Program-made: the position numbers and the translations under genes
In this document: positions 1-64,000 of the stretch, piece after piece
Numbering within the stretch: position 1 is the stretch's first letter
How the letters are laid out: each line of letters opens with the position of its first letter
Notes under the pieces: generated by a model
Told to the model about the DNA's origin: nothing
Database searches by the model: none
The model's input: only the letters and a program-made list of their open reading frames with translations
Assembly: GCA_009746045.1 (NCBI GenBank)
Contig: RPFO01001021.1
Location: 1 to 64,000, forward strand
DNA from: Mesostigma viride
Taxonomy: Eukaryota; Streptophyta; Mesostigmatophyceae; Mesostigmatales; Mesostigmataceae
Length of the DNA stretch: 64,000 bases
Reading direction: 5' to 3'

Positions 1-2716
1 CTCTCCCATCACACACCATCCCTCATCGTTACAGCATCACACACTCTCCCATTCACACACCATCCCTCATCGTTACAGCATCACACACTCTCCCATCACA
101 CACCATCCCTCATCGTTACGGCATCACACACTCTCCCATCACACACCATCCCTCATCGTTACAGCATCACACACTCTCCCCTATTGTATCACACACCATC
201 CCTCATCGTTACAGCATCACACACTCTCCCATCACACACCATCCCTCATCGTTACAGCATCACACACTCTCCCATCACACACCATCCCTCATCGTTACAG
301 CATCACACACTCTCCCATCACACACCATCCCTCATCGTTACAGCATCACACACTCCCCATCACACACCATCCCTCATCGTTACAGCATCACACACTCTCC
401 CCACCATCCCTCATCGTTACAGCATCACACACTCTCCCATCACACACCATCCCTCATCGTTACAGCATCACACACTCTCCCCTATTGTTACAGCATCACA
501 CACTCTCCCATCACACACCATCCCTCATCGTTACAGCATCACACACTCTCCCCTATTGTATCACACACCATCCCTCATCGTTACAGCATCACACACTCTC
601 CCATCACACACCATCCCTCATCGTTACAGCATCACACACTCTCCCATCACACACCATCCCTCATCGTTACGGCATCACACACTCTCCCCCTATCACACAC
701 CATCCCTCATCGTTACAGCATCACACACTCTCCCTATGTATCACACACCATCCCTCATCGTTACGGCATCACACACTCTCCCATCACACACCATCCCTCA
801 TCGTTACAGCATCACACACTCTCCCCTATTGTATCACACACCATCCCTCATCGTTACAGCATCACACACTCTCCCATCACACACCATCCCTCATCGTTAC
901 AGCATCACACACTCTCCCATCACACACCATCCCTCATCGTTACGGCATCACACACTCTCCCCTATTGTATCACACACCATCCCTCATCGTTACAGCATCA
1001 CACACTCTCCCCTATTGTATCACACACCATCCCTCATCGTTACGGCATCACACACTCTCCCATCACACACCATCCCTCATCGTTACAGCATCACACACTC
1101 TCCCATCACACACCATCCCTCATCGTTACAGCATCACACACTCTCCCCTATTGTATCACACACCATCCCTCATCGTTACAGCATCACACACTCTCCCCTA
1201 TTGTATCACACACCATCCCTCATCGTTACAGCATCACACACTCTCCCCTATTGTATCACACACCATCCCTCATCGTTACGGCATCACACACTCTCCCATC
1301 ACACACCATCCCTCATCGTTACAGCATCACACACTCTCCCCTATTGTATCACACACCATCCCTCATCGTTACGGCATCACACACTCTCCCATCACACACC
1401 ATCTCTCATCGTTACAGCATCACACACCCTCCCATCACACACCATCCCTCATCGTTACGGCATCACACACTCTCCCATCACACACCATCCCTCATCGTTA
1501 CAGCATCACACACTCTCCCATCACACACCATCCCTCATCGTTACGGCATCACACACTCTCCCCTATTGTATCACACACCATCCCTCATCGTTACAGCATC
1601 ACACACTCTCCCATCACACACCATCCCTCATCGTTACAGCATCACACACTCTCCCCTATTGCATCACACACCATCCCTCATCGTTACAGCATCACACACT
1701 CTCCCCTATTGTATCACACACCATCCCTCATCGTTACAGCATCACACACTCTCCCATCACACACCATCCCTCATCGTTACGGCATCACACACTCTCCCAT
1801 CACACACCATCCCTCATCGTTACGGCATCACACACTCTCCCCTATTGTATCACACACCATCCCTCATCGTTACAGCATCACACACTCTCCCATCACACAC
1901 CATCCCTCATCGTTACAGCATCACACACTCTCCCCTATTGTATCACACACCATCCCTCATCGTTACAGCATCACACACTCTCCCCTATTGTATCACACAC
2001 CATCCCTCATCGTTACGGCATCACACACTCTCCCATCACACACCATCCCTCATCGTTACAGCATCACACACTCTCCCATCACACACCATCCCTCATCGTT
2101 ACAGCATCACACACTCTCCCTATTGTATCACACACCATCCCTCATCGTTACAGCATCACACACTCTCCCTATTGTATCACACACCATCCCTCATCGTTAC
2201 AGCATCACACACTCTCCCATCACACACCATCCCTCATCGTTACAGCATCACACACTCTCCCCTATTGTATCACACACCATCCCTCATCGTTACGGCATCA
2301 CACACTCTCCCCTATTGTATCACACACCATCCCTCATCGTTACAGCATCACACACTCTCCCCTATTGTATCACACACCATCCCTCATCGTTACAGCATCA
2401 CACACTCTCCCCTATTGTATCACACACCATCCCTCATCGTTACAGCATCACACACTCTCCCCTATTGTATCACACACCATCCCTCATCGTTACAGCATCA
2501 CACACTCTCCCCTATTGTATCACACACCATCCCTCATCGTTACAGCATCACACACTCTCCCCTATTGTATCACACACCATCCCTCATCGTTACGGCATCA
2601 CACACTCTCCCCTATTGTATCACACACCATCCCTCATCGTTACAGCATCACACACTCTCCCCTATTGTATCACACACCATCCCTCATCGTTACAGCATCA
2701 CACACTCTCCCCTATT
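1..2716. repeat. 43/50-bp minisatellite array
   Basis: A tandem array fills the left edge and continues beyond it. Two unit lengths alternate: 43 bp, and 50 bp carrying an extra CTATTGT. From about 2,230 rightwards the array is almost purely 50-bp units. A single A/G position (TTACAG or TTACGG) gives a second layer of variants. The unit has no stop codon in any forward frame, so long His/Ser/Thr/Pro-rich open frames run through it, but 43 and 50 are not multiples of three and no frame is kept. I read it as non-coding. It lies downstream of the third identified SEC6 exon, so it is probably inside a SEC6 intron. Confidence 0.97.
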
Positions 2717-2880
2717 ACCATATCGTGAGCAGTGCTATCCTTCATTCGCACCGCACGGCTGATAAGCTCTCAAACGTGCTGAGAAGCTCTCAAACCAAAT
2801 GTCCTTCAAGGACTCCATTGTGAGGGCTAACCGACCCAGGAGCAGGCACTGCCGAAAGCAATTATCATCGCACCACCCAC

Positions 2881-5800
2881 CTCATACGCGTTGAGCAGCT
2901 CTCGGTCATCCTTTAGCAGCTCGATGACCGCCGCCGCTTCCTCGGGGATGGACAGCACGCCCGCCACGTCCTGGGAGGGGAACAAGGGCAGGGGTGGTGG
3001 CACGATGACCAGGCGCCGTAAGAACCAAGGAACCAGGGCCCCACAGGTGCGAACATGGGCGGCATGGGGGCAGCTCTCAACAGGCACGAGATCAAAAACC
3101 CTATCCATCCTCCTCTCCTCACCTTGGGGGCACATATCCTGCACGCTGCAGCTTGTACCCATTCAAACCTCCTCACCGAGTGCCCACCTATCCAGTGGTG
3201 CCTCCTCCCTGTTCCAGCTGCCATCACCTTGTGCGCTCCTACCCACACCACTCGCGACCCACACACCTGCCCTGTCCTTGCAAACGCTGCTACCCACCCA
3301 CGCCCCCATCGTGCGCGCGCTGCTACCCACACACCATGCCCTCATCGTCACTCACCTTGTGTGCTCCCACCCACCCCACTCGCTACCCATGCCGCTGCCC
3401 TCACCTTGAGCACACCATCCAGGTTGATCTGTGTGAAGTTGACCACGTTGATCAGGTCGTGGTTGTCGATGAGAGACGAGCACTCCTCGCACAGCCTGCG
3501 GAGGCAGCCGGGGACGCACAGGGCAGGGGCAAGGCATGTAGAAATGATCATGTATAAGTTTGCATATGCAAACCTTGGCTCCTTGTTTTATCAACTGGCC
3601 ATATCAGCCGGTGGGCAGGGTTGCTCATGCCCAACCTCCAGATGGCGCCGTAAAACGTCAGTTGCTCCATGAACAAATGGGTGGATGATGAAAAGAGAGT
3701 TTGCTTGCGAAGCCATCATCATGGTGGAGTGTTTCTCGGCCGGCTGGCCACTTAATTTGCAGGTATTAGTTGGTTAACTGGTCAGGTGAAAGGGCCCTGC
3801 ATATTTTCCGTTAAGGTGGAAGCCAACATCAATACAAACAGCATCCGATCCAAACAGCATCGACCAGAGAAGGGGCAGCCCAGTGGCAATAGGCCGTTTG
3901 TCTTCCATGCCGCCAGGCATTGGCAGCGCAAGCAATCTTCATTCATCGAAATGGCAGCAAGCTAGTTGCTTGCAGCTGGTGGCAGTCCGTATTCATTCTC
4001 TGTCTTCCGACAATGTTTCCCATTCCTACTCGTAGCCACAATATTTCCCACTTGAACGCAGAGTTCCATGCTGACATATCGCTCCGCAACCCTTGCTGCT
4101 TGCAGTCGCTGCTGGTGTTGTCTCCCAAGGCGTCCCGGCTCATGCTGGCGGCGCTCAACTGTTAAAAAAAACAACCATGGCTTGGCAACACTCATCCATT
4201 GACGGTGGCCACGCTCACCTGTTGATGGTGGCCAGGCTCTCCCTCAGCTCACTGATCAAGTTCTGTGACTTGGACAACAGCTCCTCCCCCGCTCGCGCAT
4301 CCTCCAGCTGAGTAGGGACGCGATGCGGACAAGCAAATAGATCAAGCGAGCGGGCCAAGCAAGTGCGTCAAGCCAGCGGGTCAAGCCAGCGGGTCAAGCC
4401 AGCGGGTCAAATAAGTGGGTCAAGCCAGCGGGTCAAGCCAGGGGGTCAAGCAAGCGGGTCAAGCAAGCGGGTCAAGCCAGCGGGTCAAGCCAGCGGGTCA
4501 AGCCGGGGGGTCAAGCAAGCGGGTCAAACAAGTGGGTCAATTAAGTGGGTCAAGCGAGCGGGCCAAGCAAGTGGGTCAAACAAGTGGGTAAAAGAAGTGG
4601 GTCAAGCGAGCGGGCCAAGCAAGCGGGTCAAATAAGTGGGTCAAGCGAGTGGGCCAAGCAAGCGGGTCAAACAAGTGGGTCAATGAAGCGGGTCAAGCGA
4701 GCGGGCCAAGCAAGTGGGTCAAACAAGTGGGTAAAAGAAGTGGGTCAAGCGAGCGGGCCAAGCAAGCGGGTCAAATAAGTGGGTCAAGCGAGCGGGCCAA
4801 GCAAGCGAGTCGAACAAGTGGGTCAATGAAGTGGCTCAAGCGAGCAGGCCAAGCAAGCGGGTCAAATAAGTGGGTCAAGCGAGTGGGCCAAGCAAGCGGG
4901 TCAAACAAGTGGGTCAATGAAGTGGGTCAAGCGAGCGGGCCAAGCAAGTGGGTCAAACAAGTGGGTAAAAGAAGTGGGTCAAGCGAGCGGGCCAAGCAAG
5001 CGGGTCAAATAAGTGGGTCAAGCGAGCGGGCCAAGCAAGCGAGTCGAACAAGTGGGTCAATGAAGTGGGTCAAGCGAGCGGGCCAAGCAAGCGGGTCAAA
5101 TAAGTGGGTCAAGCGAGTGGGCCAAGCAAGCGGGTCGAACAAGTGGGTAAAAGAAGTGGGTCAAGCGAGCGGGCCAAGCAAGTGGGTCAAACAAGAGGGT
5201 GAAGCGAGCGGGCCAAGCAAGCGGATCAGGCGGATCATCACTGAGCCAAGCTAAGTGGGCACGTCACAGGGATAAGCCATGGGTCAAGCAGAGGCAACAT
5301 GCAAATGGGACGAGATAGCAAGGAGTATGGGCCATTTGTGAAGCATGTGCCTCTCATGGGAGAGCAGGGAGCCGTAAAAGTGGCCAGAAGCTTTGCCTGC
5401 TGGCAGCACCAAAAGGCCCATAACATTGACATCCAGCCACTTTAGAGTGTTGCCCTGCAACCAGCAATGCGGCAGGCCAGGAACCCAGTAGGGATGCCAT
5501 GTCTTCGGTAAAGAAAGGAAGCTTTGGGTGGCATAGGATAGAGCCCCAGTGTGTGACACGTGGCCATAAAGTTTTACATGATTCAACCCCCCAAACCTCA
5601 TTTCAGTGACATACACGCAGTCTAAGGAGTGCTTACAAGAGTCAGACTACAACCCAATCTCAAAAGATGGATGCGTGAAAGGTTGGATATGTGTCGTCAA
5701 CCATGAAGTGCTTGACTGCACAACATGGACAGGCAAGACCGTGGGGATGAATTCCAAAATGTTTGCCATTAGATTGCGGGCACCTGCCATGGTGAAGTAG

Positions 5801-6351
5801 CTTCATGCTGGCAGAAGGAGTGGTGACAAAAGATTTATACCGTGTGGATGAGCGTGCCTATAATTTGTTGACTACATTCCTGCGAAAGGGGAGTTGTGCA
5901 AAAGGACACAACCGTTACGATGCATCAGATGAACGTTATGACTTACCACAGACTGCATACTTGCATTCAGCTGGACATCGTTCACCTGGCGGAGGGAGTA
6001 AACAAATGAAAGCAGACGCCGGAGTTAGCGGGCAGCACACATAAACTGCCCGTAATTTTTAGTGGCATGATAAGGCGGCATACGGTATCCAAAATGTTGG
6101 AATGAGGCACGCGTTACCTATCAGCTACCCAAGTCATCACTAACCAATCAATGCAGATAATTATGTCTGCTTATCCTTTAACCAATCGATTATACGTGAT
6201 TATGACTGCTCGTGACGCATCTTTTGAATCGTACCAGCAGTCTTTGCGTGTAATCTGCTTTCAATGACGTCGTGGATTGAAGATAGCCTGGAAGCGGCAA
6301 CAACTTGGCCACCTCTCGCAAGGCACTATTGCGCGCCTCTTCGTCGTACAT
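2881..6351 (-). CDS. SEC6: Exocyst subunit SEC6/EXOC3, 5' part
   Basis: SEC6 is a core subunit of the exocyst, which tethers secretory vesicles to the plasma membrane. The start ATG is at 6351. Exon 1 (6351-6235) encodes 39 residues including EVAKLLPLP and SLKADYTQRLL, which match the N-terminus of plant SEC6. Later exons are 4307-4219 (RAGEELLSKSQNLISELRES), 3495-3415 (CEECSSLIDNHDLINVV) and 2968-2881 (KDVAGVLSIPEEAAAVIELL straddles its 5' border). All have GT-AG borders and consistent phase. Compared with plant SEC6, about 12-15 residues are missing between exon 1 and the exon at 4307, so one small exon lies unrecognised in that intron. Only about 140 of the usual roughly 750 residues are in the window; the rest must lie to the left, beyond the minisatellite. 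Recognition rests on remembered family sequence. The gene diverges from the LRR gene at 7433. Confidence 0.88.
4345..5236. repeat. 13-bp-based satellite in SEC6 intron
   Basis: The basic motif is GCGGGTCAAGCCA and variants (GTGGGTCAAACAA, GCGGGCCAAGCAA). The left part is simple 13-bp units. Further right the variants are arranged in higher-order blocks that recur several times. It lies in the large intron between SEC6 exon 1 and the exon at 4307. The 201-codon open frame (repeated Gly-Gln-Ala-Ser-Gly-Ser) is a by-product of a 13-bp stop-free unit. Confidence 0.93.
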
Positions 6352-7432
6352 TTCCGAGAACTACAAAATAAATTCACAAAATATATGAACCTTTAGAATA
6401 CAGCCACATCTAATAGCGTCGCAAAATTTCTATGTTGGTGTGAGCTATGGAAATAATGCCAGATCATGCCACCATCAGTCCCCGCTCCCCACTTTGACGA
6501 TGAAATAAAGGCTACATGCCAGTGCATTCTTATATGAATTTTGGATAGCGAGGCAATTTATGCTCGATGGCCCCATGTACATGATAGTAACGAGAATACG
6601 CCACCTTCTCTAAGCTGACTATACTCCACAAACTCCATCGCTCCCGTCAAACATATGGCCAGAAACTTGCTCTGTAGCACACGCGAAATCAGTCAAATTA
6701 CGTAAGAAATACGAGATGAATCAGGGGTGCAGAAATGCTTTATGATAGGTACTTAACTGTACTGTGTTTCTCTGCCATTCTGCTGTCGCCTCTGTCAATT
6801 AGTGTCATGGCAGTCATGCAAGCTTGTCAACCAAAAGGAATACAGTAGTAAATTTCTGCTGACGCGTAAACTTCTGCTGACGGCCTCAGGCCGAGTGGAC
6901 GGCACGAGTTGCTGGAATGCTTGTTGAGAATATAAATTACCGGATGGATACGGAAAGTTTTAGTAAAACCTACTTACTAGTGAATCTTAATCTCGTCACT
7001 TCCAGATCCTTGTGCCGCTCCCAGGGCAAGTGGTACATGTATAGCGATGGCTATTTTCGTCAGTGACATGCGGTGAGAAAAAAAGGTAAGGGCCAATCTA
7101 TCACACGTGAACAATGTTTCATAATTGACTGGGTGCAGGGAAGTGAGGGCACTGCTCGCCATGGATCCTTAATTTTGCAGAATTGCTGTTTAAAATAAAA
7201 CGTGCTGATCTTGGCACATGCATGAATTGTGCGTTTGGCATTTGTCCTCCGTGGGCATACTGCCGTATTCATCCTGTCAAGTTCTCTGGCATGTCCTGCA
7301 ACAGCCTGTATGAAAAGCCTACAACGGAATGAAGTTGACCTGGTCTCAATAAGTTGACGCGAAGCCTTGAGAATGGGTTTTCTCAGCTAAAACTATTAAG
7401 TCCGCGGGACCCAACGCCCCCGCTTTGCTACT
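6352..7432. promoter_or_regulatory. Divergent promoter region SEC6 / LRR-KY
   Basis: About 1.08 kb separate the two divergent start codons. The sequence is AT-rich with no convincing ORF. An acceptor-like TAG directly precedes the first SEC6 coding exon (6361-6363), so SEC6 may have an intron in its 5' UTR. No individual promoter element can be assigned. Confidence 0.4.
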
Positions 7433-10400
7433 ATGGATACCGCTAACTTTGAGCAGGCGGCTGTCCAGCCGCCTCAGAATCCACGATTGGCATCGACGAT
7501 AGGCAGATCATCTCGGAAATCCTTGTCCAAATCCCCATCAAGAGCTCCTGTCGTTACTGAGAGCCCAGAAGTAATTCGAGAAAAAGCTATCAAAGTTCTG
7601 GCTGCCGGACTAGGGAAGCTTGGGAAGACGGCGGATGGGATGCATTACGCTTATTTAAATCTCAGGTATGTCCAAGTTCATGAGGGTGTGAACACCAAAC
7701 GATCAGCAGCCTGGCATATCGGGTGGCAAGCGATTTCATGTCCATCACACGACCGCTACGTTGTAATGTCTACCATTTCTCGTCACTTGTCGCACTGTGT
7801 CATCATCAGCTAGAGAGGACCTTGTGTGACTGCTCGGTAACAAGAGTGCTCTGATGCTACAAGTATTCAGCATGCCTAGTGTGTCCTGGCATGTAAGCCT
7901 TTCCATTCCTAGCAATAAACCCCAACCCCCAGCTGCTATTCCATCTATCTGGAGCTCCCCATCCCATTTTCGTCGCTGTCTGACCACCCAGTCCGCAGCA
8001 CCCGCACCCGCTCCTGCACCGTCTCCCCCATTTCCTCCAAATCCTTACATTCCTTTGAAACATCGACATGTCCCTGAAACTCCCTCTCACTTTACTGAAA
8101 AGTATGACCGTGCATTTTTTCTTCTGCCCTCATAGTATTTCCCCTTTGTCAAATTACGAGGCTCAGCAGCACTAACGATTATGTCACCATCTCACTGCTT
8201 TTCCTTTCTTCTAATGGTCACCAAATTCCACGAGCTTCCTCGTCATGCATCGCTTTCGACGGGGGAAGTTTTCTGCAGTACAGTTGTCCATGCCAAAGGT
8301 TGCCCTTGCCGACGTACGGCACCTGCCGCGGCCATTGCTTCCAAATACTCATGCACCTGCTGCTTGCACATTGCTTATTTGGGTTCCTCATATTCCTCGC
8401 TTTCTTTCCTTCTATTATCCCTTGACTTCTTGCCTTGTATTGTCTTATCGCCCTCACCCTCTGTGCCTCCCTGTGTTCCTCAATTGACCTACATGCCTCC
8501 TCCTAATCCTGGCAACCCCAGGCTCGAGAACCAACAGCTGGCGACGTTAGCCGGCATCGACGCCTTCCCCCACTTACAGCACGTCCAGGTGTCCAACAAC
8601 GCGGTCGACGATCTGACCCCCCTCGGGTCGCTGCCCTACCTGACCACCCTGGAGGCCTCATACAACCGCCTGACTCGTGTCTGGTCCGCCGACGTTGCGG
8701 AGAGCAGCAGCGCAGGGGAAGGGAAGCAGTCTGCAACCAATAATAATGGAGCTAGTGACGCCGATGGCAATGGACCTGCGGGGGAGGCGCGGGCGGGTGG
8801 GGACGCATCTGCTGGCCCGTCCCAGGATGATGAAGCGGCCAGCCAGCGGCCCCGCAGGGTGCTGCGCATGGACGTATCGTACAACAAGATCCGCACACTG
8901 CGTGGCGTGTCGGCCTATCAGCTCCTGCGCGTGCTGGTGGTGGACAATAACGACCTTGTCTCGCTTGAGGGTGTCGCCAACATGGCGTCGCTGCAGGTAC
9001 GCATAATCTTCACAGTGCCTGTCCCTGTCCCTGTCCCTGTCATGTCATATTGTCCTGGTCTGGCATGTATCGTTTATGTATAATGCCATTTCGCTTCAGA
9101 TCGTCCTACGTTTGTTACAGTGCTGAGGCAGGAGTTGAAGGCTCCTTGCGTGTATCAAGCAAATGGACCCTTAACAGGGTGGCAGTAGGACAAGCCCTGT
9201 GCCCCAGCGTTATTGTCACAGCAGGTGGTTTGTGACCGACGACCTGCCCTTCTCGCATGCACCCTTTTCCGGCCACCAAACCCTATCTTGGGTCAGAGCC
9301 AGCGACCTGCCCGCCACCAGACATTCCTTCCATCAATCATTTCCCAATCCCCCCTGGTGTCTGCCTGTCATTGTTGTCTTTTGCTGGCCACCATATGTTT
9401 CTGTGCCACGCATATGTTTCTGCGCTGGTTGTCTCCTTGATATGTTTCTGTGCCACGCGATGCCATTCCATGACATTCCCATGCCATTCCCTTGATTGCC
9501 GATCTTCCCTGCCGTGCCCCCGCTCCTCTCGCGCGCAGCACCTGAGCGCGCGCAACAACCACCTGCAGTCCCTGGACCACCTGACGGGCCTCATGCTCAA
9601 GTTCCTGGACGTGTCCAACAACGAAATCTCCTCGCTGGAACAGCTGGCGTCCATCCCCTCCCTCGAGGTGCTGATCGCCGCCAACAATTCGCTCACCCGG
9701 CTCGACGGGTTGAACTTGTTGACCCGCCTGACTACGCTAGACGTGTGCCAGAACAAGGGCGTCGCGAAGCTGGAAGAGATCCGGCACCTCATGGTTCTCC
9801 CTCTCTTGCGCCGGTTCCGGTTCGCGGGCACGGCCATGGCGTCCGAGTGCGACGCGCGGCTGCACGTGCTGTACCGGCTGCCAGCGTTAACGGAGCTGGA
9901 CGGGGCCGAAGTGCACCCGAGGGAGAAAGTCACGGCCGCAAACCTGCACGGGGCAGACGCACCCGCGCGCGCGGGCATCCGGCGCAAGTACTTCCCCAAC
10001 GGGGAGTTTGAGGACACCATCGTGGGCGGCCAGGCGGCCCTGACCAGGGACGTGGACAAGAGCTCCAGCGGCGTGGACAAGGGCGGCAGTAACGGCAGCG
10101 GGGCAAAGGGGGCGGATGGCGTGACGGCGGACGGTAGCGCCGAGGGCGTGGACAGCGTGGTCCGTCCGCTCATGCGCGCGATGCGGCTGGTGGGCAAGAG
10201 CGTGGACAACGTCGGCCGCGCGACCGCGGGGCCCACATCGCTCAAGCCGCAGGCCTCCTCGCGGTTTCTGCTGTCCACCGGCACTGCGGGGTTCACCCGG
10301 CAGACGTCGGCGCTCCTGGGGATGTCCACGCGGGGGGCGGGGGGCGGGGCGGGTGATGTGGCGGCACAGGAGCGCGCGGGGTCGGTCCCCGAGGAGCTTC

Positions 10401-13284
10401 TCCGGGGGATCCTGGCAGGCCCCCGTGGCCAGGGCGGGCTCGCGTCCCTGGCAGGGCACCTGGCGGAGGGCAGCGACTCGGAGTACGAGGTCGCGCGCGC
10501 GTGCTTCCTGTGGGTGGTCCAGAACGCGCTCAAGAGGATTGACACGGCCTCTTCTTCGTTTTCTTCTTCCCCAGAGAATGGCCACGATGGGAAGAGAGGT
10601 GGGGGCCAGCCTGGCCGGGACGGTGGCCCATCAGGCACGGGTACGCCGTTGGTGGACTTGTTGTTGGACAAGTGCCAGGTGGCGGAGGATGGGGAAGGGT
10701 CATCGCGCAGCGGCAGCGGCAACGGCAGCGCGCTGGTGTCACCGGGCGCGGCAGGGGCCCCCTGGGCGGAGCGCGTGGCGCTGCTGTTCGCAGCGCTCGC
10801 GCAGGCGTGCCAGCTGGAGGCGGCGGTGGTGCACGGGCTGGCCAAGGGGCCTTCGTTTGAGAGCGCGTCGGACGGGGGGGCCATGGTGGGCCTTGCAGGG
10901 ATCAAGGCGAGGGGCAAGGGGGGGAAGGCAGAGACGGGGTTGGAGCCTCACTGCTGGTCGGCCGTCAAGGTTACCGGTGAGTTGCCGGCTGGTGGTAGCG
11001 GGTGTTTGGCCGCCTGTCTGTGGCCGACTAGTCATGTGTTTGCTTCTTTGTTGTGCCCGCTGGTGTGCCTAGGCTTTGCGAGGCCGATTGCAAGGGGTGG
11101 ATTGGATACGTCTAAGCTGGTTTCATTCTTTCTTAGCTTGTCTGAGCTTCCTCACCTGCACTGCGTGTACCCAACACACGCAAGTCATAAAGGAAGGCTT
11201 CTATTTTCTAAACCTGTCCGCTCATGTCCATTATTATTGCTTATGGCAGATGTGTCCCCCGCCTTCCCTGCACCGTGTAGTAATTGCCTCCAAGGTGCCC
11301 TCCCTGCCTCGTTGCTCGTGTTTTCAGGCAAGTGGAAGCTGTTGGACTGCGCATGGGCATGCAGCGCGGGCGTGGGCATGGACGATCACTTCTTCTGCCT
11401 GCCGGACGAGTTCATCTACCACCACTTCCCCAAGAAGGAGAGGTGAGACCGGGGCAGAGGAAAGGGGGACGCTGGGCCACTGCTATGGGGGGGGTGGGAG
11501 TGGCTCTGGGCCACTGCTTGGTCACTTCCTACCTAAGCTAGGCAAGGGAATGCTCCCTTGTTGGGGAGTGATGGTGAAGCCTACGTCTACGTTTCTACTT
11601 TGCCCTTAGTTTGATGATGTCCATATTGGCCAGGTTCGTGGTTTTGAAATGGTAATGGTGGTATAGTTACACAAGTCATCGCTATGTGAAAAGGATTGTT
11701 GAGTGCTACACAAGATCAGAGCCTGTAGCTATTTGTACAGCCACCTATGTACGGCAGCAGCTATTTGTACAGCCACCTATGTACGGCAGCTGTTTCCAGC
11801 ACTCCTTTGATAGTACCTCCCGTGGTGATCATTATCCCCACAGCATTCACCCACTAGAAACTACGTGAGCCAGGGAGGTCGTCACGTAGGTTCTAGAGTG
11901 CATGACAGAAAGTGCAAGCAGCGCCCCATCAGGTCTTTCTCACAACTCCACAGTGTTGTTATATCTGGCCCTACCTGCATTCTTGCCAAACTTACCTTTA
12001 TGACCTCATTTGCGAATGCAGATTCATACGGTTGCCTTCCAAATGGTTGCTTTCTTACCATACTGTACGGGCAGTGAAACGTGCGAATCCAGCATAGCTG
12101 GTCATTCATTATTAATCAATTCGTCGGCCTCCATCCACTTACACGCCCACTTTTCCCCATATGGCTGCCCCTCATTGACCTATTCCCCTAACGATGACAG
12201 GTGGCAGCTCCTGGACAGCTCAGTGACCCTCCCCCAGTTCTGTGCTCTGCCGACGTGCACGCCGGCCTTCTTCCGGTACCGCATGCAGCTGCTCGCGTGC
12301 CCCACGGCTGCCCTAAAGCTGCCACCTGGCACGTGCGCACACCACATCCCCCTGGGCGTCCCCCCCGAGGTCTCGGTCCTCCACCGGCTTGTGCCCATGT
12401 CCCTGGCCGACCGCGACGCCAGGGGGGAGGAGGACCGCAGTGCGGCCGCCCTCTGCTCGTGGACGCTCACGCAGCGCGAGGAGTCGTACGTGAGCCTGTT
12501 CACCGCGTTCCCCGGCAGTGGCGAGTACCTGCTCGAGGTGTTCGCGTTCGAGAGGCATGCGGCCGAGGACGCTGATGCCGTGGCTGGTGATGACGGCTTC
12601 ACTAATAGCTCGGCCGCCCCAGGGGATAATAGCAAACCTGGGGGCGCAAATAGGGCCAATGGGGCGCAGGAAGGGTCCCTGTCAGACTGGCCCTCGGTCG
12701 CGTGGGGGGAGCTGTCCCCAGGGGGGCGGCCCTGTCGGTACGACCGCGTGCTGGCGTACCGGGTGACCGTGACGGTGAGCTGCCCAGGCGAGCGCTTCCC
12801 CGAGCAGTCGCCAAACTTCATCGAGCGAGGATGCTCCCTGCGCATGCCCCTGGAGGGCTTCTTGGTCCCTGGGCGCAGCGGCCTGCGCCAGAAGTTTGCG
12901 ATGACCGCCCCCCGCGCGATGGGGATTATGCTCGTGGTGCGCCCTCGGCCGGGGGTGGCCACGGGGAAGGAGAGGGCGGGACCTGGGTGGTGGTCCGGCC
13001 CGCTGGGTGTGCCGCCCACGAGGGCCCAGGGCGAGCTTGCTTTGGAAGCCCCTGGCTTTTGGACGGGGGATCAGGAGGCTGACTCGCCAAATTCGAGCTA
13101 CTTGTGCATGTGGATTAATCCGGACAATGAGGACAAGGATGACTTCTTCATGGAGGTGGACTTGGTGGAGTGCACCAAGCGCATGCAGGGGCCATTGGCG
13201 CTGGTCGTCGTTGGGTGCTTTGACAGTGAGGATGACGAGAGCCACGGGAGCACGGTGCCACTGCTGGTGTTCCCAATCATGTAA
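7433..13284 (+). CDS. LRR + kyphoscoliosis/transglutaminase-like protein
   Basis: Five exons (7433-7665, 8522-8996, 9539-10976, 11328-11442, 12201-13284) join in frame into 1,114 codons plus TAA. Residues about 80-330 are leucine-rich repeats of the SDS22 type (LRxLVVDNNDLVSLEGV, LKFLDVSNNEISSLEQL), split by an acidic/Ala/Gly linker. A low-complexity region follows. Residues about 450-760 are a transglutaminase-like core: the His motif PHCWSAVKV (His707) is followed across an intron by WKLLDCAW (Asp722), then YHHFPKKERWQLLD typical of KY-type proteins. The C-terminal 350 residues resemble the beta-rich tail of KY proteins. At the expected Cys position I see Ala646 (AERVALLF), so the domain may be non-catalytic. 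A scaffold role in the cytoskeleton or cilium is possible but not shown. Exon structure is well supported; function is inference. Confidence 0.88.
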
Positions 13285-13693
13285 AAACTGAGACTGCTGC
13301 CTAGGTGGCAGGAAGAGCGCCACTGGACGTAGCGAGTTAGTTTTACAGCCCGCAGCAGATATTGATGGGACAGCTGTGTACAGCTGTGCACGTGAGTCGT
13401 TCCGCTCATGCCTTGTTGCTCTGTCTACATTTGTCTATTTAATGGTTGGTGTCTCACTAGTCATTCAGTGAAATTTTGCCGCCTTTTGGAAATACAGTTG
13501 ATCAAGTCAAATGTTGTGATCAGTGCTGCACGCCCTGCCTTAATAAATATTAGTAACCCAGGCCGGTGCCTCCAGCACTAATTAAGGCCGGCAAAAGCGC
13601 TGTTCGATGATGTACCTCCCCACACAACTATTCATGCACATATAGCTCCATGTGGCCCGCTATACATACAGATAGCTCACTATGCATGCATAT
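13285..13693. other. Intergenic, 3' of LRR-KY gene
   Basis: This AT-rich spacer follows the LRR-KY stop. It holds short direct repeats (ATAGCTC...ATAGCTCAC near 13640-13680) and no supported gene. Confidence 0.6.
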
Positions 13694-14700
13694 CAAGGAG
13701 ACAACCAGCGCAGGCCAGAAATCGGGAGAATCCGGACCATGGCAGCTCGAGCCTGCTGTTATCTTGTCCGCGTGTTCGAGTCCTTCAGGATGATGAAAAT
13801 GAATGGTGATGGAAATGTGTAGCCTTGCATGTGCATTGAAATTATGGCTGGCTTACGTGTAGAGCGACTAGATGACCTAGACGGTGGGGCCGGAAATTAA
13901 AAACGTACTTGCTTGATCAGGCGTGTGTTTCGAGCCTAACTGGCCGGGAGTGTCAAGTGGTGAGCACCATTGCTGCGTTCGCTCTCCCACCATTTACGAG
14001 GAAATACCCGCAAATGGAAAACCACTGAAAAGGTCTAGCTAGTCAGTCATTACGTACGTTAGCCATGCCATGATTCCAAACGTCCAAGAACTGCACACGG
14101 TGCAAAGGCAAAAATCCAAAGGACAGCACTTTCAAATGTGCGGCGGGAACCAAAAGCCCGCGTATGCCAGAAAACATGGTGTTGCTGCAGCGACGCGACG
14201 ATATGTGGACATGCAACGAATTAAATCCAACTGGCCGGGAGTGTCAAGTGGTGAGCACCATTGCTGCGTTCGCTCTCCCACCATTTACGAGGAAATACCC
14301 GCAAATGGAAAACCACTGAAAAGGTCTAGCTAGTCAGTCATTACGTACGTTAGCCATGCCATGATTCCAAACGTCCAAGAACTGCACACGGTGCAAAGGC
14401 AAAAATCCAAAGGACAGCACTTTCAATTAATGTGCGGCGGGAACCAAAAGCCCGCGTATGCCAGAAAACATGGTGTTGCTGCAGCGACGCGACGATATGT
14501 GGACATGCAACGAATCCAGTGCCAAGCTCGGAACGGCCGCAAAGGAGATCTGGCATCACAGGGTTCAGATGTGCCGAGATACTACGCGATCCAGCCGGTC
14601 CAGGACCTGTTTGTAGAGCTTGTGCCAAGGGGCAGCACCGAACAGATGTGGGTGACGTTGCTAAAAACCCCGGACTTGACGCATATGAGCAGCCCATGAT
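13694..14700 (+). repeat. R1 repeat family, copies 1 and 2 (tandem)
   Basis: 13694-13900 matches 45004-45190 and, on the other strand, 63798-63875. A 291-bp unit (13938-14228) is then repeated at 14229-14519, and the second copy continues to about 14700. Matching segments occur at 45232-45800 and 45937-46500. Each copy keeps a short coding-looking stretch with Cys pairs (NCTRCKGK in the 45-kb copies) and a downstream segment VELVPRGSTEQMWVTL. The copy here is truncated at TPDLT. No family is recognised, and no terminal inverted repeat or target duplication was found. Confidence 0.85.
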
Positions 14701-15378
14701 GCACGTGGCATGCACGTACACAATATACGTGCATGCACGCATGCCAATATATAACATTGCATGTGCCTGTCTTATATTACACAAGCTCAAGATTGCCAAT
14801 GTTTGATGTCGAGAACAACTTTTTATATCGATGAAAGTACGTATACCAGACAAGGGAATGACTGCATATCCATGTGGCGTGCACGGGGCCAAATTGAACC
14901 TTCAAAAGGAACATGTAGTTCCCCCTCATCTTAACAGTGTGCACCATAGCTGGCTGAATGCTAGACACAAAGCGAAACACAACCTGATTGAGCAACCTGG
15001 CATTCATGCAAGGTGGCGAATCCCCGAGACTACTCAACAAGGATCATGCCCGTGGCAGCGGCCAGTAGTTGGATATGTACATGGCTGACCATGCTGCTGG
15101 GTTTAATAACATCGCAGTTGCCTCTATACACGCTTCTGCATTCTTTAATGCGCCAACGCCTTGACTGGCTATTTGCAACTCCTCCTAAACCAACACAGAG
15201 AATTGATGAAGATATATGCCGCTTGTCAAAAGTACAGGCCAGACTTCGTTTACATAAGTTCTGCGCATTCCTCGCTGTGAGAGCGTATGAAACCACCCTA
15301 GTGGCTGCTCAGCCCTCCGCACTGCCTCCGTAGAGCAAGCTGCATGTGCCCACGCAAGCTTGGCAGTGCGCAGCGACG
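14701..15378. other. Intergenic between R1 copies and pirin 3' end
   Basis: No supported gene. A stretch near 14700-14760 is a GCATGCA/ATATA purine-pyrimidine alternation. Open frames here are short and not coding-like. Confidence 0.55.
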
Positions 15379-18300
15379 TCACTGGTAGGCCCACTCCTGG
15401 TTCTTGGACTTCCACTTGGGGGCATTCTCGAAACCATTCTTGCCCATCATGTAATCCTCCCTCGCCTGGCCATAAGAAAGCAGGGGCATCATACATGGCT
15501 TAATTAATTAATCATTACAACCAAAGGTGAGGTGCAAGGGCATCAAACTCAGTGGAAAAACATGTTGGGTCCAGTAATTCGGGCGGAGGGGGGGATGAAT
15601 ACAAAACTCCATACTACACACTTCAATACACATTCGGCCACTGTAACGGTATTGATCGGCAGCCACACGGTGTGGGATACCGAGCACTGCCCGGCTCCCA
15701 CAGGGCTGCCTGATGGCTGCAGTCACTAACACTACCAGCTTGATCAGCCCTTGCCAGGCACTTGTGCTGAGCAACTGTCTGATGCACATGTGCACAGATG
15801 CGTGCATATACACATGCACCCGCCCATACAGCCATGGTCGCTAGTGGCGACATCTTGCATAAGGAAAGCGCTGCCAGCACAAGCCTGGGAGTTCCAGATA
15901 TACTACAACTAATTACCATCCAGAGACTACACAACCATTCGTAACCAATTCGTGAACAAAGGTTGTCTCATGGATATCACCACGGCCAGGTTGACAGACG
16001 AGCAAACAGGCGATGCATGCATGGCAACAGCCCATGAAAAACTGCCCGCCCCCGCAACAGCGACGCTCCCGGGCCCTCCGTGCCACCAGCATCAAACCGA
16101 TGTCATTCGCACAACAGCATGACACCCAGCGTCTGCGCCCACACCCTCTGCACTGCCCGCTTCCCCTGCCAACATGATCAGAAGTGACCCCACTTTTGAA
16201 GGGATTGCCTTGCAAAGCCGTAACCAAGTTGCCTTGCAAAGCCGTAACCAAGTTGCCTGGTGAAGCACAAGCACCCACCTGCATGATCTCCTCGGGTGTG
16301 TTCATGACAAATGGGCCCCACTGCACCACCGGCTCGTTCAGCGGCTGCCCCGCAATCAGCACAAAGTGGTTCTGCTGCGTGCCCTCGTTAGCCAGCGGCA
16401 GACTGTCGCCCGGCCCCAGCTCCACCGTGTAGTGGGGCCCGACCGCGTCGCGGTTCGCGCCCACCGTGGTCGTCCCTGCCAGGGTGTACACGAACCCGTT
16501 CCAGCCCTCGGGCACCGCCTGCACCAGGGACGCGCCAGGGTCCAGCTTGAACGCCAGGTACATGGTGGGCGTGCTGGCGGATTTGCAGGGTGAGGGGATC
16601 CGAGGTCACGTAGGACAAGGGTGAGGGGATCAAAGGTCACATAGGACAAGGGTGAGAGGGGGCCCGGGGCCACCAACAACACGAGACATCAAAGGTCACA
16701 TAGGACAAGGGTGAGAGGGGGCCCGGGGCCACCAACAACACGAGACAAGAGGTGCCCGGGGCAGGTCGAAACAAGTGTTAGGCACCTAACAAGGTGCGTG
16801 AGTACGCGCTGGTGATATTCTATTGAGAAACCTAGTATGAAAACGTACATCGGTCCGAGTTCAGAATAATTCACAAGCAAAGTTTGATGAAACACCTGGT
16901 GCCCTGCATCTTCCCCCCCCCCCCCCCCCCCGCGCGGTTGCCTACCGCGTGTAGACTGGCGACGTCACGCCGAGCGATGTCCCTGCGATGATGGACACGT
17001 GGACGCCATCCTTGCTGACCTTGGGTACATCCTTGCCGCTCAGCTCCTGGTACGAGGGCTCCACCCTGCAGGGTTGCACGGTCAGGCACGGGTATAGAGA
17101 AAGGGGCAGGGGGCACACACAATCACGTATGTTACGTGGTACTTGGGGAAGCTGGAAGGGGCAAACGCACGGGGTGAAGGTGTGGGGGGAAGGCATGACG
17201 GTGGGGCATGGGCGCTAGCGTGGGGGCACCTGGGCACGGTTGTGGTGTCTCTGCTCAGATGCTCAGGTGAGCATGCGTCCAGGTGAGCGTACATCCAGGT
17301 GAGCGTGCATCAAGGAATCTGTGTAGGCACATGTGCCCATTCATGGGACAAGGATCAGGCGCGAGTTCTATGCAGGATTCAAATACGCAGAGAGGAGCCC
17401 TGCACGCGGCCACACTTGCGGAGTGACGTAGTGCGTCAGGCATGTGTGTGTATGTGCGAGGCATGCTGCTTGCGAGATATTGCCTCGCATGACACAGCCG
17501 TACAGGGAAAGCATTAATGCAGCAAAGGGGACAATGTCTGGTGGCGGACCAGGGTTTGTCTGCAGGACGCCCACGCGACAGGAACACGCGCTGCTGCTTG
17601 CTCACATCTTGTTGGCCTTGCTGAGGTTGACCCACAGCTGCAGGCCGTGCACCTCCTTGCAGTCCCTCCCAGGCATCTCCGAGTGGACAATCGCGCGGCC
17701 GGCCGTCATCCACTGGTGAGGTGGCGGGTGTCGTCCGCAAGCACACAAGCAGGTGGGGGTTGTCGTCCGCAAGCACACAGGCGGGTGGGGGGTGTTGTCC
17801 ACAAGCACACAGGCAGAACGCATAGAAACCGGCACCAGGTCATACGCATGCCACCCATGTGCAGAGCTGGTATCTGTGCGCATGACATCAGCGGGTGCGA
17901 TGACATCAGCGGGTGCGATGACATCAGCGGGTGGGAATGTACATAGATGGGACTCATACGCCCAGCTTTGGGAAAGATGCCCTGCCCACTTTCCAGAAAA
18001 GTATAGGCTGAAGCAAAAGACGGCCAAGTGCGATGCACCTAATTCTTCCTCTTGGTCCCCTGCTCTAGGGGCACGTGGCAGGGGACCTCACCTGCAGGTC
18101 CTCTGGCCCCATGTGGCCCACGTTGCCGAGGAAGTCCTCGTGGCAGGCGGTCCCTGACAGCACGTACGTGACCGTCTCCATGCCCCTGTGCCGGGTGGGA
18201 TCCGCAACCAAACCACCCACCATCCAATCCACCAAACAACAACAGAACAAGCAGACGCTTGTCAGGCGTAGTAATCGCGGGGGATAGATGAGGGCCTAGC

Positions 18301-20940
18301 CCCAGCACTGCTATTCTAGGCCAAAGGAATCTATGTGTTAGGTGTTGCATCAGGGGCATCAGACCTCAAACAACAAAGAAGCACGAGAATCTCACTGCTG
18401 ACAAGGAGGACTGACGAGGAAACGAGGTATTTGAGAGCAGGAAAACTGCTGGGATGAAAAGGGAAACACTCAGTGTGACTGGGCAGACTTACATGGCATG
18501 GATGTGGCACATCTGCCGCACGCAAGCACAACAGTGGCAGGTTCAGGAACACTAGCAGCGTACGTTGCCAAGCAAACACTACCTGGTAATATGGAAACCA
18601 CTACAACTTGGGTACCAGGACACAATAAGTGCTGGTATCCTATGCAATTGTGCTGCCACATGGTAGTTGCCGCAGGTGTGGCATGAGTGCAGCACTACGG
18701 ACTACAAGACAGGCAGAAGTATAGTATAAACCCATGCGGAAGTCAATGCATGGCTCACACGTGCAGAGCTGTACAAGGCTCACCATCTTGATTGGATGGA
18801 TGGCATGCCTTGACATCATGCCACTTTCCCTGTTCCGAACGCTCCCTTCGCACCGCGCACGCCCAGCCGGCCCACCGCATAAGCAAGCATTCTTGCTACT
18901 TTTGCGTGCTTACACATGCATGCGACGAGCTCCAAGCACACCAGCAACGAGGTCACTACTACGCACACCTCCTAAGAACGTTCCTCTGTGCCACTGCTAG
19001 CAGATACACGCAGCCTCTGCGCACACGGTCGATAGACATAGTTCGTACTACGCGTAGTGCACAACACACCATACTGTACACGGAGCGCTATCTTCTAGGC
19101 CAGATACAGGCACTACCGTCAGGTGCGGTCCACCAACCTGTGCGGGTGGTCGGGGAAGCCGGCGGGTAGACCCACTGCGGCCCCGGTGCCGTGTGTGCAA
19201 GCAGGAACAAAACAACAGGGGGCATGCCCCATCGCAGTTAGTCCTTGACGTGGGCACGGTGCAGGAGTGGGAACAAACACTCAATCATCGCTCCAGCGAT
19301 GAAATTGCAGGCAAAGCAGGAATCAACATTTGAGCAAACTCATAAACACTCGGAGGCAGGGAGCTCGATGACTGATACCAGAGAAAGCTGACTGGCCAGC
19401 AAGCAGATGGCCAATGGTGATAAACCAGGACACCCATGTGTACATGCAGCTGCACAGACCTCACGCAGGCACACAGCCACCTGCCAATGTCCATAAAGGA
19501 TATGGAGAATGATGATGATGGTTTAAATGGCAGATCGACAGGTAGACAATTTAGTAGGCATCTGAGGTCCTATATTAGGAATGCGTCCTACAGCTTCGCA
19601 AGGCAACCCAATAAAGGGGGGTGGGTTGTGAAAGTGTTGGTTGCAAGTTTTTCACGGCCCTGTTAGCCCCCAGAGGCAGGGCGGTGGGCAGCTCGGGGTC
19701 GGGGCCGTCAGCCAGCGTTAGTAGAGAGAAAAGTGGCGCTGGCAAATAGAAGTCAGAAGCTAAGCCCTTAGTCAAGCGAGAAGATAACATGAATAACATG
19801 TTATCTATTAGTGTTCCAGGTGCTGGCATGCTCATAATTCAATCATTCTGATTGCGCACCGGTGCTCCTAAACTCCCCATCCTCGATCTGAACAGGACCG
19901 TGGCCGCTCGTTCAACACCGGTAACTTTGTCTAGGCTTTAAATCCCCAGGGTTTGGGGCAGGCATGGCTATGGTTGACATATGCCAGCACAAGACAAGCA
20001 TACGAGCGTGTGCCCGCTTGCGTATGCCAGCACATAGCTCTGGTTGACATATGCCAGCACAAGACAAGCAAATTAGCGTACCTCGGAACTGAGTCGATTG
20101 TCCACGTGGCAGTCGGGGGAAGTCGCAAATGAAAGAGACGGATACAATTCGCATGAAGCAAAAAGTGTAAGGGAGCAACCAGAGTTAACATGAAGCAGAA
20201 ATTTAAGGAGAGCAATGGAATTCCGAAAGAGATTAATTCAATGACTGATTCAGACTTTGGAAAAGTGGGAATGTGCCATAGGAAATGCTACGACTTAAAC
20301 CGCTGGCTTCAAAACAAAGGATGTGCAACTTGGTTGCTGGTGTTGGAAAGGAACACTTATAATTGGGTAGCTACAAACACAAATATGATACAATCAAAAC
20401 AGATACCAGTCAATACAACAGATAACAAAACAGGTGGCTCTGGTGTACAGATGACAGGACAACAATCCTTACAATCTCCCAACTGCCTTCTATCCTTCTT
20501 TCCCCCCAAAATCTCTTTGCATTCCCCCGCACCCCCTGACTCTGCCCCCAAAACTCAACCAAGACGGAATAAGAAAGCAGATGAGACAGTTACCTCATCC
20601 AGCATCAAGAAAGGATCCAAATTCCGCATTTCAGGTCTTCCAATGGATCTGCATTCCATGACAAAGGAAGAACGTAGCATTCACCGGATGCATGGTTATG
20701 TAAACAGTGCATTGGCAAGCTTTCTTGAACGGTATCGTCGATTACACAGCTCGACATCATTTGGAACAGGATACGAGTGCTTGTACGGCAAGCCGCCACA
20801 GGCATTGACAGATGCCTTTGCGCAGCGTATCCAATTGAACAGTTTTCGCTGCTATGAACGTACCGGCGTACTCGTGCCCCGGCGCCCTCCGCCTGTTCCT
20901 GGGACAGCAGCTTGCGCATCGCGTTCCTGGGCTTCGACAT
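15379..20940 (-). CDS. PIR: Pirin (bicupin, iron-binding)
   Basis: Nine exons on the minus strand: 20940-20864, 20648-20594, 20088-20082 (7 nt), 19174-19138, 18185-18092, 17712-17606, 17065-16946, 16573-16279, 15465-15379. All borders are GT-AG and the sum is 879 nt: 292 residues plus stop, the normal pirin length. Diagnostic segments are EGAGARVRR/SIG, LDPFLMLDEF, LPAGFPDHPHRGMETVTY, GRAIVHSEMP, GLQLWVNL, and the C-terminal EPVVQWGPFVMNT. The four metal ligands of pirin, two His in HPHRG and His plus Glu in HSE, are present, so iron binding is likely. Pirins are nuclear/cytosolic cupins; some have quercetinase activity, and plant ones act in signalling. Substrate cannot be read from the sequence. 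Introns hold several minisatellites. The gene converges on the LRR-KY gene. Confidence 0.95.
16590..16745. repeat. Tandem duplication in a pirin intron
   Basis: A unit of about 60 bp, containing CAAAGGTCACATAGGACAAG and GGGGCCCGGGGCCACC-like sequence, occurs twice in full and once in part. A run of 19 C follows at 16913-16931, close to the donor of the 17065-16946 exon. Confidence 0.85.
17714..17936. repeat. Short minisatellites in a pirin intron
   Basis: Two arrays lie side by side: about three imperfect copies of a 36-40-bp unit containing GTCCGCAAGCACACA (17720-17815), and three copies of the 18-bp unit GACATCAGCGGGTGCGAT (17883-17936). Confidence 0.8.
20082..20088 (-). other. PIR: 7-nt microexon of pirin
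   Basis: Exon 2 ends in phase 0 after GATGAG, and the 19174 exon starts with two bases of a codon, so joining them directly breaks the frame. On the minus strand ...ACTCAG|TTCCGAG|GTACGC supplies Phe, Arg and the first base of Val. The result is DEFRVGLPAGFPDHPHR, the conserved pirin sequence. The acceptor is CAG and the donor GTACGC. Confidence 0.85.
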
Positions 20941-21830
20941 TGTTGCTTCTGTGACAGCCGCGCGGGTAGCTGTTGCGCGATTGCACGACGAGACAACAAG
21001 GCACAACCGTTCCTTTCAACATAGTTGTTCGCACACTTGCAATAGCGTAATTAAAGCTGAGGACAGCCGCCACCAACAAATTGGTATGTTAAGCAAGGCA
21101 ACGGCAACCTACCCTGCAAGCCACGTTTCTTCCTAGCCGTTTGAAGGGTTGATAAGGGGGTTGAAGAGATGGAAAGGAAACCAACGCTAAGGAATTGACA
21201 AGCTGATCGTGACTTTTTCCATTCCCACGAGCACCGGACTACACCAACAATTGCCGGTAAATTGGAGCATAGAACATTCATTTAGATGATTGCCCTGGCG
21301 CAAGAATTACCGTGGAAATTTCCTTTTCCCTTTCGCCTCGCAACTGATTACACTCCTTTGCAGGCACGCAACCAGATTCCACCACGCTCAATTATTAACC
21401 TATGCTAGGAACAGCAGCCGACTACAAAATGTGCGTGCAAGATCTTCTCATCTTCTGCTTTGTCGTGCTCGTGGCAGTTGTCTGTTACCCCAGCAGCGCG
21501 CAAATTGAACCAACGCAGGGGATCAAGCATGGAAATATGTACACGTGCCCTGAGTCCAAGTTTGGCCCCGTGCACAGACCCCCGCGTCGAGCCGCGCCGG
21601 GCCCGCCGCGCACTCAAGATCCTGTACTGGGGCCGCCGGGCCGAAACCGACATCTTCTCATGTCTGATGTCACATGAACCCATTCAAGTTTGAGTTTTAT
21701 CCTTGGTTCATTAATTACTGGCGACTGCCGTTGACTTGTACGTGGGGACGCCAGTAGGCAAACTTGTGGCGGTGAAATTACACTGTAACTCGTTCTCCTG
21801 TGTACCTAACTCGTGTAACTTGCTTGGAGC
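20941..21830. other. 5' region of pirin and spacer
   Basis: This should contain the pirin promoter on the minus strand. No TATA box or other element can be assigned. One short ORF with a hydrophobic N-terminus is listed separately; otherwise nothing is recognised. Confidence 0.5.
21429..21677 (+). CDS. Possible small secreted protein (doubtful)
   Basis: An 82-codon ORF begins with a hydrophobic stretch (LLIFCFVVLVAVV) followed by a plausible signal-peptidase site (YPSSA|Q). The remainder is Pro/Arg-rich with no family resemblance. The first Met of the open frame is 27 bases upstream; I prefer the second because it directly precedes the hydrophobic core. It may be chance. Confidence 0.15.
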   Translation: MCVQDLLIFCFVVLVAVVCYPSSAQIEPTQGIKHGNMYTCPESKFGPVHRPPRRAAPGPPRTQDPVLGPPGRNRHLLMSDVT

Positions 21831-21837
21831 GTGGTGA

Positions 21838-22902
21838 ACATGGTTTGGACTAACACGATTTGCAAGACGCCATGCTCCAAGCGGCATCAAGATGGGCAGC
21901 GGTTCCCCGTCTCAGCCTACGGGGCAGGGTCCTCCTCACCAACCAAATGTTATTCTCCAAAGTCGGTGCTCTACTACTGCCAAGGTCACCCACCTAACGA
22001 GTACACCACCAAGATCATCCAACGAATTGGCAGCAATTTTGTTTGGAAACAGCAGGGTATCATAACACACACGGTCACGGTGCCGGGATGGATCGATCGG
22101 GACATGTCCTATATGCCATGGGTTCAAGGAGGCTTGGGCTTACATAATATGGAGTGGCGTTTATGGTCAGTGTACACCAAACAGATCTTAACCGCGTTCA
22201 TAGGCGTAAACGCACTCCATCAGATCGCGTTTTCCGCGTTTTCCGCGGCCCGGCACTGAACGCAAAGGTTTTCACCTTTGCGGAGTGTCTGATCAGAGTA
22301 AACGCACACCCTGGTTGTAGTATGTTGGCACAAGAAGCTTTCGCCACAACCTCATACCCACACCAATGGTACATCATGGCACTTGGGGGCAGCAATACTT
22401 ACATGTGCGCTCACTTCGTACAAAGGCTTACCATGGTACTGGGCACGTATGTGGAAAGGTTATAAGAACCTAACAGGGCCAAGTGGATGGCTATTACAGC
22501 TCCCCCCACCACCGTCACACTATCTACGGTTATTTTCGGCATCACGGGATTACGGGACGCGAGCCTCACAGCCAACCAAATGGCATGGATATGGCTACGC
22601 ACGACGATGCTTCACACCATATGGCAAGTTCGCAACGAGACCGTATTCACGTTACGTGCCGCGTACACGAGCGGTGCCGTGGTCCGCCGGTTTATCTCCT
22701 CTTGGAACCTGGCTATGCGTCGTTACTGGCTCCTGGCGACGGAACAACACAAAGTATGGGACCCGGGCCCTAACAATGACACCCCCCGCCCACTGGAAGT
22801 CTTCCATGCACTCATGGGCATGAACCAGGTCTTTACACTTATGCCGGATGACGATATATCTACAGTACACTGGCTACCTTGGTCGCAGGGCGCGCCTTAT
22901 TA
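21838..22902 (+). pseudogene. Decayed LINE ORF2 C-terminal part
   Basis: Frameshifted pieces of the post-RT region of a non-LTR element: LSLRGRVLLTNQMLFSKVGA near 21910-21970, then WVQGGLGLHNMEWR near 22120-22155 (the GGLG motif of LINEs), then MAWIWLRTTMLHTIWQVRN near 22580-22640 (cf. LHxIWxxRN). At least two frames are used, so it is dead. It differs from LINE A and B in the right part of the window. It is interrupted at 22216-22297 by a MITE-like element. Confidence 0.75.
22216..22297. mobile_element. 82-bp MITE (M1 family) with 10-bp target duplication
   Basis: GTAAACGCAC at 22206-22215 is repeated exactly at 22298-22307. Between them is an 82-bp element with imperfect inverted ends (TCCATCAGATC and GATCAGA) and an internal hairpin, CGCAAAGG...CCTTTGCG. 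Diverged copies lie at 44499-44578 and 44903-44982. It splits the decayed LINE. A 9-10-bp duplication is typical of Mutator-like elements, but the class is not certain. Confidence 0.75.
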
Positions 22903-23372
22903 ATGCGGGCACCCCAATTTAGGCACAACTAGGCATTTCAGGCTATTTTTGGCATACCTGGCCCCTGGGTCACCTTAACTGTTATATGGAAATAAACTAA
23001 CACCCATTTCACCGGAAATTTGCAAGACGCCCTTACCAGGCCTGCTAACAATCAGTCCGAAATTAAACTGTTTATTAGTCAACGAGTCTGCAACATTATT
23101 TGCAACATCATGTGTGGTTAGCGCAACACTCCTTCACTCCTCAAGCCTTTTGAATGCGATGTGTTGAGATGTGAATGTAGTTTTAAACGACGATCCTTAC
23201 TTGTTATGAATGCAAAGCTATGACACAATTTTATACGTCAATTGCATAACAATTCTATGTTCTATATGCTAGATTGCTAATCTCGACAGGACTGTCGTTT
23301 CTTCGAAAACTATTTTCTACTTACCCAAGGTGAATTTTTATTAGGGTCAGCCCTCTCCTGCAATCCGTAGAG
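22903..23372. promoter_or_regulatory. Upstream region of the TLDc gene
   Basis: AT-rich spacer between the decayed LINE and the TLDc start. No specific promoter element is identifiable and no gene is seen. Confidence 0.35.
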
Positions 23373-26300
23373 ATGGGCAATCGCTCGGGACATCTAGCTG
23401 ACCCGCGGGAAGCGCAATTCAAGGAGGCATGCCTGTAAGTTTGCCTCGTTCTCACTTCCCAGGAGCAAATGTTCAGGAAATCCACGGAAAGGCGGGATAC
23501 ACGCAGATTTGTGGCGTGTCCTTACTTGCCATGGGCCTGTTGTTGGATTGAACGATGTTCACACTCTCCCATCATGTACTAGTTATGGGTACTCGCTACG
23601 CTCTGCGGTTCTTCTGATATTCGTTTATGAGTAGATGTGCTGTAGTCTTTCTAAAACAACAACCTTCTTGACGACACCTCGCCTTCTCCGTACGAGACGT
23701 CCCCAGTCCGTCACTTTCGTGGCAATATCAGCGCCCACATTCCACTGTAAACGCCCACCTTCACCACTACGCCCGAATGCAGCTTACCTAGTGTAACTGA
23801 TCGGATTATTGACATGTGGCTACCCTCAGAGCAATTATCCACAACGTATGTCCAAGTGAGGCGCGCACATCATCACACACGCAGTCAATACAACAATTCG
23901 GCACATGTGCATGGTTACTTGTTAGATTAATTGTAACCGTGAGCACTACTATAAGTAATTATAGCTCGTGCGAGCATAGTTATGCTCTTTGGGTGAATCC
24001 CTGCTCTCGCCAACACCTGGGAGAGCTCATCCCTGCCTGCCCGTGCACACTAAACGGAGTCAATACGGGTTGATGCTTGCAGCCGGTTCTCAGATCCAGA
24101 TATCCAGGCGCTTCTGTCCAGCTACGCCGGCATGCAGGCGAGAGCAGCGGCAGCGGCGGGTGTCGGCCAGGCACGTGCAGGGACTGTCGCAACCCAAGGG
24201 GTGGACCGGGAAACATTCAAGGTGTGTGTGCCAGCACGTGGCTCATTTCTGGTAGCATGCTGCTTAGTGATTCCGCACGCCATTGGCTGCTTCGTGCCTC
24301 CGCACGCAATAGGCTGCTTTGTGCCTCCGCACGCAATAGGCTGCTTGGTGATTCGGCTCGCAATAGGCTGCTTGGTGCCTCCGCACGCAATGGGCTGCTT
24401 TGTGCCTCCGCACGCAATGGGCTGCTTGGTGATTCGGCACGCAATGGGCTGCTTTGTGCCTCCGCACGCAATAGGCTGCTTGGTGATTCGGCACGCAATG
24501 GGCTGCTTTGTGCCTCCGCACGCAATGGGCTGCTTGGTGATTCGGCACGCAATGGGCTGCTTGGTGCCTCCGCACGCAATAGGCTGCTTGGTGCCTCCGC
24601 ACGCAGTTGGCTGCTTGAATTTTCCGCACGCAGTTTGCTGCCCACCTTTGCAGCTTCATGTCAGCGCTGGTCAACACATCGACTTCCATTTCTTTTCATC
24701 ATCGAATGAGAGGTGCATCAACCCGTTCATGCAGTTGTTGAAACCCCTGGCATGCCCCACCGCGTTTCTTATCAAGCCCTGACCCCCGTCCTAATTGGAC
24801 TATGTAAGTGCTTCATGGACTAGACTGCTTTTGCGCCTCTGAGGGAGGCTAATATTTCAACCCATGTTACAAGCCCTTCTTTAGCTCCTGGTTTTCCTCG
24901 AGAGCTCTGATTTGATGTGTGTGGACCGCACGTAACGCCCATACTCTCGAGGCACAGCACTTCTCCTCTGCATTTTCATTTGCTTGCAACATCAGTGATG
25001 AGCTCTTTGCTCACAAAATCAGTTCTCTTAGAGCACGTGGCCTGAGCTCCCTGAGGCGCTTTCCCTCAGCAAGTTCCTCGTCACTGCTCTCATGGTAGCG
25101 CCCCCTTATTGTTCCTTCGGTGACGTCTTCTGGGTACTATCACCTGTTCCCTGCTCCTTCCTGCCAGGCCTGCGTGCGGGTACCGGGCGCGCTGGGCGAC
25201 CGCCTGTTTGCGAGCACTCTGCCGCCAGCTGTCACGGGCACGGCCCCACCCGCTGTGCAGGACAAGAGGAGGATGTCGAAAGAGGACTATGTGGTTACCA
25301 TGGTAGGGGGCGAGACAGGAGGGTTTGTAGAGAGGATTACTTTGGATAGGGGGAAGGGAAATGGTTAAAGTGGGATTGTGTCATTCGATGGAGTCGCATT
25401 AGGGAGGAGTACATACGTGGGATTGGGTGGGGACCTGTGTATGTGGAGGATAATATTCATGCGGTTTCGGGAGATGTTAGGAGGCGTTGGGGCTACCCAA
25501 CTGGACTGGGCCAAGGGTGCCTTCAACAGCGTTGCCTTTTGTCACTCATGAGCCATGCCATCAACGGCAGGAATGCACTTGCAAGTGCATCACCCGGGCA
25601 ACCGCGGTGTGTGTGGTGTGTGTGGTGTGTCTGTTTACACCCATGGTGAACTGACAAACCAAGGTGGCTTTCCTCATTTTGCTCGATTGTGTTTCCATGT
25701 GACATGTCTCGGCAGGCTGCCGTTCGTAAAGGGACGCGGGAGGAGCTCCACGATTGGTGCTACTCGCTGCTGCAGCCGGGGTTCGTGTAGGACATGGGTG
25801 AAGGGGCTGGCATGTGGCTTAGGTAAAGGGTGGCAGGGCATGGGTGAAGGGGCTGGCATGTGGCATGGGTAAAGGGTGTCGGCGCATGGGTGAAGGGGCT
25901 GGCATGTGGCATGGGTAAAGGGTGTCGGCGCATGGGTGAAGGGGCTGGCATGTGGCATGGGTAAAGGGTGTCGGCGCATGGGTGAAGGGGCTGGCATGTG
26001 GCATGGGTAAAGGGTGGCGGGACATGGGTGAAGGGGTTGGCATGTGGCATGGGTAAAGGGTGTCGGCGCATGGGTGAAGGGGTTGGCATGTGGCTTAGGT
26101 AAAGGGTGGCAGGGCATGGGTGAAGGCGTTGGCATGTGGCGTGGGTAAAGGGTGGCGGGGCATGGGTAAAGGGGAGCGGGGCATGGGTGAAGGGTTTGGC
26201 AAGTGGCGTGGGTAAAGGGTGGCGGCGCCTGGCAGTGGTGATGTGTAGTGACAGGAATGAAACAGATAGGGAGGCTGAGCTGTGAGGGGTGGGTGGGTGG

Positions 26301-29300
26301 GTGGGTGGGTGGGTGGGTGGGTGGGTGGGTGGGTGGGTGGGTGGGTGGGTGGGTGGGTGGGTGGGTGGGTGGGTGGGTGGGTGGGTGGGTGGGTGGGTGG
26401 GTGGGTGGGTGGGTGGGTGGGTGGGTGGGTGGGTGGGTGGGTGGGTGGGTGGGTGGGTGGGTGGGTGGGTGGGTGGGTGGGTGGGTGGGTGGGTGGGTGG
26501 GTGGCGGGGGGTGGGGGCGGGCGGGCGGGTGGATATGGGTGGTCTGGGCGTATGGCACCTGTCTGACTGTAAGCAACGTGCCACTGTTACTTGAGCTGAT
26601 GCCACACGCGTTCTGCTGTGGCAACAGCTTAAAAAAGCTCGTTCTCAATCACTTGCCTGCCTAGCCTGCACCACCCACCACGTGACGTCATCGCAATGTC
26701 CTCAACCCCATCAGAAAAGCATCTGTGGACTCTGCGTCTTGCGATTGGAACTCAATTGCTGCTGCTGATGCCTATTACGTTATGATTCCTATGAAGGCAT
26801 GGACCGCTGTGGTGGTAACTATGTTCTCACGAATGGATTGCATGTGGCACATCTTCTAACCCCCCCCCCCTCCGCCCGTCCCCCCGTCCCACCTCCCTGC
26901 AGCTCACCTGCACATGTGAGGGGGACTTTGAAGCAGGCGCTCGCACGGCTCAAGGGTCGGGCGATTGACAAGACGGAGCGAGCAGAGGCAGGGGCAGAGG
27001 GAAAGAGAAAAGGGGAGGTAGGGGAAAACAGAGAGGGAATGGCAGAAGCAGGCAGCGCAGAGGCAGGTGCACGGCCTCAAGAAGTGCATATTCGTACTGG
27101 AGGTGATGATGCTGCCCCGATTGCGAAGAGCAACAGCAGGGATGGTGTTGCATCTGGTGGTGAAGGGTTTCACCCAGGCGCTGATGTCAGCAATCTCCCT
27201 GCTCATGGCTCGGCTGATGTCAGCAAGGACGGGGCAAGCAGGCCACCTCCAGCAGAAGGGCAGTGTGATGAGACTGGCACGTCGTCGGTGGACAGATTGC
27301 TGTGGGGTCAGCCGGATGTTAAGCCATCAGCGGGGCAGTCCGGTGGCTCCGCTGGCAATAATGTGGCTGGGGTCGGTAGTGGCGCCATTCCCTGGGCCAA
27401 AGGGCACCGGGAAGGCATGCCCAGTCCAGGTATGCCCTCATCATCAGCCATCGAACAAGAGACTTTCTGCCCGGATGCAGAGGTGGACGATGCACTGCTT
27501 CAGTGCCTTCTGGCCGCCGCACCGTTCTCTACATCTGGCGACACCACCACGGTTTTTAGTTCCAGCAGTGTTGGGGCGGGGCCAGGTGGCGCACCCGCTG
27601 GTTCCCTGAGCCGAGAAGGCTTTGACAGCTGGGTGAAGATGGTCCCCTGTGTGCCCTTGTTGCTGGCGTCCCTGCTGGAGTGGCCGGGTAGGTGGGGGGA
27701 AGGGGGGGGAAGGGTTGCTGGAATCGCCAGGTGGACGTGTGCAGGTGCTGCCATGCATATTCCTGTCCACATATGTACAAGCTAGTAACTGTAACTATAC
27801 TTACTGTAACTGTTTACTTTTGTACTGAATATTGCATTAGCTACTATAGTACTAGCTACTCCAGTCGCTCGCGTCATTTGACATGGTACGCACATGCTTC
27901 TGAAGCCACGCAGGACTCAGGCGTTTCCCCCCCCTCACTTGTTCCATCTCATGGCCGCTTCTATTTCTAGTTGTGTGTCAAAGTATCTTTTGCTGAACCG
28001 TATCCTCCCCTCTTTGTGTTGCCAAACCCCTTCATCCCCCGCCCCTCCCCGCCGCCCAGTCCCGCACCTGTGGCCGGACACCCTCCTCCCCAAGGGCGCC
28101 CCCACCCTGCAGCACCCATCAGGCCGCAAGACCTACATCCTCCAATGGGAGCATTTCGTGATGCTGGCTGCTGCCATCCCTCACGCCCAGCGCCACGCCT
28201 GGCGGCTCCTCTACAGCTCCACGCTGCACGGGCAGAGCTTCTCTTCGCTCCATGCACGACTGACGTACGTAATCGTGCCATGCCTTTGTTTCAAGTTGTT
28301 CTTCATCTCCCAGGCCTTGGAAACCCAGACCATCGTGGTTCCACGAACTGCATGGAACAGGACATAACCCTATGAGAGCTTGCTTGAGATTGACCCCGCA
28401 ATCCTCCCAAGAGGGCGTGACGAGCACTAGGCTGTGTCAGGGCTTCCCTCTGACATGGACACCAGCAAGGCTGGCCCAGTGCCTGCACTCATGAGTCTTC
28501 AGGGCACTTCCCTTGTCAAGGCTGCATGAGCAGTAGGTTTTTCTACGCTAATCCGTTGTACTATAGCAACAGCCTTCTCTAGGCGGCTAAGGTGGTGGCG
28601 TTGTCTGTATTAACACTTCTTGTGGGAGGGTGCCCTAGGGTTCATGCAGTGTGCGCGTGCTGTAACCGTCCATGCTGTGTTTGTGCATGCGGTTGACAGC
28701 GCAGGCTGTGTATTTTCATGCTGCGTGGGCGTGCTGTCTGTGCCCGTGCTGCATGGCACACAGGATGGCCGGCATGCCCACGCTGGTGGTCGTTCGGGAC
28801 ACCGGCGGTGCTATCTTTGGCGGGTACGCGTCCCAGCCGTGGCTCCCTCGCTCCAGCACCTTCTACGGCGACTCGCACTCGTTCGTGTTCACGCTGAGCC
28901 CTGCGGTGGCCGTCTACCGTGCGACAGGGGACAACGCGAGCTTCCAATGGGTACGTTTGATAGTATTGGCGCTTGTTTATAAGTAAGTCGGGTATATGTG
29001 TATAGTCGGCCCATGCAGAATGTGGAGGGCTATGCAAGCTTTCAATGGGTAGGGTTTATATTTCTTAGTAACGAGCAAATAGTTGGCATCTGTCAGACTG
29101 CCTAAATCAGCATGGGCGCATGTGACGCGCAGCTCATGTCGAGCTGCTGCTACCGATACAAGCTTAATAATGTTTAATAGTATTGGATGGATGTGGCTGG
29201 AAACCATCCTACCAGCCCATGCCTGCACCGGCGGTGCTTTCTGAAACGCAGTTGGTGAAAAGAGGCTCCCAGATATCTGCCCACGGTGATGTCACCCTCT

Positions 29301-30160
29301 GAAATACGGAGTTACAGCCTCTGACATCACCCTCTGATATCAAATATCCCTAGTGTTTTAATATTCAAAGGTCTGCCCAGTGAGGTTGCTTTCTAATACC
29401 GTTGTAGCCATGTCATCGTGATTGTGTGCAATATTGAGATGATTCTGTTGCATGCAACCTTGCGACCCCAGTTCCCCCCGTGGGATTCGAAGCCGGTCCC
29501 GCACCGCGTTCATGCTGTTTCCGGCATGACAGGGAGGACCGATGGGGTTACCCAAGCCTTGGGAGCATGCACGTTGCTATCCACACTGTGCACTGACCCT
29601 GAATTGTAAGAGCAGTCCAATGAGTGGTAAGAACAGTCCAATGAATTGTGAGAATAGTCCACTGAGTAGTCCAGTGAGTCCAATTGCCACCATTATGCCC
29701 TCAGGGGCTGTGGCATGCTTTTGTGGACCATTGTCTCCCATACGCTCATGAATGCGCATTTGCGCGGTTCATCTTGTGCCTGCACACCTTGCAGCTTGGC
29801 GCCAACTTCCAATCGTCGGAAGCACTGCCCAATGGCGTCGGATTCGGAGGCAGCACTGGCAGGTTTGGCATGTTTGTCGCGGACTCGGTCGATGCCGGCA
29901 CGAGCCTGCAGTGCCGCACCTATGGAAGCCCCTGCCTGGCGTCCAGTGCCAAGTTCAGCGTGGCGGCCCTCGAGTGCTGGGGCACCCTGCCCGATGGAGA
30001 CCAGGGTGGGGCCGAGGGAGGCAGCGTCTCGGGTGGCTCAGCGGGGGCAGGCGGTGGCGCAAGCGTGTTGGACCGTTTCCGCCAAGACAAAGCCGTCATG
30101 CAGCTCATGGGAATCGGTTTCGACAGCGAGAGCATCGGGGCGCGGGACAAGGTCGAGTAG
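23373..30160 (+). CDS. TLDc-domain protein with MGN N-terminus
   Basis: Eight exons: 23373-23434, 24083-24221, 25168-25302, 25716-25786, 26903-27687, 28060-28264, 28764-28950, 29795-30160. They sum to 1,950 nt, 649 residues plus stop, with every phase matching. The C-terminal third is a TLDc domain: HAWRLLYSSTLHGQSFSSL, then TLVVVRDTGGAIFGGYAS, YGDSHSFVFTLSP, GVGFGGSTGRFGMFV, and SLQCRTYGSPCL with FSVAALECWG. TLDc proteins include the mTOR-linked MEAK7/TLDC1 and V-ATPase regulators. The protein starts MGNRSG, so N-myristoylation is conceivable, and MEAK7 starts similarly. Exon 5 adds a long Gly/Ser/Ala-rich insert (about residues 150-380). The acceptor of exon 5 (CTGCAG after a C-rich tract) is the strongest choice, but one 18 nt further along would also keep frame. 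Three minisatellites lie in introns 2 and 4. The gene converges on WEE1. Confidence 0.9.
24247..24640. repeat. 27-bp minisatellite in TLDc intron 2
   Basis: About 14 copies of a 27-bp unit of the type CACGCAATRGGCTGCTT followed by NGTGCCTCCG or NGTGATTCGG. Since 27 is a multiple of three, a nine-residue repeat is open on both strands. No splice evidence puts it in the mRNA, so I call it intronic. Confidence 0.93.
25790..26232. repeat. 46-bp minisatellite in TLDc intron 4
   Basis: Nine to ten copies of a 46-bp unit built from CATGGGTGAAGGGGCTGGCA and TGTGGCATGGGTAAAGGG. The minus strand reads as Pro/His/Thr-rich open frame (FTHATCQPLHPC), which is repeat-driven rather than a gene. Confidence 0.93.
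26286..26504. repeat. (GGGT)n tetranucleotide tract
   Basis: About 54 uninterrupted copies of GGGT directly follow the 46-bp minisatellite in TLDc intron 4. Read in the transcribed direction the RNA would be a long potential G-quadruplex former. The Trp-Val-Gly-Gly and Thr-His-Pro-Pro open frames are artefacts of the repeat. Confidence 0.97.
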
Positions 30161-32256
30161 TGCCCAGCCCGTTGTCTAGCCCGTGATCGCTCTAACCAAG
30201 CGCGTTCCGCTGCAAGGGGCAGTACGATGTACATACATCCAGCCATGTTTTCTCCGTGGCTCCCGATGGGGCCACATGTTCCAGCCACTTGTTTTCTCAT
30301 GACGTCTAGGCCTAGCCATGCTTGTACATCGTCGAGGCATGGCATGTGCATGTCAGTTCAAGTATCGTGGCTTATTGTGTGTAGAAAAATAATATAAGGC
30401 CAGTCTACACTTGTGTTATCTCATGCACGGGACATAGCGTACTATGTGAGACAATTATGTCATGGACGCATGGCGTCCAACATCGTGTAAGGACTAGAGC
30501 ATGTGCATGCAGATTGAGTTGCACGCATGTTCAATAGCTACATCAAGCACAAATGCACGCATGCATGCATGGCTATAGAGCTCATGTTACCCAACAAGTC
30601 CGGCTTTCAAGCAGGGCCTAGCATTGCAATGCTTTTGCGCGGTTGCTGGCATCATTTGTAAGGATTGAGCCCCCACCCACCAGCAATGGAATAAGTGCTA
30701 CATGATCTCCCAACGGAGTCATGCTATTATTTATTTTGATCTCCAGCATTTCTGGCCCGCGCTAGGGTTGTCTCATTGATATGAGCTCCAGCATGGGATT
30801 CAGTGAGCTAGATGCAGTAGGCTTGTGGAGCTCATCAGCTCAATTATGCTGGACTTTTGCCAACTAGCCACTTGGCAACTAATTATTCAGTGGTGGTTCA
30901 AATGCAGAGTGGTGAGAATTTTGTCTTGATTTCAATACAAGAGTTACACGTAAACTCTTGACGACCTCCAGCAAGACCGGCACACCTAGCTAACCCTTTC
31001 CGGATATCCTAGAAAGCATGTCGGCTGTTTCAATTCTGTCAGCTGTTTCAATTCATGCCAGCCTTCGGATACAGTAGTGCACAGAAGACCACACAGTTTC
31101 CACGAACCAGGTAGTAAGCCCTACTAAAAACACCACAGAAAGGGGGAACGCGCACAATTTGTGCATAGAAGAAGTTGGGTGCAAATTAAGCAAGCCCACC
31201 TTCCGAGAAAGAGATTTCCTATACATAGAGTGGCTATATGAGCCACATCCGAGAAAAGTTGTAGGTAGCAATGCGCCCCATACAGCAAGAACTTGCCCCT
31301 GAATTCCTACACGTGAAACCTAGCTACACACCAGATCAACTCCCATTAAACGCCGTCACCCTCTCATCGCTAGCAGCAGCCACACGGGAGCCCACATCTG
31401 GATCTCCACGTGCATATCGCCGCTGCAAGCTGCCTCAAATGCCCTATGCTGCAGGGTACCCAATAAGCTGAAACTTGCTAAGATATGTCAATCACGGCAC
31501 CCCATCATCCTGTACCTCTTGCTCATACAGATTGGCGGCTTAGCGTGCATAGACCACACCATCCCAGAGGACAACCTCTCATATGGCCTTCAAGTCAGCT
31601 CTTTACTCCTAAACCCTGCCCCATGTCCTCTCATCCCAATGATTCGCTCCTTGCAATAGCCACAGCGCTCAACTGTCCAGCGGCAGCTGTGTGGGCGATG
31701 TCATCAAGCGGGCGGTTCTGAATGCGCCCAGGGATAGCGGCAACCCAGTCAGCAGGATTGGTGACTGGGTACCCAAAATGCACACGACTAACTAGGGGCA
31801 TATCCTTATGATATGCACCGGATTCCTATCAGCCCGACATGCACCCGATGTCTCGCGGCTCACATCGTGAGCGTGGCATGCACACAAAGTGCACGCACGG
31901 AATTCTCCTACGCTCCACAGCGCAGCGGAAGATCCCTGACCTTATGTGACTCCTCATTATGTTGCGAAAAGGGGTGAATACCCCTGCAGCCGCGGCAAGC
32001 CAACCAGCTATTTCAAACCCATGGCTGCCTCGGCCAAAGACATGGCTGCACTCGTCTTCAATGCTTCTCGTCAGGCGCCCGCGAATGCCACGAGACTGAT
32101 GCTGAGGCACTCCGCAGCAAAACCCTCTTTGTGGCGAGAAAGCGAATGTACCCACCGTGCCAACAAACAGCGGGGGCAAGCCGCGTGCATCATGGCACCG
32201 TGCCATCATCCAGCACATGCAAGGCATGCTGCTTGGCCTAGGGGAGACCACCTGGA
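30161..32256. other. Convergent spacer TLDc / WEE1
   Basis: No supported coding gene. It is AT-rich with several GCATGCAT runs (30480-30570) and carries the LINE-type 3' tail listed at 30685-30745. The 3' UTRs of both flanking genes must end here. Confidence 0.6.
30685..30745 (+). mobile_element. Solo LINE-B-type 3' tail
   Basis: ATAAGTGCTACATGATCTCCCAACGGAG-type sequence, with the hairpin CTCCCAACGGAG at 30707-30718, is followed by ATTATTTATTTT. It matches the 3' ends of LINE B and of the ORF1-only element. It is a 5'-truncated remnant or a short non-autonomous copy. Confidence 0.65.
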
Positions 32257-35200
32257 CTAGGATGACACCGTGACGTTGTCCAGCATGTGCAGCACATCAA
32301 GCGCGGAGCACCGGTGGCTGGCCTCCCACTGCAGCATCGCGCGCAGCAGTGTCAGCATTGCGCGTGGGCGGGTTTCCGGGATGATGATCTCTGCATTCGA
32401 CCGAGGCCGTGTGCTGTGGTGAGGGGGAGCGGCACGGTTGTGAGCACGATCATCCATATCACGGGTTTGCACAGGCGATGCATTCGTCAGATGTCCGTGC
32501 ATGTGCGTGGGGGAAGGGGATGGGGGGGGGGGGGGTGAACTGACCAAGGGCTATCGCATCTGCTGGTAAAATGCTGGTAAATGGTATACAAGTTTCATCA
32601 GTTGCATGGGCAAAGAGCCCTTCCCAAGTGCAGAGACGCATGCCGTAGAAACAGGGAGATTCTGGGCGACGGCCGGACGAGTAGAGGGGGCAGTACGTGC
32701 GACCGTGAAAACATGCAACAACGACACGCACGACACGAGGATCTGATAACGGGTACGCCGTCAGCCAAATACTATGCTACATCTAATGGCCAATAAAGGG
32801 TGTTAGCCGGCAGGCACTTTGAGAAACCGTCCTTAACAATGCCACGTTGCCAGCATATGCACCATAAGGCGCCAATATTCCATGTTATCCTCCCTATGTC
32901 GCCAGCATTGTCACAATCGTTCTGCTAGCATCTGCATGGGCTCACCGTGGCAGCTTGTCGCCTGTCACCCACTCAAAGAGCATCGCCCCAAAGCTGTAGA
33001 TGTCCGCCTGCACGGGTGCCAGCAGAAAGAGGCGGAGGGACATGCAGCAGATGCTCATTTGCTGGTCAGCCGTCGGTTGTCGGTGATGGGCACATCACAA
33101 GCTAACGGAGAGGCAGTGGAACAAAAGTGGTCTTGAACAGGCACGCAAGCATGCCTGGTAAAAGCATTCCGAACACTTGTGTGATGCACCCGCCCAAGTG
33201 GGGGAACAGGGAGCGGATGCAGCCACGGCTACCCATGCCACCAAACAAAAAAAGGAAAAGCCTGCAGGGGGCAGCAATACCCAGCAGGCGCCAAAGGCGG
33301 CACAAAGCATCGACTCATCAATCCAAATCAATTCATTCACACATGCCGCACACATGGCAGTGCTGCAACCCCCCAGCCCCTCACCTGCGGCCCCGGGTGC
33401 GTGCAGTCATTGAGCAGCTCCGGTGCCACATAGAAACCATCCCCCTCCTCCCAGTCGTATACACCCTGCCCCCGGTCCTTGACCGCGAGCCCGAAATCGC
33501 CGATCTTCAAGTTGCCCGCGCTGTCCAGGAATATGTTCTCGGGCTTGATGTCCAGGTGGACCAGGTCCTGCCCGTGGAGGAAGTGGAGCCCTTCCGCAAC
33601 GTCGCGCACGTAGCGCCAGATCTGCGGGGCGGACGCGGATAAGGGGGTGGGCCAGGGGGCACCAGTTGGTCAGCCACTCCAATTCGTTAAAATCTAGGAC
33701 CTAGGTGGCTAAACCAAAAAATCCTTACGAAGGTGAGGAGCAACAAAAACACACACACGTACAGGCATCACAGATTTAGAGGGGTTCGGGCTTGAGTAGC
33801 ACGAGCACCATGGGTGAATGGGCGGCGTTCCAGCTCCCACGGCATGGGCTGCCATGGTCGAATATGAGGAGCACAGCGTGCACAGGTCATACACCCTCCC
33901 AAAACGCGTACTGGACCTTAAAAAATGCAATCATGAACGCCCGCATGACTGCTAAGCAGCCGTCTTCTCCATTAGGTGCTTGTCCCACAGGCCCATTTCG
34001 TCCAAGCATTCCCCAAAGAAATAGTGGCTACTCATGGGTTGGGCTGCGCTGGTGTAGCGAAAGTCCAACGAAAGACAGGCACGATAGGCCTCGCTACCAA
34101 TAGGCACTCCGACCCCCGTGCATCCTACCCCAACGCACCTGCTCGTCCGGCATGGGCCCTGGCAGGTTGTCAATGAGCGTGCGCAGGTTGCCCCCCACGC
34201 ACAGCTCCATCTGGATGTAGAGGTGCATGTCCTGTGTGGGAGGGAAGGAGCCATACGGTGCACGGGGATGGGCAAGGGACACACAAGAAGCAGGATGTGA
34301 TGAGCGATGAGTGATTAGGCATGAGGCAGAAGGTATGGCCACAGCATCCCTTGGCAGAGAATAAACAGGTACATGCCCCAGGAGCTTCCCATGCACAAAA
34401 ATGGCATCAAGAAAAGGCCAAGGGAGTTGAAAAACCGAAATTCCATGACTGCCCATTTTCCTCGCGTGCCCCCTCCCATGCCCCGACCCATTTAACACGC
34501 TGCCCACCAGACATGCTAACCATCTTCGCCTCTTCCCTTCCACCTGCTGCCACACACGCCCCCGCCTCCCTGACCTGCGTAACCTGCATCACACTCTCTG
34601 CCTCCACCCCCCTTTCTCTCCCCCCCTGCCACCCATACCCCCCACCCATGTACCTAGTGCCACCAACGGCCCTACGCATGCCCCCACCCATCCCTCTCAC
34701 CTGCTGCCAACCGCGGAAGTAGCGCACCACGCGCGGGTGCTCCGGCAGCTCCTGCACGAGCGCCACCTCGTTCAACAGCCGCTCGCGGTCGCGCCGCCCC
34801 TTGAACTTGCGTCGGCTGCGCTTGACCGCGGACAGCGTGCCGTCCTTGCGGTGGCGCGCCTCAAACACCTCGAAGAAGCTGCCCACGCCGATCACGCGCA
34901 GGAAGTCAAAGTGGTGCTCGAACAGGAACTGCGACGGCTGCCGCTTGAGCGTGACCAGCACCTTGGTCTCGTTCAACGAATCCATGCGGCGCAGGGTCCC
35001 TTGGCCGCGCCAGTTGGTGCCGTTCCCTCCCACGGGGGTCAAACCGCCCTCGTTTAGGAACCCATACATGCCGCCCGCGACGCCGGCATTATTATCGCTC
35101 CTAGCCACGCCACCGTCCCCGAGCTTGCTGTGCGCCCCACCGAGGGCATCCCGGCAGCTCCTCATGGCGCTCGCGTCCGTAACCCGGACCAGGTCATTGT

Positions 35201-38200
35201 TGCCCCCGTTCGCGCCGGCGCCCCAGATGGCCGCGTTGGCTGCCGTGCCGGGCGCGACAAACAGCAGCGAGGCCGCCTGCATCTCTTCCAGCCCATCACG
35301 GATCATCCCGCGCGCGCCCACGCTCCGTTGCGGTGTCCAGGGGCACTCCCTGGGCCCGGTGGCTGACGCCAGTATCTGATCCAGGGGCGTCGTCGGCGTG
35401 GATGACCTCATCGGGCTCGGCTCGCGGCTCGTGGTGCCTGCCATGCCCGCCACGGAGGGGCTGATGAGCGGGCTGTTGACCGGGTGGGCCGCCGCGGGGG
35501 TGGACCGGCCGCTACCGGGGCCTGGCCCCCCGCCGCTGGCGTACGGGTTGCCGCTGCCCACCCGGAGGGACGGGAGTGCGCGCGTGAGGTAGGATTCGGA
35601 GTCGGATGACCGCCGCCAGGGCGGCTCGCTGTACCCCTCCCAGGATCCCCGGTCCAGGGACCCGCGGTGGTTGCGGGGGGGAAGGCCTCCAGAGTTGGGA
35701 CGGTCAAGCCCGCCCGAATCCGTGAACCGATGGTGGTGGTGGTGGTGATGGTGGTGTTGGTGGTGCCGTGCGCCGTGGGCGGCACGCGAGAGTAGCTCCG
35801 GGGGAGCACTGCTGGGAACCACCACCTCGATCGGCGACGACACGCGGCGAATCAACCGCCGCTCGCGCAGCGAGGGAGACGCGCCGTTCGCGTACCCGAG
35901 CCCTTTACCAGGCACCCTCCCCTGCCTCCACTCCCCCGGGGATGCCCACCCTGGCTCCGGCTCTCGGTCAGTGATCGTGCACTGCTCCATCGGGAGGCCC
36001 TCCTTGCACAACAAGTCCTCCGCACCCAGCACGCCCCCCCCCCTCATTGACCCTAAACCATACCGCCGCCGGCCCTCCTCCCCCTCTCCCTCGTCATCCG
36101 AGACCCCCCCCCCTCGCCCTCCGTCCTCCTCATCCTTGTCGTCGTCGTCCTCATCCGCCTGCCAGAAGGACCGGGGGGTGATCCCGCGCTCCTCCGGCGC
36201 GAGCGCCAGCGCCTGCGCCCGCACCGCCTCCGCCTTGGCGCCCACCATGCTCAGGCTACCCAGGGCCGAGGGCTCCGCCGCCCGCAGCCGCAGTGACGTG
36301 AGCGCGTGGTGTCTCGCTAGCGCGCTCCCGATCCCACCGACAACCGCCGCTGCAGGGCCAGGGACCCTCCGCTCGCGCTCCCCCTCGTCCTCGCTCGACA
36401 GCTCGCCCAGGAACGCGCTGTCATCCACGTCGCCCTCGTCACTGTCATCACTCACATGGACCAGCCCCATGGCCAGCGCGCCCCAGTCCCCCGTCGTGGG
36501 AGGCGTCACGGGTGACGCAGCCAGCATCAACTCCTCGCAGAACAACGACCTTTCCGCACCTGCCCCCGTGCCCGCGCCCTCCGGTGCTGCGCCGCCGTCC
36601 ATGCTGGAGGTCCGGCCCAACCCACGCACTGCCACGGGGGGCGTGGTCATGTCCTCATCCGGATCCCTCCGTGCACTAGATTTACCGCCACTGGGAGGTG
36701 TCACTTGCTGCGCTGGCTGCGGCAGCAGCTGCTGCTGCTGCTGCGCCGCCAGACACGATGCGAGTGGGGATGATCCCGACTCAATCCCCCCATTGCCCCC
36801 AAACGGCTCACCGCCCTGGGCATCATCCGCCAGGGTGAGCACGTTCGAGGGGCGCTGCCGCCACGGGTCTACATCCATCACCGCCATCTCGTGGCTCCAC
36901 CCATTCCCTTTCCCTTCCGTGGCCCCGTCGGCCAAGCCCATGTCTGGCATGGCGGCCACGCTGGGTGATGGCTGGACAAACCCGCCACCGCCCGATGATG
37001 ACAGCATCAAGGCAACCCCATTGGATGCTTCCGCCCGACTCGCAAGACCGGCCGCCGTGGGCGAGGATGCTACTGCTAACCCATGCCATGACGACATCCT
37101 CACATCCGCCACGCCATCCCCCCCGTATCCGGCTGCCTGCGCGAGCCCCTTGGCAAACCGCCGCTCCCGCCACAACTCCATCGATTCTGACAGACGCCCC
37201 TTCTCCAACCCATCCCCGCTATCCCTTGGGCGCCGCCGTGGGAGCATTGTCCGCCTGCCCCCTCCTCCCCCCTCCTCGCTGTCCTCGCTGCTGCTACTGC
37301 TGGCCGTGGTCACGCCGCCGCCGCTACTGCTATCCCCATGGCCCAACTTCAGCCGCCCCGTGGCCCCCGCCAAGGGGGAAGCCGCCGCGGATGCTGTTGC
37401 AGATGCGGGCGCCGTGTTGGCCCCGTCGTTGGCCGTGCTGCATATGCGGCGCATGCGGGATCCCACCCCGCGCTGCCTCCTCTTGCTACCGCCGCCCGCC
37501 CCGCCGTCACTGCAAAAGCTGCGCAGCGCACGCAGCGCATCGGGGGAGAGCGTACATCCGCGCACCTCGTCCGCGCGGTCGCCGATGTAGTCGTTGTACA
37601 GGCGGGGGGAGATGCGGTCACACAGGTGGGCGCTCGGCAGCATTATCTTGAGGTGGGCCATAGGGCCACCCTTGCCCAGCGGTATCGGGGAGTGGAGCGC
37701 CGGGGGAGGTGGATTAGCTGGCAGGACACCGCCACCCACACTATTTGATGCTGCCACCTTTGCCGCTGCCGTAGCAGCATCTGCATCATCCGTCAAGCTG
37801 CTCTCGAATGCGCCTCCCAGGTCCTCCCCGCCCACCGCGCCGTTCGCAAACAACCCCCCGTGGGGCGTATGCAAATGAGACGGAAACGTGCCGCTGCTAC
37901 TGCCCCCCGCATCTCGGAGCTCCTGCGCCGCCTCCCAGAACCCCCGCCCCTGCTGCTGGGTCCCTGGCTTGGGATCCAGTGCCGCCGCGGGCTCCCCGAG
38001 GTTGGCGCGCACCGCCTCCATCGAGTTGTGCCTCACGTGGTGGGCGCCCTTAGCAAGGGGTGGGGACGGCACCGGGAACGGCCGCAGGAAACTGCTGGCA
38101 TCCGTCTCGGGTCCCGCCTGCGCGCGCGCCACCACGAGCGGCGCGAACAGGTTGGGGAAAGCGCATGGGCTCACGGCCGGCTTGGTCCCTGGGGAAGACG

Positions 38201-39380
38201 CGTCCAGGGGCCCCTGGCCGGCCTCGAGCGGCACCACGAGCGGCTTGAAGAGGAAGGCGGCGGGCCCCTTGCCCTTGATGGGTGTGAAGGACAGGCCGCT
38301 CGCGTGCGCATCGGGCGACAGGTTGATGAGGGAGGAGCCATGGGACACGTCTGAAAGGGGGTGGGGGGGGAATGGGGGGAAAGCAGGCAGACAGACAGGT
38401 GAGAAGCAAGCAGAAACGTCAGGAGCCAGCCAGGCAGACAAGGATGGGGGATCCTGACTTGCAGGGGGGAGGAAGCGGGAAAGATCTGGGGTCAAGCGGG
38501 CATGGCTGCGCCGATGGGGTTCCAAGAATGGTGCGACGGATGGAGGCGCGCGGCGCAGCAGGGGGTGGCTTGGCAGGGAACAGGAATGGCCCGGACGCGG
38601 CAAACCGCTGATCGTGAGAGCCGGATCGTGACGGCGACGAGAGCCGGATGACGGCGGGTGCGATTCGGCAAGTGGCATGCCGCATGCTTGAAAAAATGGA
38701 ATCCAACTATAGCTGGGGCCTCATACAAACGGGGCCCCAGATACAGCCAAACCAGTGCACCGAGGATCGCGACAAACGTGGGTTGAAGGCAGGGGTAACC
38801 GGTGCAGCTCATGCTAAGAATCGCATCGTAATGTTTGTTATAATTTAGATAGGATATACAACTCATGATTCATAGCGAGAGCCATGTAGGTAGCCACGTG
38901 CATTGAGGAGCAAAAGTTTCAGCTGCCATGATGGCCACATGCCTACAACGCAGAAAGAAAGAGAGACGGCACTGCGTGTCTCAGGGTCCATTATTGCCAG
39001 GGATGAACAGGGATAATCACAGGGGGCACAAAGGTATGGGCATTACCAGTGCCAACACAATGGCATGACCGTGGCAAATCAGGCAGTGGCAGCGAAATTG
39101 ACGACAGGGCACAGCAAAGCAGGTGGTGTTTGGCAGCTTGGGAGCTCATGCCCAGGAGAAATACCAACGTACCGAGAACGCAGGTTGGAGATACGTGCAC
39201 CAACGGCTTTTTCCGGCCAGGCTCTCTGTCGTCCAGGGTGACTGAGCCGTACCGAGTTTGATCCATTGAAGCGGCAGAGCAGATAGTCGTTTGGTCTAAA
39301 GAAAAAGAAGCATTCGTCATCTGGTCGGAGAAGGAGGTGTCCATAAGGGCATCGTCGCTGCTTACGTGCAAGGACGCCAT
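32257..39380 (-). CDS. WEE1: WEE1-type protein kinase with giant N-terminus
   Basis: WEE1 kinases inhibit CDK1 by phosphorylation and control G2/M entry. Exons: 39380-39173, 38350-34701, 34231-34139, 33621-33385, 33007-32946, 32413-32257. The sum is 4,407 nt (1,468 residues). The first five borders are firm. The last intron is the simplest in-frame choice and could hide one small exon. The kinase domain starts near residue 1211: GVGSFFEVFEARH (Gly loop), AVKRS (Lys1246), HLDIKPEN (Asp1341), IGDFGLA (Asp1359), EEGDGFYVAPELL and ADIYSFGAMLFEW. HLDIKPEN and EGD-x-x-Y-x-A-x-E are WEE1-like. Residues 70-1200 are low complexity, with poly-Gln, a nine-His run, Ser/Gly tracts and acidic runs (EDEGERERR, DEDDDDKDEED). 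Most WEE1 proteins are 500-900 residues, so this one is unusually long. Confidence 0.92.
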
Positions 39381-41478
39381 ATCTGGAAAAAAAAACAAGA
39401 CAGTACAGCAAACAACCAAGGTTACACCTCTGCAATTCCATCCGTAGGCTGTGCTGGGGAAACTTGCGGACGGCGTGACAAGGCTGCGTCACGGTTACAT
39501 TGTAAATTGTAGGCTGTAGGCTGTAACAAAGAGGAAACCCAGCTAACAAATTTAGCGTCCACGCTAAAGGAAAAAGGTCGGCATCCTAAATTTTGCAGAA
39601 TCAGATGCACTTTCCTGCTGCCCGGTTGGCAGAGCCACTGTCACATCACTACCACTCTATCCCCCAGGTAGACAAAGTGCGCGCTAATGCCAAGAGCAGC
39701 GCTACCTGCTCGCTATTCGGTAACTCTTAACTCCAGAAACCGCTGCCGATTTGTTTTTAAAATATTGCTACGGACGGGCTCTTACCTTCCGTCACTAGCG
39801 ACTCGGTACAAAAGAGATGAGAATGACGCGCCATGGTATCTACGTTAACGGTCATTCCCACAATGGCGGTTGGTATCGCGCAATAAACTACCGCAAATCA
39901 TCGCAACTCATGATGGCCCGACTAAGAATATTTTTCATGCCCTAAAAAAGTAATCTATTGATATATTCTATCGGGCGATAGTCGCTGCCATCCATGGTAG
40001 GTACCCACGACAGCAGCTTCCGGTGAGCGGAGCTGCTCGCCCGAGTCCAACGTTCCGTTATTTTCCCCCGCGATTTTAAGCGCGCGATGTCAACGCTGGT
40101 TCACGGTCGGGGTTCCGCCTGCCTAGGAAAGATTTTTCGAAAGTGTGCGCCGCGCCCTGCAAGCTCATCTTACGGGGCATCTAAAGCTTTCCGTAGCCAG
40201 CCGGCGCGGTAATAAACTCAGCCGGTAAGGACACGACTGGCACGTGTCCGGTAAGCTTGACGGCGGCGTACGGTTTGTGGTTGCCAATCAGTTGTAATTA
40301 AATCGTTGGCGCGTGTCTATAGTTGGATAGTAAATATACCCATTTCCCCCGAAAAATAAAAACGTGGGGTAATAAATGCTCTGACACGCGCCAATTGGCC
40401 ATCCTAATTGTCGGAACGCCAACTGGTCGTCCGAAGCACGAGCAGCAGCATCCATAATATCGAATTTGCAAACGGAATCTGATCCTCTGAACAGAGGCAA
40501 CGTGGTTCTGCACTCTTAAACAATACTGAACCGAACTCAACGGGTACGCAGAAATGAACTGAACTGCGTTGAGCTGAGTTGAGTTGAGTTTATTCCCGCT
40601 GAACTGAAATGCATGGGAAATCGGAAATAAATCAACTGAACTGAACTACCGCGTGCACCGTCGTGCTGACTGCGGCGTGGGACACAACAACAACAACAAC
40701 AACAACCGGGTGTACCGTCGTTATATTTTATTACCTGGCCCTAAGCCCTCGGTTGATATGATATCTCTGTCGGGCTATGCTTCTATGACTGGCGTGGGAT
40801 CCAACTGAACTGAACTGAACTGAACACCGAATGTTCCTCTGGCCGACACGGATATGTAGAACAAAGCCTGGGGCTCTGGCTCAGTCACCAATGAGTGGTG
40901 ACGTGCCTGTAAGGTGTTGTCTGAAAGTTAGCAGTTAGCACGTACATGTACGTTGGTTGATTCCTTCAATTATTTATAAATTATGGTCTTTTTACTCTTT
41001 TACCAAGGCTTTCACCGGTAATTTCCTGTCCAGATTGGCAAGAAAGAGTAAGGCATTTTGGTGGCCTTGTATCTCTCTTCGACCATAGTGGTTAGCCGTG
41101 TTTACATTTCTTGAAAGCCTAAACAATTATCCTATAAGATAAAGGACTAGGACCCAGGAGGCAAGGGGTAACGCCCGCGTAAGTCTTCTGCTGGCAGCGG
41201 AGTGTACGTGCGAAGTGGAGTTGACGAAGGTTGACGAGCGTAGGCCGGAACCCCTGCCTTCAAAACCCCTGTTTTCGGTCGTACGTGTGGAAATTGAAGG
41301 CTGGGAAATTAGCGTGTGCATGCACTGCCTGAATAAACTCAAGGGTGCGGGAAGGCAATTGGGCGCGGTCGAGCTCGACATGCATTGTAGCCGTCCCTTC
41401 AGTTTGTGGGAAAGTTGGAGGTGTACTGTGCAACTAGCCATTCCCTGTCGCTGTGCGCGGAATTTGCAATGAAGCACC
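39381..41478. promoter_or_regulatory. Divergent region WEE1 / E2-like gene
   Basis: About 2.1 kb between divergent start codons, with no supported ORF. It contains GAACT-type pentanucleotide runs (about 40545-40640 and 40803-40826) and a (CAA)n tract at 40685-40705. The WEE1 and E2-like promoters should both be here, but no single element can be assigned. Confidence 0.4.
40540..40830. repeat. (CTGAA)n and (CAA)n short tandem repeats
   Basis: Interrupted CTGAA/TTGAG repeats lie around 40545-40640, (CAA)n at 40685-40705, and CTGAACTGAACTGAACTGAA at 40804-40826. Confidence 0.85.
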
Positions 41479-43787
<2,309 letters not shown>

Positions 43788-44118
43788 TACAATCGTCATG
43801 TGGCCGCGTTCCAGCTTGGTGCCCCATGGAGCACCAATTAGTGGCCAATTAGTGGCACCAATTAGTAGCTACGCGCAGAATGCTACCTAGGGGCTCAGAC
43901 CGGCGAAATGTTAGAAAGATATTGAATTGAAATATGAAAGACACTGCAAACAAGGGAGTAGTTTGAACAGATAAAGGCTGTCTTTCAACCAGCCAATGAA
44001 TTAATGCACGTGACTGCGCCACTTGGGTACCCATAAAGAAACCTTCAAGCCCTACACACAGCGAGAAGGAGGCAGGGCACTTTTTAATTAATTAATAACA
44101 CATATCAACTAGAGTCAT
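43788..44118. other. Spacer after E2-like gene
   Basis: Short direct repeats of CCAATTAGTGG (43836-43865) and AT-rich sequence with TTAATTAATTAA at 44080-44095. No gene is seen. Confidence 0.6.
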
Positions 44119-44314
44119 GACGCATTAGGTTCAGAATATTATATCATGCTTAATTTGCCCATTAATTAATTAATTAATTAAGAACATAACTCCGTGGACA
44201 CGTGTGTAGTACTCCTGACGCATTAGGTTCAGAATATTATATCATGCTTAATTTGCCCATTAATTAATTAATTAATTAAGAACATAACTCCGTGGACACG
44301 TGTGTAGTACTCCT
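44119..44314. repeat. 98-bp tandem duplication with (ATTA)n
   Basis: Two near-identical units (44119-44216 and 44217-44314) each contain GACGCATTAGGTTCAGAATA, a run of TTAATTAATTAATTAATTAA, and the end ACACGTGTGTAGTACTCCT. The ATTA run and the adjacent ACTCCGTGG resemble retroelement tails elsewhere in the window. Confidence 0.9.
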
Positions 44315-44498
44315 ACACACACAGATCTCGAATGATTCATCTAGTGCAAAATCCGAATGGCTTGCATCACTCCCCGGAAAGGAGAACTTTTGCGGTTGGA
44401 CTGTAGGTGTCAGCTGGCGATGCCTTAGGATCAGGAGATGTCCGTCCTATAGTCAGCAAAAGTTGGTGCGAGAGGTCCCCAGTTCGATTCCGGCCTGG
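44297..44498 (+). repeat. tRNA-Pro-like repeat S1, copy 1
   Basis: The segment TTGGTGCGAGAGGTCCCCAG followed by TTCGATTC (44463-44490) matches the anticodon-to-T-loop half of a plant-type tRNA-Pro(UGG), including a good B box. The 5' half does not fold into D and anticodon stems, so it is a tRNA-derived fragment or SINE-like repeat, not a tRNA gene. A second copy lies at 44690-44902. Confidence 0.6.
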
Positions 44499-44578
44499 AT
44501 TCATTTGCAGATCGCGTTTTCCGCGGACCGGCACTGAACGCAAATGGTTTTTACCTTTGCGGCGTGCCAAATCAGAAT
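44499..44578. mobile_element. M1 MITE copy
   Basis: ATTCATTTGCAGATCGCG...CCAAATCAGAAT, with imperfect inverted ends and the shared core CGCGTTTTCCGCGGACCGGC. Same family as 22216-22297. Confidence 0.6.
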
Positions 44579-44689
44579 ATACGCTTGGCTGATCTCGATA
44601 GTACCGGCTACGCCCCCTTCTAACTTGAAGGTTCCAGGGCTCCGTGTTCAGCCCGTCTCACGTGTCGAGACTGAACAAGTCTCGAGTGG

Positions 44690-44902
44690 ACACGTGTGTA
44701 GTACTCCTACACACACAGATCTCGAATGATTTATCTAGTGCCAAATCCGAATGGCTTGCATCACTCCACGGAAAGTCCTGAGAACTTTTGCGGTTGGACT
44801 GTAGGTGTCAGCCTACGCTGGCGATGCCTTAGGATCAGGAGACGTCCGTCCTATAGTCAGCAAAAGTTGGTGCGAGAGGTCCCCAGTTCGATTCCGGCCT
44901 GG
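44690..44902 (+). repeat. tRNA-Pro-like repeat S1, copy 2
   Basis: A near copy of 44297-44498, with small indels and the same B box at 44886-44894. The two copies, each followed by an M1 element, form a tandem duplication of about 0.39 kb. Confidence 0.6.
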
Positions 44903-44982
44903 ATTCATTTGCAGATCGCGTTTTCCGCGGACCGGCACTGAACGCAAATGGTTTTCACCTTTGCGGCGTGCCAAATCAGAAT
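44903..44982. mobile_element. M1 MITE copy
   Basis: Near-identical to 44499-44578. It is followed at once by a CAAC-type hairpin (CTCCGTTGGGAG, 44985-44996) and then by R1. Confidence 0.6.
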
Positions 44983-45003
44983 AACTCCGTTGGGAGTATA
45001 TGT

Positions 45004-46590
45004 CAAGGAGACAACCAGCGCAGGCCAGAAATCGGGAGAATGCGGACCATGGTAGCTCGAGCCTGCCGTTATCTTGTCCGCGTGTTCGAGTCGTTCAGGA
45101 TGATGAAAATGAATGGTGATGGAAATGTGTAGCCTTGCGCATTGAAATGATGGCTGGCTTACGTGTAGAGCGACTAGATGACCGCTAGACGGTGGGGCCG
45201 GAAACAGCATGCTTGATCAGGGCGTGTGTTTCGAGCCTAACTGGCCGGGAGTGTCTAGTGGTGAGCACCATTGCTGCGATCGCTCTCCCACCATTTACGA
45301 GGAAATACCCGCAAATGGAAAACCACTGAACAGGTCTAGCTAGTCAGTCATCACGTTAGCCATGCCATGATTCCAAACGTCCAAGAACTGCACACGGTGC
45401 AAAGGCAAAAAGCCGGAGGACAGCACTTTCAAGTGTGCGGCGGGAACCAAAAGTCCGCGTATGCCAGAAAACATCGTGTTGCTGCAGCGACGCAACGATG
45501 TGGACATGCAACGAATCCAGTGCCAAGCTCGGAACGGCCGCAAAGGAGATCTGGCATCACAGGGTTCAGATGTGCGGAGATACTATGCGATCCAGCCGGT
45601 CCACGACCTGTTTGTAGAGCTTGTGCCAAGGGGCAGCACCGAACAGATGTGGGTGACGTTGCACAAAACACCGGACTTGACGGAGCATAATGTCTCGGTC
45701 ATAGTCTTTGATCAACAAACGATGCAAGAGTTCAACAAGCGTCGTGATGAAATCGACACGATAAGAACAAAGACGAGAAAAACGATGTAACTGACTAAGA
45801 ACAACACCATATTTTGCTGTGTGGGAAAGGAGACTGTGAATATCGGGGTAACGAACAAAAGGTTTCTAGTAACGGGACGCGGGTTGGCGCTAGACGGTGG
45901 GGCCGGAAACAGCATGCTTGATCAGGGCGTGTGTTTCGAGCCTAACTGGCCGGGAGTGTCTAGTGGTGAGCACCATTGCTGCGATCGCTCTCCCACCATT
46001 TACGAGGAAATACCCGCAAATGGAAAACCACTGAACAGGTCTAGCTAGTCAGTCATCACGTTAGCCATGCCATGATTCCAAACGTCCAAGAACTGCACAC
46101 GGTGCAAAGGCAAAAAGCCGGAGGACAGCACTTTCAAGTGTGCGGCGGGAACCAAAAGTCCGCGTATGCCAGAAAACATCGTGTTGCTGCAGCGACGCAA
46201 CGATGTGGACATGCAACGAATCCAGTGCCAAGCTCGGAACGGCCGCAAAGGAGATCTGGCATCACAGGGTTCAGATGTGCGGAGATACTATGCGATCCAG
46301 CCGGTCCACGACCTGTTTGTAGAGCTTGTGCCAAGGGGCAGCACCGAACAGATGTGGGTGACGTTGCACAAAACACCGGACTTGACGGAGCATAATGTCT
46401 CGGTCATAGTCTTTGATCAACAAACGATGCAAGAGTTCAACAAGCGTCGTGATGAAATCGACACGATAAGAACAAAGACGAGAAAAACGATGTAACTGAC
46501 TAAGAACAACACCATATTTTGCTGTGACAGTGGGAAAGGAGACTGTGAATATCGGGGTAACGAACAAAAGGAATTTGCTGGTATTTAGGA
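45004..46590 (+). repeat. R1 repeat family, copies 3 and 4 (705-bp tandem duplication)
   Basis: 45187-45875 is repeated at 45892-46580 with period 705 and almost no differences, so the duplication is recent. Each unit holds coding-looking blocks: CFEPNWPGVSSGEHHCC, then NCTRCKGKKPEDSTFKCAAG (Cys-x2-Cys plus a later Cys), then a 109-codon ORF (45461-45790 and 46166-46495). That ORF contains RRYYAIQPVHDLFVEL and EQMWVTLHKTPDLT, and ends RTKTRKTM-stop. The blocks look like exons of one protein in different frames. No known family is recognised. Confidence 0.8.
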
Positions 46591-46693
46591 TCGATATCCT
46601 TGCGCTTATCATAGACAGCCGTACGCCAGCCCTTCTTGTTATGGGTAATGTTAAGATCGAGGTAATTGCAATGAGTATCCTCCGACGTGAGCT

Positions 46694-47311
46694 TTAAGGG
46701 GACGGGACATGCCCGAATTTTTTGGCGCCAAAAAATTCGCGCCGGTACCGAAGGTAATATTAAATTTCACGTGCACGGTGCGCGCACCCCTTGCGGAAGT
46801 GGCCATGGCGACTGCGTTCAGGCGAAACTACCACACTAGGGCAGGCGAAATGCAAAAATTTTACTCGAATCTAAAAGACGATGAGTTTATGATGTTAGTT
46901 TGTGGCGGAAATCAGCTGGTTTACAATATCGCTGTTGTTTTTTTATATATGCCATCGGCATGGGGGGTAATCTGAATTTTTTGGTCGTGCGGAATGAAAT
47001 AGAATTCATGATAGCGACTGTAAAATAGCGGTTTTGGGCGCTGTTCTGACCGTGAAGCAGGCATTAATATCGGTTGCATCGAATTCTAAACCGAGCTGGT
47101 GCTTTTTGCCATTATCGGTAAGTAATTGTTCAGACCTGCGCAGTGCGTGTCTGACCTGTCCATGGAAGAACGGCTGTTGTTGCGCGCCTGGGCGAGGCAT
47201 TTACGAGGGCAAGGTACAGATTTGTCGCGAATGTTATCTGCTATCGGTGCTTTCTTCTATGAGCTCATCGTTCGAGGCTTTTTGCGTTCTTTTTGGGCAG
47301 TTTCCGCCAGC
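46694..47311 (+). mobile_element. TTAA-family element, copy 2 (left part)
   Basis: TTAA at 46694-46697 is followed by GGGGACGGGACATGCC, matching the left end of the TTAA element at 58755. The similarity continues in patches (GGTGCGCGCACC, GAAGTGGCCATGGCGAC, TTGCGCGCCTGGG, GGGCAGTTTCC). It is interrupted by the hAT element at 47312 and probably resumes at 50883. Its right end was not found. Confidence 0.6.
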
Positions 47312-50300
47312 CAGTGATGGGTCATACGCGATACGCGTCGTACGCGGCCCCAGGTGTATGTATAATGTATAATACGCGGTGTATAATGTATTATACGCTA
47401 ATCGTACGCTAACTGTTGAAAACCCCTTTTTTGGCATGGTTTTGAGGGGTTTTCAACATTCTGAGCAACCAAGCATGGTCTGCTGGTGTTTTTGCCATAC
47501 CTTTTGGCTATACATGACATATATAGCATGACCTTGGCATTGTCATCACTACCTAGAAATACAAGCATAGTTTCTAACGGTCTAACTTGATAGTTTCTCT
47601 TCAAAATCGAGACAACATGCAACTCAGTATCAATACCAGTACGTATCAATTCACAACTCACTGGAAAGGATAATAAATTTGTAGAACTCAAGATATCAAT
47701 GCACTCTATACATTGAAGCCGGGCAGAGAACTGTCTTCCAAATATAGTACTTAAAGAGAGCTTGGCCGACTGCCAAGCTGCCAAATATAGAAGTGATAAG
47801 AACATTGTGCCATCTGAAAATAAGACATGCTGAAAATAAGACATGGATCTTTCCTACTCGTGGTAGGCCACCATCATTAATTCCAGCTACATCAAGCAAG
47901 GACACGTATAGTCGTATACAGGCTACACATGGCTGAAAGCCTGAAATGCAGGGCAGCAGGCTACCAATGTGCACTACATGCTATCATGCATATGCAACCT
48001 GCCCCTCAAAGCTACAGTTCGACCTGAAAACTGAACAATGTCATGTGGCGGTAGGGTGCCCAAATGGCAGCAGCCTGCACGGCAATTGGCCAAAATCACA
48101 ATGTTCATCACGCTTCCCCCCGAGCGAGGCCCCGACAAGCAGCTGCAATAACCGTCACCACAGGTCAGGGCATGGGCTCATTTACTCCTCATCATCCTCA
48201 AACACCTTGATCTTGTTCAGGGCACGCAGGTTGTGGCAGACATAGACCATGCGGTTTAGGGTCTCATCAGTCATCCTGTTGCGCCTGAGGGACTTGATCC
48301 ACCCAGCCGTGCTGTTCACACGCTCCACGGCTGAATTGGATACTGGCTGGGCCAGCACCTTGACAGCCACACGCTGCAGCTCAGGGACACCTCCCCCCCA
48401 GGTAAGCCACCACTGGTAGGGCTCGACAATGAAAACCCCCGGCTTGCCCTCGACTTCCACGTTGCACAACTGGGCTTGCCTCCTGGCATCATCAGAGTCA
48501 AAGTCTCCCACCTGGTTGAAGTACTGATCCAACTGCAGCATGGCGAGGTCTGCCACAGGCCCAGGGCCATGCACCTTCTTGCAGCATTCGCGAAAGCCCT
48601 TCATGACCTCTCCATTGGACTGTTGATTGTGCCCTTTCCAGAAGGACGGGTCGAGCACGTAGCCCGCCCCGTGGATGATGGAGTACATGTAGTCCCACCG
48701 TTTGCGGACCGCTACAGCCAGCCTTGCCTTCACGGTGGGGGGGAGTGACAAATCCTTGCCCCCCACGAACTCGTTGAGCTCAAACATGCGGTGGTAGACC
48801 TTGCCCGTGCCCGGTCTGTCGCTGTCAAACAGCTTGAGCACCTCGTTCAGGGGCTTGAACAGCTCCACCAGCATCTTGACCCTGGGGAAGAAGGTGGACT
48901 CCTTGATGATGCCAGCCACCTTGTCGAATGTGATAGTACCACGATCCCCTTTGTTGGACGCGGCAGCCAGCTGGTCGTTCTCGAATGTCACCATGAGGTT
49001 TGCCTTGAGGTCATGCACGCTCTCCGCTGAAAGAAATCTGGCAATGATGACAAGTGACAAACATATGGCACATCCCAGTGTGGCAGTGTCCCACATGTGT
49101 GGTTACCAGGAACATGTTATAACCATTGCACCGTAAAGCCAAGACAAGGTATTCGATTATCGGGTACGTAATAATGGCAGGTGATACGAATGAGGGAAAC
49201 ATTATTCTCTACCTTGTACCAAACCGGGTCTCCGCGTGCTTCTTCAGGCACTTTGGCTTGGCAGTGCCGTCGTCCGCCCTCACACGCATCATTGAAGCAG
49301 TTCACCTTCTCATGGCTGAGCACGTACGTAGGTGACCACCGTGTCCACCTTGTCAAGCGCGTCCGCGATGATTGACTCCTTGTACATGTCCTCCATGAGC
49401 CGAGGTCGATGCAGTGCGCGGCACACTTGGAGGTGATGATGTGGGGAAAGTGAGCCACCACGAGCTCCTTCATCTTCTCCATGGAGTTCGTGGTGTCAGA
49501 AATCAGCTGCACCACGTTCTCCGGGCCCACCTCGCGAAGGCGGTCACACAGCAGGCTAGCCATGTACTCGGAGGTCTTTTTCTCGCCAGTGGCGTTGTCC
49601 AACCCCACGAAGTGCACAAAATCAGGCAGGTGGAACACATTCATGATGAGTGACTGTCCAGAGCAGTCCTTCCACCCATCAACACCAAATGTGCCTCCCG
49701 TCCTTTCAGCCAGCTCCAGGCGCTTGCTCACGTCCTCCTCCACCTTAGCAGCCATGCACGCGGGGTGCATCGCGTGTCTGCATTGTGCGCCGGGACGGCG
49801 GAATGTATCCCAGCTGGCTGCACATGCCCCCCCTGCTGATCTTGGTGAGAGCAGCCCGGAATACTGGGTTGCCGATGACAATTGACATGAAAGGGCACGC
49901 CAGCGCAAATGAATGCCTTGCACAGCTCCTCGTCCAGCTGCTCTTTGCTGAGCCCATAAGCTGCGGGCAAATTACCGTCGGTGGATTTGCTCTTTGATGA
50001 TCCGCTTGGCCCAGCCGCCCCAGCAGCGCGCCCCGAGTCGGTGTTGCTGGCATCAGTGGCATGAACGGACTGCCAGTCCAAGCCGTCGGTTTCTACAACG
50101 TCTGGAAGCAAGATGCGTTTAAACGCCGCCCGCACATCAGCCTGCTTCTTGGCGTCACTAACTAGTCGCCTTCCGCTTCTTGGCAGTGCTATCCTTCTCC
50201 GCCTGCTCAATCAGCATCTTGTAACGGAGTACCGGCGGTGGCTTCTTGCAAGGGCACACTTTTGCGTCCTTTGCGTACGAGCCGCCCAGGATATGGCACC

Positions 50301-50874
50301 TTGCTCGGGTAGAAGAACCACTGAACTTTGCCTGGCAGAGTGAGCACTCCATGAAGTAGTTATTTGTCTGCAGCCCGTTCTTGAGGATGCGCTCTTTGCT
50401 AACGTATGTCCAGACAGTTTCGGATGCGGCCTCTTCTTCATCGGGCCGCACATCATCATTGTGTTCCATTGACTCCTCACTCGCGTCAGCCATGCCTGGA
50501 TGTCGATATGCTACGCTGCCACTGATGTTGCTGGCAGACAAAGAAACCTTGTCACCTGTTGTCTTTAGTCTTCAGCCTTCCCGCCTTCACATTCCCGCCT
50601 TCACAAGTCACGATTCGAACGCTTTCTTGCATTATACACTAGCTAGCTCATCACGCAATTATTTGTTCCTACTACAGGTCGGCGCGCCGCAGTCTAGGCA
50701 AGCAAATGCACCCACCTCGTAAGCCAAAAATATGCCAAAAAATACGCGAAAATACGCAAAAATGCGCAAAAATACGCGTTGCGTATAAAAGTACCCCATT
50801 TTCGTACGCGCCGCTTGCGTATCGCGCATAATACGCTAAATACGGCGTATAATACGGCGTATGACCCATCACTG
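47312..50874 (-). mobile_element. hAT transposon, complete ends, 3,563 bp
   Basis: Both ends carry the 18-bp perfect inverted repeat CAGTGATGGGTCATACGC (47312-47329 and the complement at 50857-50874). The element is flanked by the perfect 8-bp target duplication CCGCCAGC (47304-47311 and 50875-50882), the signature of hAT elements. Subterminal regions are rich in TATAATACGG/GCGTATTATACG motifs. A 12-bp perfect-stem hairpin, GTTGAAAACCCC...GGGGTTTTCAAC, lies at 47415-47457. A BED/DUF659/hAT_C-type transposase, broken by frameshifts, is encoded on the minus strand. The host of the insertion is the TTAA-family element. Confidence 0.95.
48182..50541 (-). pseudogene. hAT transposase, frameshifted
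   Basis: The order on the minus strand is that of BED-DUF659-hAT proteins. 50541-50158 holds a BED-like zinc finger (ECSLCQAKF...H...CPC). 50158-49900 is a linker. 49760-49400 holds GGTFGVDGWKDCSGQSL, ENVVQLISDTTNS and SKCAAHCIDL (DUF659). KKHAETRFG lies near 49230, and a GT-AG intron can join it to the exon ending at 48182. The last 1 kb is intact and holds the hAT dimerisation motif QPVSNSAVERVNS (with the Glu) and a C-terminus ending FEDDEE. Reading must change frame near 50160, 49890, 49760, 49400 and 49300, and not all of these can be introns. The transposase is therefore probably dead. Confidence 0.85.
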
Positions 50875-50882
50875 CCGCCAGC

Positions 50883-50985
50883 TAGCTCGCCGTCGCTTGC
50901 CGTTGTGTTGTCGAATACCTGGCAGCTTTAGATTGTTTTCGTTGATGTCGTGATCAGGGCCGCTTCAGTCGCAGCCTATGGCCGT
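50883..50985 (+). mobile_element. Probable continuation of TTAA-family copy 2
   Basis: The stretch between the two hAT elements shows weak patchy similarity to the part of the TTAA element after GGGCAGTTTCC (59355 on). Its limits are uncertain. Confidence 0.35.
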
Positions 50986-52732
50986 CAGAGTGAGATCGTA
51001 CGTTATACGCGTTATACGGTCACGGTGGAGTATAATGTATAATACGGTATAATACGGTATAATACGGTATTATACGTTTTCGTACGGACACACTCAGAAT
51101 ACTCTGATTTTACACATTTTAAGACACCCACCATCAATCCACATGTTTTTAACACTGTTTTGGACATAATCCAAGGTTGCCCTACCCTCGGCTATACTCT
51201 ATACGGTGGATATTGTGGACACGATCGATGTATTGCATGTAATACTGAGAATGTAAACGTGCGCATGCATAATTGTGTGTATGTGTATATATGTGGCTTT
51301 ATATTGGTTATGTTTACTTGGGTGCCTTCACTTTGATGCAAGTAATTATATATTTTAATATATATATGTGGCTGTGCATGCACGCAAATACTACAGTAGT
51401 ATACAATTAATGCATGTAGTATGTTTGCATGGTGCGATGCTATGTGAATATACTGAGCTGCATGTGACTACAGGTGTGTGACTCGTGGTGTGCATTAATT
51501 AATTAATTAACTGGATTAATTAATTAATATTAATTAATCTCGTGTCCCCGTTGGGGAACCACGGAGGCTAAACAGGTGGGGATGTGATAAGTAACTCACA
51601 TATTCTCACCTTCCATACAACAACCTTGTTTTCCAGCAGGCTGAAGAGCATGACAGGCGTCTATGAGCTCGCCAGCTCCTTGCAACGGTGATGCCGCTCC
51701 CAGGCAGCTAGGGTCCTTGACTACGCAATATAGAATGTCTACCGTGTGAAAACCTCCATACAGGAAGCGTAGCAAAGCCAGATAACTGCCCGATCAATTC
51801 TGGGTAGCTTTAGGAAGCATGGCATACGCAGCGTAAGGAAAACCATTGAAAGCTGCGGAAAATCTGATAGCACAACTGCAACATGTGGAGAACAAAATAG
51901 CAAGAAAAACCCAGAAACGGCGCAAAAAGTTTCATGCCAGGTTCATTAAGAGCGCAAACAGACTGGGCGGTGACATGCGGCAAATCAACGTACCACGGCC
52001 GGCATTATTTCCTACCCAGGCGCGCAAGAAAAGCCAGCCAGCCATGGATGGATTAACCGCGGATCGCGCAGGCCTGAACGAAATCATTTTAGAAATGACA
52101 GGAAATGGCCGCAGATCGAAGATGCTTAGGTTATTTTCATGGTGTCCGTTACTAAACGGCTCTTGCTGCATCAAAATAACCCACGAATGTCGAGTTCTAC
52201 CGTCGCAGGCACACATGCTAGATTATTCATCGCGGCCACATTGACGTTGGATGAGACCCCCGTGCAAATCTGTACCAACAAAGGCAGCGAATTTGCAAAT
52301 AGTGCAGATCTTGCTATGAAACATCATAATAGAACATCACTTTTAACCATCGGCTTAATTTTTTCGCCTGTCGCCCGCCGGATCAGCCATATTTTAACGG
52401 AACGCACGTCGCCATGGCCACCTCCGCACGGTGCGCGCACTGTGCACCACACTGTCAAAATAAGATCGCGTCGAATTGTGAAAGTTCAGACGGGTCAGTA
52501 CTTAGTAGAGATACGAAATCTGTGGCTTCAAATCGTTGCCCTGTCGTTCTGGCATCCTAGCCGCGCAAAACGTAAAAAAAACGCGGAAAACACGGCATTA
52601 TACGGTATTATACGGTATTATACGTCATTATGCGCTAAAACGTATTACGTATGAAAAATTATACGCTAAAAGCCAGCGTATTACGTATTATACCGTATTA
52701 TACCGTATTATACGGCGTATGATCTCACACTG
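50986..52732. mobile_element. hAT-like element 2, 1,747 bp, no transposase
   Basis: The left end CAGAGTGAGATCGTACG and the complement of the right end, CAGTGTGAGATCATACG, agree at 15 of 17 positions. Flanks ATGGCCGT (50978-50985) and ATGGCCGA (52733-52740) form a 7/8 target duplication. The subterminal TATAATACGG repeats are shared with the complete hAT next door, so the two are relatives. The interior carries no transposase. Read on the minus strand, 51930-52470 is a diverged relative of the TTAA-family interior. A 132-codon ORF (51846-52244, +) is Lys/Arg-rich and unrecognised. Confidence 0.8.
51480..51600 (-). mobile_element. Retroelement 3' tail inside hAT-like 2
   Basis: TAATTAATTAATTAA repeats precede CTCGTGTCCCCGTTGGGGAA; the hairpin is at 51546-51556. 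On the minus strand this is hairpin plus AT tail, as in the LINEs nearby. The 5' part is not recognised. Confidence 0.5.
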
Positions 52733-53300
52733 ATGGCCGACCTACCTTCAGCTCCGGCAGAGCGCCAGGGGGAAGCCGGTATATACTGGAGGGGGGCGGT
52801 CATCCACGGTTGACCACAAGCCCTGGCAGCCCCCTCCTGCCACCTCAGACTAGGAATATATATACCAGTAGTGTAGATTAGTAAGGCTTAGCTAGCCTAC
52901 CATGTGGCCCACGCGCATGTGCGCCCACAATGGCCCCCATGGATGTTGCCTTCAGAATTTAGCCAAGCCATGCCTATAATGGGACCCCCATGGATGTTGC
53001 ATTAAGAATTTCGCCATACTATGCCATGCAGAGAGATGCTCTCTGTCGAGAAGCCATGCCCTAGCTCTTGTATAGCCATGCTGATCTTCCCCCACATAAC
53101 ATACTCCCCCTTAGCTGGGCATAGTGTGAAGATTATGAGGGTGCAGCTAGGTGCATGCCCTGGTGCACTAGAGCAAGGGTCGCTTACATATTTCCCACCC
53201 TTGCAGGAAGTAGCCTAGGATGTATTAAAAGCCATATGCCCCTTCTCAGGGATATGTGCTACATTGACTCCCAACGGAGTGATGTTGATAATTAATTAAT
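52733..53300 (+). mobile_element. ORF1-only retroelement, 5'-truncated copy
   Basis: Begins within the last codons of ORF1 (similar to 61526-61640 on the other strand, with one frameshift) and continues through the same roughly 430-bp 3' UTR. It ends in the CAAC hairpin (53268-53279) and (AATT)n at 53286-53305. ORF1 is followed directly by the 3' UTR, as in the longer copy at 61098-62393, so the ORF1-only layout is not an accident of one copy. Confidence 0.85.
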
Positions 53301-53309
53301 TAATCAATA

Positions 53310-53640
53310 TGGCATTGGCATATCCCATGTCTCCATCTCTTGCACTTTGCGCGCACCAAGCCACCCATGCAGTCGCCCACCCATGCAGCCACCTGGCCAC
53401 CCACCCACACAACTGCTCACACGCTCGCGCGCCCGTGCACCCAGACAGCCACCTGTCCTCCCACCCAGTGACCCACCCACCAAGCCAGCCGCGCACGTGC
53501 TTACCCAACTTATATAACCATGCGTGCACCTAGGCACGGGCCAACCACCTACCAACCCACTTGGACATCCACGGTCCACCCACCAACCAAGGCACCTGCG
53601 CAACCCACACACCAACTAGGTAATAAGGAGGCAATTTCCC
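53310..53640. repeat. CCACCCA-rich low-complexity tract
   Basis: Degenerate CCACCCA/CCAACCA repeats. Similar sequence resumes at 55311 after LINE A, so LINE A probably inserted into one such tract. Confidence 0.75.
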
Positions 53641-55305
53641 CCATCCAATGAGCCAACATATGCTGTACAAGAACAAGGGGTCGCCTGCCGACCCCGGCAA
53701 CTACAGAGGGGTGTGCATTCAAAGTGCCCCCCTCAAGCTTCTTATGCGGCTCATCCTGAACCGCCTGCGCACGGCCCTGGACGGTCACCTCAGAGAGACT
53801 CAGCACGGCTTCCGTTCAGGTCGCAACACAGTACAGGCGCTCTTCGCTACTCGCCGACTGGTGGAGGAACTGCAACGCCTTCAGCCTGGTGAGTCCCCTT
53901 TGCACCTTGTGCTGGTGGACTTCATCAAAGCCTTCGATTCGGTTTTCTGGCCTGCGCTTTGGGACATCCTCGAGTTGTTCCGGATCCCCCGCCCCCTGAT
54001 TGCTGTCATCCGCAACCTGTATGAAGGGTCCACCACTTCGGTGCGCACTTCTTACGGGACCACGCCCCCATGCCCTTTACAGAAGGGTGTGTGGCAGGGC
54101 TGCGTGCTGTCGCCCTACCTGTTCATTATTGTTGTCGAATACGTAATGATTCAGGCGCGCAAGCGATTTGCCCGCATCGTGGGCAGGGAACCAGGAGTGC
54201 AGGTTGCTAACAAATTCTGGCATGGCGGTGCGGACACGGAGATTCGGCTAGCAGACATCATTTACGCAGACGACACCACCCTCTTCGAGGACACTGAGCA
54301 CGTGCAGACATGGCTTGACTGCCTGGCTCGATCGATCTCGAGGCCCATGCAGTGGGGCTTGAGGTCAGCAAGAAGACAGAGGCCCTGGCGGTTGGGCTCA
54401 CCAACTCACCGCCGCCCCTCTATCTCCTAGACGGCTCTCGAGTCCTGTATCGGGACCGCGTTAAGCTGCTGGGCAGCCTGCTCCCTAGCTGCGAGGTTGA
54501 TGTGGACCATCGCATCTCCCTCGCCTGGCACGCTTTACGCCAGTACCGGGCCCTGTGGCGCAAGCCCCTGGGCAAGATCGAGAAACAGGACCTGTTCAAC
54601 TGAGGTCCTCGTCCTTCCTGTTCTCACGTATGGCGCCGAGACGTGGACCCTCACCGCCGCCGGACCTGGCCCGCAAGCTGGACGGCGCGGTCACCAGCAT
54701 GCTGCGTTCCATTTTCAGAGTAGGATATGCTGCTCATGTCCGCAATGAGGACCTGTACCAGGGCATGCCCTATATCACCAGCACCATTAAGCAACGCCGC
54801 CTGCAGCTAGTAGGGCACCTAGCTCGCACCGGCCAACCAGGTAGACACCTCACGTGGCCCCCCCGCAGGACTGCGACCACTGAGCCCAGCCTGGCCGGCA
54901 CCTCCTGACGTGGGCCGGGCCCAGTGATGTTAGACGCCACAAGGCCCGCACCTTCAAAGAACAGCTAGTAGAGGACATGGGGGGCCTTAGTAGGCCTCTC
55001 CGTGATTTGGAAGAAGATGATGGACAAGGCCAAGTGGGCCCAGGTCATAGAGGACAACGAGCCCCCCCCAGTGGGGAAGCGCCCGCGTGTGCAATCCCGC
55101 GGGAGGCACGCCAGATAGCTCCCCCTAGGGCAGCGTGCGGCTGCCTAGATAGATGTTGTAGTTAGCATGCTGTTAGATAGATGTAGTATGTAGCCAATGT
55201 AGATAGATTAGACCGGTAGGAATGTTTGCACCCATCCATCCATCCATCGGGGTTAATGCTCCGTGACTCCCCAACGGGAGCACGAGTCTAATTAATTAAT
55301 TTATT
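53641..55305 (+). mobile_element. LINE A, 5'-truncated, reverse transcriptase region
   Basis: A 260-codon frame from 53648 holds the non-LTR reverse transcriptase core: NKGSPADPGNYRGVCIQ, QHGFRSGRNTVQALFATR, LVDFIKAFDSV, GVWQGCVLSPYLF and YADDTTLF (the catalytic YADD near 54270). The C-terminal part follows in shifted frames (EVSKKTEALAVG, LTYGAETWTLT, RRLQLVGHLAR). The 3' UTR ends in CCATCCATCCATCC, the hairpin CTCCCCAACGGGAG (55267-55280) and (TTAA)n. No endonuclease domain is present, so the copy is truncated. Frameshifts near 54350 and 54600 make it inactive. The clade is not assigned. Confidence 0.92.
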
Positions 55306-55310
55306 AATGA

Positions 55311-56160
55311 GCCAACCACCCAACCACCAAACCACCTAAACACCCAGCCAGCTGGCCCCATATGCACCCGTCCGGCAACCCACAGTTGACCCACCCAGGC
55401 ACCTACCCACTCAACCACTCACTGCCCCCACACCCTTATACCCAGTGACCCACCCACTGACCCACCCACACATGCATTTTCTCAGCCAGCACCCCGACAC
55501 CTACCTCACCCCAAACCTGCACAGCCCTTCACCCGCGATAGGTGAGTCGGTCCCAACCATAAACCCATCCACGCATCCATATCTGTGCGCCCACCCGTCC
55601 ATCTACCCGTCCCTTCGCCCACCCACCCACATCTAGTCATCTACACATCCACCAGCCACCAACCACCAATCGGGCCCACCCACCAACCCACACACACACA
55701 CACATCCCTAACCAACCAACCACCAACCCACCACCCTCAAAACCGTGCAGTTGTTTCTTTCATATGCATCCAACAAAACACCCATTTCAAAGTCCCCAAA
55801 GCCTATCATCACCCAGCCACCTGGCCATCTGCCAATAACCGACCGCCCTTGCACTCATCCACCATGACCAGCCAGCCAGCCACCCACCCTCTCCAACTGC
55901 CTGTGCTCCCACCTACGCAGCCAGCCATTTACCAAGGCATCCACCTATAAGCCAGCCACCTGCCATTGAACCCACCCACGCCTAGGCATCCCTTGAAGCA
56001 TCTATAGCCCAAGCCTCCCACCCAAGGCTCTCTGGGCAATCAAACAACCAAACAACCAATCACCCAGCTACACAACCACCTAACCACCTAACCACTCAAC
56101 AACACAATCACCGAACCAACTAACTACCCAACACCCACACCAGCCAGGCATGTGCCTGCC
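55311..56160. repeat. CCACC/CCAACC low-complexity tract
   Basis: Long degenerate (CCAACCA)n and (CCACCCA)n sequence with CACACACACA at 55690-55705. Apparent Thr/Pro/His ORFs are repeat artefacts. Confidence 0.8.
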
Positions 56161-56189
56161 TCGCATGCCCTCACCATTAAAAATTATAA

Positions 56190-57414
56190 CATGCCCTCAC
56201 CATTAAATTATAACATGCCTCCGTTGGGAGATCATGTAGCACATATTCCATGATGGATGGGGTGGAGGAAGCCGCGTACTCGAACTATCCTAACTCTAAG
56301 CTATATAGTCTAGAAAATCCTAACTACACTACTCATCAAAACGCCGCCTCCGCTTGGGGGGAGGGGGCTTGCCCACAGGGTCGGGCGTGTGCGCCTTGAC
56401 AATCCTCTTCCACCGCGTCTTGTCCTGCATGGCAGTCCAAAGACGGGAGATGAGAGTGGATGCGGTGCTCAAACTGGGCTGGGACCACGAGGTCGTCCAG
56501 CAACATCTGGATGTAGTTCGTGACAGGTTTCCTTACCCTTTTGGGAATGCCCTCGGGGCCGGGCCAGGTCAGAATGTGGCGCCCTGGCTGGCCAAGCCGC
56601 TGGGGGCCGGCCAGACCAAGGGCGGTGTCGACCTGGCTGGTGCGAGCAAGGTGTCCTACAAATGCTATCCTACGCTGCCTAATCTCGTCCGAAATACGAG
56701 GCATGCCATGATACAAAGACTCTGATGACGGACGCTCGGAAAACCCTACGTTAAGGACCTGTCGGAGCATCCTGTAAACCGTGCCGTCTAGCCTAGCTGC
56801 CAGTTTGGGTGGGACTGTCCACGCCTCGGCGCCATACGTGAGCACCGTGAGGACGAGGACCTTGAAGAGCATGCGCTTGCGGTGCTCACCCAGGCCCTTC
56901 GAGCGCCAGTAGGTGTTGAGCGAACGGAGCTTGGCCCAGGCAAGGCCGATGCGGGTGCCTCCACATCGTCGGCAGTGTCAGGAAGCCAACTCCCCAACAG
57001 CTTGAAGCGGTCGCGGAACGGGACCTCCGTCCCGTTGAGCAGGCGCGGCAGCGGTGGTGTACTGGAGGCCCCAATCACCATCGCCTCAGTTTTGACACTA
57101 ATCTCCAACCCCACTCACCGCCCGCCTCCAGGCCCAGACAGTCCAGAGTCTGAATGTGCTCGGCCGGGCTCTCGATGAGGGTGGTGTCATCCGCATAAAT
57201 CAGGTCGGCAAGGCGGTAACCAGGTCTAACCCCGCCGGTCTCTTTCACGTTAAGGATGTCCAAGCCTGGCTCGAACCCCTTAAGAGCAGTGAAGCGCGCA
57301 CGTGCCCAGCGCATGACGTGATCCATGACAATAATGAACAGGTATGGGGACAGGACACAACCTTGCCACACCCCGTGGTGAAGGGGGATGCCCTCACCAT
57401 TGCAACACCCCATA
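56190..57414 (-). mobile_element. LINE B reference copy, 5'-truncated
   Basis: Minus strand: 57414-57075 carries GVWQGCVLSPYLFIIV and RLADLIYADDTTLI (YADD). 57114-56790 carries EISVKTEAMVIG. 56872-56336 carries LTYGAEAWTVPP, RRIAFVGHLARTSQV and a Lys/Pro-rich C-terminus. The tail is TATGTGCTACATGATCTCCC plus AACGGAG with AT-rich sequence to about 56190. Frames shift between the blocks. It is related to LINE A at protein level but clearly separate in DNA. Confidence 0.9.
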
Positions 57415-58010
57415 CACGCCCCGCTCGATCACCTAGCCAGCCACACACCCAGCCAGTCTCCTGCTCAACTCACGCATGAAGGCAACATCAGCCATGCATA
57501 TGGCCTCACCTTGCACCACTTGCATTGCCTGGGTAATTTGCATGAGACAGCTTCCATCTCAATATTGTCAGCAACTGAAAAGGCTCTTTCTTCACAGTAA
57601 TGAATAAGCAACAACGTTGGAAACGCTCTCCCACTCCTCTTTAAAACAGTCTTTAAATCAGAAAGACAAGGGCAAATATCTGGACAAGGTGGCAATAACC
57701 ACTGCACCATGCTCTTGAGAAAGTATTAACAATCCAGCTTTCTACCCTTTCAGAAGCTGCCTTGCGTTAGCAACGATTCTGGGCCCTCTGGCTCGCTCAC
57801 CTCGCTTAATCTCCGCTTCTTTATGGCAGCCGGGATATGCGAAGCTTGAGCCGAGCGTGTCGTGGCGAGGTCGTCTGCCCGACTCATCACATCTCGCAAC
57901 CGCACTGCCGACTAATAAAAACGATGCCCCCCTTTGCCTTTTGTATCTGGCGTCAAAAGAACAATGAACTCGCTTGGAAAACACTGTCGCAAACAGCTTC
58001 CTATGTACAG
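57415..58010. other. Unassigned stretch between LINE copies
   Basis: A minus-strand ORF (57710-57465) includes CPDICPCLSDLKTVLKRSG and EERAFSVADNIEMEA, and a second (57984-57742) is Arg-rich. Neither is recognised. They could be exon debris or remnants of another element. Confidence 0.35.
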
Positions 58011-58640
58011 GCCCGCAAGCTGGACGGCGCGGTCACCAGCATGCTGCGTTCCATTTTCAGAGTAGGATATGCTGCTCATGTCCGCAATGAGGACCTGTAC
58101 CAGGGCATGCCCTATATCACCAGCACCATTAAGCAGCGCCGCCTGCAGCTAGTAGGGCACCTAGCTCGCACCAACCAGGTAGACACCTCACGTGGCCCCC
58201 CCGCAGGACTGCGACCAGCCCAGCCTGGCCGGCACCTCCTGACGTGGGCCGGGCCCAGTGATGTTAGACGCCGCAAGGCCCGCACCTTCAAAGAACAGCT
58301 AGTAGAGGACATGGGGGGCCTAGGCCTCTCCGTGATTTGGAAATAGATGATGGACAAGGCCAAGTGGGCCCAGGTCATAGAGGACAACGAGCCCCCCCCA
58401 GTGGGGAAGCGCCCGCGGGCGTGTGCAATCCCGCGGGAGGCACGCCAGACAGCTCCCCTAGGGCAGCGTGCGGCTGTCTAGATAGATGTTGTAGTTAGCA
58501 TGCTGTTAGATAGATGTAGTATGTAGCCGATGTAGATAGACTAGACCGGTAGGACTGTTTGCACCCATCCATCCATCCATCGGGGTTGATGCTCCGTGAC
58601 TCCCCAACGGGAGCACGAGTCTAATTAATTAATTAATTAT
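58011..58640 (+). mobile_element. LINE A, short 5'-truncated copy
   Basis: Near-identical to 54670-55305. It starts inside ARKLDGAVTSMLRSIFRVG and runs to the hairpin at 58600-58613 and (TTAA)n. Unlike the first copy it reads in one frame through VRNEDLYQGMPYI, RRLQLVGHLARTNQVDTS and DMGGLGLSVIWK. Confidence 0.92.
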
Positions 58641-58754
58641 GTACAGGCATTAAATTAAATTAAATCAAATTATAACATGTCTCCGTTGGGAGATCATGTA
58701 GCACATATTCCAGGTTGGATGGGTGGTGTGGAGGAAGCCGCGTAATCGAATTAA

Positions 58755-60640
58755 GGGGACGTGGCGCGCCGAATATTTTCCGCGCCAAAAAATTCGCGGT
58801 ACCGTCCGTACGGTGTATAATGTGTGCCCGGACCGCTCAACCCTCGCGGAGGTGGCCATGGCGGCATGCCTTTATGCAATATTAATCGATATGGCACGTA
58901 AACAGCTAGAAAAAATGCTTGAATTTCGCAGAAGATTAGTTGATGACCTCATGTCATGGCGGAAAGTTTACGGTTTGCAATATCGTTAATTTCTCGAACG
59001 GCTACGGGCGCGGGGGTCCAGGATATAATTTCTCTTGCGGATCATGAAATTTAATGCAGGTTTACGGCAGCTATCGTGAGGCAACGTAGGCTCTAAAGAG
59101 CGATTATGAAGCTAACTTAATGGTGTTGTCGAGTTTGTGCCGAAGCTTCCCGGTTTCTTTTACATTTCCGGCATTCAAGGTAAGAACCTACGCAGGCCTG
59201 CGCATGTCGCCTTCGACGTATTCACGGAAGGCGCACCTTCCTTGTTCGCCTGATCAATGGATGATGTCTTTTATTGTTCGAGCTTGCGTGCCAGTTTATG
59301 CATGAAACATTTCCACGCAGGCAGGTGCAATAACGTCGGCCTTTCGCCTTTTTTTCGGGCAGTTTCCCTGCAGGAAGCGCTCCATTCCTTTCGGTTGCAT
59401 CGTCAGATTCCTAGCAATTTCGTACAATTTCGTGTAGTTTGTGGCTGGCATGCTTAAGGCGCCGAGGTCAAGTTGTTGGTAATGTGTTGACATTTGTTTT
59501 CCATAATCCTTTGGACATGAGCTTGCTCAGACGCTTTGTTATGTGCCGGATCTGACACGCCTGTTTTAGTAAAGACATCCGGCATGTGCCTAGAGGCTAA
59601 CAAGCTGGCATCAGCTTCTTAGCAAATTGCCATATTGGAAAGGAAGGTGAGAGTGGTTCTTTTGCTGGCCATACTGCATGAGTGGCATTGCATTAGATAG
59701 GTGTTTTTATTGCTTTCCTTGAGCTATAACCATTAAGACTTCCCTGCTATGTGTGCAGCAAGGCAAGCTGGATAGGATGTGAATGCATGGCAGACAGCAT
59801 GTATGATTTGCTGCCAAGTTTGCAGGCTGCAGTTGCCTCTATTGCTTGGGCAGTCTTTCTAAGGTTTTTACACGTATACTTGCTGAGTTCTTGGCATAAA
59901 TTTACATGGTAACCTTGGGCTGAGCATAGTGTATGCTCTCTTGGTGCGTGTATGCCTAGCGAAGGTGTTGCTATGCGCACGCTGGCAAGGCTGGCCATGC
60001 TGAGGGCAGGGGAGGGCAGATGAGGTGCCTAGCCTTTTCTTATGTTGTGTGATCGAGTTGGGCATGTTTTTTGGCTTCTTGGATGGAAAACATGCTGTCT
60101 AGGTGGCCTTATACACAGAAAAACCTCATTTAGCGTATGTTCAGGTTTTAGCACGCAAAACCTTATAACTTGAGCTAGACTTGTCGGAATGACCTGGGAC
60201 TTGGACCACTGCTGTCCCCCTGTTAGCCGGATTTTCGCTTGATTTTGTGGCCTTATCTGAAGTGTTTATGATATGTTTATTCCCAATGTCCGGTAAAAAA
60301 AGACCTGTTTTGCGGGGAAATTAATAACTGTTCAAGGTTTTGCCATTTCCATGATGTAAATAGCTCAGCAAGCTACACACTCAGGGAACTACAAATGGTT
60401 GATTTTTGGTTGCCAACAAATGTGTGCATTGGCTGGGGCATACCCAGCCCTAATTAGCGTCTTTTTCTATTTATAGCGCAATATTGGCGTATACTTGGGG
60501 GTAGTACCCCCAACAAGTGCATGGACAAGTCACAAGAGATGTTATTTAGTGCCCGCAATCATATTTCAGCATTGTGCAAATGAATTTCAAGTGTTATTAC
60601 CATAGTTCAATTTTTAAGGGTTTTGGGGTGCCACCTCCCC
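58755..60640. mobile_element. TTAA-flanked DNA transposon, 1,886 bp, non-autonomous
   Basis: TTAA at 58751-58754 and 60641-60644 flank inverted ends GGGGACGTGGC and (complement) GGGGAGGTGGC, 10 of 11 alike. The neighbouring LINE B copy at 60900-60925 reads ...GTAATCGAACTATCCTAACT, which supplies the uninterrupted site with the same spacing. TTAA duplication is the hallmark of piggyBac-type elements, although these ends do not start CCC. No transposase is recognised. Short ORFs (58723-58989 and 59257-59457) have no family resemblance. Confidence 0.88.
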
Positions 60641-61097
60641 TTAACCTAACTCTAAGCTATATCTAGTCTAGAAAAGCCTATCTACGCTACTCATCAAAAC
60701 GGCTCCTCCTCTTGGGGGGAGGCGGCTTGCCCACAGGGGCTGGCATGTGAGCCTTGACAATCTTCTGCCACCGCTTCTTGTCCTGCATGGCAGTCCAGAG
60801 AAGGGAGAGAGAGGGGATTAAATTAAATTAAATTAAATTATAACATGTCTCCGTTGGGAGATCATGTAGCACATATTCCAGGTTGGATGGGTGGTGTGGA
60901 GGAAGCCGCGTAATCGAACTATCCTAACTCTAAGCTATATCTATTCTAGAAAAAGCCTATCTACCCTTCTCATCGAAACGGCTCCTCCTCTTGGGGGGAG
61001 GCGGCTTGCCCACAGGGGCTGGCGTGTGCGCCTTGACAATCTTCTTCCACCGCGTCTTGTCCTGCATGGCAGTCCAAAGACGGGAGAGAGAATGGAT

Positions 61098-62393
61098 TAA
61101 TTATCAACATCACTCCGTTGGGAGTCAATGTAGCACATATCCCTGAGAAGGGGCATATGGCTTTCAATACATCCTAGGCTACTTCATGCAAGGGTGGGAA
61201 TGTAAGCAACACTTGCTCTAGGTGCCGCAAGGGCACCTGCACCGCCATGCTGTCTCAGGTTCAACCCAGCGAAGGGGATCCTGGCACGGGGGAGGAAGAT
61301 CATCATGGCTATACAAGGGCTAGGGCATGGCTTCTCGACAGAGAGCATCTCTCTGCATGGCATATCATGGCTAAATTCTTAATGCAACATCCATGGGGGT
61401 CCCATTATAGGCATGGCTTGGCTAAATTCTAAAGGCAACATCCATGGGGGCCATTGTGGGCGCACATGCGCGTGGGCCACATGCTAGGCTAAGCCTTACT
61501 AATCTACACTACTGGTATATATATTCCTAGTCTGAGGTGGCAGGAGGGGGCTGCCAGGGCTTGTGGTCAACGTGGATGACCGCCCCCCTCCAGTATACCG
61601 GCTTCCCCCTTGCGCTCTGCCGGAGCTGAAGGTAGGTCGGCCATAGCTCGCGTCGCCGCTGTTGCTGGGCCAGGGTCAAGTCGTCGTCCAGCGTGAAGCG
61701 AGTCTCCGAGAGCTTCTTGCGGCATTTAAGGAACGCCAGCTTGTCCGCCATGTACTTAAAGGTGAGGAGCACGGGTGCCGGGCCAGCCTTCCCCCGCGCG
61801 CGGGGGAGGCGGACAGCCGACATGTCCAGCTCACCAGTGAGTAACATGGGGGCAAGAATGGCGCGCTTAAATGCCTCAAGAAGGCTCGTGGAGGTCTCAC
61901 CTGCCTGCTGGTCGAAGTGCTTGACGATGACATTGTGGCTGCGCCGGCCGGGCGATGTCGGCTTCCTCGCGAAGGTCGAGGGCTTGTTGCTTGAGTTGTG
62001 CCGAGATGGTGGAGGTGGTGGAGGTGGTGTGTTAAGCAAGTCCGCCCAGGTGGAGGGAGCATCGCCGGCCGGGCCAGCAGAAGCCGGCTGGGCGGCGATG
62101 TCCTTCACCGCCTGGGCGGTGAGGCCGGCGGTGTCATGCAAGCTCTCAAGGGCGTTGGCGGTGGCTTGAAGGCGTTGGTCGAGGTCGAGGAGCTGGGCTT
62201 TGATGTCGGCAGTGGAGGCGGAAATGGCAGTGGAGGTGGAGGCGGCGGCGGTGGAAATGTGAGGAAGTTCAGCAGCCAGCGTGCCACCCATTGCTGCGAC
62301 GTCAGCAGCAAGGGGGGTCACGTGCTGCTGAAAGGCTTCCGTGAGGATGGAATGGAGGGTGGAGGCGGAGATGGATGGAGCCCAGATCTCGCC
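61098..62393 (-). mobile_element. ORF1-only non-LTR element, nested in LINE B copy 2
   Basis: Flanked by the perfect 12-bp duplication GAGAGAATGGAT (61086-61097 and 62394-62405). Read 5' to 3' on the minus strand it is an ORF1-like reading frame from the 5' end to 61527, then a roughly 430-bp 3' UTR, then the CAAC hairpin (61113-61124), then an AT tail. No reverse transcriptase is present. The last 40 bp or so match the LINE B 3' end, so the LINE B machinery probably moved it. Confidence 0.9.
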
Positions 62394-62516
62394 GAGAGAA
62401 TGGATGCGGTACTCAAACTGGGCTGGGACCACTAGGTCGTCCAGCAACATCTGGGTATAGGTCATGGCATGTTTCCCTACCTTTTTAGGAATGTTCTTGG
62501 GGCCAGGCCAGGTCAA
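61527..62516 (-). CDS. ORF1-like protein, fused in frame to LINE B ORF2 tail
   Basis: A 329-codon frame. Residues 1-41 are LINE B ORF2 sequence (QMLLDDLVVPAQFEYRIHS); from GEIWAPSIS on, the inserted element is read. The rest has a coiled-coil-like stretch (DIKAQLLDLDQRLQATANAL), a Pro run, and a C-terminal half like L1-type ORF1 RNA-binding domains: NVIVKHFD, PVLLTFKYMADKLAFLKCRK, FTLDDDLTLAQQQRR and LWPTYLQLRQSARGKPVYWR. Such proteins bind element RNA. The native start is probably the internal Met of MGGTLAAELP or lies in a missing 5' part. The fusion is a product of insertion, and expression is unproven. Confidence 0.75.
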   Translation of the reverse strand: MTWPGPKNIPKKVGKHAMTYTQMLLDDLVVPAQFEYRIHSLGEIWAPSISASTLHSILTEAFQQHVTPLAADVAAMGGTLAAELPHISTAAASTSTAISASTADIKAQLLDLDQRLQATANALESLHDTAGLTAQAVKDIAAQPASAGPAGDAPSTWADLLNTPPPPPPPSRHNSSNKPSTFARKPTSPGRRSHNVIVKHFDQQAGETSTSLLEAFKRAILAPMLLTGELDMSAVRLPRARGKAGPAPVLLTFKYMADKLAFLKCRKKLSETRFTLDDDLTLAQQQRRRELWPTYLQLRQSARGKPVYWRGAVIHVDHKPWQPPPATSD

Positions 62517-63098
62517 AATATGCCGCCCTGGCTGGCCGAGCCGCTGGGGACCGGCCAGACCAAGGGCGGTGTCGACCTGGCTGGTGCGAGCAAGATGTCC
62601 TACAAATGCTATCCTGCGCTGCCTAATCTAATCCGAAATACGAGGCATACCGTGATACAAAGACTCTAAGGACCTACGCTGAGAAAACCCTACATTCAGG
62701 ACCTGTCGGAGCATCCGGGTTACCGTGCCGTCTAGCTTGGCTGCCAGTGTTGCCGTGAGTGTCCATGCCTCGGCGCCATACGTGAGCACCGTGAGGACGA
62801 GGACCTTGAAGAGCATGCGCTTGCGGCACCTGCTCGTCCAGGCCAGAGAGGGGATGCGGTACTCAAACTGGGCTGGGACCACTAGGTCGTCCAGCAACAT
62901 CTGGGTATAGGTCATGGCATGTTGCCCTACCCTTTTAGGAATGTTCTTGGGGCCAGGCCAGGTCAAAATATGCCGCCCTGGTTGGCCGAGCCGCTGGGGA
63001 CTGGCCAGACCAAGGGCGGTGTCGACCTGGCTGGTGCGAGCAAGATGTCCTACAAATGCTATCCTACGCTGCCTAATCTCATCCGAAATACGAGGCAT

Positions 63099-63797
63099 TA
63101 TAAGCAATTTAATTTCGCAGCTTTTACCGCAGTTACTGCACATCCGGAAGACCATTAGCGGCCTTAGCGCGGAACCTTGGGCACGCCATATCCTCTGGTG
63201 GCTTACTGCCCCAGGCTGGCAGTATAGGAAGGTCGGGCATAGCCTAAAGAGCTGATTATCTGACGACAAAGATATGCATTGCACGAAGCAAGAAACAGAC
63301 GGATTTCGCACCCCCTTTTAAATTAATTTTTAATTTTTAATATTTATTCACGTCAATGCCGGACAATTAAAAGCGAAACTCAAAAAACGAAAACACTAAC
63401 GTTTTCGGGAATAAATTATAACGAACAAGCTGAGTTATCGTGCCGGGATTTTCGTGTCCTCATGTGACCAAGACTTTGAGACACGTACCACCGAGAAATC
63501 CAGTTTTCGCGAAAAACTGGTCCGCTGTGAACAAAACTTTTTGTCCCGTTCAATGCCCGCGTCGCAATCACAGCGTATATAAGTCCAAAATTATTCCATG
63601 GATTAACCGTGATGTAAGCTTTGTTTTGACACCTCGAGCGGCTGCAATGACGCAAGTTTCAGAACGCTAGCTCATGCTCGACCGCCATGGGTGTTTTGGT
63701 CGTTTTCGTCAGTCGTGGCGCGGGAAAAATCTAGATCTCGGACGAATTCCGGACAATAATTTATGTAAAAATTTGGCGGGGCTCGCGGTGTTGTGAC
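63099..63797. other. AT-rich spacer at right end
   Basis: No supported gene. 63310-63420 is nearly pure A/T with TTTTTAATTTTTAATATTTA-like sequence. Confidence 0.5.
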
Positions 63798-63875
63798 GCG
63801 GACAAGATAACGGCAGGCTCGAGCTACCATGGTCCGGATTCTCCCGATTTCTGGCCTGCGCTGGTTGTCTCCTTG
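63798..63875 (-). repeat. R1 repeat family, partial copy 5
   Basis: The complement of 13694-13771 and 45004-45081: it ends CAAGGAGACAACC on the minus strand and includes CGGGAGAATCCGGACCATGG and CTTGTCCGCG. Similarity stops abruptly at GTCCGCG, whereas the other copies continue with TGTTCGAG. The last 125 bases of the window show nothing recognisable. Confidence 0.8.
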
Positions 63876-64000
63876 ATAAGATATGGCATGATTCCATGTG
63901 TTTATGATTTGTTTTATTTTTTTTGGTGAAAAAAAGTACCCTTATTGCGGGAAAATCCATCAATGTGTCTAAACATCATTGTTTTGTGCTCAAAATTAGG

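Follow-up and report, generated by a model that had tools for sequence, protein, structure and literature searches.

Some LINEs are near-exclusively site-specific, among them Tx1L in Tx1D of Xenopus and R1 and R2 in rDNA. In green algae, passages of two papers describe Zepp and Zepp-like LINEs as inserting into existing copies and forming arrays rich in 3' ends; Zepp, which belongs to the L1 group, forms one cluster per chromosome (PMC3446292, PMC8226300). For RTE-clade LINEs (Bov-B and legume RTE), passages of a further paper describe target duplications that start with A and have a T run some ten nucleotides upstream (PMC13295347). Here we describe a position in a LINE family of Mesostigma viride, LINE B, which is a recurrent hot spot for insertion; a nest of LINEs in the window (the whole stretch of 64,000 nucleotides analysed, on contig C2200) is one case of its use. 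A literature search of partial coverage returned no description of the LINE B site, absence from print not being claimed, and the repeat passages of the Mesostigma viride genome papers do not discuss LINE target sites.

The LINE B site resembles neither the Zepp nor the R1/R2/Tx1 style. Its use is a preference common to several tail types (A, B, C, O and S, named by tail sequence) and is concentrated by the abundance of LINE B. As with Tx1L, R1 and R2, LINEs repeatedly enter one position of another repeated sequence, but the site takes only a small share of insertions, namely 1 of 70 sampled C-type junctions (L074) and 0 of 29 sampled LINE B junctions. With the Zepp-like LINEs, as the cited passages present them, it shares nested insertion into own copies, 21 of the 50 inserts read having B-type tails. 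Unlike those elements, the tail is not poly(A), few of the sampled insertions are nested at the site, and the sites are spread rather than gathered in one compact cluster; the largest contig (C1) holds at least 41 exact intact sites, lying between 86 kb and 14.2 Mb among the matches listed. An earlier note on this DNA had proposed that self-targeting would confine copies to one another. Confinement is not supported by the two junction counts or by the spread of the listed intact sites along contig C1.

The nest was checked at the base level in the window, and its LINE parts all lie on the minus strand. LINE B copy 1 starts with its 3' end, which has a (TAAAT)-type tail (58651..58750), runs up to a TTAA-bounded insert of 1894 bp (58751..60644, strand not assigned) and continues as far as the insertion site (60645..60818). 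The TTAA-bounded insert has similar inverted ends (GGGGACGTGGC.../GGGGAGGTGGC...) and looks like a TTAA-type DNA transposon, with no long open reading frame seen in it. LINE B copy 2 lies within copy 1 with its tail from 60819, and its 3' part extends to its own site (60819..61097), where the ORF1-only element, of tail type O, is inserted with its tail from 61098 (61098..62393). Copy 2 picks up again at 62406 with its truncated 5' side (62406..62844), and copy 1 at 62856, where its 5' side is truncated at GAGGCAT (62856..63098). Copy 2 is surrounded by the 11-bp duplication AGAGAGGGGAT (60808..60818 and 62845..62855) and the ORF1-only element by the 12-bp duplication GAGAGAATGGAT (61086..61097 and 62394..62405). 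The first bases on resumption are GCGGTACTCAAACTGG in both copies, and the right copy of each duplication, together with the following GCGGTACTCAAA, forms a complete site again. The two insertions, their duplications and their single homologous position in LINE B had been claimed in the earlier note, and all are borne out to the base. Another LINE B copy of the window has the same site uninterrupted (GAGTGGAT|GCGGTGCTCAAACTGG, 56452..56477, minus strand, with GCGG at 56462). The outer flanks of copy 1 share only a 6-bp match, AGGCAT, and are without a clear duplication. A 366-aa open frame (61527-62627, minus strand) spans the insertion joint, passing from LINE B ORF2 to the ORF1-only element.

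The genome (440 Mb, 2243 contigs) was searched for the site, allowing up to two mismatches. The interrupted-site pattern was the LINE B left half directly followed by TAA, which was taken as the start of a LINE tail. It was found at 249 places genome-wide, compared to 0 matches for a reversed-pattern control, and the intact site was found at 2587 places. This corresponds to an occupancy of 8.8%, or about 9%, a figure which is only approximate because the patterns are of unequal length and a tandem self-insert can be counted under both. Of the 249 interrupted places 100 were listed, 50 of which were read, and LINE-like tails of five types were present at 49. Recognised tails accounted for 44 places (B 21, O 9, C 9, S 3 and A 2); the remaining six comprised five tail variants and one unclear place (L053), which was rejected as it did not read as a clear insertion. 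Tail types C and O have a large part of the 3' region in common and may be subfamilies.

For 30 loci about 1.5 kb of sequence past the site was available, and LINE B was seen to resume in 19 but not within reach in 11. Ordinary 5' joints were found in 10 of the 19 resolved loci, with target duplications of 8-13 bp around inserts of 67-1209 bp that belong to types A, B, C, O and S. Distinct places are represented by 29 of the 30 loci, the exception being the pair L036 and L047, which are identical over 1200 bp of flank. A coincidence of two insertions is ruled out by the 249 interrupted places, and a single fixed chimera by the differing tail types, insert lengths and duplications. With the target duplication, a complete site is present again at the insert's right edge. 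In L074 an ORF1-type 5' end is followed by GAGAGTGGAT and then by a C-type tail, an order of parts that suggests a second insertion where the site had been rebuilt.

Nine of the 12 resolved B-type inserts (9 of 19 among all resolved loci) end at the homologous position of LINE B itself (L031, L032, L033, L039, L041, L042, L050, L056 and L059). Target and insert overlap in these self-inserts by 19-60 or more identical bases, with one mismatch in L050. This may result from homology-guided joining of the 5' end or from trimming by recombination between nested direct repeats. L006 has a LINE B copy inside an ORF1-type element; the 5' truncation of this copy falls exactly at the hotspot position (GGAT|GC), and there is no LINE B target there.

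A target rule was built from insertions elsewhere, with the hotspot removed. Among 56 unique two-ended targets 45 were usable (B 27, A 8, C 6, S 3 and O 1), with a median duplication of 11 bp; the 11 dropped were three hotspot flanks, six targets not ending in AT and two running into tail-like repeats. An earlier target table (48 sites; site first of 3324, about 300-fold) had been discarded because its filter could admit a hotspot flank (L034). The earlier note had called for such a tabulation of insertion sites, and the 45 targets yield a weak rule, AT|G with A/T 11-12 bases beyond the nick. The AT column is partly by construction, since a target was accepted only if it ended in AT; 47 of 70 C-type junctions begin ..AT|TAAT. 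G is present at +1 in 24 of the 45 targets, T at +5 in 19 and R at +6 in 33. A/T is preferred at +11 (36/45) and +12 (40/45), and the preference for the letter A alone is weaker (27/45 and 23/45, respectively). The LINE B site, GGAT|GCGGTRCTCAAACTGG with AAA at +10 to +12, fits this rule. In the element sense it reads CAGTTTGAGTACCGC|ATCCACTCTC, in the C-terminal part of ORF2, and a T run is located about one helical turn from C|A.

The likeness to RTE-clade LINEs was judged by domains, tail type and target signature. LINE B combines an APE-type endonuclease with a reverse transcriptase in one element, the tails are short microsatellite-like repeats, (TAAAT) and (TTAA), and not poly(A), and the A/T preference at +11 and +12 corresponds to a T run that precedes the start of the duplication by about one helical turn, as in the passages of PMC13295347. 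Unlike the targets in those passages, the base before A is most often C in the element sense (the G at +1), not T, and a self-borne hotspot is not found in them. The ORF2 of one LINE B copy (L016+L152) contains the APE-type endonuclease domain PF03372 (E 3.4e-6) and the reverse transcriptase domain RVT_1 (E 1.6e-23), in two different frames. Among solved structures the endonuclease is closest to that of L1, but the match is weak (E 0.0055). A LINE reverse transcriptase fragment from the window is up to 100% identical, over part of its length, to predicted proteins labelled Mesvir1; its top match (99% over 57%) is labelled Lingulodinium polyedra, which is perhaps contamination.

Under the rule, the LINE B site ranks 2 of the 3324 positions of one LINE B copy. 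The right half alone also ranks 2 and the left half alone 65. The motif given in the earlier note, GAGAGARKGGAT, thus stands as the left half of the site, but it is the right half that carries most of the rule match. Across the window, 120 of 127,908 strand positions score as high as the site. Rules made from half of the data (300 draws) placed the site first in 114 draws, in the top three in 209, and 56th at worst. The enrichment predicted at the site is about 156-fold over the window mean, and that observed is very roughly 1600-fold, taken from seven tail junctions in the window of which two are at the hotspot itself, leaving a gap of about tenfold. The top-scoring LINE B position, 2851 (GGCCTTGATAT|AGTC, in a reverse transcriptase motif), is uninterrupted in 17 of 17 matching rows (16 places). 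About 1.5 interrupted rows would be expected at 9% occupancy, which makes this weak counter-evidence from too few rows to decide. At the other AT|G positions (n=32) a same-strand LINE tail occurs in 3 of 1032 copy-sites (1547 twice, 2267 once), a figure that is somewhat lowered as about 30 LINE B copies were picked for an intact 3' part. Position 1544, which is AT|C and not AT|G, has three insertions among the LINE B loci sampled. Taken together, the enrichment gap, position 2851, the unstable half-data ranks and position 1544 indicate that the rule is underpowered or that there is extra recognition.

Extra recognition would be expected of special self-targeting, in which LINE B copies have evolved into a haven for LINE insertions, and the rough tenfold excess over the prediction, as well as the uninterrupted state of position 2851 despite its higher score, point in that direction. 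We regard this as rather unlikely, since 69 of 70 C-type and 29 of 29 LINE B sampled insertions lie elsewhere and the general rule already fits the site. The earlier note had the endonuclease aimed at the element's own coding region, and this is not upheld, as a weak general rule fits the site and tails other than those of LINE B use it too. It is also conceivable that a few founding insertions were multiplied, with chimeric elements or duplicated loci mimicking many events. The pair L036 and L047 would agree with this, and the homologously joined LINE B 3' ends that make up 9 of the 19 resolved inserts may reflect recombination or tandem duplication; the ten ordinary inserts, however, are unlike one another in tail type, in their own length and in that of the duplication, and all but one of the 30 loci are distinct, which leaves few founders a poor prospect.

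A role for the structure or chromatin of the GGGAGAGAGAG tract, making the site fragile in place of an endonuclease motif, is suggested by the position of this tract directly left of the nick and by a second repeated target, GGGATGGAATGGAT|GGTGTAAGCTAT (L012, L038 and L064), which is likewise purine-rich. The earlier table of 48 sites, however, is without a clear purine bias left of the nick, no clear support emerged for the polypurine-tract idea, and most of the rule match sits in the right half; we consider this fragility very improbable. Assembly is error-prone at near-identical repeats, and an artefact of this kind could in principle imitate a nest. Mis-joins would not yield duplications of 8-13 bp around differing inserts at one base position, and these clean duplications leave an artefact practically ruled out.

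A recurrent site, several tail types and ordinary duplications make a sequence-preferring endonuclease the best reading. The earlier note had suggested such an enzyme, and the 249 interrupted and 2587 intact sites support it. The position is probably a preferred landing site for LINEs with related tails (A, B, C, O and S), reflecting a preference and not a device for confinement. The endonuclease would contact the T run (TTT) and make its cut about one helical turn from it, on the other strand. This would free a ..GGAT-3' end, which could then pair with the A/U-rich tail of the RNA and prime reverse transcription. Where the incoming RNA is that of LINE B itself, the cDNA may join by homology at the same position; later recombination would give the same structure, and tandem LINE B 3' ends would be left either way. 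The heavy use of the site probably reflects its fit to the enzyme and the abundance of LINE B. A more speculative proposal is that several LINE tail types with a common insertion chemistry use this ORF2 landing site far beyond the prediction of their general rule, and that the site, rebuilt by each insertion, makes a transposon's coding sequence a renewable sink for other transposons and is maybe kept for that reason; this appears distinctly unlikely.

The LINE B site provides a base-precise target of an APE-type LINE endonuclease in some 2800 repeats of one genome, about 9% of them occupied, and makes it possible to measure how the insertion rate relates to the target sequence, here a T run one helical turn from the cut. 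It also indicates that true site specificity is not needed for LINEs to nest at one position, a merely preferential endonuclease being enough. The LINE B self-inserts offer a view of 5' joining when target and cDNA are homologous.

Other repeated targets were seen among the sampled loci. The second repeated target mentioned above (GGATGGAATGGAT|GGTRWAAGCTAT) has received B, A and C tails and apparently lies in an S-type 3' region. A third, CCACACYCCAGATGAT|GCCTAGCTTTAT (L078 and L090), has O and C tails; an ambiguous AT makes the exact junction different in L078. Elsewhere in the window, pieces of a hAT-type transposase (Dimer_Tnp_hAT, DUF659) are located at 48182-49971 on the minus strand, and a long satellite-like array with units of about 43-50 bp occupies positions 1-2716.
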